The notes beneath the pieces are model-generated. The model saw only the letters and a list, made by a program, of their open reading frames with translations, was not told the DNA's origin and ran no database searches. Source: Eubacteriaceae bacterium (lineage in GTDB: Bacteria > Bacillota > Clostridia > Eubacteriales > Anaerofustaceae). From it: a DNA stretch of 64,000 bases. Positions 1 through 64,000 of the stretch are shown in pieces. The position numbers were made by a program, and so were the translations under genes. Location: contig WRIY01000010.1 of assembly GCA_009782515.1 (NCBI GenBank), positions 1-64,000 of the forward strand. Reading direction: 5' to 3'. Numbering within the stretch: the stretch's first letter is position 1; every line of letters starts with the position of its first letter.

Positions 1-684
1 AAATTTCATGTACTCACAACCAGGAAAAGAGGAATTTTTTACCTTAATGCTTACGAAACCCTTCCCTCCCCGCTATCAAAAGAAGAAGAAAAGCACTACA
101 TTTCACAGCTTGACACCCAAGAGAGCTTTGCAGCGCGCCAGGTTCTTATTGAGCGCAACTTAAGGCTTGTTGTTTATATTGCAAGAAAGTTTGAGACCAA
201 CCCCTCTGTCCTGGAAGACCTCATCTCGATAGGCACAATAGGCCTGATAAAAAGCGTTAACACCTACCGCGCAGACAAAAACATAAAGCTTGCAACATAT
301 GCTTCAAAATGCATTGAGAATGAAATACTAATGCATCTTCGCAAAGCCGGAAAACAGAGAGTTGAGGTTTCCCTTGATGAGCCTCTGAACATGGATTGGG
401 ACGGCAATGAGCTTCTGCTTGGCGATATAATATCAACTGATGACAATCCTGTGATGAGCGGCATAGAAAAGGAAAGCGAGCTGGCGATCCTTAAAGAAGC
501 TATACTAAAGCTCAAAGGCCAAGAGCAAAATATAATTAACCTGCGCTTTGGGGTTAACGGCGAGTCGCGCAAAACCCAAAAGGAAGTAGCTGAAATGATG
601 TCTATTTCGCAATCTTACATATCCAGGCTTGAAAAGCGCATTGTAAAGGTGCTCAAAAAAGAAATATTGAAAATGAGCCGCTAG
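1..684 (+). CDS. sigE: Sporulation sigma factor sigma-E, 5' end outside the window
   Basis: RNA polymerase sigma factor that directs early mother-cell transcription during sporulation. The reading frame is open from base 1, so the start and the pro-sequence lie to the left. Region 2 ([47 protein letters not shown]) and region 4 ([19 protein letters not shown] helix-turn-helix) are complete. The stretch [19 protein letters not shown] is typical of sigma-E rather than sigma-K or sigma-G. In Bacilli and Clostridia the protease gene spoIIGA usually precedes sigE and sigG usually follows; here the next genes are sortases. No frameshift was seen. Confidence 0.9.
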
Positions 685-774
685 CAGCTGCCCCGACGAA
701 AATAAAGTGCCGGCTTAATCATATGTTTCTTATATGATTTTCGACAAACCACTTTATATAGCGATGAACATACG

Positions 775-810
775 CCTCTGCATGGTATAATAGCTATAGT
801 TCAGCAGAGG
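775..810 (+). promoter_or_regulatory. Promoter of the first sortase, flanked by an inverted repeat
   Basis: TATAAT lies at 786-791. It is bracketed by CCTCTGC (775-781) and its exact complement GCAGAGG (804-810). The right arm also provides the AGAGG ribosome site for the ATG at 818. The left arm lies upstream of the expected transcript start, so the dyad is more likely a repressor operator than an RNA hairpin. I see no good -35 box. Confidence 0.5.
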
Positions 811-817
811 TATAGGA

Positions 818-2098
818 ATGGCAGAAAACAAGATTGAACCTAAGCCATACAAGCCAAGAGTATATCGCATAAAGAGCGCTCCTTTTGAAAACCCGTTTTT
901 GGAAAAAACGCAGCTTGTGTACAAAAACAATTTTTATACGCAAGTAAATATGGCTATTAAGGAGCAGCCTATGGCTCCTGTATATACTAATCTGGCATCA
1001 AGGGTTGCCCGCGAAAGCAGCCCGGCTTTTACAGACAGCATTCAAATTAGCTCAAGGCAGCAGAGCTTGCCGCCAAGCCGCACTTCCAATAGAGCCAGCC
1101 AGGCTTCAAAAACCAGGGCGCGCCCGGCGCCGGCGCCTATTGGCAATGATGAAGAAATATCAGGCAGCTTTGATGGCAGGCAAGCCGATGCAACGGAATC
1201 GAAGGGCGCTTTAGGCAGCTTTGCTTCATTTGCGCAGTCTTTGCCAACTGCCAGGGCAAAAACACCCCGCACAAGCACGCGGGCGCCAAAACAGGAAAAA
1301 GCCCCCAAAAGGGCTGCAAAGGCAAAAATGGGCCTTAGAAGCGCTCTGGCGCTGGCTTTGTGCGCCGGGATTTTCATCTTTAGCGGCTACAAGTTTCTAG
1401 AGGAGCTTATTCCCCAAGTCAAAGCTGCCCAGGAGATGAGGGACATACGAAAAATAGTTGATGTTGGCGGCTCTGACATAACCCAAAACCCTATTACTGA
1501 CGTTAAAAGGGAATTGCCTGACTGGGACGGGCTGATGAGCCAAAACAGCGATCTTATCGGCTGGATTTTCCTTGATGGCGCATTGATAAACCATCCGATA
1601 GTTCGCGGAGATGACAACACCCACTACTTAAGCCATACATTCAAAGGCACGTCAAACGGGTCTGGAAGCATTTTTCTCGACTATAGAAACTCAAAGCAGT
1701 TTAGTGATCAAAATACGATAATATATGGCCATTCGATGAAGAACGGAACAATGTTTGGCAAGCTGAAAAACTATAAAGCGCAATCAGTGTACGAAGCTGA
1801 CCCGATAGTGTCTGTGCATACGCCGGACAAAGAATACCATTACCAGATATTTGCAGCTGTTGTTCTTGATGCCCTATATGATTATAGGCAGCCGGAGTAT
1901 GGCAGCTCATTCGAATCTTTTATTAATGGCATACGATCCAAGTCCACAATAACATCATCAGCGAGCGTTGGCCCCAATGACAAAATACTGACGCTTTCAA
2001 CATGCTCAACCACTATCGACAACGGCAGGTTTGTCGTATTCGCAGTGCTGCTCAACCCGGACGGAGAGCCTTTTGACCTGTCGTCGGTAAGGCCATAA
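818..2098 (+). CDS. Class B-like sortase 1, with long disordered cytoplasmic tail
   Basis: Membrane-anchored cysteine transpeptidase that would link sorted proteins to the cell wall. Residues 12-28 hold the N-terminal signature RVYRIKSAPFENPF. A 140-residue tail rich in Ala, Pro, Ser and basic residues follows, then one membrane helix (about 172-192) and an extracellular sortase domain. Catalytic residues are His305 (IIYGHSMKNGTMF), Cys396 (TLSTC) and Arg404. At 426 residues it is over 100 longer than its four neighbours because of the tail. It has its own promoter and is separated from sortase 2 by a terminator. The substrate motif cannot be told from the enzyme, and no LPxTG or NPxTN protein lies in this window. 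Confidence 0.88.
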   Translation: MAENKIEPKPYKPRVYRIKSAPFENPFLEKTQLVYKNNFYTQVNMAIKEQPMAPVYTNLASRVARESSPAFTDSIQISSRQQSLPPSRTSNRASQASKTRARPAPAPIGNDEEISGSFDGRQADATESKGALGSFASFAQSLPTARAKTPRTSTRAPKQEKAPKRAAKAKMGLRSALALALCAGIFIFSGYKFLEELIPQVKAAQEMRDIRKIVDVGGSDITQNPITDVKRELPDWDGLMSQNSDLIGWIFLDGALINHPIVRGDDNTHYLSHTFKGTSNGSGSIFLDYRNSKQFSDQNTIIYGHSMKNGTMFGKLKNYKAQSVYEADPIVSVHTPDKEYHYQIFAAVVLDALYDYRQPEYGSSFESFINGIRSKSTITSSASVGPNDKILTLSTCSTTIDNGRFVVFAVLLNPDGEPFDLSSVRP

Positions 2099-2132
2099 TA
2101 TAAAAGTTTCAGCTGAATATAAGCATTTTAGC

Positions 2133-2157
2133 AAGGGCTGGCGCAGCCCTTTTTTTA
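2133..2157 (+). terminator. Intrinsic terminator after sortase 1
   Basis: Seven-base stem AAGGGCT/AGCCCTT with a GGCGC loop, followed by a run of T. It separates sortase 1 from the four-gene sortase unit downstream. Confidence 0.8.
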
Positions 2158-2315
2158 TTTTCTGCGCAATAAATGAAAATGAAGATGAAAAACCTAAATA
2201 GTGCGTACTCTGCATTGGCTATGGTATGATTATACATGTAAGCCATATTTTCGGCTATTTCAGCCATGCTAAAAATGATTCATTTGAGATGGAAATAGGC
2301 ATGTCTGCAAGCAGG

Positions 2316-2340
2316 TATAATATGAATACATATGGGATGG
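2316..2340 (+). promoter_or_regulatory. Probable promoter -10 box and ribosome site of sortases 2-5
   Basis: TATAAT occurs at 2316-2321 and GGGATGG at 2334-2340, seven bases before the ATG at 2348. No clear -35 hexamer is visible. The short gaps (37, 36 and 4 nt) between the following genes suggest that sortases 2-5 share this start. Confidence 0.45.
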
Positions 2341-2347
2341 AAAATTT

Positions 2348-3295
2348 ATGGCAAATGAACAGCCAAGCGAGCGCATGGGGCGGGTTTACCGCGTAAAGTC
2401 AGCGCCGTTTGAAAACCCATTCATTGCGTCAGAGAGCGAAACCATTTTTCAAAGCGGGCCAATAGAAGTTTTTCCCGATGGCAGCGAGGCTGATGCAATA
2501 GGCAAAAGGGCCAAAAAGCCAATGAAGCTCATTGAAGCAATCTCCTACTGCCTGGCAATAGTTGTGTTTAGCTTCAACTCTTTCCTCGGCGGTATTGAAG
2601 CCATACAAAAAATAGCCTATACAGACAGCGATAAAACCGCCATCCGTGTTATACAGCTCGAAACAAGCCAAGACGGCATACAGAGCGCCGGCGAGCAAAA
2701 GCGCCAAGCGCCCGATTTCGATGCACTTGAACAAAGCGGCGCTGATATTATAGGCTGGATGCGACTTGAAGAGGTTTATATAGACGATCCTATTGTAAAA
2801 GGCAAAGACAGCGACTACTACTTAAGCCATGCGTACAGGAGCCCGTATAATCCTGCAGGCTCGCTGTTTGCAGACTATCGAGCGGACACGGGCTTTGCGA
2901 GCCAAAATACAGCTATTTATGGCTACAACTTAAAAAATGGCACAATGTTCGCAAAGCTCAAAAAGTACCAAGACCAAAGGATGTACGAAGCGCAGCCAAT
3001 AATCACTATATACATGCCTGGCGGCAAAGTCTACTACTACCATATCTTTGCTGTGGTGCTTGCCGATGCTTCATTTGACTGCACAAAGCCTGAGTATGGC
3101 GATGGCTTTACGAACTTTGTCAACAGCCTGCGAAGGCAGTCAAGGATAGCATCAAACGCTAAAGTAGCATCAAGCGATCGGATTGTGTGCCTGTCTACAT
3201 GCCATGGCGCTAATGCAGATGAGCGCCTGGTTGTAGCAGCTGTTTTGCTTAATCAAGACGGAGAGGAAATTGACATTAGTGGCGTTAAGCCATAA
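2348..3295 (+). CDS. Class B-like sortase 2, catalytic His replaced by Tyr
   Basis: Same layout as the other sortases here: signature RVYRVKSAPFENPF at residues 12-25, membrane helix about 62-84, extracellular sortase domain. The nucleophile Cys285 (CLSTC) and Arg293 are kept. The otherwise invariant catalytic His is Tyr193: AIYGYNLKNGTMF against xIYGHxMxxGTMF in the four neighbours. The codon is TAC at 2924-2926, one base from CAC. The frame is intact and the rest of the domain is well conserved, so it does not look like a decaying pseudogene. It probably lacks normal transpeptidase activity. It may bind substrate or partner another sortase, which is inference. Confidence 0.85.
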   Translation: MANEQPSERMGRVYRVKSAPFENPFIASESETIFQSGPIEVFPDGSEADAIGKRAKKPMKLIEAISYCLAIVVFSFNSFLGGIEAIQKIAYTDSDKTAIRVIQLETSQDGIQSAGEQKRQAPDFDALEQSGADIIGWMRLEEVYIDDPIVKGKDSDYYLSHAYRSPYNPAGSLFADYRADTGFASQNTAIYGYNLKNGTMFAKLKKYQDQRMYEAQPIITIYMPGGKVYYYHIFAVVLADASFDCTKPEYGDGFTNFVNSLRRQSRIASNAKVASSDRIVCLSTCHGANADERLVVAAVLLNQDGEEIDISGVKP

Positions 3296-3332
3296 AGCCA
3301 GCATATAAGCGCTAATAAGGTAATAGGCTTTT

Positions 3333-4280
3333 ATGGAATATAAAAAAGAAATCGTGTGGAAATCCCGGGTCTACCGGGTAAAAACCGCCCCTTTTGACAA
3401 CCCGTTCGATTTGGGCCGAAAGGCAATGGAAAGCAGCGCTGAACAGGCCTCAACAGATGGCAATGCAGCAGAAAGAAAAAGCTCAAATGCGAGAAGGCAG
3501 CAGCGGCCCATGAGACTTTTTGAGGCTGTCTTTTATTGCGCAGCAATAGCCATATTCTCATTTAGCACCTTTCTCGGCGCAATGGAAGTTATTCCAAGAC
3601 TGATATCAAAGAACCGTATAATCAATTTGCGCAATGACGGCAAGCTTGATGAGACATATGAAGTCGAAGAGGCGCTGGGAAGCTACTCGCGCCAAGTGCC
3701 AAACTTTCCTGCACTGCAGGAAAAATGCGCTGATCTTGTAGGCTGGATGTACCTTGAAGCAGTAGGCGTCGATGATCCGATTGTCAGGGGCAAAGACAAC
3801 GACTACTACCTGAACCACTCATATGAAAGCCTTTATGACAAAGCAGGCTCATTTTTTGTAGATTATAGGGCCAAAGCAGACCTCAGCAGCCAGAACACTG
3901 TAATTTACGGCCACAACATGTCCAATGGCACTATGTTCGCCAGCCTCAGAAAATACCTTGAGCAGGAAACATACGAAGCCCAGCCGGTAATATCAATATA
4001 CACGCCTGACAATAAAGTTTATCACTACCAGATCTTTGCTGTAGTTATAGTGGATTCATACTATGACTATATGAGATCAAATTATGGCGAAAATTTTACG
4101 AACTTCATAAACAGAATGCGCAAGCAGTCAAGGATAAGCTCAAGCGCCTCTGTAGGCGCTAGCGATCGGGTGCTATGCCTGTCAACATGCGACAGCGACG
4201 ACTATGACGATCGGCTTGTAGTGATGGCTGTTTTGCTAAACCAGGACGGCAACATCATCAATACTGCGATCAAGCCTTAG
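3333..4280 (+). CDS. Class B-like sortase 3
   Basis: 315-residue membrane-anchored sortase. The N-terminal signature RVYRVKTAPFDNPF is at residues 12-25, the membrane helix at about 62-84, and the C-terminal catalytic domain carries His194 (VIYGHNMSNGTMF), Cys286 (CLSTC) and Arg294. It starts 37 bases after sortase 2, consistent with one transcript. The loop after the catalytic Cys is acidic (DSDDYDD), unlike the neighbours (HGAN, HGRD), which may reflect a different substrate. That last point is inference. Confidence 0.88.
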   Translation: MEYKKEIVWKSRVYRVKTAPFDNPFDLGRKAMESSAEQASTDGNAAERKSSNARRQQRPMRLFEAVFYCAAIAIFSFSTFLGAMEVIPRLISKNRIINLRNDGKLDETYEVEEALGSYSRQVPNFPALQEKCADLVGWMYLEAVGVDDPIVRGKDNDYYLNHSYESLYDKAGSFFVDYRAKADLSSQNTVIYGHNMSNGTMFASLRKYLEQETYEAQPVISIYTPDNKVYHYQIFAVVIVDSYYDYMRSNYGENFTNFINRMRKQSRISSSASVGASDRVLCLSTCDSDDYDDRLVVMAVLLNQDGNIINTAIKP

Positions 4281-4316
4281 AGCGCTTTCAAACAAGCAAT
4301 AGGGATGGAGCTATAA

Positions 4317-5273
4317 ATGGCAGAAAATTTAAACCAAATGCCTAACCAGCGCAAAACGCGCGTTTACAGGGTAAAGAGTGCACCTTTTGAGAACCCGTTC
4401 AGGGCAGATATGCTTGCTGCAGCTGAAGCTGTGCCAACTGCCGAAGTTTCTAAGCGCAAAAGGCGCGAAAAGAGCAAGGCAAAAAAAGCTAAGCGCCCTA
4501 TGAGGGTTTATGAAGCCGTTGTTTATAGCATGTGCATTGTTGCCTTTAGCTTTGGGCTTTTCGGCATCGCAATGGAGGTTATTCCGCGCTACAAGCAAAT
4601 TCAGGAAATCAGGGATATTCGTTTGATAGCTGTAACTTCAGAAGCCGGCTCATCAAACAGCATTCAGAATGGCAGCCGTAAAGAGCTTCCTGATTTCACT
4701 GTTCTTAAAGAGATAAACGCTGATGTTGTTGGATGGCTCAGCCTTGATATAGTTGAAGTCTTTGATCCCGTCGTTCAGGGCAAGGACAATGATTACTACC
4801 TTAACCATTCATTCAAAGGAAATTACAATTCAGCCGGCGCGCTGTATATGGACGCAAAAGCAAACGGAATGTTCACAGACCAAAATACTGTGATTTACGG
4901 GCACAATATGAAGGATGGGACGATGTTTGCCAAGCTAAAAAGATACCTGGACCAAGAAACCTATGATGCCCAACCGATTATTACTGTTTATACCCCGGGC
5001 GGAAAGGTGTTTTATTACCATATTTTTGCAGTAGTTGTGCTAGATCCTTACGATAAGTACAGAGAGCCCAACTATAACAGCAACTTTGCTAACTTCATAA
5101 GCAGAATTAGCAGGCTGTCTGCAATAAAATCAAGCGCAAGCGCTTCTGCCAGCGATCGCTTGCTGTGCTTGTCAACATGCCATGGCCGAGACAGCGAAGA
5201 GCGGCTTGCTGTGTTTGCAGTCTTGCTCAACCCGGACGGGGCCGACATTGACATAACTGGCATAAAACCATAA
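4317..5273 (+). CDS. Class B-like sortase 4
   Basis: 318-residue membrane-anchored sortase with N-terminal signature RVYRVKSAPFENPF (residues 15-28), a very basic Lys/Arg stretch at 46-60 before the membrane helix (about 64-86), and the catalytic triad His196 (VIYGHNMKDGTMF), Cys288 (CLSTC) and Arg296. It lies 36 bases after sortase 3 and four bases before sortase 5, so it is very probably cotranscribed with both. It is most like sortases 2 and 3, as expected from local gene duplication. Confidence 0.88.
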   Translation: MAENLNQMPNQRKTRVYRVKSAPFENPFRADMLAAAEAVPTAEVSKRKRREKSKAKKAKRPMRVYEAVVYSMCIVAFSFGLFGIAMEVIPRYKQIQEIRDIRLIAVTSEAGSSNSIQNGSRKELPDFTVLKEINADVVGWLSLDIVEVFDPVVQGKDNDYYLNHSFKGNYNSAGALYMDAKANGMFTDQNTVIYGHNMKDGTMFAKLKRYLDQETYDAQPIITVYTPGGKVFYYHIFAVVVLDPYDKYREPNYNSNFANFISRISRLSAIKSSASASASDRLLCLSTCHGRDSEERLAVFAVLLNPDGADIDITGIKP

Positions 5274-5277
5274 CGCT

Positions 5278-6165
5278 ATGCACAGCCAATATAAGCCAAA
5301 CATCCAATACCGCATAAAGAATGCCCAACCAGGCCACAGCCAGGCTTCATTTGCCGGCGCAGTATCGAAGAGAAAAAAAAAGAAGCGCAGCTTTTTGCTA
5401 AAGGCTGCTTTTTTCATTAGCCTGGCGCTCTTTGCATCAAGCATTTTCCTGTTCTCAAATGAATTGCTGCAATATCTCAGCTCAGCAGCTGAGCTGACGC
5501 AGATCAGGCAGTTTACGATTGACAGCACGAGCCTGCCCTATAGCCAGGCTGAAAGCATAAGCAAAAGGCAGCTGCCTGACTTTAGCGCCCTTTGCTCGAT
5601 AAACAGTGAGGCTGTCGGATGGATATACATTGACGGGGCTAATGTTGACCATCCGATCGTGCAGGCATCTGACAACGAATACTACTTAAGCCACACTTTT
5701 CTTAAAAATGAGAATGCGTCAGGCTGCCTGTTTATAGACTTCAGAAACAGCCCTGGCTTTAGTGACCAAAACACTGTTGTCTATGGCCATAGAATGTCCA
5801 ATGGAACAATGTTTTCACGGCTGCTTGATTTTCGCTCGCAGGAAAAATACATGCAGTGCCCGTTTGTTTCAGTTTACACAGCTGGCGGCAAAGCATACCA
5901 CTACCAAATCTTTGCCTGCCTGGCGCTTGAGGAAGACTATGACTACAGAAGCCCAAGCTATGGGGAAAGCTTTGCTTCGCTAATATCTGAGCTAAGGGAA
6001 AGCTCAGATATTAGCTCCAGCGCAAAAGTAGATGAATCGGACAGGATCATAACGCTTTCAACCTGCTCGCCTGACAGCGTGCTAAAGGGAGGGCGATATG
6101 CTGTATTTGCTGTATTGCTCAACAAGGGGGGCAACGATATTGACCTAAGCAAGATACAGCCTTAG
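5278..6165 (+). CDS. Class B-like sortase 5, divergent N-terminus
   Basis: 295-residue sortase, the most divergent of the five. The N-terminal signature is reduced to IQYRIKNAQP and lacks APFxNPF. A poly-basic KRKKKKR stretch precedes the membrane helix (about 39-60). Catalytic residues are His171 (VVYGHRMSNGTMF), Cys263 (TLSTC) and Arg273. The TLSTC motif and the post-Cys loop resemble sortase 1 more than sortases 2-4. No ribosome site is visible in the four-base gap after sortase 4, so translation is probably coupled. It ends eight bases from the convergent FtsX-like gene. Confidence 0.86.
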   Translation: MHSQYKPNIQYRIKNAQPGHSQASFAGAVSKRKKKKRSFLLKAAFFISLALFASSIFLFSNELLQYLSSAAELTQIRQFTIDSTSLPYSQAESISKRQLPDFSALCSINSEAVGWIYIDGANVDHPIVQASDNEYYLSHTFLKNENASGCLFIDFRNSPGFSDQNTVVYGHRMSNGTMFSRLLDFRSQEKYMQCPFVSVYTAGGKAYHYQIFACLALEEDYDYRSPSYGESFASLISELRESSDISSSAKVDESDRIITLSTCSPDSVLKGGRYAVFAVLLNKGGNDIDLSKIQP

Positions 6166-6173
6166 AGCTTTTG

Positions 6174-7034
6174 TCATAACACATCAGCGTATGATGGAGT
6201 GGCGAGCTTAACTTTGGCGGCAGCAAGAAATAAAAGCATAACGGTGGTTGCGCTTGCAGCAGCATAAGGCCAGAAGCCCTTTAATGAATCAAGCTGCATA
6301 AACGAATAGTAAATATATGATGAGCAGTTGGCAGCGCCCAGATAATACACATACAGGCTATGGGCAGCAGCCAGCGAGAGTGCAAGCGCAAGCAGGGCAA
6401 TAGCTGCCCTCTCAAAAGCAAACGGCAGCCTTATCAGCTTTTCCGGCACTCCGAAAGATCCAAGAATTTTTATGTCCAGCTCCCTGGCTTTTATCGAGGC
6501 CCGGCATTTGCGCTTGGCCATTGCAGAAGCATAAACAACCAGCGCTATGCTGGCAGCGGGCAGAACAAAGAGCGCAAGCGGGCACCATATATTTGCCTTG
6601 TCATAAAAATAGTTTCCCAAGCCTGCGCTGCTCACATTATCAAGGCTTTTTGCAAATGCGCAAAAAGCATCAACTCCAATGCTGCCGTCAAGGCAGGCTT
6701 TCAAGGCAAAGGAAAAGGTGTTGGGCATCAGGCCGCTGTTGGGATATGCCTTGCACATCGCCTCATATGCCTCTTCTGATGTAACGCTTTTACAGCTTTT
6801 TATATAATCTGCCTTTGAAATCTGGGCATATGCCACTGCATGCTGCTCTTCAGCCTCAAAACAGAGCACTGCAATATTTAGCATAGACGCTCTTTTAGCC
6901 TCAAGCCATATAAGCGACAAACCTATGCAATAGTAAATAAGCAGCAAAGCCAGTGCCAGCGACAGCACAGCCCTTACGCCGTAATGGCTTCCTTCTGCAG
7001 CGTTTTTTGCCGCTTCAACAGCGCTATAGCGCAA
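6174..7034 (-). CDS. ftsX: FtsX-like cell-division permease
   Basis: Integral membrane protein of the FtsX family, which with FtsE controls cell-wall hydrolases at the division site or lateral wall. The 286 residues give the expected order: N-terminal MRYSAVEA (FtsX-type MRYFxREA), helix 1 about 22-45, an extracellular domain with the ISKADYIKSCKSVTSEEAYE region, and helices at about 150-172, 207-230 and 258-280. The start is TTG, eight bases after the FtsE-like stop, with a GGGGAG site. Function depends on a partner whose ATPase motifs are all lost (see the neighbouring gene), so the pair may not work by ATP hydrolysis. Confidence 0.72.
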   Translation of the reverse strand: MRYSAVEAAKNAAEGSHYGVRAVLSLALALLLIYYCIGLSLIWLEAKRASMLNIAVLCFEAEEQHAVAYAQISKADYIKSCKSVTSEEAYEAMCKAYPNSGLMPNTFSFALKACLDGSIGVDAFCAFAKSLDNVSSAGLGNYFYDKANIWCPLALFVLPAASIALVVYASAMAKRKCRASIKARELDIKILGSFGVPEKLIRLPFAFERAAIALLALALSLAAAHSLYVYYLGAANCSSYIYYSFMQLDSLKGFWPYAAASATTVMLLFLAAAKVKLATPSYADVL

Positions 7035-7042
7035 GCTCTCCC

Positions 7043-7723
7043 CTACCCCATCGCCCTGGCGCTTCTTTCCGGCTTGTGCCTGAGCGAGCCGTTTTCAATG
7101 TAGAGTATTCGCTTGTCTAAGCTTTTGATGATGCTTGGGGTGTCTACAGTGGCCAGCACGCACACTCCATAATACAAGTTAATGTCAAAGAGCAGCCGAA
7201 TGATCTCCATTGAATCCACAATCTCCAGTGAGCCCATCAGGTTTGAAGCCAAAACTGCCTGCGGCGAGCTTATGACTGCCCTTGCAATGACAGCCTTTCG
7301 CTCCTCCAGCGCGCTCAGCTCTGAAGGGCATTTTCTTGCTTTGCTGCGAAGCCCTGAAATGCTGAGCACATCCGAAATGCGATCCTTTGCTTGCTGTGCC
7401 TGGCTTGTAACGAGCGCCGGCATCAATAAGTTTTCGTATAATGTCCTATTTGGAACAAGGCCAATGCGATCTGATGCTATTGCGAATTTTTTCAGGTAGG
7501 CTGCCTTCTCTTTGCCGCTTAGCTTTCTGGCATCTATGCCATCAAGCTCTACAGTTCCTTCGCGGTCAATTTCAGGCATTACCAAAAGCTTGAGAATAGC
7601 GTTCGCTTCGCAAAGCCGCTCAGAGCAGATGAAGGCAAACTCTGAATTGAGCAGCTCAAACGAGATATTTCTTAAAAAAAATTCGTAGCTATAGCTAGTT
7701 GTCACACCGCTGAATTCTATCAT
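7043..7723 (-). CDS. FtsE-like protein without ATPase motifs
   Basis: The whole length aligns with FtsE: MIEFSGV start, VPNRTLYENL, VAIARA-like VIARAV, and the C-terminal ILYIENGSL. Yet each nucleotide-binding motif is changed. Walker A GPSGAGKST is SERLCEANA at residues 34-42 (Lys to Ala). The Q-loop Gln is Asp. LSGGEQQR is LSALEERK. Walker B ADEPTGNLD is ASNLMGSLE (Asp to Ser, Glu to Asn). The H-loop THD is TVD. There is no stop or frameshift in 226 residues. The ATG at 7723 follows GAGGG with five bases. ATP hydrolysis looks impossible; a structural partner for the FtsX-like protein is the likeliest role, by inference. Confidence 0.78.
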   Translation of the reverse strand: MIEFSGVTTSYSYEFFLRNISFELLNSEFAFICSERLCEANAILKLLVMPEIDREGTVELDGIDARKLSGKEKAAYLKKFAIASDRIGLVPNRTLYENLLMPALVTSQAQQAKDRISDVLSISGLRSKARKCPSELSALEERKAVIARAVISSPQAVLASNLMGSLEIVDSMEIIRLLFDINLYYGVCVLATVDTPSIIKSLDKRILYIENGSLRHKPERSARAMG

Positions 7724-7936
7724 GGCAACCCTCAAAAATAATCAACACATATTCTCTATCTTATCAAATTTTGGTATGTGATAACAGTTTTAAAAGAGCT
7801 TTGTTTCCAACAGCATAAATACACTTTTTTCTACAAAATATTAAAGGCGCCAATCTGGCAAGTAAAAAATAATAACCGAATTAATGTATATTTATTGCTA
7901 GGTTTGGAAATGCTATCTAAAAAAAGGAGCATTTAT

Positions 7937-8398
7937 ATGGAACATTCAAATATCCGCTGCAACGTTAAAGATTGCCAGCACTATGATCGCGACAATTCCT
8001 GCACTCTAAGTTCAATAACTATTGGGGGCAGTGGCTCGAGCCAATCGGAGCCGGATTGCAAATCATTTGAGCACAAAAGCGGTTCGATGCAGTCAAGCTC
8101 AAGATCTTCAAGCCTTGGCTCCTCAAGCTCAAGCTCTTCGGGATCAAGCTATTCATCAGGCTCCAGCAGCTCATTCGGCTCTGGATCAAGCTCATACGGA
8201 TCAGGCTCTTCGAGCTCAGGATCACAGGGATCCGGCTCAAAATCGTATGGCTCAGGCTCAGGCTCATCAGGCTCAGGCTCATCAGGGTCAAGCTCATCAG
8301 GGTCAAGCTCTTCCGGGTCAAGCTCTTCCGGAACAGGCTCATCAAGCTCAAGCTATTCGCCATCTTCCAAATCAGAAAAGAAGCCGAAGAGCTACTAG
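7937..8398 (+). CDS. DUF1540 domain protein with Ser/Gly-rich repeat tail
   Basis: 153 residues. The first 45 match DUF1540, a small Cys-rich domain common in Clostridia (IRCNVKDCQHYDRDNSC, then EPDCKSFEH), with four spaced Cys likely to bind a metal. The remaining 100 residues are almost only Ser and Gly with some Tyr and a basic end (KSEKKPKSY). The ATG at 7937 follows AAAAGGAGC with the right spacing; an in-frame upstream extension to 7778 has no ribosome site. DUF1540 proteins have no firm function, although some occur in spores. The tail resembles flexible spacers or coat-like low-complexity proteins. Confidence 0.75.
   Translation: MEHSNIRCNVKDCQHYDRDNSCTLSSITIGGSGSSQSEPDCKSFEHKSGSMQSSSRSSSLGSSSSSSSGSSYSSGSSSSFGSGSSSYGSGSSSSGSQGSGSKSYGSGSGSSGSGSSGSSSSGSSSSGSSSSGTGSSSSSYSPSSKSEKKPKSY
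8264..8353 (+). repeat. Six 15-nt tandem repeats encoding SSGSS-type units
   Basis: Six head-to-tail 15-base units of the form TCATCAGGGTCAAGC, coding for five residues each. Units 2 and 3 are identical; units 4 and 5 share a TCTTCC variant. Less regular copies extend upstream to about 8100. This is typical of slippage-driven growth of a coding repeat. Confidence 0.8.
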
Positions 8399-8411
8399 AA
8401 ATTGTGCGTGC

Positions 8412-8442
8412 AAAAAACAGCTTGACATTCAGGCTGTTTTTT
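8412..8442 (+). terminator. Intrinsic terminator of the DUF1540 gene
   Basis: Ten-base stem AAAAAACAGC/GCTGTTTTTT with an 11-base loop. The A-rich 5' arm means it could work in both directions. The loop contains TTGACA (8422-8427), the probable -35 box of the infC operon. Confidence 0.75.
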
Positions 8443-8450
8443 GCTATTCT
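8422..8450 (+). promoter_or_regulatory. Probable infC operon promoter inside the terminator
   Basis: A perfect -35 TTGACA (8422-8427) is separated by 17 bases from TATTCT (8445-8450), which matches four of six -10 positions. This would start transcription near 8457 and give a leader of about 155 bases before infC. Confidence 0.55.
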
Positions 8451-8612
8451 GGCATACAGCAAAGAAGAAGGTTGCTTCTCACCCTACGGCTAGCGCCCAT
8501 GGGTTAATAAGGCTTCGTGATTATTTTTAATTTTAGAAGATTATTTGAGTTGCAATTACAGCAGCTCATTTTTTATGGCAGTTCTCTCGCTCTAAAAATA
8601 CGGAGGTGACTT
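8451..8612 (+). promoter_or_regulatory. infC-rpmI-rplT leader with attenuator
   Basis: The leader contains GAAGAAGGTTGCTTC and other short dyads, then a seven-base stem GAGTTGC/GCAGCTC (8548-8554 with 8562-8568, one G-T pair) followed by ATTTTTT, a good intrinsic terminator before the infC ribosome site. In Bacillus the same operon is repressed by ribosomal protein L20 through a leader terminator (L20 leader). The position and layout suggest the same logic here. I did not match the Rfam consensus base by base. Confidence 0.5.
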
Positions 8613-9128
8613 ATAAAAGAGTTTCAGATTAACGGACAGATTCGTGACAAGGAATTGCGGGTGATCGATGAAAACGGCCAGATGCTTGGCGTTATGCCAC
8701 TTGCGGAAGCTATGGGCTTAGCCCAGGAAAAGGAGCTAGACTTAGTTAAGGTTTCTCCCGAAGCAAAGCCGCCAGTATGCAAAATAATGGATTATGGCAA
8801 GTTTCGCTATGAGCAAAATAGAAGAAAGAAAGACACAAAGAAGAACCAGAAGGTTGTTACGATTAAGGAAGTCCGTACCTCTGTGCGCGTTCAAGACCAT
8901 GATTTGCAGGTAAAAGTTAAAAACATACAGAAATTCATCTCAGAAGGCGACAAAGTAAAAGTTTCTGTTCGCTTTAGGGGAAGAGAGATGGTCTACATCG
9001 AAAAGGGCAAAGACCTTCTATTGCGCATCAAGGATATGGTTGGCGAAGACTGCATCATAGAAAAGGCTCCAAAAGCAGAAGGGCGAAACTATGTGATGTA
9101 CCTAGCCCCCAAAAAACAGCAAAGCTAG
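8613..9128 (+). CDS. infC: Translation initiation factor IF-3, probable AUA start
   Basis: IF-3 binds the 30S subunit, keeps subunits apart and rejects non-AUG starts. The conserved N-terminus INGQIRDKELRVID begins upstream of any ATG, GTG or TTG; the first such codon (TTG 8655) would cut off part of it. An in-frame stop lies at 8607-8609. GGAGG at 8602-8606 is six bases before ATA at 8613, so ATA is the best start. ATT at 8628 is too far away. This gives 171 residues, normal for the family. In E. coli infC uses AUU and IF-3 represses itself through it, and AUA would allow the same control. Confidence 0.85.
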   Translation: MKEFQINGQIRDKELRVIDENGQMLGVMPLAEAMGLAQEKELDLVKVSPEAKPPVCKIMDYGKFRYEQNRRKKDTKKNQKVVTIKEVRTSVRVQDHDLQVKVKNIQKFISEGDKVKVSVRFRGREMVYIEKGKDLLLRIKDMVGEDCIIEKAPKAEGRNYVMYLAPKKQQS

Positions 9129-9149
9129 AGACAGTGGAGGAATTAGCTC

Positions 9150-9350
9150 ATGCCTAAAATGAAATCGCATCGAGGCGCTTCAAAACGGTTTCGAGTAAAG
9201 AAATCAGGCATCATTAAAAGATCAAGCGCTTACAAAAACCACATGCTAAACAAAAAAGCGCAAAAAAGAAAAAGAAGGCTTCGCAAAGGCAGCGTGCTCT
9301 CAAAGCCTGACGCAAAGAGGCTCAGATTTATTATAGCTAACAAAAAGTAG
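9150..9350 (+). CDS. rpmI: 50S ribosomal protein L35
   Basis: 66-residue, highly basic ribosomal protein in the standard infC-rpmI-rplT order. The start [16 protein letters not shown] and the motif [16 protein letters not shown] are typical of L35. A GGAGG site precedes the ATG. It is 21 bases after infC and 9 before rplT. Confidence 0.97.
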
Positions 9351-9359
9351 GAGGCGGCA

Positions 9360-9716
9360 ATGGCTAGAGTAAAAAGGGGAACAACCAAGAAAAGAAGGCA
9401 CAAGAAAATCCTAAAATTGGCCAAAGGCTACTACGGCGCCAGATCGCGTTTGTACCGACCGGCAAACGAAGCTGTAATGAGGGCTTTAAGGAGCCAGTAT
9501 ATAGGAAGAAAACAGCGCAAGAGAGATATGCGCTCTTTATGGATAGCGAGAATTAACGCAGCTGCCCGCCTTAATGACATCAGCTATTCAAGGCTGATAG
9601 ACGGGCTCAAAAAATCAGGAATTGAAATAGACAGAAAAATACTCGCTGACGTTGCAATGAACGATGCTGTGTCGTTTGCAAAGCTTGCAGATACGGCAAA
9701 AGCAGCCTTAAGCTAA
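9360..9716 (+). CDS. rplT: 50S ribosomal protein L20
   Basis: 118 residues, standard length. [29 protein letters not shown] and the central [10 protein letters not shown] are the usual L20 sequences. It binds 23S rRNA early in 50S assembly and, in Bacillus, represses its own operon through the leader. A GGAGG site precedes the start. A terminator follows directly. Confidence 0.97.
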
Positions 9717-9722
9717 TAAAAC

Positions 9723-9747
9723 AAGGCCCGGCAAAGGCCTTTTTTTA
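9723..9747 (+). terminator. Terminator of the infC-rpmI-rplT operon
   Basis: Stem AAGGCC/GGCCTT with a seven-base loop followed by seven T. Confidence 0.85.
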
Positions 9748-9752
9748 ATGCA

Positions 9753-9867
9753 ATCCGCAAGAATTCCCCCGCTTCAAAAGCCAAAGTCGTTAAGCAGCGA
9801 GATGAATTGCGGTTATTTCGAAACATTGGCGCACACCACAAGCGCGGAGTTCGCTGCGAAAGCGGTG
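9753..9867 (+). repeat. IS200/IS605-related 115-nt structured repeat, copy A
   Basis: Begins ATCCGCAAGAATTCCCCCGC and ends GCGAAAGCGGTG. Its reverse complement recurs at 30548-30670 with long identical blocks (TTATTTCGAAACATTGGCGCAC; CCGCAAGAATTCCCCCGCTT). The first half can fold: CCGCAAGAATTC against GAATTGCGG. Its ends resemble the right-end hairpin of the adjacent element (11436-11486). It lies between rplT and the tnpA remnant, where the element's left end would be. Confidence 0.7.
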
Positions 9868-9997
9868 TAAAAGCGGCTGCAGAGCGCGCCGCCGCTGTTT
9901 CTCTTTTCTTTTCTGTATAAACATGGTATAATTTAGCATAATATAGCATAAAAGGCTAAATATTGACGATACTAGAGAGCACCAATCATTCAACATA

Positions 9998-10240
9998 ATG
10001 CTGCGCTGCCAGCTTGTTCTTGCCGCAAAGTATATGAAAAAAGCTATAGGCAGCCGGGTTTTCGCAATATTCGAGCGCTTTGCCCCAAATTATACAAACG
10101 CTCTTCTCGAATTGGGCTTCGAAAGCGTTCATATCATCGCTTTATTTGGCGTGCGCCCCAAAACTGAAACCAACAAGCTCGGCGGGGCTCCGCCGGCTGC
10201 TCTGCGCAAGCATATTGAAAGCCAGGGCGAGCGGCAATGA
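9998..10240 (+). pseudogene. tnpA: tnpA remnant, IS200-type Y1 (HUH) transposase
   Basis: An 80-residue frame keeps pieces of the Y1 transposase: KYMKKAIGSRVFAIFERFAPNY, then GFESVHIIALF in place of the HUH motif (usual DHIHILF; first His lost), PKTETNK, then a jump to GGAPPAALRKHIESQGE. About 50 residues between PKTETNK and GGAPP are missing. The catalytic Tyr of the C-terminal YIExQ is His. It ends in ATGA shared with tnpB. Confidence 0.7.
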
Positions 10241-11353
10241 AATGCCATAAAGCCTTCCAGTTCAGAATGCAGCCTAACAAAGAGCAGCAACCCTCATTTC
10301 CAAAACCTTCGAGTGCGCGCGCTTTGTCTATAACAAAATGCTTGCAGACAAGATTGCTTATTATAAGCTGCACGGGGAAATGCTTCGCATCACGCCTGCC
10401 GCGTACAAAGGCGAATTTGAGTGGCTAAGGGAAGTGGACAGCCTGGCCCTTTGCAGCGAGCAGCGGTTTCTTGAAGGGGCCTTCAAAAGGTTTTTTGAAA
10501 GCGCGTCTGTGGGCTTTCCAAAGTTCAAGGCCAAACGCTCTGACAGGCAGTCGTATACAACCAATGCTGTGAACAATAACATCCGAATAGAGGGCAGGCA
10601 TCTTGTGCTCCCCAAGCTTGGCAAGGTTAGGATTCGCCAGCACAGGCAGATTCCTGAAGGCTATAGGCTTAAGTCAGCGGCAGTAAGCCGCGACAGCACA
10701 GGGGCTTTCTATGTTTCCCTTCTGTTCGAGTATGAATCTGAAGCGGCAGAAATGGCTCCAGAAGATATACAAAGCATTATTGGCTTAGACTTCTCAATGC
10801 CAGAGCTGTACATAACAAGCGAAGGCGAGAGCGCTGAATATCCGAAATATTTCAGAGCCTCAGAAAAAAAGATAGCAAAGCTGCAAAGAGAGCTGTCTTT
10901 GAAAGAAAAGGGAAGCAGCAATTACATAAAAAAGAAGGCACAGATAGCCAAAGCCCACAAGAAAGCAGCATGCCAGAGAAAAGATTTTCTGCATAAACGA
11001 TCTAGGAAGATAGCCAATTCCTATGATTGCGCAGCCATAGAGGATTTAAACATGCATGCGATGGCCCAGGCGCTTAACTTTGGCAAATCTGTTTCTGACG
11101 CTGGCTGGGGAATGTTTATACGCTTTCTAAAGTACAAGCTGGAGGATCAGGGAAAGATCCTCGCAAAAGTGGGCAAATGGTACCCGTCAAGCAAAACCTG
11201 CTCTGTATGCGGGGCAGTGAAAAAAGAGCTTGGCCTGTCAGAGCGAACATATGCATGCGAGTGCTGCGGAAGCGTTATGGACAGAGACGCGATGCAGCCA
11301 TCAACATAAAAAACGAGGCTAAGCGAATGCTTGGCATACAAAAAGCAATATAG
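10237..11353 (+). pseudogene. tnpB: tnpB with two frameshifts (RuvC-like RNA-guided nuclease family)
   Basis: The N-terminal MKCHKAFQFRMQPNKEQQ is in one frame. One base is missing near 10291-10293, after which LISKTFECARFVYNKMLADK continues in another frame. The RuvC pieces follow: IIGLDFS (first Asp), AAIEDLN (Glu), the CSVCG...CECCG zinc ribbon and DRD (last Asp). A second one-base deletion near 11290 moves the end AAINIKNEAKRMLGIQKAI into the third frame, with a stop at 11351-11353. Apart from the two deletions all active-site residues are present, so the loss looks fairly recent. Confidence 0.85.
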
Positions 11354-11435
11354 CGCTGGTGAGCCAGCGCCATTGCCGTGGGGCCCACGGCATATGCCCG
11401 CGTATTGGGCCAAGGCTTTTGGCAGAGTATTCGGG

Positions 11436-11486
11436 AAGCCCCCGCTTCTAAGCAAGCGCGAGCGCTTGCGAAAGCGGTGGGAGCAG
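11436..11486 (+). repeat. Right-end hairpin of the IS200/IS605 element
   Basis: CCCCCGCTT pairs with AAGCGGTGGG around an inner perfect stem GCAAGCGC/GCGCTTGC with a GA loop. In this family the 3' end of tnpB and this hairpin form the scaffold of the omega RNA and the transposon end. GCGAAAGCGGTGGGAGCAG is shared exactly with the solo repeat at 30548-30670. The element ends one or two bases before the stop codon of the convergent channel gene. Confidence 0.65.
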
Positions 11487-11487
11487 G

Positions 11488-13566
11488 TCAATGGTTGCTA
11501 AAAACAATAAGCTTGTCTTCACTGCTAAGCTCAACATTTATCTTTGACTGGTCCCCTTCAAAAATGACCATCCCGCCATCGCTTTGAAAATAACCCAGCA
11601 CTAAAGCTTTGTTAGCGCTTGGGGAAGCTTTGTATACCGCTCGAATGAGATCAGCTGCTGTGCAGGCTTCCGGCACTTTGGCAAAGTACTCGCTTGCTTT
11701 CTTTACATAGAGCTCTTTTGTTACCCTTAGCGGCTCATCGTAAGTCAAAATATCATAGTAAAAGTCGAAAAGGGCTTCCTTTTCGCCAATTTGCTCTATG
11801 ATCTTGCTTAGGTAGCGATTGCTCAGCACGATGGTGTTAGCGCTAAAATTGCTGACAATATCATAGTTTTTGGGATTGAGAATCTCAACAACCAGGTTAA
11901 TGGCGCTATGGTCTTTCTCGGGATTGCTTTTTTTGTATTTATTAATGATGTCCTGGACCAATATGAGGTATGTGAGCACATCAGCGTCAATCTCATCGTC
12001 ATCTTCTGTATCATCAGAGAGTATCAGGATGCACCGGCTCTCATTGTTTGCCTGAACAAAATCATTTATTTCACTGCATATTATTGCCTTGTCAAACACA
12101 TCAGCCGCAACAGCCTTCTTCACACAAGGGTAATTGCTGTAGTAATCCTGGCTTTGCAGATACTCTTCGCTGTCAACAGCAACTATTTCCAGAATGTCAG
12201 CGCCGTTATCCTTCCATTCATTATTAAAGGAGTCAAATCCCTCCATAATTGCTTTGTTCTTGCTGTTATGGCCGAGTATGAGCACATGCTTGCCGCATAT
12301 TTTATAGCCCTCATTGATTTCAACTTCAATATCCTGGTTCCACGTTACGCTCTCAGCCTTTTTGATGCTTTGCTCACTGTTTGACATGCAAAAGCAATTT
12401 ACCGCTCCACCCCTGTCGCGGGATACAGCCAGCGGGATGGCCTTAAGGTGGGAGCCTAAAAAGCTTTCAACAAACTCCTCCTCTGTAATCTCGCCTGCAG
12501 CCGAGGCTTCGGAGTGAAATGAGGCTGCCCTATTGGAAAACAGCGCGCTGTAAACATTGTTGAGCTCCGGCATAATTGAAATCTGCGAAAAAATTTGCCC
12601 GAGGATATAGTCGATTGCTACAGGAATGACCTTCAGCTTGCCATCCAGCTCTTTATGGCTAATAATGGTTTCGATCAGCTCCAGAGTCCAGTCGTCTTCC
12701 ACCTCAACAACAACCTGCTGGCTTTGCTCAAGGCCTTCCTCCTGTGTAATCTGTATAACCTGCAGCAAGGTTTTTATCATTACTGCATCGCCCTTTTCCA
12801 TGTGTTCCGGATCGCTCTCGCGCTCGTGGTAGGTATTGGCATTGCTGAGGATAATCACGCTTTTAGCGCTTTCTATTGAAATATTGCTAAGCTGCTTAAG
12901 GGACCATGTATCGCCTTCGCGCACTATAACAGCAAGGTTGCTTTTAAAGCTGTTCTTTTTTCTGTAAATCCAGCGCTTTATAGCCCCCAAATGCTCGCTT
13001 GCTGCCATAACAAGCTCATTTTCTGTTTCAATAGTGTCAGAAAGCCTCTCATCGATATCGCTTAGAACGCCTTCCCTGTCATATTCGACCAAAATTACAA
13101 CTTTTTCTTTTGTATCTTTATAAAGAAGCTCGTTTACAATTTCTGCAGCGCGGGTATTCCAATTTAGAATGACTGTATGGTTTGATATATGCAGCTTTTT
13201 TGAGCTTGAGTCCGCATCTTCAATAAAGCTTGATATAAAGTCTGTCATATATCCGACAACAGCGCCTGTAAAGACTATCATGCCCAATACTACAATAGCA
13301 ACGCAAAACGCAACCAATAAGGCGCCTGTTTGGCCTATGTCTTCCACCACTACTTCCATGTAGCCTGAAATGAGCATGGTGACCGCATAATAAACGCAGC
13401 TCCAATAATCTGTAGCTTCAAGGTATGGCGGAGCCAGCCATGATATTATGAAAGCTGCAATGCTGATAAACAGGATATTTGCTGCCATTATTCCAACCAG
13501 TACAATCAGTTCCGGAGATATGGCTGTTCTTATGCTAATCCACTCTCTGATTTTGCGCATCGACAA
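11488..13566 (-). CDS. CASTOR/POLLUX-like ion channel with tandem RCK (TrkA-N-like) domains
   Basis: 692 residues. Two membrane helices (about 20-43 and 81-106) flank a pore segment (about 57-75, YYAVTMLISGYMEV). Two cytoplasmic nucleotide-binding-like regulatory units follow; the first starts HTVILNWNTRAAEIVNEL, the second HVLILGHNSKNKAIMEGF. The HTVILxW opening and the overall length fit bacterial relatives of the plant CASTOR/POLLUX channels better than classical K+ channels, and the pore lacks a TVGYGD filter. Ion selectivity cannot be read from the sequence. The gene stands alone; its stop codon abuts the end of the IS element. Confidence 0.65.
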   Translation of the reverse strand: MSMRKIREWISIRTAISPELIVLVGIMAANILFISIAAFIISWLAPPYLEATDYWSCVYYAVTMLISGYMEVVVEDIGQTGALLVAFCVAIVVLGMIVFTGAVVGYMTDFISSFIEDADSSSKKLHISNHTVILNWNTRAAEIVNELLYKDTKEKVVILVEYDREGVLSDIDERLSDTIETENELVMAASEHLGAIKRWIYRKKNSFKSNLAVIVREGDTWSLKQLSNISIESAKSVIILSNANTYHERESDPEHMEKGDAVMIKTLLQVIQITQEEGLEQSQQVVVEVEDDWTLELIETIISHKELDGKLKVIPVAIDYILGQIFSQISIMPELNNVYSALFSNRAASFHSEASAAGEITEEEFVESFLGSHLKAIPLAVSRDRGGAVNCFCMSNSEQSIKKAESVTWNQDIEVEINEGYKICGKHVLILGHNSKNKAIMEGFDSFNNEWKDNGADILEIVAVDSEEYLQSQDYYSNYPCVKKAVAADVFDKAIICSEINDFVQANNESRCILILSDDTEDDDEIDADVLTYLILVQDIINKYKKSNPEKDHSAINLVVEILNPKNYDIVSNFSANTIVLSNRYLSKIIEQIGEKEALFDFYYDILTYDEPLRVTKELYVKKASEYFAKVPEACTAADLIRAVYKASPSANKALVLGYFQSDGGMVIFEGDQSKINVELSSEDKLIVFSNH

Positions 13567-13824
13567 CTCCTGTGAGGGTATTCTTTTATGCTAAGAATAG
13601 CATAACCTATCGACAATTTCCCTCAAATTATACTAACTGGCGCTTTTCCATTATTTGTTTATCATAACTTTTTCATGCACGATTTCGCTAAACAAGCAGC
13701 ATAACCGCTCTTGCTTTTGAACACCAGTTCAACAGCAGCATCTGGCATTTATTGCGAATAAGCGCCAAATCATATATACTTGCGCCAAGAATGAAAATTT
13801 TGGCCATAATAAAGGAGGATTAAC

Positions 13825-14787
13825 ATGGCAAACTCAGATCTGCCCTTTGACATTAATCGATTTAAGGTGCATGAAGACCTTTTGCCAACAGTGCTTGTTG
13901 ACACAGGCGTTATACAAGCAGTAAGCAACGGCACATATACTAAAGACTGGGACAACCTGGAATGCGATGACCTGATGCAGGTTGAGCGCTACACGATTGA
14001 AGGATATAACAACCGTGAGCTTCCTATTGTTGCGTTTCGCAGAAAAGAGCTTGCCGGGCAAGAGCTGCCTGGCTATATATACTTGCACGGAGGCGGGTAC
14101 TGGTGCCCATGGGGCAGCGTGTGCCTTAGCATAGCAAAGCGAATTGCTTTGGATGTAGATTGCGCAATACTTGCAGTTGACTTTGCCCTCGCAAAAGAGC
14201 ACCCGTTCCCTGCAAGCGTTGAAGACACCTATATCGCTTCTGAATGGATATGGGAAAACGCGGAGATGCTCAAAATTAACAGGGAAAAAATCGCTATCGC
14301 AGGAGACAGCTCCGGAGCAAATCTTGCAGCAGCTGTATGCCAAATGGCAAGGGACAGGAAAAGCAAAGTAAAATTCTGCCTGCAGGCTCTGATGATCCCC
14401 GGCCTTGACAATACTTTTTCGCAAGAAAGCTACTTGCTGTATGATCAGCCGACGCATCCCGGGATTAATTCGAAAACTGTTGAGTATGTTTTTGAAATTT
14501 ACCTTAGAGACGGGATTCCTGAAGGAATGAAAGCATCGTACGCTGCGCCCCTTCAGGCAGAGTCGTTTGAAAACCTGCCTCCTGCATACATCGAAACTGC
14601 AGACTACGATCCAATGCGCGATGAAGGCATAGACTATGCAACCAACCTCACGCTTGCCGGAGTGCCGGCTACATTGGTGCAGACAAGGCGAACGCCCCAT
14701 ACATGGATGGGGGTTGAGTCCAGCTATACTGAAAAGTACAAAAAATTTCGCAGCGAATTTCTAAAAAAGGTCTTTTACGAAAGCTAA
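13825..14787 (+). CDS. Alpha/beta-hydrolase, hormone-sensitive-lipase-type esterase
   Basis: 320-residue carboxylic ester hydrolase. The oxyanion motif HGGG is at residues 88-91. The triad is Ser162 in GDSSG, Asp262 in YDPMRDEG and His292 in TPHTWMG. There is no signal peptide, so it is cytoplasmic. GGAGG precedes the ATG. It is a single gene; its natural substrate is unknown, and the family accepts short-chain acyl esters. Confidence 0.85.
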   Translation: MANSDLPFDINRFKVHEDLLPTVLVDTGVIQAVSNGTYTKDWDNLECDDLMQVERYTIEGYNNRELPIVAFRRKELAGQELPGYIYLHGGGYWCPWGSVCLSIAKRIALDVDCAILAVDFALAKEHPFPASVEDTYIASEWIWENAEMLKINREKIAIAGDSSGANLAAAVCQMARDRKSKVKFCLQALMIPGLDNTFSQESYLLYDQPTHPGINSKTVEYVFEIYLRDGIPEGMKASYAAPLQAESFENLPPAYIETADYDPMRDEGIDYATNLTLAGVPATLVQTRRTPHTWMGVESSYTEKYKKFRSEFLKKVFYES

Positions 14788-14853
14788 ACGGCCATGCTCA
14801 TTTGCATCATGGCAGCCTTCTTGCCGATTGCCCGGCCTCATTTGGCAGTGCAT

Positions 14854-15876
14854 TCATGTGGTTGACAAGCTGTCTTCGATGCGCTTTAGAATGCCGCTCT
14901 CATAATTTGACACTGTGCTTAAAGGGATTTTTCTCTGATCATAAGCAATAGAAATTGTTGCTTTTTGTTCATTAACAATCCCGACAAGGGCGCCAACCGG
15001 CTTTGCCAGGCTGCGAAGGGACGGGCTTTTCCCGACTGTTTCCCTCTTGCTTATTATCGCTGATGCGATTGAGCCAATCGATTGCCCGGCAAGGCCGGCC
15101 AGTTCAACATTTCCTTCGCTGGTAGCTACAACAGCGCTGCATTCGCAAACCTCAGCCGCAGCCTTGGCGAACACAGCCTGAACTAAAATTTCATCCGGCA
15201 CGCCGGGAAAAGCCTCAGCCAGGCTTTCTGCGGCGCGCTCAGGCAGCTCGGCGCCAAAGCTGTAGCTGCCTGCAAACCAGGAAGGCGCCATGAAGCGCTC
15301 AAGCGCCGAGGCAACGATAATGCCGACGAGCCCTCCCCCCAGCACATCGCTGGCATAATGCGCGCCAAGGTATACCCTGCTTATGCCGATTAAAATTGCC
15401 AAAACGCTGAATAGCGATATTGCGCCTAAGCGCACCCTTTTATTTTTGGCAAGCCTGTTTGCTATTATTGCGGCTGTAAAATATGCCGCAAAGTTTGCGC
15501 TGGCATGCCCGCTTGGATAGCTATAGCCGCTTTCCTGCACTATATGCAAAACATCCGGCCGCTCTCGTATGAAGAGCGCTTTTAGCGCTACACTGGCAAG
15601 CACTGCAATGCATGCTGCCAGAGCTATAGGAAGGCCGTATTGCTGCCTTGTCTTTGGCACAGCAAGCAGAGAAGCGCAGATTATAGACAGCGATAAAAAG
15701 GCCCCGAGCTCGGTTACAAAGAGCATGATGGCCGTATTAATTGGCGAAATATAGCTGCTTATGTACGAATATATAGCTGAATCGAATGAATCCAGCCCTC
15801 CATTTAGGGCGAAAATTGAAATAACTATGAATAAAACCATGAACGCTGCAATTGCTTTAAGCTGCATAGACTGCAA
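14854..15876 (-). CDS. PAP2-family membrane phosphatase with extra C-terminal domain
   Basis: Integral membrane acid phosphatase, probably acting on undecaprenyl diphosphate or other lipid phosphates. All three PAP2 motifs are present: K99-x6-RP107 (KALFIRERP), PSGH at 121-124 and SRVYLGAHYASD at 166-177. Six helices fill residues 1-200. The last 130 residues form a soluble domain (from ESLAEAFPGVPDEIL to the end, with VVATSEGNVELAGLAGQSIG) that I do not recognise and that is not part of ordinary PAP2 phosphatases of about 200 residues. It is convergent with the esterase gene. Confidence 0.82.
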   Translation of the reverse strand: MQSMQLKAIAAFMVLFIVISIFALNGGLDSFDSAIYSYISSYISPINTAIMLFVTELGAFLSLSIICASLLAVPKTRQQYGLPIALAACIAVLASVALKALFIRERPDVLHIVQESGYSYPSGHASANFAAYFTAAIIANRLAKNKRVRLGAISLFSVLAILIGISRVYLGAHYASDVLGGGLVGIIVASALERFMAPSWFAGSYSFGAELPERAAESLAEAFPGVPDEILVQAVFAKAAAEVCECSAVVATSEGNVELAGLAGQSIGSIASAIISKRETVGKSPSLRSLAKPVGALVGIVNEQKATISIAYDQRKIPLSTVSNYESGILKRIEDSLSTT

Positions 15877-16031
15877 ATCCCCAAAAATATATAATATAAA
15901 TAGTATATCATTCTGAATGCCTTTTGGGGCATCAGCCCCATCTGATATTGGCTATTTTTGTCTATCTTGTTGTTTTCATTAAGTTGTGCAAGAGACAAAA
16001 ATTGGCACTCTCCCCTGCCTGATAAATATAT

Positions 16032-16048
16032 ACTAGCTAACAGCTAGT
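16032..16048 (+). promoter_or_regulatory. Dyad upstream of the methyltransferase
   Basis: Perfect seven-base inverted repeat ACTAGCT-AAC-AGCTAGT located 25 bases before the ATG at 16074. It could be an operator or a short hairpin. No regulator can be assigned. Confidence 0.35.
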
Positions 16049-16073
16049 CCAATGAGCATCAAATGGGGTTTTT

Positions 16074-16910
16074 ATGGCAAATCCACAAGCACTGATAAGT
16101 GCATGGGAAGGCGCGTTCCGAACAGGAACAAGAAAGCAGGCTTTAGAGAGAAATACAAAGCTAATCGAATATTATGACTACATAGCCAGATCGCAGGCTG
16201 AAGTTAGCCTAAGGCTTAACGATACTGCAAAGCTTGCTGCTAAAGCATGGCAAGAGTTTGGCATCGGCAAAAATGGCACAGCCCTGGATGTAGGGTGTGG
16301 CGGGGGGGACGCAGCCATTGAGCTTTCAAAGCATGCAAAGAGCGTCACAGCGATTGACATGAGCAGCGGGATGATAGAAATGGCCAAAAAAAGAGGTAGC
16401 GCCCTTGGCATCGACAGCATAAAGTATAAAGAGGCAATGTGGGAAGCATACGAGCCGGCTATGCCATTTTCAATGGGCTTTTCAGCAATGTGCCCGGCTA
16501 TATGCACGATTGAGGACATTCTGAAACTCGAAGCCAGCGCAGAAAAAGGCGCTGCCATCGTAACTGTTGGAAACAGATCAGACACAGGCATAAGAAATGA
16601 ATTAAGGGCATATATAACAGATCAGCCTTTGCCTGGCATGATGGCTGAAGGGATTCTTCTCTACAACATGCTATACTCCATTAAAAGAAGCCCAAATGCA
16701 ATCCACATGCGCCACCGCTCTGAGTCGCGCCTGCTTGCACAAGCTGCAATAGAGCGCTACTGCCTGTATTACAAGTGCTATGGCTTTACAGATTCTGCTA
16801 CTTCTTCCAAAGTTGCAGATTTCATTAATGCTAATGCAAAAGACGGTATATGGGCGGAAAGTGTCGATATAGAATATATAATGGTATATTGGGTGCCGCA
16901 TCATTACTAG
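16074..16910 (+). CDS. Class I SAM-dependent methyltransferase
   Basis: 278 residues. The SAM-binding motif I ALDVGCGGG is at residues 70-78, followed by the acidic end of strand 2 in SVTAIDMSSGMIEMAKKRG. The C-terminal half shows no domain I can name. It has the same length and general layout as the methyltransferase inside the importer operon (49198-50034), so they may be distant paralogues. The substrate is unknown. The TPR gene follows 32 bases later. Confidence 0.75.
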   Translation: MANPQALISAWEGAFRTGTRKQALERNTKLIEYYDYIARSQAEVSLRLNDTAKLAAKAWQEFGIGKNGTALDVGCGGGDAAIELSKHAKSVTAIDMSSGMIEMAKKRGSALGIDSIKYKEAMWEAYEPAMPFSMGFSAMCPAICTIEDILKLEASAEKGAAIVTVGNRSDTGIRNELRAYITDQPLPGMMAEGILLYNMLYSIKRSPNAIHMRHRSESRLLAQAAIERYCLYYKCYGFTDSATSSKVADFINANAKDGIWAESVDIEYIMVYWVPHHY

Positions 16911-16942
16911 CGGCTATAGATTATTTGAAAGGATATATGGCT

Positions 16943-17755
16943 ATGCCGCAAAACAAATATTTCTTCGCCGGCGTGCATGCCTCTAAAGAGAGCCAGTTCT
17001 ACGACTTGCCACATGGCTTAAGCGATCGCGCTGATGTTGCTGAGCTTAGAAAGCGCATTGAATCAGGCGATGATGATCAATTTGGCCTATTGGTGCTGCT
17101 CGGCGACAGGCTTTGTTTTCAGCTTCGGTTTAGAGAAGCTATAGAATGCTATACAAACGCTCTTGATATAAGCCCTAATGCTTTTGGCGCCCTTCGGAAG
17201 CGAGCGCCCAGGTATTTATGCATCCAAGAGCCGCACAAAGCGTTTGAAGACTTCCTGGCATGCGCTAAGATGGCGCCACAGACTTTGGAACTGGAATACA
17301 GGCTTGGGATTTCCTCTTATATAAAAGGCGATTACGAAACAGCTGAGCTCTTCTTTGAGAGATCGCTGGAACTGAGTGAGTCTACGCCGGAAATGATTGC
17401 AGCAAGCTCATATTGGCTTGCCATAACAGCCCTTAAGACTAACTCCGGCAAGAAAAAGTGGATGGACTTTAACTTTTCGCTTCCGGTGCATGTCCAAACG
17501 GGCTACCGCAGTGCGCTGTTTGCCTTGTGCGGGTTTACTGAGCCTGAAGAAAGCGCTCAGAATGCTATAGACCAGTCAGGAAGCCTTGACGGGAGCATTA
17601 TATTATACAGCGCATACTGTATGCTGGAAGCTTCAAATGAGCATGCCAAAGCATTTGAGATACTAGACAAGCTTGTCGGGTGGGATGATTTCTGGCACAG
17701 CTTTGCCTACCTCGCAGCCTGGAGGGAATGGAGCGCAAAAAAACTGATGAGCTAA
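16943..17755 (+). CDS. TPR-repeat protein
   Basis: 270-residue soluble protein built from TPR-like helical repeats. The clearest are FREAIECYTNALDISPNAFGAL, HKAFEDFLACAKMAPQTLEL and YETAELFFERSLELS. Such repeats mediate protein contacts. The frame is open further upstream, overlapping the methyltransferase, but AAAGGA at 16928-16933 is best spaced for the ATG at 16943; ATG 16937 is an alternative. It is probably cotranscribed with the methyltransferase. A strong terminator follows. Confidence 0.6.
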   Translation: MPQNKYFFAGVHASKESQFYDLPHGLSDRADVAELRKRIESGDDDQFGLLVLLGDRLCFQLRFREAIECYTNALDISPNAFGALRKRAPRYLCIQEPHKAFEDFLACAKMAPQTLELEYRLGISSYIKGDYETAELFFERSLELSESTPEMIAASSYWLAITALKTNSGKKKWMDFNFSLPVHVQTGYRSALFALCGFTEPEESAQNAIDQSGSLDGSIILYSAYCMLEASNEHAKAFEILDKLVGWDDFWHSFAYLAAWREWSAKKLMS

Positions 17756-17783
17756 CAGCTTGAGCACTGTTAGCTTTTTTTTT
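17751..17783 (+). terminator. Intrinsic terminator after the TPR gene
   Basis: Perfect eight-base stem GCTAACAG/CTGTTAGC, eight-base loop, nine T. The 5' arm overlaps the TPR stop codon. Confidence 0.88.
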
Positions 17784-18057
17784 GCGCAATTCCAAATGCT
17801 TTCCTTTCCTCTTCATCTGTTTTTCAGCGCGATAAATTCCGCATTTTTAAAATTATTTCGCTGTTATTGCCATCTATCTCTTAATTTTCAAAAGAATATT
17901 CAATCATTTTACAGCCATTGCATATTATAGAGCGAAAGTGCAGGGTATTGCTGCTAATATCCAGCTCTATGTGTCCTAATTTAGCGATATGTGAGAAAAA
18001 GCAGCAACACCGGATAATATACAAAGGCTATTTCCCTTTAGCCATAAAGGATAAATT
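17784..18057. other. AT-rich intergenic stretch, nothing recognised
   Basis: No open frame, tRNA-like fold or repeat was seen. The last 60 bases hold weak -10-like AT stretches for the holin-like gene. Confidence 0.4.
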
Positions 18058-18375
18058 ATGAATCAAGAGATTTTAAACGCAATAATCGGAGCCCTGACTA
18101 CCCTTGTCACAGCAGTTTTGCTGCCGCTTGCCAGAGAATGGGTGAAAACGCGCACATCAATTGCTACTTACGAAAAAATACAGCAAATTGCTTCAATCGG
18201 CGTGCAGGCTGCTGAACAGCTATATGCAGGCCAGACTGGCGTTGGGGCCGAAAAGTTCAGCTATGTAGCTGAGCTGCTCAAAAAGCACGACCTAAAGCTT
18301 GATGATGAAATGATACAGGCAGTCATAGAAGCTTTAGTGCTCGAGATAAAAGTCGACGGCACAACAACCCGCTAA
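18058..18375 (+). CDS. LLH-family phage holin-like protein
   Basis: 105 residues. One N-terminal hydrophobic helix (about 6-26, NAIIGALTTLVTAVLLPLA) is followed by a soluble helical domain with VQAAEQLYAG...EKFSYVAELLKKHDLKLDDEMIQAVIEA, the pattern of the LLH holin family. Holins permeabilise the membrane during phage lysis. No other phage gene is nearby, so it is either a stray phage remnant or a host-adopted membrane protein. A terminator follows. Confidence 0.65.
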   Translation: MNQEILNAIIGALTTLVTAVLLPLAREWVKTRTSIATYEKIQQIASIGVQAAEQLYAGQTGVGAEKFSYVAELLKKHDLKLDDEMIQAVIEALVLEIKVDGTTTR

Positions 18376-18412
18376 GCTTCCGGTTTTAGCCAATATATGC
18401 TTCCTTTAAATA

Positions 18413-18440
18413 GGCTGCTGCATCTGGCGGCAGCCTTTTT
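18413..18440 (+). terminator. Intrinsic terminator after the holin-like gene
   Basis: GGCTGC/GCAGCC stem followed by five T. Confidence 0.75.
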
Positions 18441-18593
18441 ATTCCCTCAGGCTATGCTTCATGTTCAAATTTTAAAACTTTCCATGCCGACTATGCGATT
18501 TTTCGAAATAAATGGATGTTTCCGACAATTGAATACAGATGCCGAGCTAAATGTTGTATAATAAATTTAAAATACTATATGAAGAGAGAGCGT

Positions 18594-19004
18594 ATGGCAA
18601 CTGAATCAAAATCGCCAATAGACAGCGAAGGATTTGGAAACGAAAGCTACCATGAACTAAAACCCGGCATCAAGCTGTGGCTTGCAAGCTCTGACGGATT
18701 TTTTGGCCCTGGAACTGTTCAGCTGCTTACTCTCATTGAAAAGAACGGATCTATGCTTTATGCAAGCCAGGAAATGGGCATATCATACAGCAAAGCCCGA
18801 TATATCATTGATAAAACAGAAAAGCGGCTGGGCAGCAGCGTTATCAGAAAGCACCAGGGCGGCAAGACAGGAAGCGGGTCTGAACTTACTGAGCTGGGAT
18901 GTGAGCTCATTAAGCGCTACAATGCTTTTGTCGAGGAGTGCACTGCGCTGCTGCAGGAATCGTTTGACAGGCATTTTGAGGGCATAAACCTGAAATGGGA
19001 GTAG
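18594..19004 (+). CDS. ModE-like winged-helix regulator (DNA-binding domain only)
   Basis: 136 residues. The helix-turn-helix follows the ModE N-terminal pattern: FGPGTVQLLTLIEKNGSMLYASQEMGISYSKARYIIDKTEKRLG, then a wing with GGKTGSGSELTELG. The molybdate-binding domains of full ModE are absent, as in many Clostridial homologues. It could report on molybdate or tungstate status, in line with the tungsten enzyme and importer elsewhere in the window, though it is not next to either. The ATG at 18594 follows GAGAGAG; TATAAT occurs about 35 bases upstream. Confidence 0.72.
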   Translation: MATESKSPIDSEGFGNESYHELKPGIKLWLASSDGFFGPGTVQLLTLIEKNGSMLYASQEMGISYSKARYIIDKTEKRLGSSVIRKHQGGKTGSGSELTELGCELIKRYNAFVEECTALLQESFDRHFEGINLKWE

Positions 19005-19373
19005 TTTTGCGCTTTGCTGCGCCCTTATGCTTCAAAACAAGCTGCTGCATAGGCAGCTTGCTTTGGTTCGGAGCTCTAAAGCGCATCGCCTGAGATTAAT
19101 GTTCGACACTGCTTTTGGCTGCGCGAAAAAGCATTGCGCTGCCGTGCAGCGCCTCCGGGCCGTTGCTGGCAGGCATGGCAAAGAGAGGCCTTTGCGTTCA
19201 AGGCGATCAAGGCTCTGCTTTGCTTATTATCTTAGTTATTGCTGAAAGCTGAACGTAAAAATTGCTGGCACTGATGTTTTGCCTTGCTTTTGTTTGGGTA
19301 AAAGAGCAATGCCAAGCCTTTACAGCGTGCATGCTGCACTGCTTGTGCCGCCTAATTCGCGCATGCCGGCTTC
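19005..19373. other. Intergenic region with hairpins, no gene seen
   Basis: Contains CAAGCTGC/GCAGCTTG (about 19035-19060), which lacks a T run, and a perfect GCGCTGC-CGT-GCAGCGC hairpin at 19136-19152. Short open frames here lack ribosome sites and recognisable sequence. Confidence 0.4.
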
Positions 19374-19919
19374 CTAGAAGTCTTCAACAAGCCTTTCGAA
19401 GTATGCTTTCGGGTGATCGCACACAGGGCATTTGGCAGGCGCCTTTTTCCCGCTGTGCACATGGCCGCAGTTCATGCATACCCATGCAAGCTCAACTTCC
19501 TCTTCAAATACGGTGTTGTTTTCAATATTGCTCAGAAGCTTGAGATACCTGTCTTCATGGCGCTTTTCAATTTCGCCTACCATCTTGAATTTTTTGGCAA
19601 TGTCAGAGAACCCTTCCTTGTCAGCAACCTTGGCAAATTCGGCATACATTTCTGACCACTCGAAATGCTCGCCATCAGCTGCTTCCTGCAGGTTTGCAGG
19701 CGTTGTGGGCATCTGGCCGCCTTTGATGAGCTTAAACCACATTTCCGCATGCTCTTTTTCGTTGTTCGCTGTTTCCGTAAAATACTTGCCTATCTGGTTG
19801 TAGCCATCTGTCTTTGCCTGTGAGGCAAAGAAGGTATATTTGTTTCTGGCTTGTGATTCCCCGGCAAAGGCAGCCAGAAGGTTAGCTTCAGTTTTTGATC
19901 CTTTTAGCTCCATGGACAT
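19374..19919 (-). CDS. rbr: Rubrerythrin
   Basis: 181-residue non-haem iron peroxidase that reduces hydrogen peroxide in anaerobes. The N-terminal four-helix di-iron domain has the E...ExxH pairs (AGESQARNKYTFFA, NNEKEHAEMWF, GEIEKRHEDRY). The C-terminal rubredoxin domain is WVCMNCG...CPVC with four Cys for one iron. The ATG follows AAGGAGG. It is transcribed alone. Confidence 0.95.
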   Translation of the reverse strand: MSMELKGSKTEANLLAAFAGESQARNKYTFFASQAKTDGYNQIGKYFTETANNEKEHAEMWFKLIKGGQMPTTPANLQEAADGEHFEWSEMYAEFAKVADKEGFSDIAKKFKMVGEIEKRHEDRYLKLLSNIENNTVFEEEVELAWVCMNCGHVHSGKKAPAKCPVCDHPKAYFERLVEDF

Positions 19920-20073
19920 GAGCCTCCTTATTACTTCCTATAAATGATTATCTGCTAATTGCATGCATGCTTATTCAAATAATTTCCCAAATTGAAGTTA
20001 TTTCAAGCAAAGCTTCTTTTTTATGGCTTAGCAGCGCCTTGCGATTGGGCAAATAAAGGAGTACGATATTAGA

Positions 20074-20550
20074 ATGAAAATATCTTACTCTTTGGCATAT
20101 ATAGAAGCTGTTAAGGCAATGTGGGCATATCTTAAGCGAATGTACGCGCTTTGGGGATGGGTGCACTTTATTGTCCCGTTGTTCCTTGTGTTCTCTGTCT
20201 GCCAAGTGCCGAGGAACCCTTCCTTTCTAATGAGCCTGTGCCTGGCGTTCTCTGCAGTCGGCTCATTGGCGCTGATTGCTATAGATCTCGTGATGCCGGC
20301 TTATCTGTACAAAAAAGACAGGGGCGAGATTTCAATCGCCCTTGACGATAAGGGCATTCGCATTAAAAACGCAAATCGAAACGATCATGTCGTATGGGAG
20401 TGGTTTCATGAGATATGGGAAAGCCGTGAATTCATATTTTTAGTTGAGCTTCCTATGGCTTACACTGCTGTGCCTAAAAGAAGCCTTGGCAGCTATGACT
20501 TCATGGCAGAGCTGCCGGAGCGCTTTAAGGAGCCAAAAAAACAGGGATAA
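20074..20550 (+). CDS. YcxB-like membrane protein
   Basis: 158 residues with two hydrophobic segments (about 27-45 and 52-75) followed by a soluble C-terminal domain (GIRIKNANRNDHVVWEWFHEIWESREFIFL...AYTAVPKRSL) that resembles the YcxB-like family. Function in this family is unknown. The metallophosphoesterase gene begins five bases after its stop, so the two are probably one transcript. Confidence 0.6.
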   Translation: MKISYSLAYIEAVKAMWAYLKRMYALWGWVHFIVPLFLVFSVCQVPRNPSFLMSLCLAFSAVGSLALIAIDLVMPAYLYKKDRGEISIALDDKGIRIKNANRNDHVVWEWFHEIWESREFIFLVELPMAYTAVPKRSLGSYDFMAELPERFKEPKKQG

Positions 20551-20554
20551 TGCA

Positions 20555-21265
20555 ATGCTCTATATAACCGGAGACACCCACAGAAGGTTTGGAAGGGTTG
20601 CAGCCTTCTGCGAGGCAGAAAAGACAACATGCGATGACACCTTAGTGATTCTGGGCGATGCCGGAATAAACTTCTTTGGGCCGGAAAAGGATTTAAAGCT
20701 CAAAGAAGAGCTGAGCAAGCTTCCTATAACAATTCTGTGCATACATGGCAACCATGAGAAACGGCCGCAAAAGATAAAGGGATATAGAAAACAGCGGTTT
20801 AAAGAAGCTGTGGCCTATGTTGAAGACAGGTTTCCCAGGCTTGCCTTTGCCCGAGACGGGGACATATACAAGATCGATGGCTTCAGCATGATCGCAATAG
20901 GCGGGGCATATTCTATGGATAAGCACTACAGGCTGGCAAAAAATATCAGTTGGTGGGCTGACGAACAGCCTTCTGATCTGATCAAAAGGCGCGTAGAGCG
21001 CTCGCTGGCAGCCCATTCATGGAAAGTGGATTTAGTTGCCTCCCATACATGCCCGATAAGCAAAGTCCCGCGGGAGGTGTTCCCTGCCGGAATCTCAGCG
21101 GCATCAGCTGATGTGTCAACAGAAGCCTGGCTTGAGCGCATTGAAAACAGGCTTGAATACAGCCGATGGTATGCCGGGCACTTTCATGTAGACAAGGATG
21201 ATGGGGACATGCGCTTTGTATCCAATGAATTTTTGGCTGTCGGCATAAAGGGCAAGGACAGCTAG
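20555..21265 (+). CDS. Metallophosphoesterase
   Basis: 236-residue calcineurin-like phosphoesterase that binds two metal ions. Motifs in order: GDTHRR (GDxH) at residues 6-9, ILGDAG (GDxx), IHGNHE (GNHE), ASHTCP, and GHFHVD (GHxH). The ATG at 20555 follows CAGGGA; the longer frame from 20444 overlaps the previous gene and lacks a ribosome site. The natural substrate is not known; the family covers nucleotides and phosphoproteins. Confidence 0.85.
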   Translation: MLYITGDTHRRFGRVAAFCEAEKTTCDDTLVILGDAGINFFGPEKDLKLKEELSKLPITILCIHGNHEKRPQKIKGYRKQRFKEAVAYVEDRFPRLAFARDGDIYKIDGFSMIAIGGAYSMDKHYRLAKNISWWADEQPSDLIKRRVERSLAAHSWKVDLVASHTCPISKVPREVFPAGISAASADVSTEAWLERIENRLEYSRWYAGHFHVDKDDGDMRFVSNEFLAVGIKGKDS

Positions 21266-21298
21266 AGTTTGCCATATTCTTTACAGAGAGATAAAACA

Positions 21299-21811
21299 AT
21301 GGATTTAGTAGTTCCATCTATAATACATAAAGCCGCTGCCTTGGACTACAGGCAAGAGCACTTTGACATCGGCGAGCTTGACATTAATGCAGACGGCGGG
21401 CTTGATTATGCCAATTCCTACGAAGAGTGGCTTAGCCAGGTGCTTTTTATGCGAAACTTCGATTACGACAGCTCTGTGCCTACGCACACCTTTTTTGGCA
21501 TAGACAATTCCAGAATCGTGGGCATGCTGCAGATAAGAACCCGCCTTACCAGCCACCTTCTTATTATCGGCGGCAATATTGGCTACGGCGTAAGGCCATC
21601 AGAGAGGCGAAAGGGGTATGCAACGCAAATGCTCTCAATCGGGCTTGTGAAATGCCGCGAGATCGGCCTTGACAGGGCGCTGATTACATGCCTGAAAGAG
21701 AACATCGGATCCGCTAAGGCAATAATGAATAACGGCGGTGCGCTTGAAAATGAAATAATCAGCAATAAAGGTGAAATAATCCAAAGATATTGGATAGAGC
21801 TAAAAAAATAA
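21299..21811 (+). CDS. GNAT-family N-acetyltransferase
   Basis: 170 residues. The acetyl-CoA-binding signature is NIGYGVRPSERRKGYATQML (xxRRKGYA), followed by ENIGSAKAIMNNGGALE, typical of GNAT motif A/B. Sequences such as RIVGMLQIRTRL...IGYGVRP are common in Firmicutes GNATs of unknown substrate. Start chosen at the ATG after AGAGAGATAAAACA; a longer frame from 21269 begins inside the gap after the phosphoesterase gene. Confidence 0.8.
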   Translation: MDLVVPSIIHKAAALDYRQEHFDIGELDINADGGLDYANSYEEWLSQVLFMRNFDYDSSVPTHTFFGIDNSRIVGMLQIRTRLTSHLLIIGGNIGYGVRPSERRKGYATQMLSIGLVKCREIGLDRALITCLKENIGSAKAIMNNGGALENEIISNKGEIIQRYWIELKK

Positions 21812-21850
21812 AAGCCTATGCAGGAGTGAGTGCGATGCGCATAGGCTTTT
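21810..21850. terminator. Bidirectional terminator between GNAT and SASP genes
   Basis: Twelve-base perfect stem AAAAGCCTATGC/GCATAGGCTTTT with a 17-base loop, A-rich on the left and T-rich on the right, so it can end both convergent transcripts. Confidence 0.88.
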
Positions 21851-21858
21851 GTTTATTG

Positions 21859-22065
21859 TTAGCTGAGCTTAGTGCTGTCACCACCAGCTTCAATCATGTC
21901 CTTTTGCGCTTTGATCATCTTTTTGACCATTGCGCCGCCAATGTAGCCTGCTTCCTTCGAAGTTAAGTTGCCGTTATAGCCGTTCTTAAGGTTAATTCCG
22001 AGTTCCAGGGCAACCTGCTTTTTGAAATCGTCCATTTGGCCGCTGCTTTTCTTTTTCTGTGCCAT
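21859..22065 (-). CDS. Alpha/beta-type small acid-soluble spore protein
   Basis: 68 residues. FKKQVALELGINL, YNGNLTSKEAGYIGGAMVKKMI matches the two conserved blocks of alpha/beta SASPs (KxEVAxELGV and LTSRxxGxVGGxM). These proteins coat DNA in the spore core and protect it from UV and heat. The E-x-G cleavage region of germination protease is altered relative to the Bacillus consensus. The ATG lies after GGAGGGC. It supports a spore-forming host, together with sigE. Confidence 0.85.
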   Translation of the reverse strand: MAQKKKSSGQMDDFKKQVALELGINLKNGYNGNLTSKEAGYIGGAMVKKMIKAQKDMIEAGGDSTKLS

Positions 22066-22155
22066 TTAGCCCTCCATGCATTCACAGGTAGTTTGCCTCA
22101 AACACTCCTGTAATACCCAGGCATTTTTTTGTAATACTAAATAAAATATACAGCG

Positions 22156-22539
22156 TTAGCGCTTGCATTCCAGGCTGCACTGGCCAATGTGGACTTTTAT
22201 GGCGGCAAATGTCGCTTCGCTCATTGAATGCTCCATCTTGCAGGCATCATCGAGCGCTGTCTCTTCGTTGACGCCAAGGCTGATAAGCCATCTTGATATA
22301 AGCGTATGGCGCTCATACATGGACTCTGCGATTTTTTTGCCGCTCTCTGTGAGCTCAATGCCTCCCTGGCCATCAAGCTCCACATAGCCTTTCGATCTTA
22401 AATTCTTAATGGCTATGCTGACGCTTGGCTTGCTGTACTCAAGTTCATTTGCTATATCAACAGAGCGCACATTTGCGCTCTTCTTGCCCAGCATCAGTAT
22501 CGTTTCCAAATAATTCTCAGCGGATTCGTGTGTTTTCAA
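22156..22539 (-). CDS. DtxR/MntR-family metal-dependent regulator
   Basis: 127 residues: a winged helix (NYLETILMLGKKSANVRSVDIANELEYSKPSVSIAIKNLRSKGYVELDGQGGIELTESG) and the dimer/metal domain (RHTLISRWLISLGVNEETALDDACKMEHSMSE), with metal ligands in the Glu/His/Cys positions typical of the family. There is no C-terminal SH3 domain, as in MntR. It is divergent from the feo operon across 580 bases; the palindrome at 23076-23093 is a plausible target. Confidence 0.85.
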   Translation of the reverse strand: MKTHESAENYLETILMLGKKSANVRSVDIANELEYSKPSVSIAIKNLRSKGYVELDGQGGIELTESGKKIAESMYERHTLISRWLISLGVNEETALDDACKMEHSMSEATFAAIKVHIGQCSLECKR

Positions 22540-23075
22540 TATTGTCCCTATTATTAAAATAAATGCGCAGTGTAATATTATACATTATAGTATTATTTCA
22601 ATTTAATATCAACTCTGATGCTTTAACTTAATGATAAAGCTGCCAGAATAATACAAGGCAGGCTCTTATTTTGAATATTGCGCGTTTTTTGTACATAACG
22701 CAAATCTTAATGCTGCAAGCTTGCCTATCGGATTTTATCAGCGCTTTATATATAAAACCATCTCAGCTATAATAGCCGCTTGCTGCTTGATTCGCGGGCC
22801 CGCTAAAATGCATCCTGCCTGAAGATTCCTGTACAAACAGAGCCCGCGCTATGAAGGGCGTTTGCCCGCGCTGCAGCGCACATGATCTGCATTAGCCTTG
22901 TTTCATAGCTATTAAGGCATTAGCCAAGGCCAGGGCTATTTGTATTCGCATTCGATTCTTGCACCCAACACCGCCATTCCATAAAAAATGCCTATATAGC
23001 AGGCATTTGCATCTAAATTGTTGTCTTTAGCATGATCCCTAATATTGACATGGGCTATATATAATGCTATCGTTG
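22540..23075. other. Intergenic region between regulator and feo operon
   Basis: Left part is AT-rich and carries TGTAATATTATACA near the regulator start. A GC-rich island at about 22790-22900 includes the palindrome GCGGGCCCGC (22794-22803) and GGGCGTTTGCCC. At 22986-23008 AAATGCC/GGCATTT forms a hairpin followed by TTTTTTAT on the minus strand. TATAAT lies at 23060-23065. No open frame was credible. Confidence 0.4.
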
Positions 23076-23093
23076 AGTTAGTTGCAACTAACT
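23076..23093. promoter_or_regulatory. 18-nt perfect palindrome upstream of feoA, probable metal-regulator operator
   Basis: AGTTAGTTGCAACTAACT is fully self-complementary and lies 10 bases after a TATAAT, 25 bases before the feoA ATG. Its TTAG...CTAA arms are like the operators of DtxR/IdeR-type iron repressors, and a gene of that family is the neighbour. This would shut down ferrous iron uptake when iron is plentiful. Confidence 0.65.
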
Positions 23094-23118
23094 AATACTT
23101 GAAAGCAGGACAGCTATC

Positions 23119-23367
23119 ATGACTTTAAATAATCTTGCGGTTGGCAACAGCGCCCGAGTTGTATCGGTTGGAGGGGAGAAGGCCATAAGAAGGCGCTTGC
23201 TTGAAATGGGCATTACCCCTAAAACAGTGGTGACAGTAAAGAAAGTAGCGCCTATGGGCGATCCTATAGAGCTGCTGCTGCGCGGGTATGTGCTAAGCAT
23301 ACGGCTTAGCGATGCTGAGCGCATAGAAATTGAGAGCCTTGATGCTGCGAAAGGCAGTTTTGCATGA
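23119..23367 (+). CDS. feoA: Ferrous iron transport protein A
   Basis: 82-residue SH3-like accessory protein of the ferrous iron transporter. Typical sequences are ARVVSVGGEKAIRRRLLEMGITPKTVVTV and GDPIELLLRGYVLSIR. Its stop overlaps the feoB start (ATGA), so translation is coupled. Confidence 0.92.
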   Translation: MTLNNLAVGNSARVVSVGGEKAIRRRLLEMGITPKTVVTVKKVAPMGDPIELLLRGYVLSIRLSDAERIEIESLDAAKGSFA

Positions 23368-25379
23368 GAGTAGGCTTAATAGGCAACCAAAACTGCGGCA
23401 AGACAACCCTGTTTAACCAGATAACCGGCTCAAACCAAAAGGTCGGCAACTTTCCAGGGGTTACAGTCAGCCTTTCTATCGGCAAAGCTCTGGAGCATAA
23501 AGACATGGAGATTATCGATCTTCCAGGCATATACTCCCTGTCCCCCTATACAAGCGAAGAAATTCTAACCAGGGATTTTCTGATAAATGAAAGCCCTGAT
23601 GCAATTATTAACATTGTTGACGCTACGAACATAGAGCGCAATTTATACCTCACACTGCAGCTCATAGAGCTGTCCATTCCAATGGTGCTGGCATTAAATA
23701 TGATGGATGAGGTTCAGGCAAACAACGGCACAATTGATGTAGAAATGATCTCAGAAATGCTTGGCATTCCTGCTGTGCCTATTGCGGCAATACATAACCA
23801 GGGAGTCTCTGAGCTGCTGCAAACAGTGGCTGATATCGCTGAGAGCCGCAAAGTGCCTGAAAAAACCGATTTTTGCACAGGCGCTGTGCATAGGGCAATA
23901 CATGCTGTGCAGCATGTAATTGAAGACCATGCACTCATCGGGTCAGTGCCTACAAGGTTTGCGGCAACTAAGCTGCTTGAAGGCGACAATCTTATGGCAG
24001 AGCGCCTCAAGCTGTCAGAAAACGAAATAGATCTCATTGAGCACGCAGCTGCCGAGATGGAGGAAGAAACGCTCGCGGACAGGGAAGCTGCAATTATCGA
24101 AATGAGATACGCCTTCATAGAAGGGGTCTGCAGCGCAACAGTCGTCAAAGCCCGGGAAAGCAAGGAATACATAAGAAGCGCAAAAATAGACTCTGTATTA
24201 ACAAGCAGGGCGTGGGCGTTCCCGGCTTTTTTCGGGATAATGCTCTTCGTATTTTGGATAACTTTTGGCGTTGTCGGAGCGGCTCTCAGCAGCCTGCTTT
24301 CAGCTGCTTTTGCCGGCTTCAGCTCATTTGCAAAGAGCGCTCTCAGCCGATATGGCCTTAATTATATCGTGCTTGCTCTTATTACAGAGGGCGCTTTGAC
24401 TGGCATTAGCGCCGTTTTAAGCTTTCTGCCAACGATAATTACGCTATTTTTCTTTTTGTCGATTCTTGAAGACAGCGGATATATGGCGCGTGTAGCCTAT
24501 ATCATGGACAAACCGCTGCGCAAGATAGGCCTCTCAGGCAAGAGCATTGTGCCAATGCTTATGGGATTCGGATGCACTGTGCCTGCTGTAATGGCAACGA
24601 GGACATTGCCCAGCGAGCGCGGGAGAATGATTACTGTTCTGATAACGCCGTTTATGAGCTGCAGCGCCAAGCTGCCAATATATGCGCTTTTCGCATCTGC
24701 ATTCTTTCCCAATTCTGTAGCGCTCGTTATGGCAAGCCTGTATTTCTTTGGAGCTGCGCTTGGCATAGCAGCAGGCTATATAATGAACAAGACAGCCTTT
24801 TCCGGCTCTCCGATACCATTTGTGATGGAGCTGCCTAATTACCGCTTTCCATCGGCCAAAACCGTAATGAGGCTATTGTGGGACAAGGCAAAGGATTTTA
24901 TCCAAAGAGCGTTTAGCATTGTATTTTTGGCTACACTGGCTATATGGATACTGCAGTCTTTTGACTCCCGCCTAAATTATACGCTTGACAGCTCTGAGAG
25001 CATGCTCTCATCAATCGGCCATTACGCAAGCATTGTTTTAGGGCCAGCCGGCTTTTCAGACTGGAGGGCAGCTTCAGCGCTAATCACAGGCTTTTCCGCC
25101 AAAGAGGCAGTAATAAGCTCGCTTGCTGTGCTGCTGGGATCTCAAGAGGGGAATGCAGGCGCTGCGCTGCATACGATGTTCACGCCGCTTTCAGCTGTAA
25201 GCTTCCTGGTTTTTTCGCTGCTGTACACGCCGTGCATCGCAGCAGTGGCGGCTGCCGGCCGCGAGCTAAGAGGGGTTAAAGACGCTTTTCTTGTAGCCGC
25301 TGCCCAAACTGGCATAGCGTGGCTGATGGCTGTTATTGTATACCAGGCAGGGAGGCTATTTACTAATGGCGCCTATTGA
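23364..25379 (+). CDS. feoB: Ferrous iron transporter FeoB
   Basis: 671 residues. An N-terminal G domain has G1 GNQNCGKTTLF (residues 7-17), G2 VGNFPGVTV, G3 DLPGIYSLSPYTSEE and G4-like NMMD. A helical spacer follows. The membrane domain from about residue 285 has the Gate motifs LSFLPTIITLFFFLSILEDSGYMAR and GFGCTVPAVMATRTL with the conserved Cys. It imports Fe2+. Second gene of the feo operon; its last 14 bases overlap the small Cys-rich gene. Confidence 0.95.
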   Translation: MRVGLIGNQNCGKTTLFNQITGSNQKVGNFPGVTVSLSIGKALEHKDMEIIDLPGIYSLSPYTSEEILTRDFLINESPDAIINIVDATNIERNLYLTLQLIELSIPMVLALNMMDEVQANNGTIDVEMISEMLGIPAVPIAAIHNQGVSELLQTVADIAESRKVPEKTDFCTGAVHRAIHAVQHVIEDHALIGSVPTRFAATKLLEGDNLMAERLKLSENEIDLIEHAAAEMEEETLADREAAIIEMRYAFIEGVCSATVVKARESKEYIRSAKIDSVLTSRAWAFPAFFGIMLFVFWITFGVVGAALSSLLSAAFAGFSSFAKSALSRYGLNYIVLALITEGALTGISAVLSFLPTIITLFFFLSILEDSGYMARVAYIMDKPLRKIGLSGKSIVPMLMGFGCTVPAVMATRTLPSERGRMITVLITPFMSCSAKLPIYALFASAFFPNSVALVMASLYFFGAALGIAAGYIMNKTAFSGSPIPFVMELPNYRFPSAKTVMRLLWDKAKDFIQRAFSIVFLATLAIWILQSFDSRLNYTLDSSESMLSSIGHYASIVLGPAGFSDWRAASALITGFSAKEAVISSLAVLLGSQEGNAGAALHTMFTPLSAVSFLVFSLLYTPCIAAVAAAGRELRGVKDAFLVAAAQTGIAWLMAVIVYQAGRLFTNGAY

Positions 25380-25509
25380 TTTTTTAGTTATTGGCATTTT
25401 AGTTGCCGCTGTTTTGCTTGCAGGCCGAAAGGCTATTAGCGGCAATAAATGCAGCGGCTGCGAAAGCTGCAGCGCTTACAGCAGCTGCAGCAAACGGGTA
25501 GCAGGCTAG
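25366..25509 (+). CDS. FeoB-associated Cys-rich membrane protein
   Basis: 47 residues, too short for most gene finders. One hydrophobic helix (IDFLVIGILVAAVLLAG) is followed by CSGCESCSAYSSC, four Cys that match the small FeoB-associated Cys-rich family. The Cys could bind or pass iron near FeoB. The ATG lies inside the feoB end in another frame and follows GGGAGG (25350-25355) with normal spacing. Confidence 0.8.
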   Translation: MAPIDFLVIGILVAAVLLAGRKAISGNKCSGCESCSAYSSCSKRVAG

Positions 25510-25986
25510 ATGCGCATTAAAGCATCCTACACCGCAAAGAGCGGCGTTGTGGCAGCTGCTTATGCATGCGCATGCTGGGCGCTTGGCAGCCTTGCTTTCG
25601 GGCCGGTGCAGATAAGGCCGGCAGAGGCTCTGCTTCAGCTGGCGGCAATTGACCCCCTTTGGATTCCGGCGCTTGTTCTTGGCAACGCTATTGCCAACAT
25701 TGGATCCCCTCTCGGGCCAATAGACATTGCTGTCGGCATAATAACGGCAATAACATGCACAGCGCCATCTGTTTTTGCAAAGGGCCGAAAAGGAAAATAC
25801 ATATGCATTATTGCTGCCTCAGCGCTGTCAATGTCTATAGTGGCATGGGAGCTGGGCCTGGTAATGGCTCTTCCCTTTTGGCAAACATGGGCGGGCCTTG
25901 CGCTGTCGCAGTCAATTACAACCTCGTGCGGGGCTTTTGTTGTTGATTTAATCTCAAGGCGCATAAACCTGGATCTCGGCGCTTAG
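25510..25986 (+). CDS. queT: QueT-family transporter
   Basis: 158-residue membrane protein, about five helices. FGPVQIRPAEALLQLAAIDPLWIPALVLGNAIANIGSPLGPIDIAVG matches the QueT family, predicted S components of energy-coupling-factor transporters for queuosine precursors. Its ATG follows the stop of the Cys-rich gene with no base between (TAGATG), so it belongs to the feo transcript. No preQ1 riboswitch can fit in front of it. Placement with iron uptake is unusual. Confidence 0.8.
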   Translation: MRIKASYTAKSGVVAAAYACACWALGSLAFGPVQIRPAEALLQLAAIDPLWIPALVLGNAIANIGSPLGPIDIAVGIITAITCTAPSVFAKGRKGKYICIIAASALSMSIVAWELGLVMALPFWQTWAGLALSQSITTSCGAFVVDLISRRINLDLGA

Positions 25987-26112
25987 CCAGGCAAAGGTAT
26001 TTCTAATTGCCATTTTAAAATTTCCCTTCTAATCTTATTGCATGCCTTAACCCACCATCTTATATGAATATGGTATAATTATTAATATAGCCGTATTTAA
26101 GGGGGCTTGACT

Positions 26113-26985
26113 ATGAAGAGCATGACTGGCTTTGCCCGCATTGAAAAATCTAATGAGAATTACTCTGTTGCGCTTGAAATAAAAAGCGTGAACCATAGAT
26201 ATAGGGATCTCTTCTTTAGGATTCCGGTACGCTACAGCGCTATTGAAAACCTTATGAGGGCATCAGCTTCAGCTGCAATAGCAAGGGGCCATGTAGAAAT
26301 GACGCTGAGGGTTATAGAAAAAACCGCAGGCAGCGGGGAGATCTATTTTAACAAGGCGCTTGCAGAGTCTTACATTGCAGCAATGCAAGAGCTGTCAGAG
26401 ATCAGCCCCAGCATAGCATCCGATCTTTCTGCTGACGCTATTATCGCGCTTCCCGGGGTTGCTGAGGTTGAAATCGGCGCTGCTGACATAGATGATCTTT
26501 GGCTTATTCTAAGCGAGGCTATGGATGAGGCGCTTGAGATCTTAAATAAAGGCAGGGATCTTGAAGGAAGCGCGCTCAAGTCGGATCTTGAAGCAAAGCT
26601 TGGCAACATTAAAGCCATTACAGAAAAGATTGAAAAGGAAAGCGAATCCCTTCCCGGCCTGTATGCCGCAAACCTAAAGAAAAGGCTTGAGGCTTTAGGC
26701 ACCACTATAGATGACAGCCGGCTGCTTGCTGAACTGGCAATATATGCTGACAAAAGCTCTATTGACGAAGAGATCACCAGGCTTAAGCTTCATTATGACC
26801 ATTTTTACACAGAGATGCAGTCATCTGAGCCTGTTGGAAGAAAGCTTGATTTCCTTATGCAGGAAATTAACCGCGAAGCAAACACTGTTGCTTCCAAGTC
26901 ATCAAGCTTTCCAATAAGCATCAGCGCTGCGGAAATAAAAAGCGAGCTGGAAAAAATGAGGGAGCAAATACAAAACATAGAATGA
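26113..26985 (+). CDS. YicC/YloC-family endoribonuclease
   Basis: 290 residues. The start MKSMTGFARIE and the block EIKSVNHRYRDLFFRIP are hallmarks of the family, as is the C-terminal DFLMQEINREANTVASKSS. Members degrade RNA in stationary phase. The ATG at 26113 gives the canonical N-terminus; TTG 26107 in frame is less likely. It overlaps gmk by ATGA, the usual Firmicutes order. Confidence 0.92.
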   Translation: MKSMTGFARIEKSNENYSVALEIKSVNHRYRDLFFRIPVRYSAIENLMRASASAAIARGHVEMTLRVIEKTAGSGEIYFNKALAESYIAAMQELSEISPSIASDLSADAIIALPGVAEVEIGAADIDDLWLILSEAMDEALEILNKGRDLEGSALKSDLEAKLGNIKAITEKIEKESESLPGLYAANLKKRLEALGTTIDDSRLLAELAIYADKSSIDEEITRLKLHYDHFYTEMQSSEPVGRKLDFLMQEINREANTVASKSSSFPISISAAEIKSELEKMREQIQNIE

Positions 26986-27551
26986 GAACAGGCAACCTAA
27001 TCGTAATAAGCGGCCCTTCAGGCTGCGGAAAAAGCACTATTATCAGAAACCTTTTAAAGCAGGACAAGCTGTTGGCATTTTCAGTTTCAGCTACGACACG
27101 CCCTATGAGAAAGAACGAGACAGAGGGCAAAGACTATTACTTCCTCACTGATAGCGAGTTTAGCGAGAAAATCAGGGAAGGCGCTTTTTATGAGTATGCA
27201 ACGATTTACAACAATCGCTATGGAACTCTAAAAAGCGATGTTGAAATGCTTAAGCAGGCTGGCTATGACGTAGTTTTGGATATTGATACACAGGGAGCCA
27301 GGCAGCTTATGGAAAGCAACGCGCATGCAATATATATATTTGTTCTGCCACCGTCGTTTGAAGAGCTTGAACACCGCCTGACAAAGCGCGGCTCAGACTC
27401 CCCTGAGCAGATCGTTATCAGGCTTAGCCAGGCACAGGCGGAATGTGAGCTTAGCAGCGAATATGACTATGCTGTTGTAAATGCAGATGTCAGCGATACA
27501 ACGCTGGAAGTGCTCAGCATAATTCAAAGCCACCGCAGCGAAGCGGAATAG
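26982..27551 (+). CDS. gmk: Guanylate kinase
   Basis: 189 residues. Phosphorylates GMP to GDP with ATP. P-loop GPSGCGKST at residues 9-17, then SATTRPMRKNETEGKDYYFL (GMP-binding) and DIDTQGARQL. Translationally coupled to yicC. Confidence 0.96.
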   Translation: MRTGNLIVISGPSGCGKSTIIRNLLKQDKLLAFSVSATTRPMRKNETEGKDYYFLTDSEFSEKIREGAFYEYATIYNNRYGTLKSDVEMLKQAGYDVVLDIDTQGARQLMESNAHAIYIFVLPPSFEELEHRLTKRGSDSPEQIVIRLSQAQAECELSSEYDYAVVNADVSDTTLEVLSIIQSHRSEAE

Positions 27552-27553
27552 AG

Positions 27554-27590
27554 CATGCCGGCCTGCACCAATAGCATGCGGTTTTTTTTC
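27554..27590 (+). terminator. Probable terminator after gmk
   Basis: GCATGC repeated as a self-complementary pair about 15 bases apart, followed by CGG and eight T. The stem is short. Confidence 0.5.
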
Positions 27591-27735
27591 TATTGCGAAA
27601 CTTAAGGCAGCTGCAATAAAGTGATATGCTCTTCGCCTCCTTATTTGCCTGAATTGTCGCATGTGTACGCACATCCGAGCCGCAGGCTCCATTTAGATCA
27701 GCTTATAAAATTAAATATTCGAAAGGGCCAAAGCA

Positions 27736-28713
27736 ATGAAAAGCATCAACGTAAAAAAAACAACAAGCGCTCTTGCAGCAATCCTTTCTCTAGCCATATC
27801 AGCAGCAATTGCAATAAGCTATACGCAGCAAAATGCCATTGCGATTGACAAATATGCTATGGCTGCAAATATAATTAATGCCATCTCTGAAATTGCTGGT
27901 ATTCCCATTGACGCTGAAATAGCAAGCGATTATTACACTACTTTATTCAGGCGCGATTCTGAAGAAAAGCCTGTAGCATTGGAAAGCAGCGATTTTGTTT
28001 TTATATTCACAGACGATGGCGCAAATGTCGAGACTATCCATACAAAAAGCGATGCATCATTGCTAGGGTATATAGCATCGGACAGTGATGCCATGCGCAA
28101 GGCCGAGCTGCTTGCTTTTAGTGCATGCCCAAGCCTGTTTGTGCTCAGCGAATATGATTCGTTTTGCGAAAAGCATATCGCCAATGGCGATGGCTGTGCT
28201 GCATATACAATAGAGTTCTGGGAAAAAATCGCTGAGAGCCATTATACAGGCAATAAAATTTCTATGATTGTGACATCAGAAGGCTGCGTTTCTCTATTCC
28301 TTTCATCAAGCAGCAATTCTGCTATTGCTATAGAAAACATAAAAAATGGCCAAATTGAAAACACTGGGAGCCTAATCCCCAAAGAAAAAGCAATTGAGAT
28401 TGCTTACACCGCAATAGAGGCAAAGGCAATGGAACTCGAAAACCCCACTGGCGTTTCAGAGCCAACAAATAAGCCAGGCGGCGGTTTTATTGCAGAGCCT
28501 GAAGATGCAGCAAATAATGCCCAGTATAAAATATTTACACAGAATCGGGAAGAGCATGTTGTCGAGGCTTACAGCAGGCTTTTAGACGGCAGCTTAAAGT
28601 GGGATATAACTGTTAAAATGCAAACAACATTCCCTTGGTGGAAAGAAATTGCTTTTTGGGTTGTTATAGACGGCCATTCAGGTGTTATTGAACTCTTAAG
28701 CCATACAAGATAA
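27736..28713 (+). CDS. Secreted protein of unknown function
   Basis: 325 residues. A signal-peptide-like start (basic residues, then hydrophobic about 11-28) precedes an extracellular part. There is no Cys after the hydrophobic stretch, so it is not a lipoprotein; a membrane anchor is possible. The last 80 residues (after the SEPTNKPGGG linker), ending WKEIAFWVVIDGHSGVIELLSH, resemble the end of a PepSY-like fold (xxVxIDxxTGxI). I recognise no family with certainty. Confidence 0.5.
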   Translation: MKSINVKKTTSALAAILSLAISAAIAISYTQQNAIAIDKYAMAANIINAISEIAGIPIDAEIASDYYTTLFRRDSEEKPVALESSDFVFIFTDDGANVETIHTKSDASLLGYIASDSDAMRKAELLAFSACPSLFVLSEYDSFCEKHIANGDGCAAYTIEFWEKIAESHYTGNKISMIVTSEGCVSLFLSSSSNSAIAIENIKNGQIENTGSLIPKEKAIEIAYTAIEAKAMELENPTGVSEPTNKPGGGFIAEPEDAANNAQYKIFTQNREEHVVEAYSRLLDGSLKWDITVKMQTTFPWWKEIAFWVVIDGHSGVIELLSHTR

Positions 28714-28839
28714 AACTGCCAAAGCATTTTTTATAACTTGAATTCATGCTCCAGCGCCATTTAGGCTATGCTGCACATCGAAAAGCATGGCGCTTTTTCT
28801 GCAGCTGAAGGCATTGGCGTGGATGCTTGCGTTGGCCAG

Positions 28840-29748
28840 TTAATCGATCGACAACCCGGCTGACTTTATGCCCAGCAGCATGTCATCTGGAATTGGCGCA
28901 CTAAAGCTCATTGAAGCCTCGAGCCTTGGATGGGCGATAGTGAGCGAAGAAGCATGAAGAGCCAGCCTGTTCACAGGCTCAAAAGCATTCTGAGCGCCAT
29001 ATAGGCCATCTGAAACTATTGGGCATCCTATATGGGACAAATGCACCCGTATTTGGTGTGTCCTGCCTGTATATAGCTTTAACTCAAACAATGTAAAATT
29101 CTCGTTTGAGTTTAGTATTCTGTACTCTGTAACCGACTCTTTGGCGCCTTCTGTTACAACCCTTTTCATGCTTTCAGCTGTTGAGCGCGCTATTGGTGCA
29201 TCTACGACGCCAAAATCGGCATCAGGCTTTCCATGCGCCAAAGCAATGTATGTTTTCTCCCCTGCATTTGCCCCGTTTAAGTAGGCCTGCTGTATATAAT
29301 GGTGCGCATGTGCGCTCTTAGCAATGGCTATCACCCCTGAAGTATCTCTGTCAAGCCGGTTGGCAAAGCGAACCTTTCCGATAAAGCCAGTTGCTTCCCA
29401 GTGCCCAAGCACTGCATTTGTCAGCGTGCCGGATATAGTGCTTCGGGTAGGGTGGACTACTATGCCTGAATGCTTATTGACAATCAGCACATCCCTGTCT
29501 TCATATATAATGCTTATAGGAATGCTTTGCGCTTCATACTCAGAGCGCTCTTCGGGCAGCAGCGCAACAATTTCATCCCCTATTGATGCCTTGGCGCTAA
29601 GCCACACCGGCTTGCCATTGGCATACAGTGCGCCGTCCTTTTTTATGCTTCTTATTGTTCGTGAGGAAAACGAGTGGCACTTTCGCAAGTATTCACCGTA
29701 AGAGCCGCTAAAGCCGCTTTGTATTGTATAGGCGTATTCGATTGGCAT
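28840..29748 (-). CDS. RluA-family RNA pseudouridine synthase
   Basis: 302 residues. An S4-like N-terminal domain (VWLSAKASIGDEIVALLPEER) is followed by the catalytic domain with RLDRDTSG (catalytic Asp), ILNSNENFTLFELKLYTGRTHQIRVHLSHIGCPIVSD. Modifies uridines in rRNA or tRNA; the exact site (RluC- or RluD-type) cannot be told. Confidence 0.9.
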   Translation of the reverse strand: MPIEYAYTIQSGFSGSYGEYLRKCHSFSSRTIRSIKKDGALYANGKPVWLSAKASIGDEIVALLPEERSEYEAQSIPISIIYEDRDVLIVNKHSGIVVHPTRSTISGTLTNAVLGHWEATGFIGKVRFANRLDRDTSGVIAIAKSAHAHHYIQQAYLNGANAGEKTYIALAHGKPDADFGVVDAPIARSTAESMKRVVTEGAKESVTEYRILNSNENFTLFELKLYTGRTHQIRVHLSHIGCPIVSDGLYGAQNAFEPVNRLALHASSLTIAHPRLEASMSFSAPIPDDMLLGIKSAGLSID

Positions 29749-29923
29749 ATTAGATTAATAGTAGCACATAGGAATGCTATTGCTCTTACATTTAAATATG
29801 CTAATCAATTGCCTCAGCAATAAACTCTTTTGAAACTGATGCTTCGTATAAATGCTCTTGCTATAAGATCACAGGGAATTGCCAGATGAGAATTTAACCC
29901 TGTTTTGTTTATGCTGCATTGAG

Positions 29924-30466
29924 TTAAATGCTGCTTTGTAACTCTTGGCCACTACTCTCAATTTCGCTTTTGCTTAGGCCAGTTGCGTCAACGATATCCT
30001 CTATTGGAACACCAATGCTCAAGAGTTTTTGTGCAACAGATAATAGTTTTTTCTCACCTTCAGCTAGGCCTTTAGCTAGGCCTTCTGCTCTGCTTTTAGC
30101 TAGGCCTTCTGCTAGACCTGCAGCTCTGCCTTCTGCTAAGCCTTTTTCGCTTGCTTCCCTAATAGCAGCGCGTATATCGCGACGCTCTTTCTCCTGGGCC
30201 TCATAAAGCATGCGGGCACTTTCGAATATTGACAGCTGTTCAAGGCGCACCCCTGGTTTTTGTATTTCCGGATTGCTTTCAATCCCCATTAGGCCTACAG
30301 CTTTGCTTTCTGCTTTGCCTTTTTCGCTTGCTTCCCTAATAGCCGCGCGCGTATCGCGACGCTCTTTCTCCTGAGCCTCATAAAGCATGCGGGCACTTTC
30401 GAATATTGACAGCTGTTCAAGGCGCACAGCGGCTTTTTCTATTTCAGGATTGGATTCAGATGCCAT
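29924..30466 (-). pseudogene. C-terminal fragment of an Rpn-family nuclease gene with internal duplication
   Basis: A 180-residue frame that starts at an internal Met of the Rpn family: its upstream AGGAGGAATTAAAA is coding sequence (EEELK) in the neighbouring copy. It holds two tandem copies of a module (NPEIxKxxVRLEQLSIFESARMLYEAQEKERRD), then AEG repeats and the C-terminal GVPIEDIVDATGLSKSEIE. The PD-(D/E)XK nuclease domain is missing, so it cannot be an active recombination-promoting nuclease. It may be untranslated or a regulatory fragment. Confidence 0.7.
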
Positions 30467-30547
30467 TTTTAATTCCTCCTTGCTTGCGGTTTATTTATGG
30501 TGCAAGCTTGCGCCAGGCCCGCTATTATTGCATTGCCTTGTGGCCTG

Positions 30548-30670
30548 CTGCTCCCACCGCTTTCGCAGTGCACTCCGCGGCTTGTGGAGTGCGCCAATGT
30601 TTCGAAATAAGCGCAATTCATCCCTCCGCTTAACGCCCATAGCGTTTGAAGCGGGGGAATTCTTGCGGAT
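30548..30670 (-). repeat. Solo IS200/IS605-related structured repeat, copy C
   Basis: On the minus strand it begins ATCCGCAAGAATTCCCCCGC and ends GCGAAAGCGGTGGGAGCAG. It pairs with itself: a long imperfect outer hairpin with a perfect AACGC-TATGG-GCGTT core, then GCACTCC/GGAGTGC. It is about 80 percent like copy A by eye. No transposase accompanies it, so it is a non-autonomous, palindrome-bearing element. It lies between two broken Rpn genes. Confidence 0.7.
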
Positions 30671-30674
30671 CTTA

Positions 30675-31415
30675 TTAAATGCAGCTCGATTTTACTCTTG
30701 GCCACTACTCTCAATTTTGCTTTTGCTAAGGCCAGTTGCATCAATGATATCTTCTATTGGCATACCAATGCTCAAGAGTTTTTAGTGCAACAGATAATAG
30801 TTTTTTCTCACCTTCAGCTAAGCCTTCTGCTTTGCCTACCGCTAGACTTTTTTCGCTTGCTTCCCTAATAGCAGCGCGTGTATCGCGAAGCTCTTTTTCA
30901 CGCGCTTCATATAGCATGCGGGCACTTTCGTCTGCTGACAGCTGTTCCAGGCGTACAGCGGCTTTCTCTATTTCAGGATTGGCTTCAGATGCCATTTTTA
31001 ATTCCTCCTCATTGCGGGCGCCCAGAAATTTGAGCCAGTTCCACATCATAGTGCCATCATAGTTGCTTGGCAGCTTGGATGAATAGAAAGCAATTCGCTC
31101 GCGCATAATATCTAAGCTCTTTACCTGCACTTCAATGTTGATAATCTTGCCGGTCGATGTTTTCAGTTTTACATCAAGAATTCCCAGTTTGTCGTCGAAA
31201 TGCTCTCTCAGCAAATGCGGATCGATGATGGAAATTGTATCATACTCTTCTTTTGGAAAATCAAGTATCGACAGCAGGAAACTTTTCAGGAAACTAACGT
31301 TCCTTTCATCTGCGAAAAGCAACTTAAATACAATGTCATTGCTCGGCCGCATAAACTTTGGCTTTTCTTGCTTTGATGGATTGTCTGTATTCTGCGCCAT
31401 TTTGGCTGCCTCCAA
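30675..31415 (-). pseudogene. Rpn-family PD-(D/E)XK nuclease gene, internally deleted and frameshifted
   Basis: The N-terminal half is a Rpn nuclease domain: DIVFKLLFADERNVSFLKSFLLSIL and GILDVKLKTSTGKIINIEVQV (D..E.Q catalytic core). After RIAFYSSKLP the sequence jumps to WNWLKFLGARNEEELKMAS, so about 100 family residues are missing. Near 30784 one extra base, compared with the neighbouring copy, ends the protein early (KTLEHWYANRRYH). In the corrected frame the end would read SIGMPIEDIIDATGLSKSKIESSGQE and stop near 30685. Confidence 0.75.
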
Positions 31416-32325
31416 TTACTTTTTTTGCTTTTTTCGACACAATGCGGTTCGAGTACGCATATCTGATTCATTTTTAATCGCCAGTACGTTCTGACAATAT
31501 GTTCAGATAAAACGTTCAAAACATATGTTCATAATATCAAAAATACGCTAAATTGTTATTAATTTCGACATTTTAGTGCATTTTTTGCTTATAAATGCAA
31601 ACAATTGCATAAAAGGCATAAATTTATCGTAGGGTTTGCGAGTCAGCCAGAGAGGCTATTGGCAAAAGAACAAGATGCACGGATAGAGATATAAATTCTG
31701 TTTCGCTAAATCTTTTGCAGCATTTTCGCCAGTATTGTGCAAGCATCACGCCAAGATGCATAGCATAAATGCAAGCGAAATATTATAAGCAAAGCTGCAT
31801 GAGATGCCAATATCAGGCAAGTTCATTTAATATGTTTGTTTCTAAATTAGAAGAAGAAGCAAATGGCTGCAGATCCAATTATTTGTTCTAAATAATAATC
31901 TGAATCATAAATTGAAACAATGCAAATGAAACTCTTATCTAGCATCAGCCGCAGCTAGTAGGCTACTGATATAAAATGCCGAGTGCCATCATTTCAATAA
32001 GCGGCAATATTGGCTAATATAAGTTGTAAAATTGCCTAGGCTAACAATATTAACTGTTTTACGCAAGATTATTGCGAAAAGGGCATCCGTTGAATTTATT
32101 AACTGAAATAATGTATATTATTACAAAATATCTTCAAGCAGGAGCGGACAAGCTATATCTGTTGACAATAAAGTGACAATAGCGTATATTTAATAGCGTA
32201 TATTTTTATTATTTAATTGTGAGTATCTTTGAATTAGCGATTAAATAAGCAAAATTGAGAGCGAACTGCAATTTATTATAGCGAATGCTTTTAGCGCATA
32301 ATATTTCAAATAGTGCTTTCGCTAG
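31416..32325. other. Long AT-rich non-coding region upstream of the AOR cluster
   Basis: About 900 bases without a credible open frame on either strand. It is AT-rich, with short direct echoes such as AGCGTATATTTAATAGCGTATATTTTTATT near 32180. I saw no tRNA, CRISPR or known riboswitch motif. It could hold promoters, a decayed gene or a small RNA. Confidence 0.4.
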
Positions 32326-32355
32326 TAAGCGCGCCATAAAACTTGGCGCCGCTTA
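32326..32355 (+). promoter_or_regulatory. Hairpin 46 bases upstream of the AOR start
   Basis: TAAGCG-CGCCA pairs with TGGCG-CGCTTA around TAAAACT with one bulged C, then TATAAAAAAAA. A leader hairpin or operator in the 5' region of the operon. Confidence 0.4.
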
Positions 32356-32401
32356 TAAAAAAAAGCTTGAAAAAAACAATCTATAAGGCAGGAGGGTTAA
32401 C

Positions 32402-34255
32402 TTGAAAGCGTATACAGGAAAAATCCTATATATCGACTTGAATGAGCGCTCTACTAGGCTTGCATCATTCGATGAGGATTTTGCTAAAGAGTGGATCGGC
32501 GGGACAGGCTTCGGCCTTAAAATGCTCATCGATCATTTAAAGCCTGGAATAGACGCGTTTGATCCTGAAAATCCACTCATTTATGTTTCGGGCGCTGTGT
32601 CAGGGACAATGATTCCATGCACAGCATCGAAGTTTGGCGTATTTGCCAAATCTCCGGCAACCGGATTCCTTGGCGAAGGCTATTCGACAGGGCAGTTTGG
32701 CGCAGAGCTTCGAATGGCAGGATACGACATTCTCATCATCACCGGCAAAGCTGACAAGCCAGTATACATCTGGATTGACGATGATTCTGTCCAATTCAGA
32801 GACGCATCCCGGCTATGGGGCTTGACTACATGGGATACAGAGCTTGCCGTTCGCGATGAGCTTGGCGACCAAAACGTCAGAGTCTCAGGCATCGGGCCTG
32901 CAGGCGAAAACCTCAACAGGTTTGCAGCAATCATCAACGACCATTACCGTGCTGTCGGCCGCACCGGCCTCGGCGCTGTTATGGGCTCCAAAAACCTAAA
33001 GTGCATAGCGCTTCGCGGAACAAACGACATTGAAGTCGCTTACCCCAAGGAGCTTGTTGAGCACTGCAAGGATCTATACGAGCGGGCTAAAGGCCCTGCA
33101 ACCCAAAAATACCGCACTCTCGGAACAGCGGCCAACGTTCTTACAATGAACGCACAGGCTTCGCTTCCAACCAACAACTACCAAAGCGCACAGTTTGATG
33201 GCGCTGAGAAAGTCAGTGGCGAGCTTTTCAAAGAAGAATATATCGTTAAGACACAAGGCTGCTCAGCATGCCCATGCCGTTGCGAGCACATTGCCATTGC
33301 AAAAGAAGGCAGCGAATTTGAAGGCGCAGTAGCGCGCATCGAGTATGAGCCACTTATGGCTATGGGGCCACACTGCGGCGTTGACGATCCTAACGCTATC
33401 ATTAAAGGCATTGAGCTGGCCAATGAATTTGGCATGGATGCCATTTCTATTGGAATAGTCGTCGGCTTTGCTATGGAATGCTATGAAAAGGGCATTATCA
33501 CCAAAGAGCAATGCGGAGGCCTTGAACTGAACTTCGGAAACGGCCATGCGATGATCGAGCTTATCAAAATGATAGGAAACAGAGAGCTTATTGGCGATGT
33601 TTTGGCAGAAGGCTCAAGAATGGCAGCAGAAATAATAGGCCACGACTCCTATAAGTGGGCTAACCAGATCAAAGGCCTTGAAATGACAGGCTATGACGTT
33701 CGCGGGCTAAAAACAGCTGCCCTCGGCTACGCTGTATCAAGAAGAGGGGCTGACCACCAGCGCCACGGAAGCTACGGCCATGACACAAGCGGCGCAGTAG
33801 ACCGCTTTAGCGTTGGGCCGGAAAGAGGCCCGCTGGTAAGAGCCGACGAAGACCTTTACTGCATTTTGGATTCGTTTATTATCTGCAAATTTACGCGCAA
33901 CGCATGGAATGGCCCATACGAAGAGCTGGCTGAAGTTTACACTCTTGTTACCGGCATACCAATGACAGCTGAAGGCCTGCGTCTTGCCGGCGAGCGCATG
34001 AACAACCTTGCGAGGCTGATCAACATGCGGGAAGGCCTGACACGTAAAGACGACACGCTTCCATACAGAACGATGCACGATCCTATACCAACAGGCCCGG
34101 CAGCCGGATCGTTTGTAAGCCAGGAAGAGCTTGACATTATGCTTGACGCTTACTATGCAGACCGCAGCTGGTCAAATGAAGGCGTTCCGTCTGTAGAAAA
34201 ACTGGCAGAGCTAGGACTCTCCGCTTATGCCGACATTGTAGCGCTGGCAAGATAA
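32402..34255 (+). CDS. Tungsten aldehyde:ferredoxin oxidoreductase family protein
   Basis: 617-residue AOR-family enzyme; members carry a bis-pyranopterin tungsten cofactor and one [4Fe-4S] cluster and oxidise aldehydes or reduce acids. The N-terminal domain MKAYTGKILYIDLNERS and the cofactor-binding GxGP (GIGPAGENLNRFA), GRTGLGAVMGSKNLK are standard. Cluster ligands are Cys287, Cys290, Cys294 and Cys495, the same spacing as in Pyrococcus AOR. Starts at TTG after GGAGGG. Substrate cannot be told; the family includes AOR, FOR, GAPOR and the benzoyl-CoA reductase subunit BamB. First gene of a six-gene unit. Confidence 0.88.
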   Translation: MKAYTGKILYIDLNERSTRLASFDEDFAKEWIGGTGFGLKMLIDHLKPGIDAFDPENPLIYVSGAVSGTMIPCTASKFGVFAKSPATGFLGEGYSTGQFGAELRMAGYDILIITGKADKPVYIWIDDDSVQFRDASRLWGLTTWDTELAVRDELGDQNVRVSGIGPAGENLNRFAAIINDHYRAVGRTGLGAVMGSKNLKCIALRGTNDIEVAYPKELVEHCKDLYERAKGPATQKYRTLGTAANVLTMNAQASLPTNNYQSAQFDGAEKVSGELFKEEYIVKTQGCSACPCRCEHIAIAKEGSEFEGAVARIEYEPLMAMGPHCGVDDPNAIIKGIELANEFGMDAISIGIVVGFAMECYEKGIITKEQCGGLELNFGNGHAMIELIKMIGNRELIGDVLAEGSRMAAEIIGHDSYKWANQIKGLEMTGYDVRGLKTAALGYAVSRRGADHQRHGSYGHDTSGAVDRFSVGPERGPLVRADEDLYCILDSFIICKFTRNAWNGPYEELAEVYTLVTGIPMTAEGLRLAGERMNNLARLINMREGLTRKDDTLPYRTMHDPIPTGPAAGSFVSQEELDIMLDAYYADRSWSNEGVPSVEKLAELGLSAYADIVALAR

Positions 34256-34278
34256 CGGGAGAGGAAGGAAATAGCTTT

Positions 34279-34752
34279 ATGCATAATTTTGTAAGTGTTG
34301 ATATCGCGAAATGCTCGGGTTGCCGCGTTTGCGAGTTTATGTGCTCAATGGAAAAGAACGGCGCGTTCAACCCAACAAAATCCAGAATTCGCGTTGTTAG
34401 AATATATCCAAACACAAATGCCGCCCTTAACTGCAGAATGTGCGAAGACCCTGCATGCGTTGGCGCCTGCCCGCGCGATGCTTTAAAGCAATCTGAAGAG
34501 ACAGGGGCAATCCTTGTAGACGAAAACCTCTGCAACGGATGTGGATGGTGTGTTCAGTCATGCGAATTCGGCGCAATTATAATCGACTCAACCGCGACAG
34601 CGCGCATGTGCGACAAATGCTCTGATCGCGAGAACGGCCCGGCGTGCGTTGAATGGTGCCCTGAGGAAGCGCTTACGCTTACCACAACAGACCTTATTTC
34701 CCAGAAAACGCGCATTGAGGCTGTTAAGGAAATGGCAAATACCGAAAGCTGA
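34279..34752 (+). CDS. Four-cluster ferredoxin subunit (AorB/CooF-like)
   Basis: 157 residues with four Cys groups for [4Fe-4S] clusters: CSGCRVCEFMC, CRMCEDPACVGACP, CNGCGWCVQSC and CDKC...CVEWCP. This is the electron-transfer subunit arrangement (as in BamC, AorB, CooF) that passes electrons from AOR to the next partner. It starts 23 bases after the AOR stop. Confidence 0.88.
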   Translation: MHNFVSVDIAKCSGCRVCEFMCSMEKNGAFNPTKSRIRVVRIYPNTNAALNCRMCEDPACVGACPRDALKQSEETGAILVDENLCNGCGWCVQSCEFGAIIIDSTATARMCDKCSDRENGPACVEWCPEEALTLTTTDLISQKTRIEAVKEMANTES

Positions 34753-34823
34753 TAAAAAGACCGATTCAATCAGCAGCTTAACGCATATGCATCATATGCC
34801 TAGCCAAACTTTAAGGAGGCATG

Positions 34824-35372
34824 ATGAATAACTATATTAATGCTGCAAGAACTATGGAAGACATGATGCTGGAGCTCATGGAGCAAGGCTTTGCAGTCCC
34901 GGAGCATGTGCTTGAGGACTTAAAAACCGGGCGCACCCTGGCCCGGATAGCCCAGAGGCTGCCTGAAGAGGACGAAGATGATGCCGGCACAATCCAGCGG
35001 GCTCTGTTTGCCCTTCAGAATGTAGAGATGAACCTTCTCTCTCTTGCCGAAATGCTGGTTGGGCTGGAGTATGCAGAAAACTGGCAGAAAAAGATTGCTG
35101 ACGCTTTTAGCCGAGAAGGCGAAGATGAAGAGGAAGCGATTGCAACAGTAACTGCTTCGAAGTTCCTCCAAGGCGTGCCAAAGAGCGAGCACTGGGTTCG
35201 CATAAAAGCTTCTGAACTTGAAGGCATCACTAACCTGAATGAACTGCTTGATAGATTTATGCTAACGGCTAAGCAGCAAGATGACGGATTCATCCTTATT
35301 TACGGCAAGAAGGAAGTTGTATCCGAATTCTTAAAAGAAGTTCGCCGAATAGCGGGAAAGATGGGATCATAA
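34824..35372 (+). CDS. Small conserved protein of unknown role, DUF2096-like
   Basis: 182-residue soluble acidic protein. The N-terminal part (EDMMLELMEQGFAVPEHVLEDLKTGRTLARI) is helical and resembles the archaeal DUF2096 pattern; the end (GFILIYGKKEVVSEFLKEVRRI) looks like a small alpha/beta domain. No Cys cluster or cofactor motif. AAGGAGG favours ATG 34824 over 34821. It overlaps the next gene by one base (TAATG), so it is tightly coupled to the complex; a scaffold or maturation role is a guess. Confidence 0.55.
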   Translation: MNNYINAARTMEDMMLELMEQGFAVPEHVLEDLKTGRTLARIAQRLPEEDEDDAGTIQRALFALQNVEMNLLSLAEMLVGLEYAENWQKKIADAFSREGEDEEEAIATVTASKFLQGVPKSEHWVRIKASELEGITNLNELLDRFMLTAKQQDDGFILIYGKKEVVSEFLKEVRRIAGKMGS

Positions 35373-36853
35373 TGCAACAATTAGGAACACAGAAGGTGGG
35401 CAATAAGGGCACATTCACGGTCGATCCTGAATTTAAGCACAAGCTTAAGGACAAGCTTAGTGGCGAATCGCTTAAATTTTGCTACCAATGCGGCACATGC
35501 ACCGCTGCCTGCCCCATCTCAAAATTAATTGATATCTACAAACCAAATAAGCTCCTCGAGCTGGCTAAGACCGGCATCAGAAACATGGTTGCCTCAAATG
35601 CATTCCTTTTCTGCTGCGCATGCACCCTTTGCACAAAAAATTGCCCGCAGGGCGTTGAAGTGCATGAGATCATGGAAGGCCTTAAAATGCTTGCGCCTGA
35701 TGACGAAAATGCAAAAGAATTTGTCACAAGCGGCGTCTTTGAGGACACTGTAGTTGGCTTGGCTGAGAATATGCCTCTTCCGGTTTCATATTCTTGGATC
35801 TGCATGAGGCCGGCTGATGACGACACAAAAGACAGCGAGTTTAGCGCTTCTATCAGAAATGCCCTTAAGAGCGCGCTTGGCCGCATTTCAGCTGAGGCGC
35901 AGCCTTTAGCAGAGAACGCAGCCAAAGTTGCAGTCATAGGATCAGGGCCGGCAGGGCTTAGCGCAGCATTCGACCTTGCCAAAGCAGGGTTGGCTGTAAC
36001 GATTTTTGAGGCTCTTCCTGAAGCCGGCGGAATGCTGAGGGCGGGCATACCGAAGTACCGCTTGCCTAAAGACATCATTGAAGCCGAAATCGAGAATGTA
36101 AGGGCTATGGGCGTTGAGATCAAGCTGAATGCTTTCGTCAGCGAGAGCGATTTTGAAGCAATGGCTTCAAGCGGAGAGTATGCAGCGATATTCATTTCCT
36201 CAGGCGCTTCACTGGGCCGCTTGCCCAGAATCGAAGGCGAGAGCCTGCCTGGCGCCGTAACAGCGCTTGACTTCCTCAGAGACTACAACATCACCGGCAA
36301 TGCAACAGTTGGCAAGAAGGTTGTTGTTGTCGGAGGCGGCAACGTTGCTATGGATGCTGCCGGCGCAGCCCTCAGAAGCGGCGCTGAGTCAGTTGAGCTT
36401 TTCTGCCTGGAGTCAAGGGAAACCATGCCAGCCCATGAATGGGAAATCCTTGATACCGCCCATGACGGAGTAAGCATTAACCCGCAGTGGGGGCCAAGGC
36501 AAGTGCTCAGCGAGGACGGAAAGATTACCGGGGTAGAATTCATCTTCTGCAAGTCAACACTGGACGAAAACGGAAGGTTCAGCCCTGTATACGATGAAAA
36601 CAAAACACAGGTAATTGAAGCTGACACTGTTATTTTCGCTATTGGGCAAGCCCCTGACGTAAGCTACCTTGGAAACAGCGTGGGAATTTTCCGCGGAGCT
36701 GTTACAGTAGATGCCCTTACCAAGCAAACAAACAAGAGCGGAATATTCGCAGGCGGAGACGCTGTAACAGGAACGGCTACATTTATAGAAGCCGTCGCTG
36801 ATGGCAAAACGGCAGCTGATTCTATAATTTCATTCATAGACGGCAGCCTGTGA
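35372..36853 (+). CDS. HdrC-GltD fusion: Fe-S plus FAD/NAD(P) oxidoreductase
   Basis: 493 residues. The N-terminus is HdrC-like with two [4Fe-4S] groups: Cys37, 40, 43, 47 and Cys81/82, 84, 87, 91 (CYQCGTCTAACP, CCACTLCTKNCP). The rest is a GltD/NfnB-type flavoprotein with FAD-binding VIGSGPAGLSAAFDLAKAG and NAD(P)-binding VVVGGGNVAMDAAGAALRSG, ending GIFAGGDAVTGTATFIEAV. It would connect the complex to NAD(P)H. HdrC is normally a separate protein. No ribosome site; coupled to the gene before. Confidence 0.85.
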   Translation: MQQLGTQKVGNKGTFTVDPEFKHKLKDKLSGESLKFCYQCGTCTAACPISKLIDIYKPNKLLELAKTGIRNMVASNAFLFCCACTLCTKNCPQGVEVHEIMEGLKMLAPDDENAKEFVTSGVFEDTVVGLAENMPLPVSYSWICMRPADDDTKDSEFSASIRNALKSALGRISAEAQPLAENAAKVAVIGSGPAGLSAAFDLAKAGLAVTIFEALPEAGGMLRAGIPKYRLPKDIIEAEIENVRAMGVEIKLNAFVSESDFEAMASSGEYAAIFISSGASLGRLPRIEGESLPGAVTALDFLRDYNITGNATVGKKVVVVGGGNVAMDAAGAALRSGAESVELFCLESRETMPAHEWEILDTAHDGVSINPQWGPRQVLSEDGKITGVEFIFCKSTLDENGRFSPVYDENKTQVIEADTVIFAIGQAPDVSYLGNSVGIFRGAVTVDALTKQTNKSGIFAGGDAVTGTATFIEAVADGKTAADSIISFIDGSL

Positions 36854-36937
36854 CCGTCTTGTGCAAAGCCGGCTAACTCGAATAAGGCAAACGCCTGGCT
36901 GGCTTTCTCGCAGAATATTCGAAAGGGTGAGCTAAAA

Positions 36938-37813
36938 TTGGCCATTAAATATTACAAGAAAGAAGAAGACGGCAAGTTAGAAGTTGGCCTCAACTTATAC
37001 ACAAAGCGCTTTTTGCTAACTGTCGACAGAGAGCTCTGCAAAGGCTGCGAGCTCTGCAAGCTTGCTTGCCCGACAGGCTGCATTTCAAGCGTCGAAACTG
37101 CCGACAGCCCGGACGGAAAAGCACAAGCCTGCACTATAGACATTTATGAAAACAGGTGCGACTACCACGGCATATGCGCTGTTGTCTGCCCGTTTAACGC
37201 AATAAAGATAACTCTCAATGGCGAAGAATCGCTTCCTTCAATAGACAAAGAGGCGTTTCCTGAGCTGATACGCGATTTTACAGCTGATGTGTCTAAGTGC
37301 GAAGTAGGGTGCAAAGAGTGCGAAGAGGCATGCACTCTGGATATAATAAAAGTAAAGCCTAGGACAGAAAGCTCTGAAGCAGAGGTTGATGTTGAGATAG
37401 ACAAATGCTGCGGGTGCAGAAAATGCTACAGCGCATGCCCTACTGATGCAATCAGAGTGACAAAGTTTATTGAAGGCTCAACGCGCATAAACCAGGCTGC
37501 GTGCCCTGAAAACTGCAGCAGGTGCGCTGATGTATGCCCTGTAAGCGCAATACAAATGCAAGACGGCAAAGCAGTGCCTATCGAGCGCGACTGCATATAC
37601 TGCGGCGCCTGCAAGCTTGTTTGCCCGGCTGAAGGGGCCCTGACAGTTGAAAGAACTGCAGTATACCATACTCCGATTGTTTCAGGAGCCTGGTATAAGG
37701 GGCTTGAAAAGCTGACATCTGCAAAAGGCGTTGCGCGAGAGATTACAGCCGAACGCATAAAGAAAACGCGTGAGGCTATAATGAGCCTGAATGTGCCGAA
37801 GGTGGGTGAATAA
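36938..37813 (+). CDS. Polyferredoxin
   Basis: 291 residues with six Cys groups for [4Fe-4S] clusters (CKGCELCKLACP, CDYHGICAVVCP, CEVGCKECEEAC, CCGCRKCYSACP, CPENCSRCADVCP, CIYCGACKLVCP). An electron wire, perhaps the ferredoxin-docking partner of the complex. Starts at TTG after GAAAGGGTGAG; the 85-base gap after the HdrC-GltD gene has no terminator. Confidence 0.85.
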   Translation: MAIKYYKKEEDGKLEVGLNLYTKRFLLTVDRELCKGCELCKLACPTGCISSVETADSPDGKAQACTIDIYENRCDYHGICAVVCPFNAIKITLNGEESLPSIDKEAFPELIRDFTADVSKCEVGCKECEEACTLDIIKVKPRTESSEAEVDVEIDKCCGCRKCYSACPTDAIRVTKFIEGSTRINQAACPENCSRCADVCPVSAIQMQDGKAVPIERDCIYCGACKLVCPAEGALTVERTAVYHTPIVSGAWYKGLEKLTSAKGVAREITAERIKKTREAIMSLNVPKVGE

Positions 37814-37814
37814 A

Positions 37815-40283
37815 ATGTCAGAACTAAAAGTAGTAGATATTAGCAATTTCCCTGAGGGCGAAGAGCCAAGAATCGGCGTATTCGTTTGCTACTGTGGACT
37901 AAACATTGCTGGAACTGTTGAAATAGCAGATCTTGTTGAATTTTCAAAAACTCAGCCAAATGTTGTATGCGTTGTAGAAAACCGCTACACATGCGCAGAC
38001 CCCGGCCAAAAAGAAATCAAGGACGCTATTGAAAAGTACAACCTTAACCGCGTTGTTGTCGCAGCATGCTCGCCTAAGATGCATGAGCCAACATTCAGAA
38101 AGTGCGTTGAGGAAGCCGGGCTCAACCCATTCCTGTTTGAGCAGGCCAACATTCGCGAAATGTGCTCTTGGTGCCACCCCGGCAATAAGCCGGAATCAAC
38201 AGACAAAGCCAAAGAAATCATTTTGATGTCACTGGCCAAAGTGCGCCTGCTTAAGCCGCTCACTCGCTTTGAATTCCCGGTAACAAACCGCGCCCTCGTA
38301 ATCGGCGGCGGCATTGCCGGCATTTACGCCGCTCTTGACATGGCAGACATGGGCTACCAGGTATACCTTGTCGAGCGCGATGAGAGCATTGGCGGCCACA
38401 TGGCCCAGCTTGACAAAACCTTCCCGACCCTTGACTGCTCTATCTGCATTGAAGGGCCAAAAATGGTTGAGGCGGCCCGCAACCCGAACATTGAGGTTAT
38501 AGCATTTGCGGATGTTGTCAATGTAGACGGGTTTGTAGGCAACTTTAAGGTAACAATTAAGAAAAAGCCGAGGTATGTCAAGCAGAAAAACTGCACTGGA
38601 TGCGGCGAGTGCGCTGACGTATGCCCGGTTGAATACCCCAACAAGTGGGAGATGAACCTGGGCACAAGAAAAGCAATATCAGTGCCATTCCCGCAAGCCG
38701 TTCCTCTTGTATTCTCAATCGACAAAGAGCACTGCATCGAATGCTATAAGTGCGTTGAGCGCTGCGGAAGCCGCAGGGCTATCGATTTTGAAATGGAAGA
38801 AGAGATGATCGACATCGAAGTAGGGACAATTACTGTTGCTACAGGCTTTGATGTATACGAGCCATATGATGATGCCCGCTATGGCTACGGCGTATATCCA
38901 AACGTCGTTACAGCTATGGAAGCTGAGAGGCTTATAAACGCAGCCGGCCCGACAGGCGGCGAAGTTATTCGCTCCTCAGACGGCCACCATCCGCATTCTG
39001 TTGCAATTTTGCAATGCATTGGCTCAAGGGATATAAACAAGTTCGAGTACTGTTCAGGCTTCTGCTGCATGTATGCAATTAAGGAGGCAATCCTTATAAA
39101 AGAGCATGAGCCTGATACCGAAATATATATTGTCTACATGGACATGCGCACGAACTTTAAGGGATTTGAAGAGTTCTACAGGAGAGCCAGGGAGCTCGGG
39201 ATTACATTCCTAAGAGGAAATGCGCTTCAAATCCTGGAGGACAAGAACAACGATCTGATAATTAAGCTTGAAGACACTATGCTCGGGGAGACTGTTGACC
39301 TGAGGGCTGAAATGGTAATTCTAAGCACAGCCGGAATGCCAACAGCAGGCACGGACGAGCTTGCCCGCATCCTGCACGTAACCCGCGGGACTGACGGCTT
39401 CTTCCTTGAGAACCATCCAAAGCTTAAGCCAATAGACGCCCCTGTTGACGGCATATACTATGCCGGCGCTTGCCAGGGCCTCAAAGATATACCTTACAGC
39501 GTTTCGCAAGGAAGCGGAACTGCCGGAAGGGCAGCAACAATCCTCTCAAAGGACAAGGTGCAGATCGAGCCGATTGTTGCAGTGGTAGACCCGGAAAAAT
39601 GCAAGCACGCCACATCAAACTGCAAGACCTGCCAGAATGTGTGCCCATATGGCTCACCAACAGGCGCTGATGACCAGCCAATAACCATTAACCCGGCAAC
39701 CTGCCACGGCTGCGGCACATGTGTTGCTGACTGCCCATGGGATGCTATTGATCAGCAGCACTTCACCGATGAGCAGATATACGCCCAGATAAGGGCAGCG
39801 CTTGCTGAAAACCCTGAAGAAAAAATAATGGGCTTCCTGTGCAACTGGTGCTGCTACTCAGGCGCTGACCTTGCCGGTACAAGCCGCTTCTCATACCCGA
39901 CCCGCATACGCGTAATCCGCGTTATGTGCTCAGGCAGGGTTGACAGAGACTTTGTCTACGAAGCGCTAAGGCTTGGCGCTGGCGCAGTGTTTGTAGGGGC
40001 TTGCCACTTGCCAACAGACTGCCACTACATCTCAGGAAATGTCTGGATGAAGAAGCGCATGGAAGCGCTCCAAAAGAGCCTCGTAAAAGATGGCATGACA
40101 GAAGAGCGTTTGCGCATAGCGTATGTATCAGCTGCTGAAGGCTTGATATATGCCAACATTATGAAAGACATGGACAAGATGATAACAAATCTTGGCATTG
40201 ACAAGATAAGGGAAGAAAACGAGAAGCTAAGGCCGAAGTTTGAAAAAACCCTGTCAAGAAAAGGCATCATACCTGTGCTGTAA
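37815..40283 (+). CDS. hdrA: HdrA-MvhD fusion flavoprotein
   Basis: 822 residues. HdrA part: CxCG-type RIGVFVCYCGLN, FAD-binding ALVIGGGIAGIYAALDMADMG (about 159), Fe-S groups CTGCGECADVCP (259) and CIECYKCVERCG (306), and CKTCQNVCP (602), CHGCGTCVADCP (629). The last 140 residues are an MvhD domain (CNWCCYSGADLAG, VMCSGRVD, GACHLPTDCHY) with a [2Fe-2S]-type set. HdrA FAD bifurcates electrons in known complexes. No HdrB (disulphide-reducing subunit) is in the cluster. AAGGTGGG favours ATG 37815. Confidence 0.92.
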   Translation: MSELKVVDISNFPEGEEPRIGVFVCYCGLNIAGTVEIADLVEFSKTQPNVVCVVENRYTCADPGQKEIKDAIEKYNLNRVVVAACSPKMHEPTFRKCVEEAGLNPFLFEQANIREMCSWCHPGNKPESTDKAKEIILMSLAKVRLLKPLTRFEFPVTNRALVIGGGIAGIYAALDMADMGYQVYLVERDESIGGHMAQLDKTFPTLDCSICIEGPKMVEAARNPNIEVIAFADVVNVDGFVGNFKVTIKKKPRYVKQKNCTGCGECADVCPVEYPNKWEMNLGTRKAISVPFPQAVPLVFSIDKEHCIECYKCVERCGSRRAIDFEMEEEMIDIEVGTITVATGFDVYEPYDDARYGYGVYPNVVTAMEAERLINAAGPTGGEVIRSSDGHHPHSVAILQCIGSRDINKFEYCSGFCCMYAIKEAILIKEHEPDTEIYIVYMDMRTNFKGFEEFYRRARELGITFLRGNALQILEDKNNDLIIKLEDTMLGETVDLRAEMVILSTAGMPTAGTDELARILHVTRGTDGFFLENHPKLKPIDAPVDGIYYAGACQGLKDIPYSVSQGSGTAGRAATILSKDKVQIEPIVAVVDPEKCKHATSNCKTCQNVCPYGSPTGADDQPITINPATCHGCGTCVADCPWDAIDQQHFTDEQIYAQIRAALAENPEEKIMGFLCNWCCYSGADLAGTSRFSYPTRIRVIRVMCSGRVDRDFVYEALRLGAGAVFVGACHLPTDCHYISGNVWMKKRMEALQKSLVKDGMTEERLRIAYVSAAEGLIYANIMKDMDKMITNLGIDKIREENEKLRPKFEKTLSRKGIIPVL

Positions 40284-40320
40284 AGCACAGCGGGATGCTT
40301 TGCCAGGCTAACAGGCGAAT

Positions 40321-40361
40321 ACGGGCTATATGCTGAGAAAAAGAAGCATAAAGCCCGTTTT
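40321..40361 (+). terminator. Terminator of the AOR-Hdr operon
   Basis: ACGGGCT/AGCCCGT outer stem with ATGCT/AGCAT inner stem, then TTT. It separates the complex from gap. Confidence 0.7.
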
Positions 40362-40405
40362 GCATAGTATTTTAGAAGAAATTTTCGCAAGTAAGCCAAA
40401 ACTAA

Positions 40406-41455
<1,050 letters not shown>

Positions 41456-41482
41456 AACGAATAAGATATAAGTCAATAGGAT

Positions 41483-41508
41483 AAGGCGCCTTATGGTGCC
41501 TTTCTATT
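41483..41508 (+). terminator. Attenuator-like hairpin between gap and pgk
   Basis: AAGGCGCC-TTAT-GGTGCCTT, eight pairs with one G-T, followed by TCTATT, a weak T tract that would only partly stop transcription. Confidence 0.5.
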
Positions 41509-41530
41509 AATTGGCTCAAGGAGGCTAATT

Positions 41531-42742
41531 ATGAACTATAAAAAGAAAACACTAAGCGATATAGATTTTAGCGGAAAGAAAGTGCTGATCCGCTGCGATT
41601 TCAACGTGCCTCTGGCAAAGGGAACAAACGAGATTACAGACGACAACCGAATCGCTGCAACAGTGCCTACAATAAAGCGCTTGCTAAGCGAAGGCGCCGC
41701 TGTAATTGCATGCTCGCACTTGGGAAGGCCGGACGGGCAGTATTCAGAAAGCCTGTCGCTCGCGCCAGTTGCACAGCGGCTCTCTGAGCTGCTGGGCCTT
41801 AGCGTTAAGCTTATAGCTGCTGACACTTCAAGCGAGCCTGTCCAAATCGTAACTGATGAAGCTATAGCAGCCGCAGCCAGCCTGCAGCCAGGCGAGGTAA
41901 TGCTGCTGGAAAACACGCGCTTCACCCCTGAGGAAGAAGCCAACTCTGCCGAATTTGCCAAAAAGCTTGCAAGCCTTGCCGATGTATATGTCTCTGACGC
42001 TTTTGGGGCTGTGCATAGGGCGCATGCGTCAACTGCCGGAGTGGCAGCTTACCTGCCGGCAGTGTCCGGCCTGCTGCTTGAAAAAGAGCTTGAAGTGCTC
42101 GGCGGAGCCCTTGACGAGCCGAAACGCCCGTTTGTTGCTATACTTGGCGGCGCCAAAGTGTCTGATAAGCTCGGCGTAATCAACAACCTTATCGACAAAG
42201 TTGACACGCTCATAATCGGCGGCGCAATGGCCTATACATTTATTAAAGCCAACGGCTTCCCGATAGGAAATTCATTGTGCGAAGAGGCCATGATTGATGA
42301 CACTCTTGGCATGATGGCCAAAGCCAAAGAGAAGGGCGTTGATCTTATTTTGCCTACAGACCACTATGCTGCCGATTCAATAGGCGCAGAGCCTATTCTT
42401 GTCAGTGAGCCTGCAATACCTGACGGCTACATCGGCCTTGACATTGGCCCTGAAAGCTCAGCAAAATTTACTGAAATAATCAATGCTTCTGAAACTATAT
42501 TCTGGAACGGCCCTGTGGGCATGTTCGAGAACCCTCTGTATGCAGCCGGAACCAGGGCTGTAGCCGATGCTATGGCTGCATCTTCCGCTATTACGATAAT
42601 CGGCGGCGGAGACTCAGCAGCAGCTGTCGATGAATTCGGCCTAAGCGAAAAAATGAGCCATGTAAGCACCGGAGGCGGCTCATCGCTTGAGTTTATCGAA
42701 GGCAGGGAGCTTCCGGGCGTTGTCTGCCTGGAAGACAAGTAG
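41531..42742 (+). CDS. pgk: Phosphoglycerate kinase
   Basis: 403 residues. Produces ATP and 3-phosphoglycerate. RCDFNVPL, HLGRPDG, GGAKVSDKLGVI and GGGDSAAA are conserved. GGAGG precedes the ATG. Confidence 0.97.
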   Translation: MNYKKKTLSDIDFSGKKVLIRCDFNVPLAKGTNEITDDNRIAATVPTIKRLLSEGAAVIACSHLGRPDGQYSESLSLAPVAQRLSELLGLSVKLIAADTSSEPVQIVTDEAIAAAASLQPGEVMLLENTRFTPEEEANSAEFAKKLASLADVYVSDAFGAVHRAHASTAGVAAYLPAVSGLLLEKELEVLGGALDEPKRPFVAILGGAKVSDKLGVINNLIDKVDTLIIGGAMAYTFIKANGFPIGNSLCEEAMIDDTLGMMAKAKEKGVDLILPTDHYAADSIGAEPILVSEPAIPDGYIGLDIGPESSAKFTEIINASETIFWNGPVGMFENPLYAAGTRAVADAMAASSAITIIGGGDSAAAVDEFGLSEKMSHVSTGGGSSLEFIEGRELPGVVCLEDK

Positions 42743-42751
42743 CGCTAAAGA

Positions 42752-43474
42752 ATGGATTTTTCACGCTATGTGCGCCAGATGAACCTGGATGGCTTTGGCA
42801 TTGAAGGCCAGCGGCGCCTGTCATCAGCACAGATAGCTGTCATTGGAGCAGGCGGGCTTGGCTCGCCTGCTCTTTACTATCTTGTGTCGGCAGGCATTGG
42901 CTCAATTACAATCGTTGACAATGACGAAGTAAGCCTTACAAACCTCAACAGGCAGTTTTTGCACTTTGAAGATGACATAGGATTCGCTAAAGCAGAGTCA
43001 GCTGCAAATAAGCTTACACTATACAACTCACAAGTAAGCATTGCTGCGTGCATTGACTGGCTGGATGAAGCAAATGTCCATGAATATGTTGATGGCTACA
43101 GCGCTGTAGTGGCATGCGTTGACAATAAAAAAACCCGCTATCTGTTAAACAGCGCTTGCGTTCAGGCAAACGTGCCGTTCTTTGATGCAGGAATAGATGG
43201 CTTTGACGGCTATACTCTAACGGTGCTGCCCGGCTTAACAGCCTGCTACAAATGCATCTTTCCAAACGAGCCGGCTTCGAGCGGCACCTCGCCAAGCGTG
43301 CTTGGCGCAACAGCAGGCGCTGTAGGCTCGATACAGGCAATGCAGGTTATTAAGCATTTAGCAGGCCTGGACATCAACTCATACTTTCACTATATTGATC
43401 TGGTAGACTACAGAATAACAAATATACATGCACAGCGCGATCCGGCATGCCCTGTATGCGCAGGCAATGCTTAG
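42752..43474 (+). CDS. MoeB/ThiF-family adenylyltransferase
   Basis: 240 residues. Activates the C-terminal Gly of a small sulphur carrier (MoaD in molybdopterin or ThiS in thiamine synthesis) by adenylylation. GAGGLGSPALYYL is the ATP-binding loop; LNRQFLH and VDNKKTRYLLN are typical; Zn pairs are CYKC and CPVC. It starts nine bases after pgk. With a tungstopterin enzyme nearby a MoeB role is attractive, but no MoaD or ThiS is adjacent. Confidence 0.8.
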   Translation: MDFSRYVRQMNLDGFGIEGQRRLSSAQIAVIGAGGLGSPALYYLVSAGIGSITIVDNDEVSLTNLNRQFLHFEDDIGFAKAESAANKLTLYNSQVSIAACIDWLDEANVHEYVDGYSAVVACVDNKKTRYLLNSACVQANVPFFDAGIDGFDGYTLTVLPGLTACYKCIFPNEPASSGTSPSVLGATAGAVGSIQAMQVIKHLAGLDINSYFHYIDLVDYRITNIHAQRDPACPVCAGNA

Positions 43475-44535
43475 GCATTGCTTGGCAGAGCCAACTTTAA
43501 AGCGGCAATTAGCTGCTCATTCTCATTGTGCGCCTTTATTGCGACTCTGTAGAATTCATCTCCGAGATTGTTGTAATTCGAACAGCTTCTTATAAGAATG
43601 CCATGGCGCAGCATTCTTTCTTTTAAATCAGCAACTCCATTCGCTTTAAACAGTATGAAATTGGCAGACGGCTCAAACACTTTCAGGCCGAGCGCTGAGA
43701 GCTCACTGAGCAGCCATGGCCTTTCAGCGCTAAGCAGGCTTTTGGCGGCCTTTACATGAGCGCCCTCTCCCAAAGCTGCCAAACCGGCAGCTTGTGCAGG
43801 CTCTGACACGCTCCAAGCTTGTGCGCAGCGAACCAGCTTGTCCATAAATTCTGAGTCTGAGCAAAGGCAATACCCGATTCTCAGCCCTGCCACTGCCATG
43901 CTTTTGGTAAAAGCCCTGAGCAAAAGAAGGTGCGGGTTGCCTGCCAGAAAGCCTTCAAGGCCCTGCTCTTGGGTTGAGAGCTCTAAAAAGCACTCATCTA
44001 CAACAAGGCGGGTGCCCGTATCTTTTGCAGCAATAATTATCTTTTCAAGCAGGTTTGCATCTATTAACCTGCCTGTAGGATTGTTTGGGTTGCATAGATA
44101 GGCGATGTCATAGCCGGATTCAAGGCTTTTTAAATAGCTTTCGCCAAGATCAAAGCATTCCTCTTCAGCCAGGAGATGGTAGCTTATGCTGCACCCCGAT
44201 ACAGCCAAGGATTCCTCATAATCAGAAAACGTTGGAGCTGTCAGCAGCGCCGTTTTGGGCGCTTGGGCATATGCAATGCGATAGATTATGTCAGCAGCGC
44301 CGTTGCCGCAAAGGACATAACCCTTTTCAACGCCGTCTTTTTGGGCAATTCCTGCGCTAAGCTCCCTGCACAACGGATCAGGGTAGAGCATATAGTCTGC
44401 GTTTGCAGCTGCATTCCTGACTGATTGCGGAATGCCCAGAGGGTTTATATTTACAGAGAAGTCGAGCACCCTGCCCCCGTATACTGACTCAGCTGAAATA
44501 ATATCGCCGCCATGCACATTCTTTTGCATTTGCAT
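43471..44535 (-). CDS. CobD-like threonine-phosphate decarboxylase / HisC-type aminotransferase
   Basis: 354-residue fold-type I PLP enzyme. HGGDI...LDFSVNINPLGIP at the start is characteristic of CobD (cobalamin side-chain synthesis); YLCNPNNPTG and RAFTKSMAVAGLRIGY (Schiff-base Lys) are shared with histidinol-phosphate aminotransferase. CobD is favoured because of its N-terminus. No other cobalamin gene is in the window. Overlaps the MoeB-like gene by four bases at the 3' ends. Confidence 0.7.
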   Translation of the reverse strand: MQMQKNVHGGDIISAESVYGGRVLDFSVNINPLGIPQSVRNAAANADYMLYPDPLCRELSAGIAQKDGVEKGYVLCGNGAADIIYRIAYAQAPKTALLTAPTFSDYEESLAVSGCSISYHLLAEEECFDLGESYLKSLESGYDIAYLCNPNNPTGRLIDANLLEKIIIAAKDTGTRLVVDECFLELSTQEQGLEGFLAGNPHLLLLRAFTKSMAVAGLRIGYCLCSDSEFMDKLVRCAQAWSVSEPAQAAGLAALGEGAHVKAAKSLLSAERPWLLSELSALGLKVFEPSANFILFKANGVADLKERMLRHGILIRSCSNYNNLGDEFYRVAIKAHNENEQLIAALKLALPSNA

Positions 44536-44966
44536 CTCCTAATTGCAGTTTTTTATATTATTGGCCTGCTTGCTTGGCGTGCACTGCAAAAAATCAAGCA
44601 AGGGAGCCGCCTAGAGCAAATAAAGAACCGCCTCATGGACAAGAGCGCGGTGTTTTTGTCGGTTTGGATACTTCAATGCGTGCCAAGTTGGCCCGAAGTG
44701 ATAATACCACAATTTGATGGCGAAATGAAAGGGGGAGTATTTGTCTGCCCCATGGGCCTTGCATAAGCAGGCCCTATTCTATATTCCGAAACGCGAAAAA
44801 GAGCAAAAAACAAATGGCCATGCCTCCTGCCAGCCATGCGCCAGATATTGCATACACGGCAACAGACGCGCAAAAACTTCTGATGAGCCGTGCAAGGCCG
44901 AACCAAACGATTCCGGTGGGCAAACACCCTTGCCGGCGGCCGCCTGAAGCAGGCTGCAATTCAGCT
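44536..44966. other. Intergenic region, one doubtful small membrane protein
   Basis: On the minus strand a 67-codon frame (44774-44977) starts inside the last codons of the MBL gene (ATGAGCTGTAA) and has two hydrophobic stretches ending CFLLFFAFRNIE. No ribosome site and no family match, so it is only a possibility. GGGCCTGC/GCAAGGCCC (about 44752-44771) may form a hairpin. No cobalamin riboswitch core was found upstream of the CobD-like gene. Confidence 0.35.
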
Positions 44967-45905
44967 TTACAGCTCATTCTCAGAAGATGCTTCCCTTAGC
45001 GAACACGCAATAGTTGCCTTTGCATTTGCATAAAAAGCTTCTAACGGCTGATATTCAAGCAGTGTTTCGCTTGCATAGCGCTTATAGAATCTGTCAAGCA
45101 TCTCATCTTCGCCAAGGCCGTCTTTGCCCATTTGAGCAATAAAGCTATGGCACTGTTTATTGTTGCTTAAGCATCTGTCAAAAAAGCCATTTGAAACAGC
45201 ATCGCTTACAATGCCGGTGTGCGGCAGTGACAATTGATCATATTGAACGCTTTGCAGCTTCTGAATAGAATTTATTGTGTCTATGTATCCGCTAAGATAG
45301 CACGGGTAGATGCTGCTGTCAGGCATGAGAACACCAGGCGTTTCATTTATGATAAGCAGGCCTAGCTCTCCCACAAAAAAACTTAATGCGTCTCTTGTAT
45401 GCCCCGGTGTTTCAAGCACTGCAACAGTAGCCCCTCCCAAAGCTGTTTCATCGCCCTCTCTTAATACAATGTCTGCTTTAAAGATATCATCATCGTACAA
45501 ATAGTCGATCTTAGCATTATTTGCTTGTGCAGCTACAATAGACAGCTCCCTTATTACCCTTCGGGGCGTATCCTTGAGGAGCACAGCTGCGCCTGCTTCT
45601 GAGGCTGCCACTTTGGCATTCGGCCATTCTCTTTTGAAATACGGAAGAGCGCCAATATGGTCATAGTGGGTGTGAGTGAGGAAAATATAGTCAAGAGTTC
45701 TGCCGTTTAGGGCATTTTTCGCCATTTCTATGGTCTCTTCTGCGCAAAACTGCATGCCACAGTCAAATACAGCTGTATAGCGGCTGCCAATAAGCAGGTT
45801 GCAGTCACTTGAATTATGCGCAATACAATTAAAATATCTTTGCACTGTTTTTTTAGCAATTGCATTCGCACTCAATCGATGCATTTTTGCCATGCTTGCC
45901 GGCAT
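44967..45905 (-). CDS. MBL-fold metallo-hydrolase
   Basis: 312 residues. Metal-binding HTHYDHIG (HxHxDH), then TPGHTRDALSF and PHTGIV are the metallo-beta-lactamase motifs. Broad-purpose hydrolase family (thioesters, lactones, nucleic acids); specificity unknown. Transcribed alone. Confidence 0.85.
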   Translation of the reverse strand: MPASMAKMHRLSANAIAKKTVQRYFNCIAHNSSDCNLLIGSRYTAVFDCGMQFCAEETIEMAKNALNGRTLDYIFLTHTHYDHIGALPYFKREWPNAKVAASEAGAAVLLKDTPRRVIRELSIVAAQANNAKIDYLYDDDIFKADIVLREGDETALGGATVAVLETPGHTRDALSFFVGELGLLIINETPGVLMPDSSIYPCYLSGYIDTINSIQKLQSVQYDQLSLPHTGIVSDAVSNGFFDRCLSNNKQCHSFIAQMGKDGLGEDEMLDRFYKRYASETLLEYQPLEAFYANAKATIACSLREASSENEL

Positions 45906-46130
45906 CGATGCCCTGATATTAATATAAATATAAGCGAACGCAAACCTTCCTTTTGATTATCATTTTAAATATTTCAAAATGTATATGTTCTATGATTGTG
46001 ATTGTACTGTATGAGCAGATAAAACGCAACGGCACAAGCAAGCCCTGCTTTGGGCAGGCATTATCAATTTTTTACTGTTATTTCAGCAAAGCCAAGTGAT
46101 GGCAACTGCAGCCATATCGCATAATGCACA

Positions 46131-46163
46131 AACCCCCTTCGCAAAGCGACATGCAAGGGGGTT
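46131..46163 (-). terminator. Terminator of the importer operon
   Basis: Nine-base perfect stem AACCCCCTT/AAGGGGGTT downstream of the last gene; the minus-strand tail is TTTGTG, so it is U-poor. Confidence 0.6.
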
Positions 46164-46192
46164 ATAGCTGCTTAAGAGGCATGTACTATTGG

Positions 46193-47263
46193 CTAGCTGG
46201 CCTGGCCGTTGAGAGTATTTTGGATCTCTTCCGGAGAGATATCATAGTTGTACCAATAGCTGAAGAAATCCTGTACAACCGTTTCCATATTGTATTCGCT
46301 AAAGAGCTCAGGGTACATTTTGGTGCCCAGCCATAATGGAAGCATGCTTCCTTCACCGCTTCTGACGCTCCATAAGTAAACGCCAAACGGATATACATAA
46401 ACATCTCCATTCGCTATAGCCTCAACTGTAGCGAGCGCCGGATCCGCGAGTATTGCGTCTCTGCCAGCCTGGCTTCCAGTTACTATGAATTTTGGGTTCC
46501 ATGCAACAATTTGCTCTGCATCTACTGTAAGGCTGTTGCTTCCGGCTTGTGGCGTATAGTCTTTGGCTACATTTATGCCGCCGGCGGCTTCTATATATGA
46601 GTTGCATATGTCATTGCCATTGATGGTTGTAAACGCATCAGCTGAGTAAAAGAGCGATAAAAATGTTGCTTTGTCTGCAACGCCTGCGGTAAGCTGGCTG
46701 CTTCTGTTTATATTGCCGTTGTAATATTCAACAAATTCCTTGGCGCGCTCATATTCCATATCGCCTAAAATCTCGCCTATAATCAGGAAAGCATTGCTCA
46801 TGCCTTCAACAGTTCCTATATTGTTAATTGGCACAAAAGCTATATTTGCAGCTTTTAGCTGAACTAACTGTTCATCATCAAAAATACTGGCCGGGCCATA
46901 GCATACTTGGGCCCCCGAAGCAATTAAATCCTCAAGTGCTGACGAGTTGTAGTTATTAGGGTTGCTCTCAGTATAGTCCGGAAATACCTGCTTGAAATAA
47001 TCGCTTACGTTATTTGTCGCGGCAGCAACAATTTTGCCGCCTCCTGCAGTAAGCATTTCTGTCATTTGCGCAAATGCCCCTATAAGTGGCGCAGCCTTGT
47101 CGACAGTAGCAGGGATTTCAACTTCGGTGCCGTCATCTCCCTTTACTATGCGTGTTTCAGCTTGTATATCTGGCGTTTGGGCATTGCTGTTATTGCTGCT
47201 GCCGCAGCTGGCTATTGCCGGCAAAGCTGTAAGCAGCAGGAGTATCGAAATCATTTTCTTCAT
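46193..47263 (-). CDS. Substrate-binding lipoprotein of a BtuCD-type ABC importer
   Basis: 356 residues. Signal peptide with lipobox AIASC, then a type III (BtuF/FepB-like) binding protein: TEVEIPATVDKAAPL...MLTAGGGKIVAAAT. A helical linker joins two lobes, and the end is long. Last gene of the operon headed by the riboswitch. Family substrates are siderophores, haem, cobalamin and, in Haemophilus MolA, molybdate or tungstate; the riboswitch points to the latter. Confidence 0.82.
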   Translation of the reverse strand: MKKMISILLLLTALPAIASCGSSNNSNAQTPDIQAETRIVKGDDGTEVEIPATVDKAAPLIGAFAQMTEMLTAGGGKIVAAATNNVSDYFKQVFPDYTESNPNNYNSSALEDLIASGAQVCYGPASIFDDEQLVQLKAANIAFVPINNIGTVEGMSNAFLIIGEILGDMEYERAKEFVEYYNGNINRSSQLTAGVADKATFLSLFYSADAFTTINGNDICNSYIEAAGGINVAKDYTPQAGSNSLTVDAEQIVAWNPKFIVTGSQAGRDAILADPALATVEAIANGDVYVYPFGVYLWSVRSGEGSMLPLWLGTKMYPELFSEYNMETVVQDFFSYWYNYDISPEEIQNTLNGQAS

Positions 47264-47290
47264 TTGTCTACATCCTTCTATTGTTTTAAA

Positions 47291-48079
47291 TTATTCCTGG
47301 CTGTTAATTATTGGCCTGCACAGGCGCAGCTCGTATTCCTTATATCGCGCATCCAGCACTGCTACATCGATATCGTATGCTTCGCGCATGTTCTTTTCTG
47401 TTATTACCTCATTAGCAGCCCCCGAAATGTATTTGCTTTGCTTTATAATGAGCGAGACATCGGCGTTGCACTGAAAGACTTGATCAGGCTGGTGGGTTGT
47501 CATTATGATGCCTAGGCCTTGCTCTGCAAGCATGCAAACAGTGTTTAAGACGCGCGCCTGGTTGCCAAAGTCCAAGTTGCTGGTTGGCTCGTCCATGATA
47601 AGGAAGGAAGACTGCTGGGCAAGCGCACGTGCAATAAGCACCATTTGGCGCTCCCCTCCCGAAACTTCGGTATACACTCTTTCGGACAGGTGGCTGATGC
47701 CGAGCCTTTCAAGACAGCTTGCAGCCTCGTTATAATCTTTCACTCCAGGTTGGCTAAACATGCCAAGATTGGTTGTTCTCCCCATAACAACAACATCAAG
47801 CACGCTGAATGAGAAGGGAGGGGTATGCGCTTGGGGAACATATGCTATGATCTTGGCATACTCAGAGGCTGTCAGCTCCCGAGTGTTTCGCCCATCTACT
47901 GAAATGCTGCCTCCCATCAGTGGAATGAGCCCAAGAATGCATTTGAACAATGTAGTTTTGCCAACGCCGTTTGGGCCGAGCAGGCAAAATATCTCACCTG
48001 AAGAGACTGCTGCAGAAAAGCCATCGACAATAATCTTGCCTTTATAGCCGCATGAGACATTATTCATTTCAAGTATCAT
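47291..48079 (-). CDS. ABC importer ATPase (BtuD/MolC-type)
   Basis: 262 residues. Walker A GPNGVGKTT, Q-loop VPQ, signature VSGGERQMVLIARAL, Walker B LIMDEPTSNLD and H-loop TTHQ all intact. Supplies energy for the FecCD-type permease, whose start it overlaps (48076-48079). Confidence 0.93.
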   Translation of the reverse strand: MILEMNNVSCGYKGKIIVDGFSAAVSSGEIFCLLGPNGVGKTTLFKCILGLIPLMGGSISVDGRNTRELTASEYAKIIAYVPQAHTPPFSFSVLDVVVMGRTTNLGMFSQPGVKDYNEAASCLERLGISHLSERVYTEVSGGERQMVLIARALAQQSSFLIMDEPTSNLDFGNQARVLNTVCMLAEQGLGIIMTTHQPDQVFQCNADVSLIIKQSKYISGAANEVITEKNMREAYDIDVAVLDARYKEYELRLCRPIINSQE

Positions 48080-49167
48080 GCCCAGTCGCTCCTGCCTTTT
48101 AGCAGCATGTATATGAAGAGTGGCGCGCCAATCAGCGAGGTTACAACGCCAACAGGCAGTTCGCCCGGGATAATTGCACGGCAGAAATTGTCAACAACCA
48201 ACATAAAAATCCCGCCGCTTAGCATCGCTGTCGGAAGAAGCGATCTGTAATTTGGGCCAACCATAAGCCGGGTAATATGCGGCATAATAAGGCCAACCCA
48301 TTCAATGCTTCCGCACAGGCATACTGATGCAGCAGTCAGCAATGTTGAGCATGCGATTATGATATAGCGCATTTGTGCTGTGTTAATGCCCATGGCCTTC
48401 GCTTCCTCTTCGCCAAAGCTCAGCACATTTATCCGCCATCTCATAGCGAGCAGCGGAAGCGATCCCGTGATAAGGGCTATGAGCATTATTTTTACGTTCC
48501 GGATGCTCCCGCTTTTCGCAAAGCTGCCCATTAGCCAGAATGTTATCTCAGGAAGCTTGTTGTCAGAGTCGGCAACATACTTCGCCAGTGACGTCAATGC
48601 GCGAAAGATTGAGCTGACAACTACACCTGCAAGGACCATAACAAGCATTACGCTGTTTCCCTTCCCAATAACTTTGGCAAGCGCAATAACAAGCAATATT
48701 GCCCCTACTCCAAATAGGAAGGCTAGAATTGTTACCTGCACAGAAGGCAGACCCATCAGAATGCCTAGAGCCGCACCTGCTCCCGCAGCGCTTGATACGC
48801 CTAAAATATCAGGTGAAACCATCGGGTTTCTAAATAGGCCCTGGTAGGCTGCTCCTGATGCAGCGAGCGCTGAACCTATCATTATCGTGAGCAGAATTCT
48901 TGGAATGCGTATTACAAACAGCACAAGATCCGCTTCCCTATTTGCCTCTGAAACACCCTTGCCAGAGATTCGTTGAGCGAATATTTCAATAATTTGCCTG
49001 ATAGGCACGCCATAGCGGCCTATTGTCAGCGAAACTGCTATTGTTCCTATAAGGGCCAGAAAAAGCGCAAATAATATTAGGCGCTCCTTTCGCGCGCTTT
49101 TCAAAAAAGGCTGCATTGCTGCACTGCTGCCATCAGCTTGGCTGTCTTTTAATCCTGCTGTATCCAT
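48076..49167 (-). CDS. FecCD/BtuC-type ABC permease
   Basis: 363 residues, about ten membrane helices. GVSEANREADLVLFVIRIPRIL, AASGAAYQGLFRNPMVSPDILGVSSAAGAGAALG and GSIEWVGLIMPHITRLMVGPNYRSLLP are the family's conserved blocks. Forms a homodimer with the ATPase. Same fold as MolB, the molybdate/tungstate permease of Haemophilus. Confidence 0.93.
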   Translation of the reverse strand: MDTAGLKDSQADGSSAAMQPFLKSARKERLILFALFLALIGTIAVSLTIGRYGVPIRQIIEIFAQRISGKGVSEANREADLVLFVIRIPRILLTIMIGSALAASGAAYQGLFRNPMVSPDILGVSSAAGAGAALGILMGLPSVQVTILAFLFGVGAILLVIALAKVIGKGNSVMLVMVLAGVVVSSIFRALTSLAKYVADSDNKLPEITFWLMGSFAKSGSIRNVKIMLIALITGSLPLLAMRWRINVLSFGEEEAKAMGINTAQMRYIIIACSTLLTAASVCLCGSIEWVGLIMPHITRLMVGPNYRSLLPTAMLSGGIFMLVVDNFCRAIIPGELPVGVVTSLIGAPLFIYMLLKGRSDWA

Positions 49168-49197
49168 TTATGCGCTCCTTAGTTGCCTTCTTTGAAA

Positions 49198-50034
49198 TTA
49201 GCCTTCGATCGCTATAGGCTCAAACCAAATGACGTAGCTTCTTGTTTCTTTTCTAAAAGTTACAGTGCCGTCGCCATTTTCTGAGAGCATTGGTTCAAGG
49301 TTCTTCTTAAAAACAGGCAAGTATTGATCGTGAAAAGGCCTAATTTGCCTAAGCCAGGCATAAGCCTCATCATGGCTTCTGAAATCTTTTGTAAAGCCGT
49401 CTCTGACGATGCGAATATTCGGATCAAAGCCCATATCATAAACCATGTTCCATGTCGTGTTGTAACCTACGCGGCGATCTTCAAAGCGCCCGGGCATGCT
49501 CGTTTCGCCTTCTCCTGAAGTTCCTGCAAACATTTCATCTTGAATTGAAGGTATGTTTTGCGCATTTGCCCAAGCAATAAGCACAATGTACTTGTTTGCA
49601 AAAGCGTTAAGCTTCATCACATCCTGCATTCCCACGCTTCGGGAAGCAATGACGATGTCATGCTTTTGTATTGGGCCGCCTAATTGAGCGTCGTTCCAGT
49701 CCATGAGGATGGGATTGACATTCGTGAGCCCTCGAGCTTTTGCATTGGATGTACAGTAGGCAAGCATTTTCGGAAACATATCAAGCGCGGTAACGCTTTT
49801 GGCGCGCTCGGCCATAATGCATGTGACCCGGCCCGGCCCGCAGCCAATATCAAGCACCGTGTCGTCAGAGCTTGTATCAAAGCAGTTAAGCTGGTTGTAA
49901 GTGTAGGTTCGCTCCATTTCAGCCATCATATGATACATATCGGCAGAATTGTCCCAGTTGTAGTCAGGAGCCGGGCTTGGCATAGGAGGCCTGTTAATGC
50001 TTTGCAGCGCTTCCCAGTTAATAATCGGTTTCAT
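49198..50034 (-). CDS. SAM-dependent methyltransferase inside the importer operon
   Basis: 278 residues. SAM motif LDIGCGPGRV at 61-70 and SVTALDMFPKMLAYC. The second half (SRSVGMQDVMKLNAF, RPFHDQYLPVFKKNLEPM) is unknown to me. The ATG at 50034 follows AAAGGGGAAAA; a longer frame to 50115 has no site. Its position between the ModA-like and permease genes suggests a task in metal acquisition, for example making or changing a ligand, by inference. Same length as the methyltransferase at 16074. Confidence 0.75.
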   Translation of the reverse strand: MKPIINWEALQSINRPPMPSPAPDYNWDNSADMYHMMAEMERTYTYNQLNCFDTSSDDTVLDIGCGPGRVTCIMAERAKSVTALDMFPKMLAYCTSNAKARGLTNVNPILMDWNDAQLGGPIQKHDIVIASRSVGMQDVMKLNAFANKYIVLIAWANAQNIPSIQDEMFAGTSGEGETSMPGRFEDRRVGYNTTWNMVYDMGFDPNIRIVRDGFTKDFRSHDEAYAWLRQIRPFHDQYLPVFKKNLEPMLSENGDGTVTFRKETRSYVIWFEPIAIEG

Positions 50035-50126
50035 TTTTCCCCTTTCTTTTTTCAAATCATTCGCATTCTGCTTTTTAAACATGCGCTTAAAGCAAATGCG
50101 GTTATGGCAGATCATCTGATATTGGC

Positions 50127-50903
50127 TTAGCGCAAAAGAAAGCCGGCAGCTTCTTTGTCTATTTCCAAAAACATTCTCACGTACTCTTCTGCAGCTTCTT
50201 TATGGACAGAGCTGTTCATAATTGCCAAGCCATGCGAGATCGGTGTTGCGACAACAGTATTATTTTCGTCAACTGCGAAGCATGCTTTGGCATAAATGCT
50301 TGCAAGGCTGGGACTGGATAGATCCATAACTTCAGGCAGCTCGGCAAAGTTGGCCCCTGATGATTTGGCTCCGGAGTAATAATAGATCGAGTACTGTGCA
50401 TCTTGCGCTAACGCCGGATCAGGGTCTTTTTGCATGCCAATGTGGCCGGGGTGGTTCATAAGCTTATCGGTAAGGCCCGGCTTATACTCATCAGCAAGAA
50501 GAATTGCCATAACAGCGCGATAGCCACCGGGATCGCCGTATGGGTTGCTATGCTTAAAAGTTGCATTTGGGCTAAGAAGCTTTTCTTCCCAATTCTCGCT
50601 GGTAATCCCCTCACCGGCAACTACCATTTTATTGCCTGCCCAAACAGTGCAGCTATTCGCATATTGCGGAACAAGCATTGAGCGTATGATCGTGTCATCT
50701 GCTGAAATAAGCACATCGCAATCCTCTCCTGCAATGCATTTTCTAATTAAATCGACTGAACCGCCCGGTGTAGCAATAGCTGGCAGATCAGGGTACAGCG
50801 CATTCCATTTTTCCTCAAGCCCTTTTACCAGCGCATAAGAAACGCCGGCACAAAATATTTTGAGGCTATCAGCGCCATTGGTTAGGCTTTGGCTGTTGTC
50901 CAT
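50127..50903 (-). CDS. ModA/WtpA-like oxyanion-binding protein without signal peptide
   Basis: 258 residues. KIFCAGVSYALVKGLEEKW, GGSVDLIRKCIAGEDCDVLISADDTIIRSML, GNKMVVAGEG and NPYGDPGGYRAVMAILLADE match the type II molybdate/tungstate-binding fold of WtpA/ModA. The ATG follows AAGGAGAAAAAT directly, and the N-terminus MDNSQSLTNGADSLK is neither hydrophobic nor a lipobox. It should therefore stay in the cytoplasm, unusual for the family. First gene of the operon after the riboswitch terminator. Confidence 0.75.
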   Translation of the reverse strand: MDNSQSLTNGADSLKIFCAGVSYALVKGLEEKWNALYPDLPAIATPGGSVDLIRKCIAGEDCDVLISADDTIIRSMLVPQYANSCTVWAGNKMVVAGEGITSENWEEKLLSPNATFKHSNPYGDPGGYRAVMAILLADEYKPGLTDKLMNHPGHIGMQKDPDPALAQDAQYSIYYYSGAKSSGANFAELPEVMDLSSPSLASIYAKACFAVDENNTVVATPISHGLAIMNSSVHKEAAEEYVRMFLEIDKEAAGFLLR

Positions 50904-50945
50904 ATTTTTCTCCTTGGCGTGCGTATAATAGGTTTCATTGCATAC

Positions 50946-50978
50946 AAAAAGCAGGCAGCGGTAGAGAAAGCTGCCTGC
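50946..50978 (-). terminator. Terminator of the riboswitch expression platform
   Basis: Perfect nine-base stem GCAGGCAGC/GCTGCCTGC, ten-base loop, five T, 43 bases before the ModA-like ATG and after the aptamer. This is the normal layout of a riboswitch that stops transcription. Confidence 0.85.
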
Positions 50979-51018
50979 ATAAAAATAGCAAGTAATGCCA
51001 TTAATCTACAAAAAGCTT

Positions 51019-51157
51019 TGTCTCCTTTTCAATGCGGAAGGCTGAGATGTTTCCATACACAACCCTTTGGACAAGCTTGCTATAAGCAGCCATGTCCCGG
51101 CCAAAAACACGTAGGCAGATTCGCCCTTAGCGAAATTGGCTCGGAAACGCATACAAT
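51019..51157 (-). promoter_or_regulatory. Probable molybdenum/tungsten-cofactor (Moco-type) riboswitch aptamer
   Basis: Minus strand: TTCCGAGCC near the 5' end, then a hairpin ATTTCGC/GCGAAT, CTGCCTACGTG, GGCCGGGACATGGCT and GCTTATAGCAAGC. The ends pair: ATGCG (51148-51152 as CGCAT on the plus strand) with CGCAT (51032-51036) and GTTTCC with GGAAAC. CCGAGCC, GCCUACGUG and the GGCCGGG block are what I recall of the Moco RNA. The presence of a middle hairpin would fit the Moco rather than the Tuco variant. It controls the importer operon, lowering uptake when cofactor is plentiful. Confidence 0.7.
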
Positions 51158-51444
51158 TTGTTGTTGTTTGAAGTATATTGGATGCTGCAGATACTTGTCA
51201 AGTGGGAAATTTTGCGAAGCAAAACCTTATGGTTAAGTAATTTATTTAATTGGCAATTATTTCTTATGCATTTTGAATATCTAGCGTCGGTGCAACTTTT
51301 GCCAACCGCCCTAAATTCTTCAAAATGCGGCCAATTTGCTAGCTTTGCCATCAATACCCGGACCAGCTTGATAGATTTATATCGCTGGTTTATAATCTGT
51401 GCAGCAAATGATATATGCTAACAAGTTTAGGTTTAGAAGGCGTT

Positions 51445-51924
51445 ATGAAAAATGTAAGTGATAAAAACAAAGAATTGATTCTTGAGTATTTAGATATAGC
51501 AGAGAATGACTCAGAAAACGGGGAGCGCTTTTCGAAGCTTCTGAGCGAGGAGTGCATTTGGAATTTAATGCCGCCCGGGATTTCTATAATTGGCGGTGAA
51601 TCAGTCAGAAAGTTTTGCGAATTTGCAATGGGCTCTAGAAAACACGAAGCCGACAGCAATGTAAAAGCAATTATTGACAACTGGTTTGCTGACGGCGATG
51701 ATTTCTGTGTTGAGTACTATCATGCAGCGGTTTTGCCATTCCTTAACATTACAGTAATAGAAAACGTGTGCTTAGTATGCAAGATGGAGGATGGCAAGTT
51801 TAAGTCAGTGAATGAATACATCGATACAAGCGCCAGCAAGCTTATATGGCTTGGCCTTAAAATGCTGCCAATTATTACAGCTTTCAAAGGGATCAAATCA
51901 CGCAAAAGCTTAGCAAAGCGCTAA
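51445..51924 (+). CDS. SnoaL-like (NTF2-fold) protein
   Basis: 159 residues in the cone-shaped alpha/beta NTF2-like fold: ILEYLDIAEN..., LMPPGISIIGGESVRKFCEF, ADGDDFCVEYYHAAV, KFKSVNEYIDTS. Family members are enzymes or ligand-binding proteins of diverse roles. AGAAGG six bases upstream supports ATG 51445; the frame is open to 51415. Confidence 0.6.
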   Translation: MKNVSDKNKELILEYLDIAENDSENGERFSKLLSEECIWNLMPPGISIIGGESVRKFCEFAMGSRKHEADSNVKAIIDNWFADGDDFCVEYYHAAVLPFLNITVIENVCLVCKMEDGKFKSVNEYIDTSASKLIWLGLKMLPIITAFKGIKSRKSLAKR

Positions 51925-51969
51925 GGGCGTTTGCATCCCCGGATTTGCTTCATTATAAAGCATGCTGGC

Positions 51970-53172
51970 CTACTCATACTGCCAATTCGATGCGCTGTAA
52001 GGCGCATGTGCAAGCAAGGCGCCTGACTGTGGATCGAAAATGCACAGCAGATAGCCTGATTCCGAGCCATATGCTATATGCTCAACTACAGCAACCATTC
52101 CGCCTATAGTATGGGCTGCAATAAACATGTCGGTGCCTTCATGGGCCAAAAAAACCAAGCTGGTTTCCTGCCCGCCAGAATCCAAAGCGACAAGCGCGCA
52201 CTCATAATCCAGCATGCTGTCTGCGTGGTTTTCAAGCTTCGTTCTCTTAAGGCCAAAAAGCATGCCATTTGCGCTTATAAGCTGGTAGATATCCGTGTTT
52301 ATGCCAATAGTTCGCTTATCGCTGCCGTCAGGCCTCATTCTGTTAAGCGATCTGCTGTTTTGGCTTTCAAGGTAGTAAACATAGCTGCCGCATGTTTGGA
52401 ACCTGCTATAGCCATTCTCAATCAGATTTTTTTCAGCCTCGTTGCCAGGCTTCACTTGCTCCCATCTGTCAAATGTGGCAAATTCAGCCCTGCTAACAAG
52501 TGTTACTTCATTATTAGCCCCAATTAAGGCAAAACCGTGCCCGTCATGGCCAAAAGCGCTGCTTACAACTTCAAATGCGACTTGGCCTTCTGATGTATCA
52601 TACCAATGCACTCTCGTGCTGAGCTCATAAAACAGATCATCACCGCTATATATCGTGCTGGCTTCTCCTGTTTCAAGGTCAAGCGCTTCAAGAATGCACC
52701 TTCCGTCCTGCGGCATATATAATAGGCAGTTGCTTTGGCTGTTGTACCAGGGCTCTGAATAAAGGCCACCGCTATGCTCTTGCACCAGGAGAGTCTCGAT
52801 GCCAAGGCTTTGAATGCTGATCTTATATGTCACCAGAAAAGCGCTGTATACAGCATTTGCATACAGGTGGTGTTCTGTTATGCCGCAATATGATATTTGT
52901 TTTAGGCTTGATTCATGAAATGCAATAGGAATTGGAATCAGTTTTTGGGACGACAGATCGCCAAGGCTTGCACGGGTGTTGCCAAAAAAGAAATAATCAG
53001 GCGTTTTAGCATACGTATATGAGCAAAAGTAGCCCTGCATTATCCTCGGAGCTGACAGCAAAGGCTCAACAGAGCCTGCCTTTATATCGATGCCATAAGC
53101 GTCGCACCCGATTGCAAACAGTGTTAACGCAAGCAGAATTAATAGCAATGAGCATCCAGCGCGCTTTCTCAC
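51970..53172 (-). CDS. Lipoprotein with probable beta-propeller
   Basis: 400 residues. Signal peptide with lipobox AIGC (residue 23). The rest contains repeated short beta motifs (NSQSNCLLYMPQDGRCI, GSYVYYLESQNSRSLNRMRPDGSDKR, NGMLFGLKRTK) typical of propellers of the DUF5050 type. Function unknown; extracytoplasmic. No partner gene. Confidence 0.6.
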   Translation of the reverse strand: MRKRAGCSLLLILLALTLFAIGCDAYGIDIKAGSVEPLLSAPRIMQGYFCSYTYAKTPDYFFFGNTRASLGDLSSQKLIPIPIAFHESSLKQISYCGITEHHLYANAVYSAFLVTYKISIQSLGIETLLVQEHSGGLYSEPWYNSQSNCLLYMPQDGRCILEALDLETGEASTIYSGDDLFYELSTRVHWYDTSEGQVAFEVVSSAFGHDGHGFALIGANNEVTLVSRAEFATFDRWEQVKPGNEAEKNLIENGYSRFQTCGSYVYYLESQNSRSLNRMRPDGSDKRTIGINTDIYQLISANGMLFGLKRTKLENHADSMLDYECALVALDSGGQETSLVFLAHEGTDMFIAAHTIGGMVAVVEHIAYGSESGYLLCIFDPQSGALLAHAPYSASNWQYE

Positions 53173-53418
53173 AACTAACCCCCATTCATAGCCACTATTT
53201 CTTGCTGTAAAGCATATGCTTTGCTATAGTATAGCGCAAACTGCCTCAAAATTACAAAATATTGCAACGATAGCAAATAAAAGCTAATGCTTGTCTTTGG
53301 CTGTGCTATTATATGCCCAAAGCGAATGTATATTGCCCAAAGCTATACAATATTTTTCTCATTCGCAGATCGGTGCTTATGGCTTTGCTAAGAAGTACAA
53401 TAGCCTAAAAAACTCGAA

Positions 53419-53442
53419 TAAAAAAGGCACTCATGGAGTGCC
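53419..53442 (-). terminator. Terminator of the SPFH gene pair
   Basis: GGCACTC-ATG-GAGTGCC hairpin; on the minus strand it is followed by seven T, 23 bases after the second SPFH gene. Confidence 0.85.
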
Positions 53443-53465
53443 GGGAAATAAATATAAAATATTTC

Positions 53466-54431
53466 TTACCTTCTTCTCTGCCTTGACGCTGCTGAAGGGG
53501 CGTCATCCTGTTCAGCCGGCACAGGAAGCATTACTTGCGTGTTTGGCGCAAGCAAGTGCAGGGGTATGTTGTTAGTTACAATTTTATTGACTTCAAGCAG
53601 CTCAAAGAGCGCCTGGCATACGTCAGGATCTGCCGAGATCTGCTCCAGCATTTCGCCTACAATGCTTGGGCGAATTGCAGCAGCCTTGCCGAAATCAATA
53701 GCTGCTTCCTTTTCAGCTGTGTTGGTAATAACGCTCACCTGGTTAGCGCCTTCCTGCATGATAGCCGAAGTAAATTGGCGAAGCCGGTTTACTACCTTGT
53801 TTTGTATCTGGTTTATCATGTCTCGGTCAAGGAACTGGACCTTTCGGATATAGCATGAGCCTAGCCTGTAGCCCCATTCCTGTGACTTATCTGAAACTTC
53901 CTGGCGCACTATCCTGCTCATGGCATGGCGATCGCTCATCATGCTGTCAAGCGGCAGGTTTGACAGGCAGCGCACGGTTGAGTTTCCAACGTTGGCTGCC
54001 AGCGAGCCTCGAGGGTCAGTGTTTCTAAAAATATAGGCTATGGGGTCGTTGATGTACATTTCATACCATAAGCCAACACCCATCGGCGCGCCTTCTTCCG
54101 AGTTGACAGGCTGGCTTCTCAAGTAGTGCTGATCGAAGCGCATATCAACTTTATGCTGTTTGCCGAGCCAGTTGACGAATAGGGCTTTATAGCCGAGCTC
54201 TTTCCAGAGAAAATGCAAGCCAGCCTCTTCTATAACTCCTATAACATTGCCAAAGAGGACATATACCACTGCTTCCCTCTCCTGTACAATTGCATACACT
54301 CCAAACATTTTCCCGAGCCAGCTAAGGGCTTTGGCCGAAGCTGCCGCTGCAGCAAACCCAAAGGCCGATAAGGCAATCTCCCCAAATGGAAATCCCATTG
54401 ATGATAGCGCAGACAAAAATTCAGCAATCAT
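53466..54431 (-). CDS. SPFH/band-7 domain membrane protein 2
   Basis: 321 residues. One N-terminal membrane segment, then VQEREAVVYVLFGNVIGVIEEAGLHFLW (SPFH entry), DMRFDQHYLRSQPVNSEEGAP and a C-terminal helical region (ITNTAEKEAAIDFGKAAAI). Probably forms a hetero-oligomer with the other SPFH protein, by analogy with HflK/HflC and flotillins, organising membrane microdomains. 11 bases after the first. Confidence 0.78.
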   Translation of the reverse strand: MIAEFLSALSSMGFPFGEIALSAFGFAAAAASAKALSWLGKMFGVYAIVQEREAVVYVLFGNVIGVIEEAGLHFLWKELGYKALFVNWLGKQHKVDMRFDQHYLRSQPVNSEEGAPMGVGLWYEMYINDPIAYIFRNTDPRGSLAANVGNSTVRCLSNLPLDSMMSDRHAMSRIVRQEVSDKSQEWGYRLGSCYIRKVQFLDRDMINQIQNKVVNRLRQFTSAIMQEGANQVSVITNTAEKEAAIDFGKAAAIRPSIVGEMLEQISADPDVCQALFELLEVNKIVTNNIPLHLLAPNTQVMLPVPAEQDDAPSAASRQRRR

Positions 54432-54442
54432 AAAGCGCCTCC

Positions 54443-55435
54443 TTATTCAGATTTATAAATAGACTTCGTTTGATCAAGCAAAGCAAGCTTTGCGTTTCGC
54501 ACATAAGCGTCCAATGCGGCTTGGCCCCCCCGCGCCTTAAGAGCGCTCAGCTCGCTTGCCAGCAGCCTTAGCGCAACTGTTTCGCTTTCTGACTTTAGTG
54601 TTTCTATCTCAACTGCGCGCTTTGACTGCACGATCTTCTGATCGGCAGCAGCCAGGGCCAGGCTTATGTCTGATGAGACCTGGTTGTGGGCCGTGTTGAT
54701 TGCCGCTAGCGCAGAATCAACTTCATCTGGCGGATCAATTTCGGTAATCAGCGAAGCTTCGAGCACTATGCCGTACCTGGCTTCTGCAACAGCACACTCT
54801 TCATCCATATGATCATTTATGTCACGAAGGTTTTTTCGCAGGTCATTGATTGATATCCCGTCTGCTGTTGAGAGCAATGACACACTGCCGCCTTCTGTGA
54901 CTTCAGCCTCTATAGGCCGGCCTTCGAAGTTGGCGATTCTCTCTCTTATTACAGATACGAAAAATCCAATAACATGCGCAATTGGCTGCTTTATTCCAAA
55001 CAGATAGGCATATATGTTGCGCTCGGAAACGCGGTAGCGTATCTGGCCTGTAAGCTCGATATTCAGCTGATCTTTAGTAACAGCTTCCAATACGGTATTG
55101 TTCTTGTTTGACTCCGGCGATTCAGGGTCATATGCCATATTGGATGTATTCGTAGCTATGGACACTTTATGGATTTTTTCCCATGGCCATTTGAAATATG
55201 GGCCACCAGGCTGGATGACTTCCAGCCTTGGAAAGTTATAGCGCTCCCTTTCGTCATCGCGAAGCATTTGTGTTATTGGATCATCTGACAGGGTCGGAAC
55301 GGAAATGCGCTTGGCGCGGCCAAATATTGTTTTGACTGCCCTTTCGTTTTGGTTCACGACATAAAAACCCGATATGAGTAGCGTATATGCTAAATAAGCA
55401 GTTCCTCCGAAAATTAAAAACATTAGCTCTCCCAT
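54443..55435 (-). CDS. SPFH/band-7 domain membrane protein 1
   Basis: 330 residues. Membrane helix about 5-25, then VVNQNERAVKTIFGRAKR, GPYFKWPWEKIHKVSIATNT, VTKDQLNIELTGQIRYRV and a C-terminal coiled coil (DQKIVQSKRAVEIETLKSESETVALRLLASELSALKARGG). First gene of a two-gene unit; AGGAGG precedes the ATG. Confidence 0.82.
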   Translation of the reverse strand: MGELMFLIFGGTAYLAYTLLISGFYVVNQNERAVKTIFGRAKRISVPTLSDDPITQMLRDDERERYNFPRLEVIQPGGPYFKWPWEKIHKVSIATNTSNMAYDPESPESNKNNTVLEAVTKDQLNIELTGQIRYRVSERNIYAYLFGIKQPIAHVIGFFVSVIRERIANFEGRPIEAEVTEGGSVSLLSTADGISINDLRKNLRDINDHMDEECAVAEARYGIVLEASLITEIDPPDEVDSALAAINTAHNQVSSDISLALAAADQKIVQSKRAVEIETLKSESETVALRLLASELSALKARGGQAALDAYVRNAKLALLDQTKSIYKSE

Positions 55436-55844
55436 ACATTCGTTCCTCCTTTTGCAGACTGTTGATATAATATCTACGTTAATAATATACTACAATTTTA
55501 GAAACTTTATATGGCTACAGCATCGAAAATTGCCTATAAAGCTATTTGGCAGATGCCTATCGAGTGGTTTGGCATGTGCTAAATTTAAAAGTATACGAAG
55601 GGAACTTATATAACCGCAGGTCCATAGGCGCATTCAATATTCAAATTTTCGCTTCAGTTTATATTTTATAATTCGAGTTTAAAGAGATAGTGGGATAGGC
55701 ATGAATAATATATGTTAAAATCGGAGGAGCAGATTAAAACCACAATTTATTTACAGCACATGCAACAAACATGGCTATTAAATCCACATATGCTACAGAT
55801 GGAACATCCATCTGGCATTTATCCATATTGAGAGGAGCAACTAA
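55436..55844. other. Intergenic region with hairpin before the DUF4349 gene
   Basis: AT-rich, 409 bases, no open frame. CAGATGGA-ACA-TCCATCTG (55796-55814) is a perfect eight-base hairpin 31 bases before the next ATG, probably in its 5' leader. TTGCCT/TATGTTAAAAT-like promoter elements are ambiguous. Confidence 0.4.
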
Positions 55845-56849
55845 ATGAAAAACAAGAACCAATTTATATGCCTGCTTGCAGCTATTCTTATGCTTGCAGC
55901 CTCATGCAGTGCTGGTGGAAGCGCAGGCAGTGTGAAAAAAGAAGAAAGCTATGGGGCTAGCCCTTACTATGCTTCTGAAGATGCGGCTGATGACATTATG
56001 GAGGAAATGGAAAGCAACGGCATTAGAGAGTACAGCTCCATGCTGAACCCTCAAGAAACACAAATAGATGCCGGCGGCGGGCTGCCTGAAAATAACACTG
56101 ATCCTGAAGGCCATAAAGTTATTCGAAATGCATCGCTTCAGATAAAGGCTGATGACGCTTCCGGTTTTTACAAAAGTGTAATAAAGCACTGCAACGAGCT
56201 TGGGGGGTATGAGTTTAGCTATTCAATATCAATTTATGATACATACACCGCCATAAATGCCACTGTAAAGGTGCCTCCGGCAAAGCTCAGCGCTTTTGTC
56301 AGCTTTGTTGGCGACAACGCGGAACTTACAAACAGCTCTATGGACTCAAGGGACATTACAGAGGACTATTTTGATGCCAATACAAGGCTTGAAACAAAGC
56401 GAAAGGCGCTTGAGCAATACTACACGCTTTTGCAAAAAGCAGAAAATGTTGAAGAGATAGTTTATGTACAAAAAATTATAGATGACATAACTGAAAGCAT
56501 TGAGTCCCTTGAAGGAAGAATTAGGCTGTGGGACAGCTTGACGAGCATGTCCACTGTTAGCCTGTATATTCGCCAGGAAAACGGGCCGGTGCAGGCGAGA
56601 AAAGAGATAAGCTGGAATACGCTTAGCTTTAGCGATATGGGCTATCTTATCAGGCACAGCTTCCTTTCAATAGCCAATACAGTGACATCACTGATTCAAT
56701 GGATGATTATAGCGCTGATTGGATACTCACCTATATGGGCGATACTTGCAGCAACAGTTCTGCTGCTAAGATGGGTTAGAAAAAACAAAGGGGTAAAAAC
56801 TTCTGTAGACATCAATGCCGATAGCGGCAACATCAATAGCGAAAGCTAG
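55845..56849 (+). CDS. DUF4349 lipoprotein
   Basis: 334 residues. Lipobox LAASC at the N-terminus, then a domain with RNASLQIKADDASGFYKSV, GGYEFSYSISIYDTYTAINATVKVPPAKLSAFVSF, a long coiled coil (TRLETKRKALEQYYTLLQKAENVEEIVYVQKIID) and a C-terminal membrane helix (about 285-310) with a basic tail. All are typical of DUF4349. Its role is unknown; it is anchored to the membrane on both ends. Confidence 0.85.
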   Translation: MKNKNQFICLLAAILMLAASCSAGGSAGSVKKEESYGASPYYASEDAADDIMEEMESNGIREYSSMLNPQETQIDAGGGLPENNTDPEGHKVIRNASLQIKADDASGFYKSVIKHCNELGGYEFSYSISIYDTYTAINATVKVPPAKLSAFVSFVGDNAELTNSSMDSRDITEDYFDANTRLETKRKALEQYYTLLQKAENVEEIVYVQKIIDDITESIESLEGRIRLWDSLTSMSTVSLYIRQENGPVQARKEISWNTLSFSDMGYLIRHSFLSIANTVTSLIQWMIIALIGYSPIWAILAATVLLLRWVRKNKGVKTSVDINADSGNINSES

Positions 56850-56901
56850 ATAATCTCAAGATAAAGCTACAGCAAATATATCGAAAAATAAAATGGTTTG
56901 A

Positions 56902-56943
56902 AAGCCACAGGTAGCCATGGCATCGGCGCATCTGTGGCTTTTA
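56902..56943 (+). terminator. Terminator after the DUF4349 gene
   Basis: Nine-base stem AAGCCACAG/CTGTGGCTT, then TTATTTG. Confidence 0.7.
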
Positions 56944-57030
56944 TTTGCTGCATACAACAGCAGATAAAAACCCAGCTTTCTGGGAGATTACCGCAAAACA
57001 AAACAGCAAAGCACTGGCAGTGCTTGCAAA

Positions 57031-58749
57031 TCAATCAGCATAGAATTCGTCAAGCGTTAAGTTATTCAAATACAAAAACCCTGCAAGCGTTTTCCCAACA
57101 TAGCGATATTGGCTATAGCTGGCTTCATAGCCTGTGAAGCTCTCTTTTCCCTGAGGATAGCGCTGAATAAAGCCATAGCGGTATGCATTTGCCATCAGCC
57201 ATGCTGCCTCTTGCGAAGAGCTGAAATTCGAAACTGTCTTAAATTCTGCTGTCAGGGCGCTAACGCTCATGCTAAAGCCTGTTTGGTGCTCGTCATGGCC
57301 TGGCTCTTTGTCTGTCTTGCTTTCGCTAAAGCTTTCCGCTATCTGGCTGTAAGGCTCATAGCCCCTTTCAACAACAAAAGTGAAGCCTTCCTCGCTTGCT
57401 GCCGCGAAGAGCTCTTCAGCTGCGACTGCTGCCTCAGTGGCAAGCTTGAGCCTTTCAGTAGTTGAATTGTATGAAAAGTGCACTATCGGAACCTTTAGAT
57501 CTGTTGGCTCATATGTTTCAGGCAATGATCTTTCCTTGTTAATATATACATTTATTGATTCGGGATTAGCTACGATGCCATCTACTGCCAGGCTCTGTGA
57601 AGGCTCCATAACGATAAATGCAAAGGTCTCGCTTTCATTGCCCAGCATGAGCTTAACTGTAAAAACTGACCCGCTTTGGGCAGCGCCTTTTATTTCAACT
57701 TTGCTGAAGGCTGGCCGCGTAACGCAGGATGTATCAGAAAACACCATTCCAAGATCGCTCGGATCGTCAAGTATATGGTCTACACTGGACCAGAAATCGT
57801 ATGACTCTCCCGGAGCGATTTTTATTGGCGTGCTGGGAGGTTTGGGCAAGATTCCAGTGGCAGTGGAGAGCTTCCATTGTAAGAGCTGAGGCCTAGATGA
57901 AACCAGCAAAATAACAGCTGAGCATATGATGATAGCTGCAAGTGTTATAAACGCCACAATTTTTGCCGCTTGCATATTTCTAAGGTTTTTAGCTTGCTTT
58001 ACTGGCCGGGAGGAGGTTTTCGATCGGCTGGAAACAGGTTTCTTTTGTCCCAGTTTAGATATATTTAGCCTGCTTTTTGAAATAGCAGCAGATGCCTGGC
58101 TTGCACTTGCCGCTTTAGCAGTATTTGCAGCAGGCATAGCTTGCTGCGCTGGCTTGGGCCGAGAAGCGTTTAGCAGTGTACTGCGCGTATTTTGCGCATT
58201 GCCGGAATTGACAGCAGGCCGCACAGTTGCTGTCTGCCGGCCTGCTGCGGGGCGTGGCTCTTTGGCAGAGCTGCTCTGTGGAGCTGGCTTTGCAGGATTA
58301 GGCCTTCTTTGATATCCTTTGGCTTTTGCTGCATTTGCCGAGATGCGGGCTGTCTGGGTTTGTGGAGTCTTTTTTGCAGCTTTTCTAATATCATCTTCTT
58401 CAGCAACAGGGTAGAAAGATGTTGTCTCATCCTTGTGCAATTCCTGCTGGCTGCTTGTCATCCTGCCTTCATCGTTCTCGACAGCCTTTCTTAGGCTGGC
58501 AGTTGCTTCACTTCTAGCAGGCTCGCGTTCGATATAGTGCCCGGCATCGCTTTGCTCTAATGCCTGAGCTATGTTGGCGCCAGCATCAGTCTTGGCTTTG
58601 CCGGAGATCTGTACTCGCCCACCTCGTTGCGCTCTATATTTGCTTTCAGCACTCTCGCTCTTATCGTACACTCTTTCATTTCTTTGCTCGAAATTCCAGT
58701 TGCCATCAGCATTAGCTTTGCTTGGCTTTTTCGCTTTAGAGGTGGGCAT
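57031..58749 (-). CDS. VanY-like D-Ala-D-Ala carboxypeptidase homologue lacking active-site residues
   Basis: 572 residues. A basic, disordered cytoplasmic part of 260 residues rich in Ala, Lys, Ser and Pro; a membrane helix (about 268-292); an extracellular domain; and a VanY domain at the end. In the domain the Zn site SEHQTGLAVD is DEHQTGFSMS (His488 kept, Asp to Ser495) and YEPWHYRYVG is YxSYSQYRYVG (catalytic Glu to Ser544, Zn His to Gln547). The substrate Arg of SGYRxY is Glu in RGYEPY. Catalysis looks lost while NAYRYGFIQRYPQGKExxTGY is well kept. Likely a binding or scaffold protein at the cell wall. Confidence 0.8.
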   Translation of the reverse strand: MPTSKAKKPSKANADGNWNFEQRNERVYDKSESAESKYRAQRGGRVQISGKAKTDAGANIAQALEQSDAGHYIEREPARSEATASLRKAVENDEGRMTSSQQELHKDETTSFYPVAEEDDIRKAAKKTPQTQTARISANAAKAKGYQRRPNPAKPAPQSSSAKEPRPAAGRQTATVRPAVNSGNAQNTRSTLLNASRPKPAQQAMPAANTAKAASASQASAAISKSRLNISKLGQKKPVSSRSKTSSRPVKQAKNLRNMQAAKIVAFITLAAIIICSAVILLVSSRPQLLQWKLSTATGILPKPPSTPIKIAPGESYDFWSSVDHILDDPSDLGMVFSDTSCVTRPAFSKVEIKGAAQSGSVFTVKLMLGNESETFAFIVMEPSQSLAVDGIVANPESINVYINKERSLPETYEPTDLKVPIVHFSYNSTTERLKLATEAAVAAEELFAAASEEGFTFVVERGYEPYSQIAESFSESKTDKEPGHDEHQTGFSMSVSALTAEFKTVSNFSSSQEAAWLMANAYRYGFIQRYPQGKESFTGYEASYSQYRYVGKTLAGFLYLNNLTLDEFYAD

Positions 58750-58768
58750 ATTTTTATTTCCTATCAGT

Positions 58769-60019
58769 CTATTTTTTGAGCTCCTCTAACGCTTTTTTTA
58801 TAGCAAAAGGCATCTTGGCGCTCTTTTCTTCATTCGTAGCGCAAATGGCAAGCCGAATGCCCTTTTGAAGAGGAACAGTATAAACGTTGTCTTCTATGAG
58901 CTTGTCGCAAAGCTCACGCGGGTTGCTGTACGGGACAGAGACAAAGAATCCGCCGCAGTAGTTAGTCAGTGGAATGCCAGCTTCCTTGGCAGCGTTCATA
59001 AATGCATCGCCGCGGACTTTTAAAAGAGCTCTATAATGATTTCGCTCACTCTCTACTTCATTGTAGAGATCCTCATTGCCGTATATTTTAGCTATTACCG
59101 CCATAGCGCCTCTGGTTCCATTTGACCAGATGCCTCTGTTTGAGAATGCGCAGGAGTAGAAAAACTCGCTTGCTATTTCCTCAGATGGGGTAACGCAGAT
59201 TATTGCGCCGTTCCTAAGCCCATACATTGTATAGCTCTTTGAAGCGGAGTAAGCAAAGAGGGCTAGGCAATTCTCAGGCAAGCCTGAGAATTGGGGCATA
59301 AAGCTTCTTGCATTCTCGCCGGCAAAGTCGATATAAGCAATATCGCAAAGAATTACAATTCTATTCTCACCGTCTTCAGCGCATGTTCTAATCAGTTTCA
59401 ACACCTTTTCCCACTCTGCATCGCTCATAGTAAACCCTGTCGGGTTGTGGGCTGGGGTATTGAAAATAGCCAATATGCGCTTTTGCTTGTTAAGGTGCTT
59501 TAAAAAGCATTCTTCGAAGGAGTTGTAGTCAAACTGCCCTTCAGGCGTAAACAGGTTATAGTTGTCCAGCTTTCGGCCGCTTTCGTCACAGATAGTCTGG
59601 TAAGGCTGCCAATACCAGTTGGCAGTTATCACTGTATCGCCAGGGTTTGTGAAGTTGGCTATCGAGTGGCGTATTGCCCCTGTGCCTCCTGGCGTAGCAA
59701 CAGCCCTTACAATGCCTTCCGGCTTGTAGCTTCCAAACGCAGCTTTTACAGCGGCTTCCAGGAACGCAGGCTCCCCTGGGAGATCAGCGTAGCTGGCGAT
59801 CTCGCTGTTTCCCAGCTCTTTTAGGGTGTTGTATACAGTTTTAAATGCTACTAGCGATCCATCGTCCTCAAGGAGCGTTCCAATAGTAGCATTGATAACG
59901 GCATCCTTGCCATGGGCTTCTACTGCTTGCGCTGCCCGAGCAGCCAGCCCGAATATAACATCCTCTGCTTGTGGCCGGATAGCATGGTCAGCAACCATAT
60001 GAATTCTGGAATCTTTCAA
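58769..60019 (-). CDS. Class I/II pyridoxal-phosphate aminotransferase
   Basis: 416 residues. FNTPAHNPTGFTMSD (Asn-Pro-Thr-Gly), DIAYIDF and YSASKSYTMYGLRNGA (Schiff-base Lys) place it in the aspartate/aromatic aminotransferase group. The N-terminus VINATIGTLLEDDGSL is of a type common in Clostridia. Amino-acid specificity is unknown. A 19-base gap separates it from the VanY-like gene. Confidence 0.85.
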   Translation of the reverse strand: MKDSRIHMVADHAIRPQAEDVIFGLAARAAQAVEAHGKDAVINATIGTLLEDDGSLVAFKTVYNTLKELGNSEIASYADLPGEPAFLEAAVKAAFGSYKPEGIVRAVATPGGTGAIRHSIANFTNPGDTVITANWYWQPYQTICDESGRKLDNYNLFTPEGQFDYNSFEECFLKHLNKQKRILAIFNTPAHNPTGFTMSDAEWEKVLKLIRTCAEDGENRIVILCDIAYIDFAGENARSFMPQFSGLPENCLALFAYSASKSYTMYGLRNGAIICVTPSEEIASEFFYSCAFSNRGIWSNGTRGAMAVIAKIYGNEDLYNEVESERNHYRALLKVRGDAFMNAAKEAGIPLTNYCGGFFVSVPYSNPRELCDKLIEDNVYTVPLQKGIRLAICATNEEKSAKMPFAIKKALEELKK

Positions 60020-60085
60020 CTTGCACCTCCATAATTATAACTATTATCGTTTTAATTTCTAATACTTCGACATTATTTTTCGTTA

Positions 60086-61987
60086 TTATTTAATAATTGT
60101 GCCAACAGGTACACTATCATCTCTAATTGTCAGAAATTCTGGCTTCCCTTCGCCGTCAGCCATCAAGAACATTCCTTCACTCTTTTCGCCTCGAAACTTG
60201 GCTGGCTTTAGGTTGGCTGCCACACAAACGATGTTGCCAACCAGGCTTTCAGGCTCATAAAATTTAGCGATACCTGAAACTACCTGGCGGGGTGATGCCT
60301 CTCCGATATCAACTGTAAAGACAAGCAGGTTTTCTGCATTCGGGTGCTGGCGCGCTGTAAGTATTTTGCCAATAACTATTTTGGCTTTGGCAAAATCCTC
60401 TATCGAAATAAGCTCTTCACTGGCTGCTTTCGGCTGCTCTTTGTTTTCTTTTGATGGGCCTATCCTCTCAAAGAGCCTGCCTGCAGGAGATATTTTCATC
60501 CCGGATTCGAGCTTGCCTGGTGCCAGGCTATCCCAATCGGTTGCATGCGTGCCAAGGGCAGATAGCGCTTTCTCTGTTGATACAGGCATAAAAGCTGACA
60601 ACAGTGAGCTTAAGATCCGTATTGAGTCAGCCAGGTTATAAAGCACCGTAGCTAAGCGGCCTTTTGACTCATCGCTCTTGGCCAAAATCCATGGCATAGT
60701 TTCGTCGATATACTTATTCGATCGCCTAAGCACTGTAAAAATCGCTGACAGCGCATCTGCTGTCTTGAACTCATCCATCTTGGCTGCTACTATGCCAGGC
60801 GCTTCAGAGAGTGCAGCAATAAGCTCAGTATCTTCGCCTGTCGTTTCTGATGGCTCCGGAATGACGCCGCCAAAGTACTGCTCAAGCATAGCAAGCGTTC
60901 TTGATACAAGGTTTCCATAGACGTTTGCGAGCTCTGTATTGATTCTTTCTGTGATAAGCTCGTCAGTATATGTCCCGTCGCTGCCGAAAGGCATCTCCCT
61001 AAGCAAGTAATACCTAAGGGCATCAAGGCCATACTCGGCTACAACATCGTCCGGATATATCACATTGCCTTTAGACTTGGACATTTTTCCTTCGCCAACA
61101 AGCAGCCATGGGTGCCCAAAGATCGCTTTTGGCATTTCGATGTCTAAAGCTTTTAAAATAATCGGCCAGATTATTGTGTGAAAGCGCAGAATGTCTTTGC
61201 CGATGATATGCACATCGCATGGCCATATCTCATTAAAGGCAGGCTCGCTCGCCCCTTCCGGTTCATAGCCTATGAATGTAATATAGTTGGAGAGCGCATC
61301 AATCCAGACATACACCACATGACCCTCATCAAAGTCTACCGGCACCCCCCAGCTAAACGAAGTTCTTGATACACATAAATCCTCAAGCCCCGGCTTTAGA
61401 AAGCTATTAATCATTTCGTTCTTGCGCGACACCGGCGTTATAAAGTTCGGGTGCGCTTCAATGTACTCTTCAAGCCATGCCTGGTACTTGCCCAGCCTTA
61501 GAAAGTATGCCTCTTCTTTTGCATACTCAACATCAGCTCCACAGTCAGGGCATTTGCCGTCTACCAGCTGGCTTTCTGAGTAAAATGTCTCACAAGCTTC
61601 GCAATACATGCCTTCGTACTCGCCCTTGTATATATCGCCTTGATCATAAAGCTTCTTAAATATCGCACTGACTTTTTTCTTGTGTCCAGGATCAGTAGTG
61701 CGCACGAATTTGTCGTATGAAGCACCCATCAAATCATAAAGGCTTCTAACCTGCGTGCTTATCTCATCAACAAATGCTTGAGGGCTTAAACCTGCATCAT
61801 CTGCCCTTGCCTGGATCTTAATGCCGTGCTCATCGGTCCCTGTCTGGAAGTATACGCTATAGCCTCTTTGGCGCATATGGCGCGCAAGAGCGTCAGCAAG
61901 CACAATTTCATATATGTTGCCGATATGCGGTTTGCCGGATGCGTACGCTATCGCTGTAGCGATGTAGTACTTTTTGCTTTCTGCCAT
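60086..61987 (-). CDS. metG: Methionyl-tRNA synthetase
   Basis: 633 residues. HIGN at 21-24, zinc Cys of the connective peptide (CEACETF...CPDCG), KMSKSKGN near 305, anticodon-binding helical domain and a C-terminal tRNA-binding OB domain (about 530-633, ISIEDFAKAKIVIGKILTARQHPNAENL). Controlled by the T-box in front of it. GAGGTGGG precedes the ATG. Confidence 0.97.
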   Translation of the reverse strand: MAESKKYYIATAIAYASGKPHIGNIYEIVLADALARHMRQRGYSVYFQTGTDEHGIKIQARADDAGLSPQAFVDEISTQVRSLYDLMGASYDKFVRTTDPGHKKKVSAIFKKLYDQGDIYKGEYEGMYCEACETFYSESQLVDGKCPDCGADVEYAKEEAYFLRLGKYQAWLEEYIEAHPNFITPVSRKNEMINSFLKPGLEDLCVSRTSFSWGVPVDFDEGHVVYVWIDALSNYITFIGYEPEGASEPAFNEIWPCDVHIIGKDILRFHTIIWPIILKALDIEMPKAIFGHPWLLVGEGKMSKSKGNVIYPDDVVAEYGLDALRYYLLREMPFGSDGTYTDELITERINTELANVYGNLVSRTLAMLEQYFGGVIPEPSETTGEDTELIAALSEAPGIVAAKMDEFKTADALSAIFTVLRRSNKYIDETMPWILAKSDESKGRLATVLYNLADSIRILSSLLSAFMPVSTEKALSALGTHATDWDSLAPGKLESGMKISPAGRLFERIGPSKENKEQPKAASEELISIEDFAKAKIVIGKILTARQHPNAENLLVFTVDIGEASPRQVVSGIAKFYEPESLVGNIVCVAANLKPAKFRGEKSEGMFLMADGEGKPEFLTIRDDSVPVGTIIK

Positions 61988-62027
61988 AAACCCACCTCTT
62001 CTTTTTTCGGAATAAATTTAAGCTTAA

Positions 62028-62285
62028 GAAAAAAAAGAATCAATCTGTATGGGGCGGCGTCTAGCCGCGGTACCACCCAAATTGACATGTATATTGCAAT
62101 TGAACTATATTATGCCCTCTCGTTAGCGTATAACGCACGCTTGCGCTTATCCCTTACATTGAATGCTCAGGATAAGAGCTCCAAAACCATCTTCTGCTAA
62201 GCGGATTCCTGCTGCTTCTCACCATCCAGCAGCTCTCTTATAAGACCCACATAGCATACTCTTTTCTTCACAGCTTTTTTATATT
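62028..62285 (-). promoter_or_regulatory. T-box riboswitch upstream of metG
   Basis: Minus strand: T-box core GGGTGGTACCGCGG (62066-62079), stem I parts AGAGAGCTGCTGGATGGTGAGAAGCAGCAGG, and an ATG (62188-62190) in the expected specifier region, which would read tRNA-Met. An 8-10 nt T run lies at 62028-62037. Uncharged tRNA-Met would stabilise the antiterminator and allow metG transcription. Exact stem assignments are by eye. Confidence 0.88.
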
Positions 62286-62383
62286 ATAGCCACAGATCCC
62301 GCTAATGAAAAGGAAAATTTACGATAGCAGCGAAAATATCAGTTTTCGGGCGCTATAGCTCCTTTCTTTTTAAACAATATAAT

Positions 62384-62413
62384 TTGACAGTATTCAAGAT
62401 AAAGTGATAAAAT
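62384..62413 (+). promoter_or_regulatory. Promoter in the CRISPR leader
   Basis: TTGACA (62384-62389), 18-base spacing, TAAAAT (62408-62413). Lies about 48 bases before the first CRISPR repeat, on the same strand as array and cas3. Confidence 0.55.
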
Positions 62414-62460
62414 TGACCCATATGCAACAACAAAAATGCTTTAGTATCGTTCTTTTTTGA

Positions 62461-62551
62461 ATGCTCCCCGCACACGTGGGGATGGACCTCTTGATGGGAA
62501 TTGAAGGTGAAGCAGCAAGCCATATGCTCCCCGCACACGCGGGGTTTTTCA
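62461..62551 (+). CRISPR. Type I-E CRISPR array with one spacer
   Basis: Repeat 1 (62461-62488) is ATGCTCCCCGCACACGTGGG followed by GATGGACC, the type I-E palindromic repeat CCCCGCACACGCGGGG family. After about 35 bases the repeat recurs at 62524 with GCGGGG but ends TTTTTC in place of ATGGACC, as last repeats often do. The last unit is also a terminator hairpin (CCCCGC-ACAC-GCGGGG-TTTTT). An open frame across it on the minus strand would encode HPHVCGEH twice, a known false-ORF signature of type I-E repeats. Leader lies to the left. Confidence 0.8.
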
Positions 62552-62666
62552 CTTTACAAGCTACTTATCATTAATTTAAAAATTTATGATTTAACACTTA
62601 TATCTATGGTAAAATATTCCCAAACAAATCGAAATTACTAGAAAGTAGGCATATTATGGAAATCAT

Positions 62667-64000
62667 ATGGCTAGTTTAAACTACAAGCACCCTGTAAATA
62701 ACCTTTGGGCGAAATCAGAACCTTTCATATCTTTGCCTGACCACATGCTGCAGTCATATAAAGCTGCAGAAAGAATTTATCAGGATTGGATACCCGGAAG
62801 CATTCAAGATGTGCTAGAGAATGGCTTAAGCGAAATTGCAGAGAAATTGGTCTATTTTTTAGCTATGGCACACGATCTAGGCAAGGCGACTCCATTTTTC
62901 CAATTTAATCCACAGCCAAATATCAGTAATGATTTGCTTGAGGCAGTAAAAGACGCTGGATTTTCTTGCCCCAATATCACAGGGCGTGACTGGCATGCAA
63001 TTCACCATTCAGTTGCATCTCAATTGATCCTAGAAGAGAAAGGCATTCATAGATCAGTTGCTATAGTGCTTGGGGGCCACCACGGCAAATTCCCTTCAAC
63101 TTCAGATTTAGCGCTGAGCAAGGGTATAAGGCAGTTAGTAGGTTTAGACGCGCCAGAATGGGTAGAGGCGCATGAAAAACTTTACTTTGATGCGTTATCT
63201 TTAACAGGGCTTAGCGAATCTGAGCTTAAGAATGCAAGGCTTGCTCCAGAACAGCAAATGCTTTTCACCGGAATAGTGATAATGTCAGACTGGATTGCTT
63301 CTGGCGGCGACCTGTCCGTGCTTGATGAACTGCAGAAATGGGATATCGGCGATATGGACTTCGATAGAGTTCCATTTGATTTTAGTCTCAGATTTGGCTT
63401 TACTGAAACTGAAGTTCAAAGTGCAGTCATAGAGGCTGCTCTTTACACACAAAAACCTGGAATAATGATCATCGAGGCTCCAATGGGATCAGGCAAAACA
63501 GAGGCAGCGCTTGCAGCTGCCGAAATACTGTCAAGCCGCCAAAACATTGGGGGAGTGCTCTTTGCCCTGCCCACCCAAGCAACAGCTGACGGCATTTTCA
63601 GGCGATTTACGCAATGGATCGAAAAAGTCGCAGGGGAAAAGCCCAGATCTCTCTTTCTAGCGCATGGAAAGTCTGCATTCAATGAACAGTACAAGGAGCT
63701 GCGCTATCAAAGCATGGGCATACATGAGGGTGAATATGATGGAAGCTTATATGTGAGCGACTGGTTTTCAGGCAGAAAAAAAGGCCTGCTCTCAGACTTT
63801 GCTGTAGGGACTGTCGACCAGCTTCTTATGATAGCTCTAAAGCAAAAGCATGTTGCCCTGCGCCATCTAGGGCTATCTGGCAAAGTGGCGATCGTTGATG
63901 AAGTCCATGCTTATGATGCATACATGGACGAATATTTATTTACAGCATTAAGGTGGCTTGGAGCTTATGCTTCCCCAGTTATCATACTTTCGGCAACATT
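62667..64000 (+). CDS. cas3: CRISPR-associated helicase/nuclease Cas3, 3' end outside the window
   Basis: 444 codons to the edge. N-terminal HD nuclease: LPDHMLQSYKAAERIYQDW, LAMAHDLGKATPFF (HD motif), WHAIHHSVASQLI and GGHHGKFPS. Helicase: EAPMGSGKTEAALAAAE (Walker A), ALPTQATADGIFRRF (motif Ia) and IVDEVHAYDAYM (DExH). This is type I-E/I-C architecture with HD first. It degrades DNA recruited by Cascade. ATG 62667 begins MASLNYKHP; a seven-codon frame from 62656 overlaps it. The other cas genes should follow to the right. Confidence 0.92.
   Translation, partial: MASLNYKHPVNNLWAKSEPFISLPDHMLQSYKAAERIYQDWIPGSIQDVLENGLSEIAEKLVYFLAMAHDLGKATPFFQFNPQPNISNDLLEAVKDAGFSCPNITGRDWHAIHHSVASQLILEEKGIHRSVAIVLGGHHGKFPSTSDLALSKGIRQLVGLDAPEWVEAHEKLYFDALSLTGLSESELKNARLAPEQQMLFTGIVIMSDWIASGGDLSVLDELQKWDIGDMDFDRVPFDFSLRFGFTETEVQSAVIEAALYTQKPGIMIIEAPMGSGKTEAALAAAEILSSRQNIGGVLFALPTQATADGIFRRFTQWIEKVAGEKPRSLFLAHGKSAFNEQYKELRYQSMGIHEGEYDGSLYVSDWFSGRKKGLLSDFAVGTVDQLLMIALKQKHVALRHLGLSGKVAIVDEVHAYDAYMDEYLFTALRWLGAYASPVIILSAT

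Follow-up and report, generated by a model that had tools for sequence, protein, structure and literature searches.

Five tandem class B sortase genes downstream of sigE in a gut-type Clostridia genome: probable amplification of a housekeeping sortase at an inherited locus

We analyzed a 64,000-nucleotide stretch of DNA (here called the window; positions 1 to 64000) that forms the start of contig C10 in a genome assembly of 2.67 Mb (74 contigs; 94% complete). The bearer of this DNA is a gut-type Clostridia bacterium. The window opens with sigE (1..684, + strand), which encodes a sporulation sigma factor and has lost its 5' end to the contig start. Its best models were NF006158 and TIGR02835, and the scores (324 and 310 bits, respectively) were just below the cut-offs because of the missing 5' end. 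A Pfam search of the same genome located spoIIGA at the end of contig C39 in an outward orientation; thus, the contig break probably lies between spoIIGA and sigE.

Directly downstream of sigE are five open reading frames on the + strand (818-6165), namely, srt1 (818..2098; 426 aa), srt2 (2348..3295; 315 aa), srt3 (3333..4280; 315 aa), srt4 (4317..5273; 318 aa), and srt5 (5278..6165; 295 aa). All five exceeded the TIGR03064 class B sortase cut-off of 153.75 bits (188, 161, 165, 173, and 175 bits, respectively) as well as the Pfam Sortase cut-off, in agreement with the original prediction of five adjacent sortases next to sigE. Each product has a single hydrophobic segment ahead of the sortase domain (i.e., an N-terminal membrane anchor), and the identity among the five catalytic domains was 41 to 57%. 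The array ends 8 bp before convergent FtsX-like and FtsE-like genes (6174-7735, - strand).

The active sites are not all alike. The prediction had assigned a TLxTC/CLSTC, GH, and Arg pattern to every copy; LSTC and the Arg are indeed present in 5/5, but the GH is missing in srt2, which reads YGYNLKNGTMF at the His motif. A complete His-Cys-Arg triad, corresponding to His116-Cys209-Arg217 of Clostridioides difficile SrtB (PMC5118464), is therefore found in four of the five (srt1, srt3, srt4, and srt5). In srt1, the N terminus of which is a long cytosolic/linker region, the motifs are YGHSMKNGTMF, TLSTC, and NGR. We judged the His state by alignment column; a regular expression for the His motif missed about 25 sequences. 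We collected and aligned 120 class B sequences; 119 of them have H at the catalytic His position, and srt2 alone has Y. The Cys and Arg columns were C in 118/120 and R in 116/120; the remaining rows were truncated or gapped, apart from one Q. The srt2 residue is Tyr193, and its codon (TAC; 2924..2926, + strand) is one base away from the His codon CAC.

Because the catalytic His is absent, srt2 is predicted to be inactive or nearly so, and we classified it as a class B homologue only, not as an active sortase. For srt2 only, the class B fold (a barrel with an extra helix before beta-8) was seen in an AlphaFold model (pLDDT, 76.6; barrel largely 87 to 96; input alignment of 21 relatives). The top 19 PDB matches of this model were all class B sortases (TMt, 0.74 to 0.89), and the nearest solved structures by sequence were the class B sortases of Listeria, B. 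anthracis, C. difficile, S. aureus, and C. perfringens. Few other conserved columns are broken in srt2, and its terminal branch in the phylogenetic tree (0.47) is similar to those of srt3 (0.39) and srt4 (0.43); hence, srt2 may be a paralogue that has been maintained without its His, the His may have been replaced only very recently, or the Tyr may stem from a base-calling mistake in the metagenome-assembled genome (MAG). A His-less copy that diverges no faster than its siblings is an unusual feature. With the Cys and Arg kept and intact siblings around it, srt2 would be a natural candidate for a pseudo-sortase.

The gaps from sigE through srt5 measure 133, 249, 37, 36, and 4 bp. Given the 249-bp gap between srt1 and srt2, the intrinsic terminator within it (2133..2151, + strand; an 8-pair stem followed by a T-run), and the short gaps from srt2 onward, the array probably comprises two transcription units (i.e., srt1 and srt2-5). 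TATAAT -10-like boxes, identified by consensus match only, lie 26 nt before srt1 (786..791, + strand; with a TG one base upstream, TGGTATAAT) and 26 nt before the start of srt2 (2316..2321, + strand). A TGnTATAAT also occurs upstream of copies 2 and 3 of the related array in genome G001 described below. A promoter scan detected 13 sigma-70-like sites over the whole stretch versus 12.5 expected by chance, so these boxes are suggestive only. Regarding sigma-E, the best site before srt1 was equalled by 392 of 500 shuffles, while the score of the site upstream of srt2 was somewhat high (reached by 45/500). Two units with vegetative-type promoters thus seem the likelier arrangement.

The position of the array is shared by the family, in which the locus order is ftsZ-spoIIGA-sigE-srtB. 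In G003, G004, G006, and G010, sigE is followed by a class B sortase, and in G001 by three copies. The order in G006 is given here in full (mraY-murD-ftsW-murG-murA-ftsQ-ftsZ-spoIIGA-sigE-srtB-...-cmk-plsC-ispH; spoIIGA was named by Pfam, sigE and srtB by BLAST, and the others from their sequences). Searches with the array sortases yielded one match per genome in G003, G004, G005, G006, G009, and G010, a count for class B queries that sortases of other classes could escape. The sortase of G009 sits between the same neighbors, except that divergent ftsEX replaces spoIIGA-sigE, and a SigE-type sigma factor was not detected in this 96% complete genome. The arrangement in G005 is the same, with no sigE beside srtB; SpoIIGA and SpoIVA were not found in this genome, which is only 79% complete. 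The sortase was therefore not lost together with sigE. Since srtB is retained in G009 without SigE (and likewise in G005), the sortase is independent of sigE, and their adjacency is an inherited position; sigE is a conserved upstream neighbor outside the enzyme system.

These results bear on a sporulation role, which the original prediction had tentatively drawn from the link to sigE. Bacillus anthracis has a sporulation-linked class D sortase, and by analogy the array might be controlled by sigma-E and decorate the spore or mother-cell envelope. The organism itself may well sporulate, as its genome contains SpoIVA as well as SpoIIGA, and the sigE adjacency is kept in five further genera of the family (G001, G003, G004, G006, and G010). 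The somewhat high sigma-E-like site before srt2 would also fit. However, srtB persists in the SigE-less G009 and in G005, no above-chance sigma-E box precedes srt1, TATAAT boxes being found instead, and the candidate substrates are dispersed over the genome (see below). We consequently regard a sporulation system as highly improbable, and this part of the prediction was not supported.

In the phylogenetic tree, the five sortases and the G001 copies formed one clade (97/87), and the family's single-copy sortases were its sister group (95/95); both together were supported at 99/94. Within the clade, srt2-4 formed one group (100/99) and srt1, srt5, and the G001 copies formed another (98/92), recovering the predicted split between copies 2 to 4 and copies 1 and 5. 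Most simply, the gene would have been duplicated in an ancestor of the two genera, and further copies would then have been gained in the lineage studied here. The three G001 copies lie in tandem after spoIIGA-sigE in the termite-gut MAG Nt197P3bin28 (WRIE01000034.1; L039), which evidently corresponds to G001:C34. Copies 1 and 2 have almost identical catalytic domains and different stalks, suggesting either a conversion tract of recent origin or an artefact of the assembly. A different class B sortase, located beside fatty-acid synthesis genes, was found in another genus (G002, G008, and G012), and it grouped close to a fusion protein encoded on contig C26 of the genome under study (100/98).

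The array copies also share a sequence at their cytosolic N termini. Alignment and a genome search identified this motif as RVYRIKSAPFENPF in srt1 (857..898), RVYRVKSAPFENPF in srt2 (2381..2422) and srt4 (4359..4400), and RVYRVKTAPFDNPF in srt3 (3366..3407), with a short form (IQYRIK) in srt5 (5302..5319), all on the + strand. The consensus near the start of srt1-4 is RVYR[IV]K[ST]APF[DE]NPF, and the three G001 copies carry [KS]V[YF]RLK at the N terminus. The transmembrane segment starts at residue 40 in srt5, 66 to 68 in srt2-4, and 176 in srt1; thus, the linker length is very variable, and the motif, being kept despite this, looks constrained. A search with the motif region recovered exactly eight genes from this genome and G001 (srt1-5 and the three G001 copies) and no nonsortase protein in either genome. 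The YR[VIL]K motif is absent from the single-copy class B sortases of the family. Because it is cytosolic and precedes the transmembrane segment, a docking or retention signal would be the natural guess. Because it occurs only on array copies, it offers a practical way into the question of how sortases are kept at a given place in the cell.

Two further readings of the array concern srt2 and this motif. One is that YR[VIL]K tethers all paralogues to a single partner (e.g., at the division site encoded next door) and that srt2 has been selected as a pseudo-sortase, noncatalytic but binding substrates or the active paralogues, making the array a functional multienzyme assembly; we consider this possible but unlikely. 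The other, to which we assign a similarly low probability, is a neutral, decaying amplification generated by unequal crossing-over, in which some copies, with srt2 first, are turning into pseudogenes. Decay would account for the loss of the catalytic His, and the pair of G001 copies, if not an assembly artefact, indicates that such arrays recombine. Nevertheless, all five reading frames are open, the N-terminal motif is retained in 5/5, and srt2 has neither a longer end branch than srt3 and srt4 nor many other broken columns.

Clostridia commonly carry one or two class B sortases. In a sample of 293 genomes drawn evenly from the class, 120 had a class B match, mostly one each, and the genome under study had the highest number of matches (i.e., seven). 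Complete lists for 12 of the richer genomes showed just one other run of at least three, a triplet in G257, whose copies did not reach the class B cut-off; the tree does not include them. A MAG from a separate collection (L058) contained four class B sortases in tandem, which formed a clade of their own (100/98), an independent expansion. Five in tandem is therefore the longest run seen here, bearing out the expectation of an unusually large number of sortases, although tandem class B arrays do recur. A plasmid search for signs of transfer returned distant class B sortases only (<60% identity). No report of tandem class B arrays or of a link between a sortase and spoIIGA was found in the literature searched.

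As the original prediction had stated, no protein with a sorting signal is encoded within the 64-kb window. The genome-wide search that it proposed, for NPxTN/LPxTG-type proteins, revealed 12 dispersed candidates as well as three at a pilus-like locus on contig C26. For this search, we used a profile (A1) built from 19 class-B-type signals, some of which came from these same genomes. The Pfam model Gram_pos_anchor (PF00746) was tried as a substrate test and rejected; it missed the signals at the pilus-like locus and matched in unrelated genomes. The 12 dispersed proteins end in a PxT motif, a hydrophobic stretch, and a basic tail, and most have signal peptides; two of them had E-values of >0.01 and were accepted by inspection. 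Their signals are SPLTGD, SPETGD, PPLTGD, SPKTGD (three proteins), APFTSD, SPDTGD, SPSTGD, NPNTLD, NPDTAD, and NPQTGD (i.e., seven SPxTGD, three NPxT[GLA]D, one PPLTGD, and one APFTSD). Signals of this type are cut by C. difficile SrtB, which recognizes (S/P)PxTG (PMC4155245), and their dispersal is that of the substrates of a housekeeping sortase. At an E-value of ≤0.01, the counts were 13 in this genome (including 3 at the pilus-like locus), 12 in G001, 6 in G003, 4 each in G004 and G006, and 3 in G010. The larger number in multicopy genomes is a trend only, being based on six genomes of differing size and a profile partly derived from their own signals.

Whether the five sortases serve these substrates alike is a separate matter. 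They may constitute a dedicated multi-sortase system, derived from the same housekeeping ancestor, in which the paralogues split the substrates (e.g., SPxTGD versus NPxT[AL]D or PPLTGD/APFTSD). The two old groups (srt2-4 and srt1 plus srt5), with only 41 to 57% identity in the catalytic domain, point in this direction, as does the incomplete uniformity of the motifs. On the other hand, no substrate is tied to any paralogue, and most of the motifs are within the range of the single SrtB of C. difficile. Furthermore, the G001 pair with near-identical catalytic domains and different stalks suggests a shared specificity there. The motifs are nearly uniform and would leave little room for five specificities; we view divided substrates as a real but rather doubtful alternative.

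The pilus-like locus on C26 is relevant to one more explanation, namely, that the array is a pilus assembly cluster comparable to those with class B sortases in streptococcal pilus islands. Class B sortases do assemble pili, and 3psq (Spy0129) and 4y4q were among the structural matches. However, the window contains no pilin or protein with a sorting signal. The pilin-like genes of this genome (with FctA/DUF7601 domains) are on C26, accompanied by their own two sortases, both placed at a distance from the array in the tree, and by the three sorting signals VPETG, NPETG, and GPKTG. A pilus function for the array is accordingly a very remote prospect.

On the basis of these results, the array probably arose when the family's housekeeping class B sortase was amplified in tandem, a lineage-specific event, and it would serve dispersed substrates in trans. 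It combines an ordinary enzyme family with an unusual copy number and an inherited locus. The five genes would be partly diverged tandem duplicates at a locus that normally holds one srtB. Each product would be a single-pass membrane protein with a cytosolic N terminus, one transmembrane helix, a stalk, and an extracellular class B domain. The intact copies (srt1, srt3, srt4, and srt5) are expected to be catalytic and to cut C-terminal [S/N/P/A]PxT-(G/A/S/L)-D signals after the Thr. The cleaved secreted proteins, encoded elsewhere, would then be joined to peptidoglycan, by analogy with C. difficile SrtB. Expression of the array would be vegetative rather than sigma-E dependent, the extra copies may provide dosage or a partial division of labor, and the shared YR[VIL]K motif may act in cytosolic retention or docking.

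Within one family, this locus holds one, three, or five copies depending on the genome, which makes a natural series. Together with the larger substrate sets of the multicopy genomes, it allows dosage, location, and specificity to be tested as reasons for the multiplication. Two features most deserve follow-up, namely, srt2 with its missing His and the N-terminal motif confined to array copies.

Several of the closest known systems are within the family. The single-copy class B sortase of G003, G004, G005, G006, G009, and G010 occupies the same locus and is sister to the array, but it is present in one copy and is without the YR[VIL]K motif. The sortases of Nt197P3bin28 share the locus, the N-terminal motif, and the clade with the array, although they number three rather than five and retain the His in all three. 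Tandem class B sortases in Clostridia are also found in L058 (four) and G257 (three). A further close system is C. difficile SrtB (PDB 4ux7/5gyj), which resembles the array in its class B fold and family, in its TLxTC/His/Arg triad (shared with four array copies), and in having substrates that are unlinked to its gene and carry [S/N/P]PxTGD-type signals (PMC4155245). It is a single-copy enzyme, whereas the array comprises five genes in tandem, has Tyr at the His position of srt2, and encodes long N-terminal cytosolic extensions with YR[VIL]K.

An FtsE-like/FtsX-like gene pair lies beside the tandem sortase array (srt1 to srt5), with both genes on the minus strand (window positions 7043-7735 and 6174-7034, respectively). 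The FtsE-like protein has lost its Walker A motif, reading SERLCEANA where the counterparts from two genomes of the same family (G005 and G009) have GKSGAGKST, and two further features of those counterparts, the signature motif and Walker B acids, are missing as well. The two genes may encode an ATPase-dead FtsEX-like pair. Canonical FtsX was not found in the genome carrying the array or in its relative G001 (best scores, 36 to 40 bits versus a cut-off of 225); it was present in G004, G006, and G009. The plus strand of the window also carries a gene for a protein with a DUF1540 domain and a long tail rich in Gly and Ser (7778-8398) and an ORF for a putative IS200/IS605-type TnpB with zinc-finger cysteines at the C terminus (10338-11309).

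Two adjacent sortase genes from a termite-gut MAG (Nt197P3bin28; L039, 7725-8846 and 9135-10232) were 100% identical at the nucleotide level in their 3' parts and only about 40% identical in the stalk, a pattern that points either to a gene conversion event in the recent past or to an artefact of assembly.

Two tiny proteins carried a signal peptide followed almost at once by a sorting signal, i.e., SPLTGD (L232; G000:C4 near 20265-20372, minus strand) and APKTGD (L247; G001:C1 near 193868-193969, plus strand), an arrangement that would leave just a few residues to be anchored by sorting.

At the pilus-like locus of the genome carrying the array (L038; G000:C26:1-14000), a 630-aa protein (2441-4333, minus strand) has in one chain a pilin domain of the FctA (Spy0128-like) type, the sorting signal GPKTG together with a transmembrane segment, and a sortase domain of class B; it is a sortase bearing its own potential substrate. 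Nearby are another class B sortase, a gene for a signal-peptidase-like protein, and two surface proteins of the DUF7601 kind (C-terminal motifs, NPETG and VPETG). Another sequence (L044, 3855-8741) encodes a sorting signal-sortase fusion resembling this protein.
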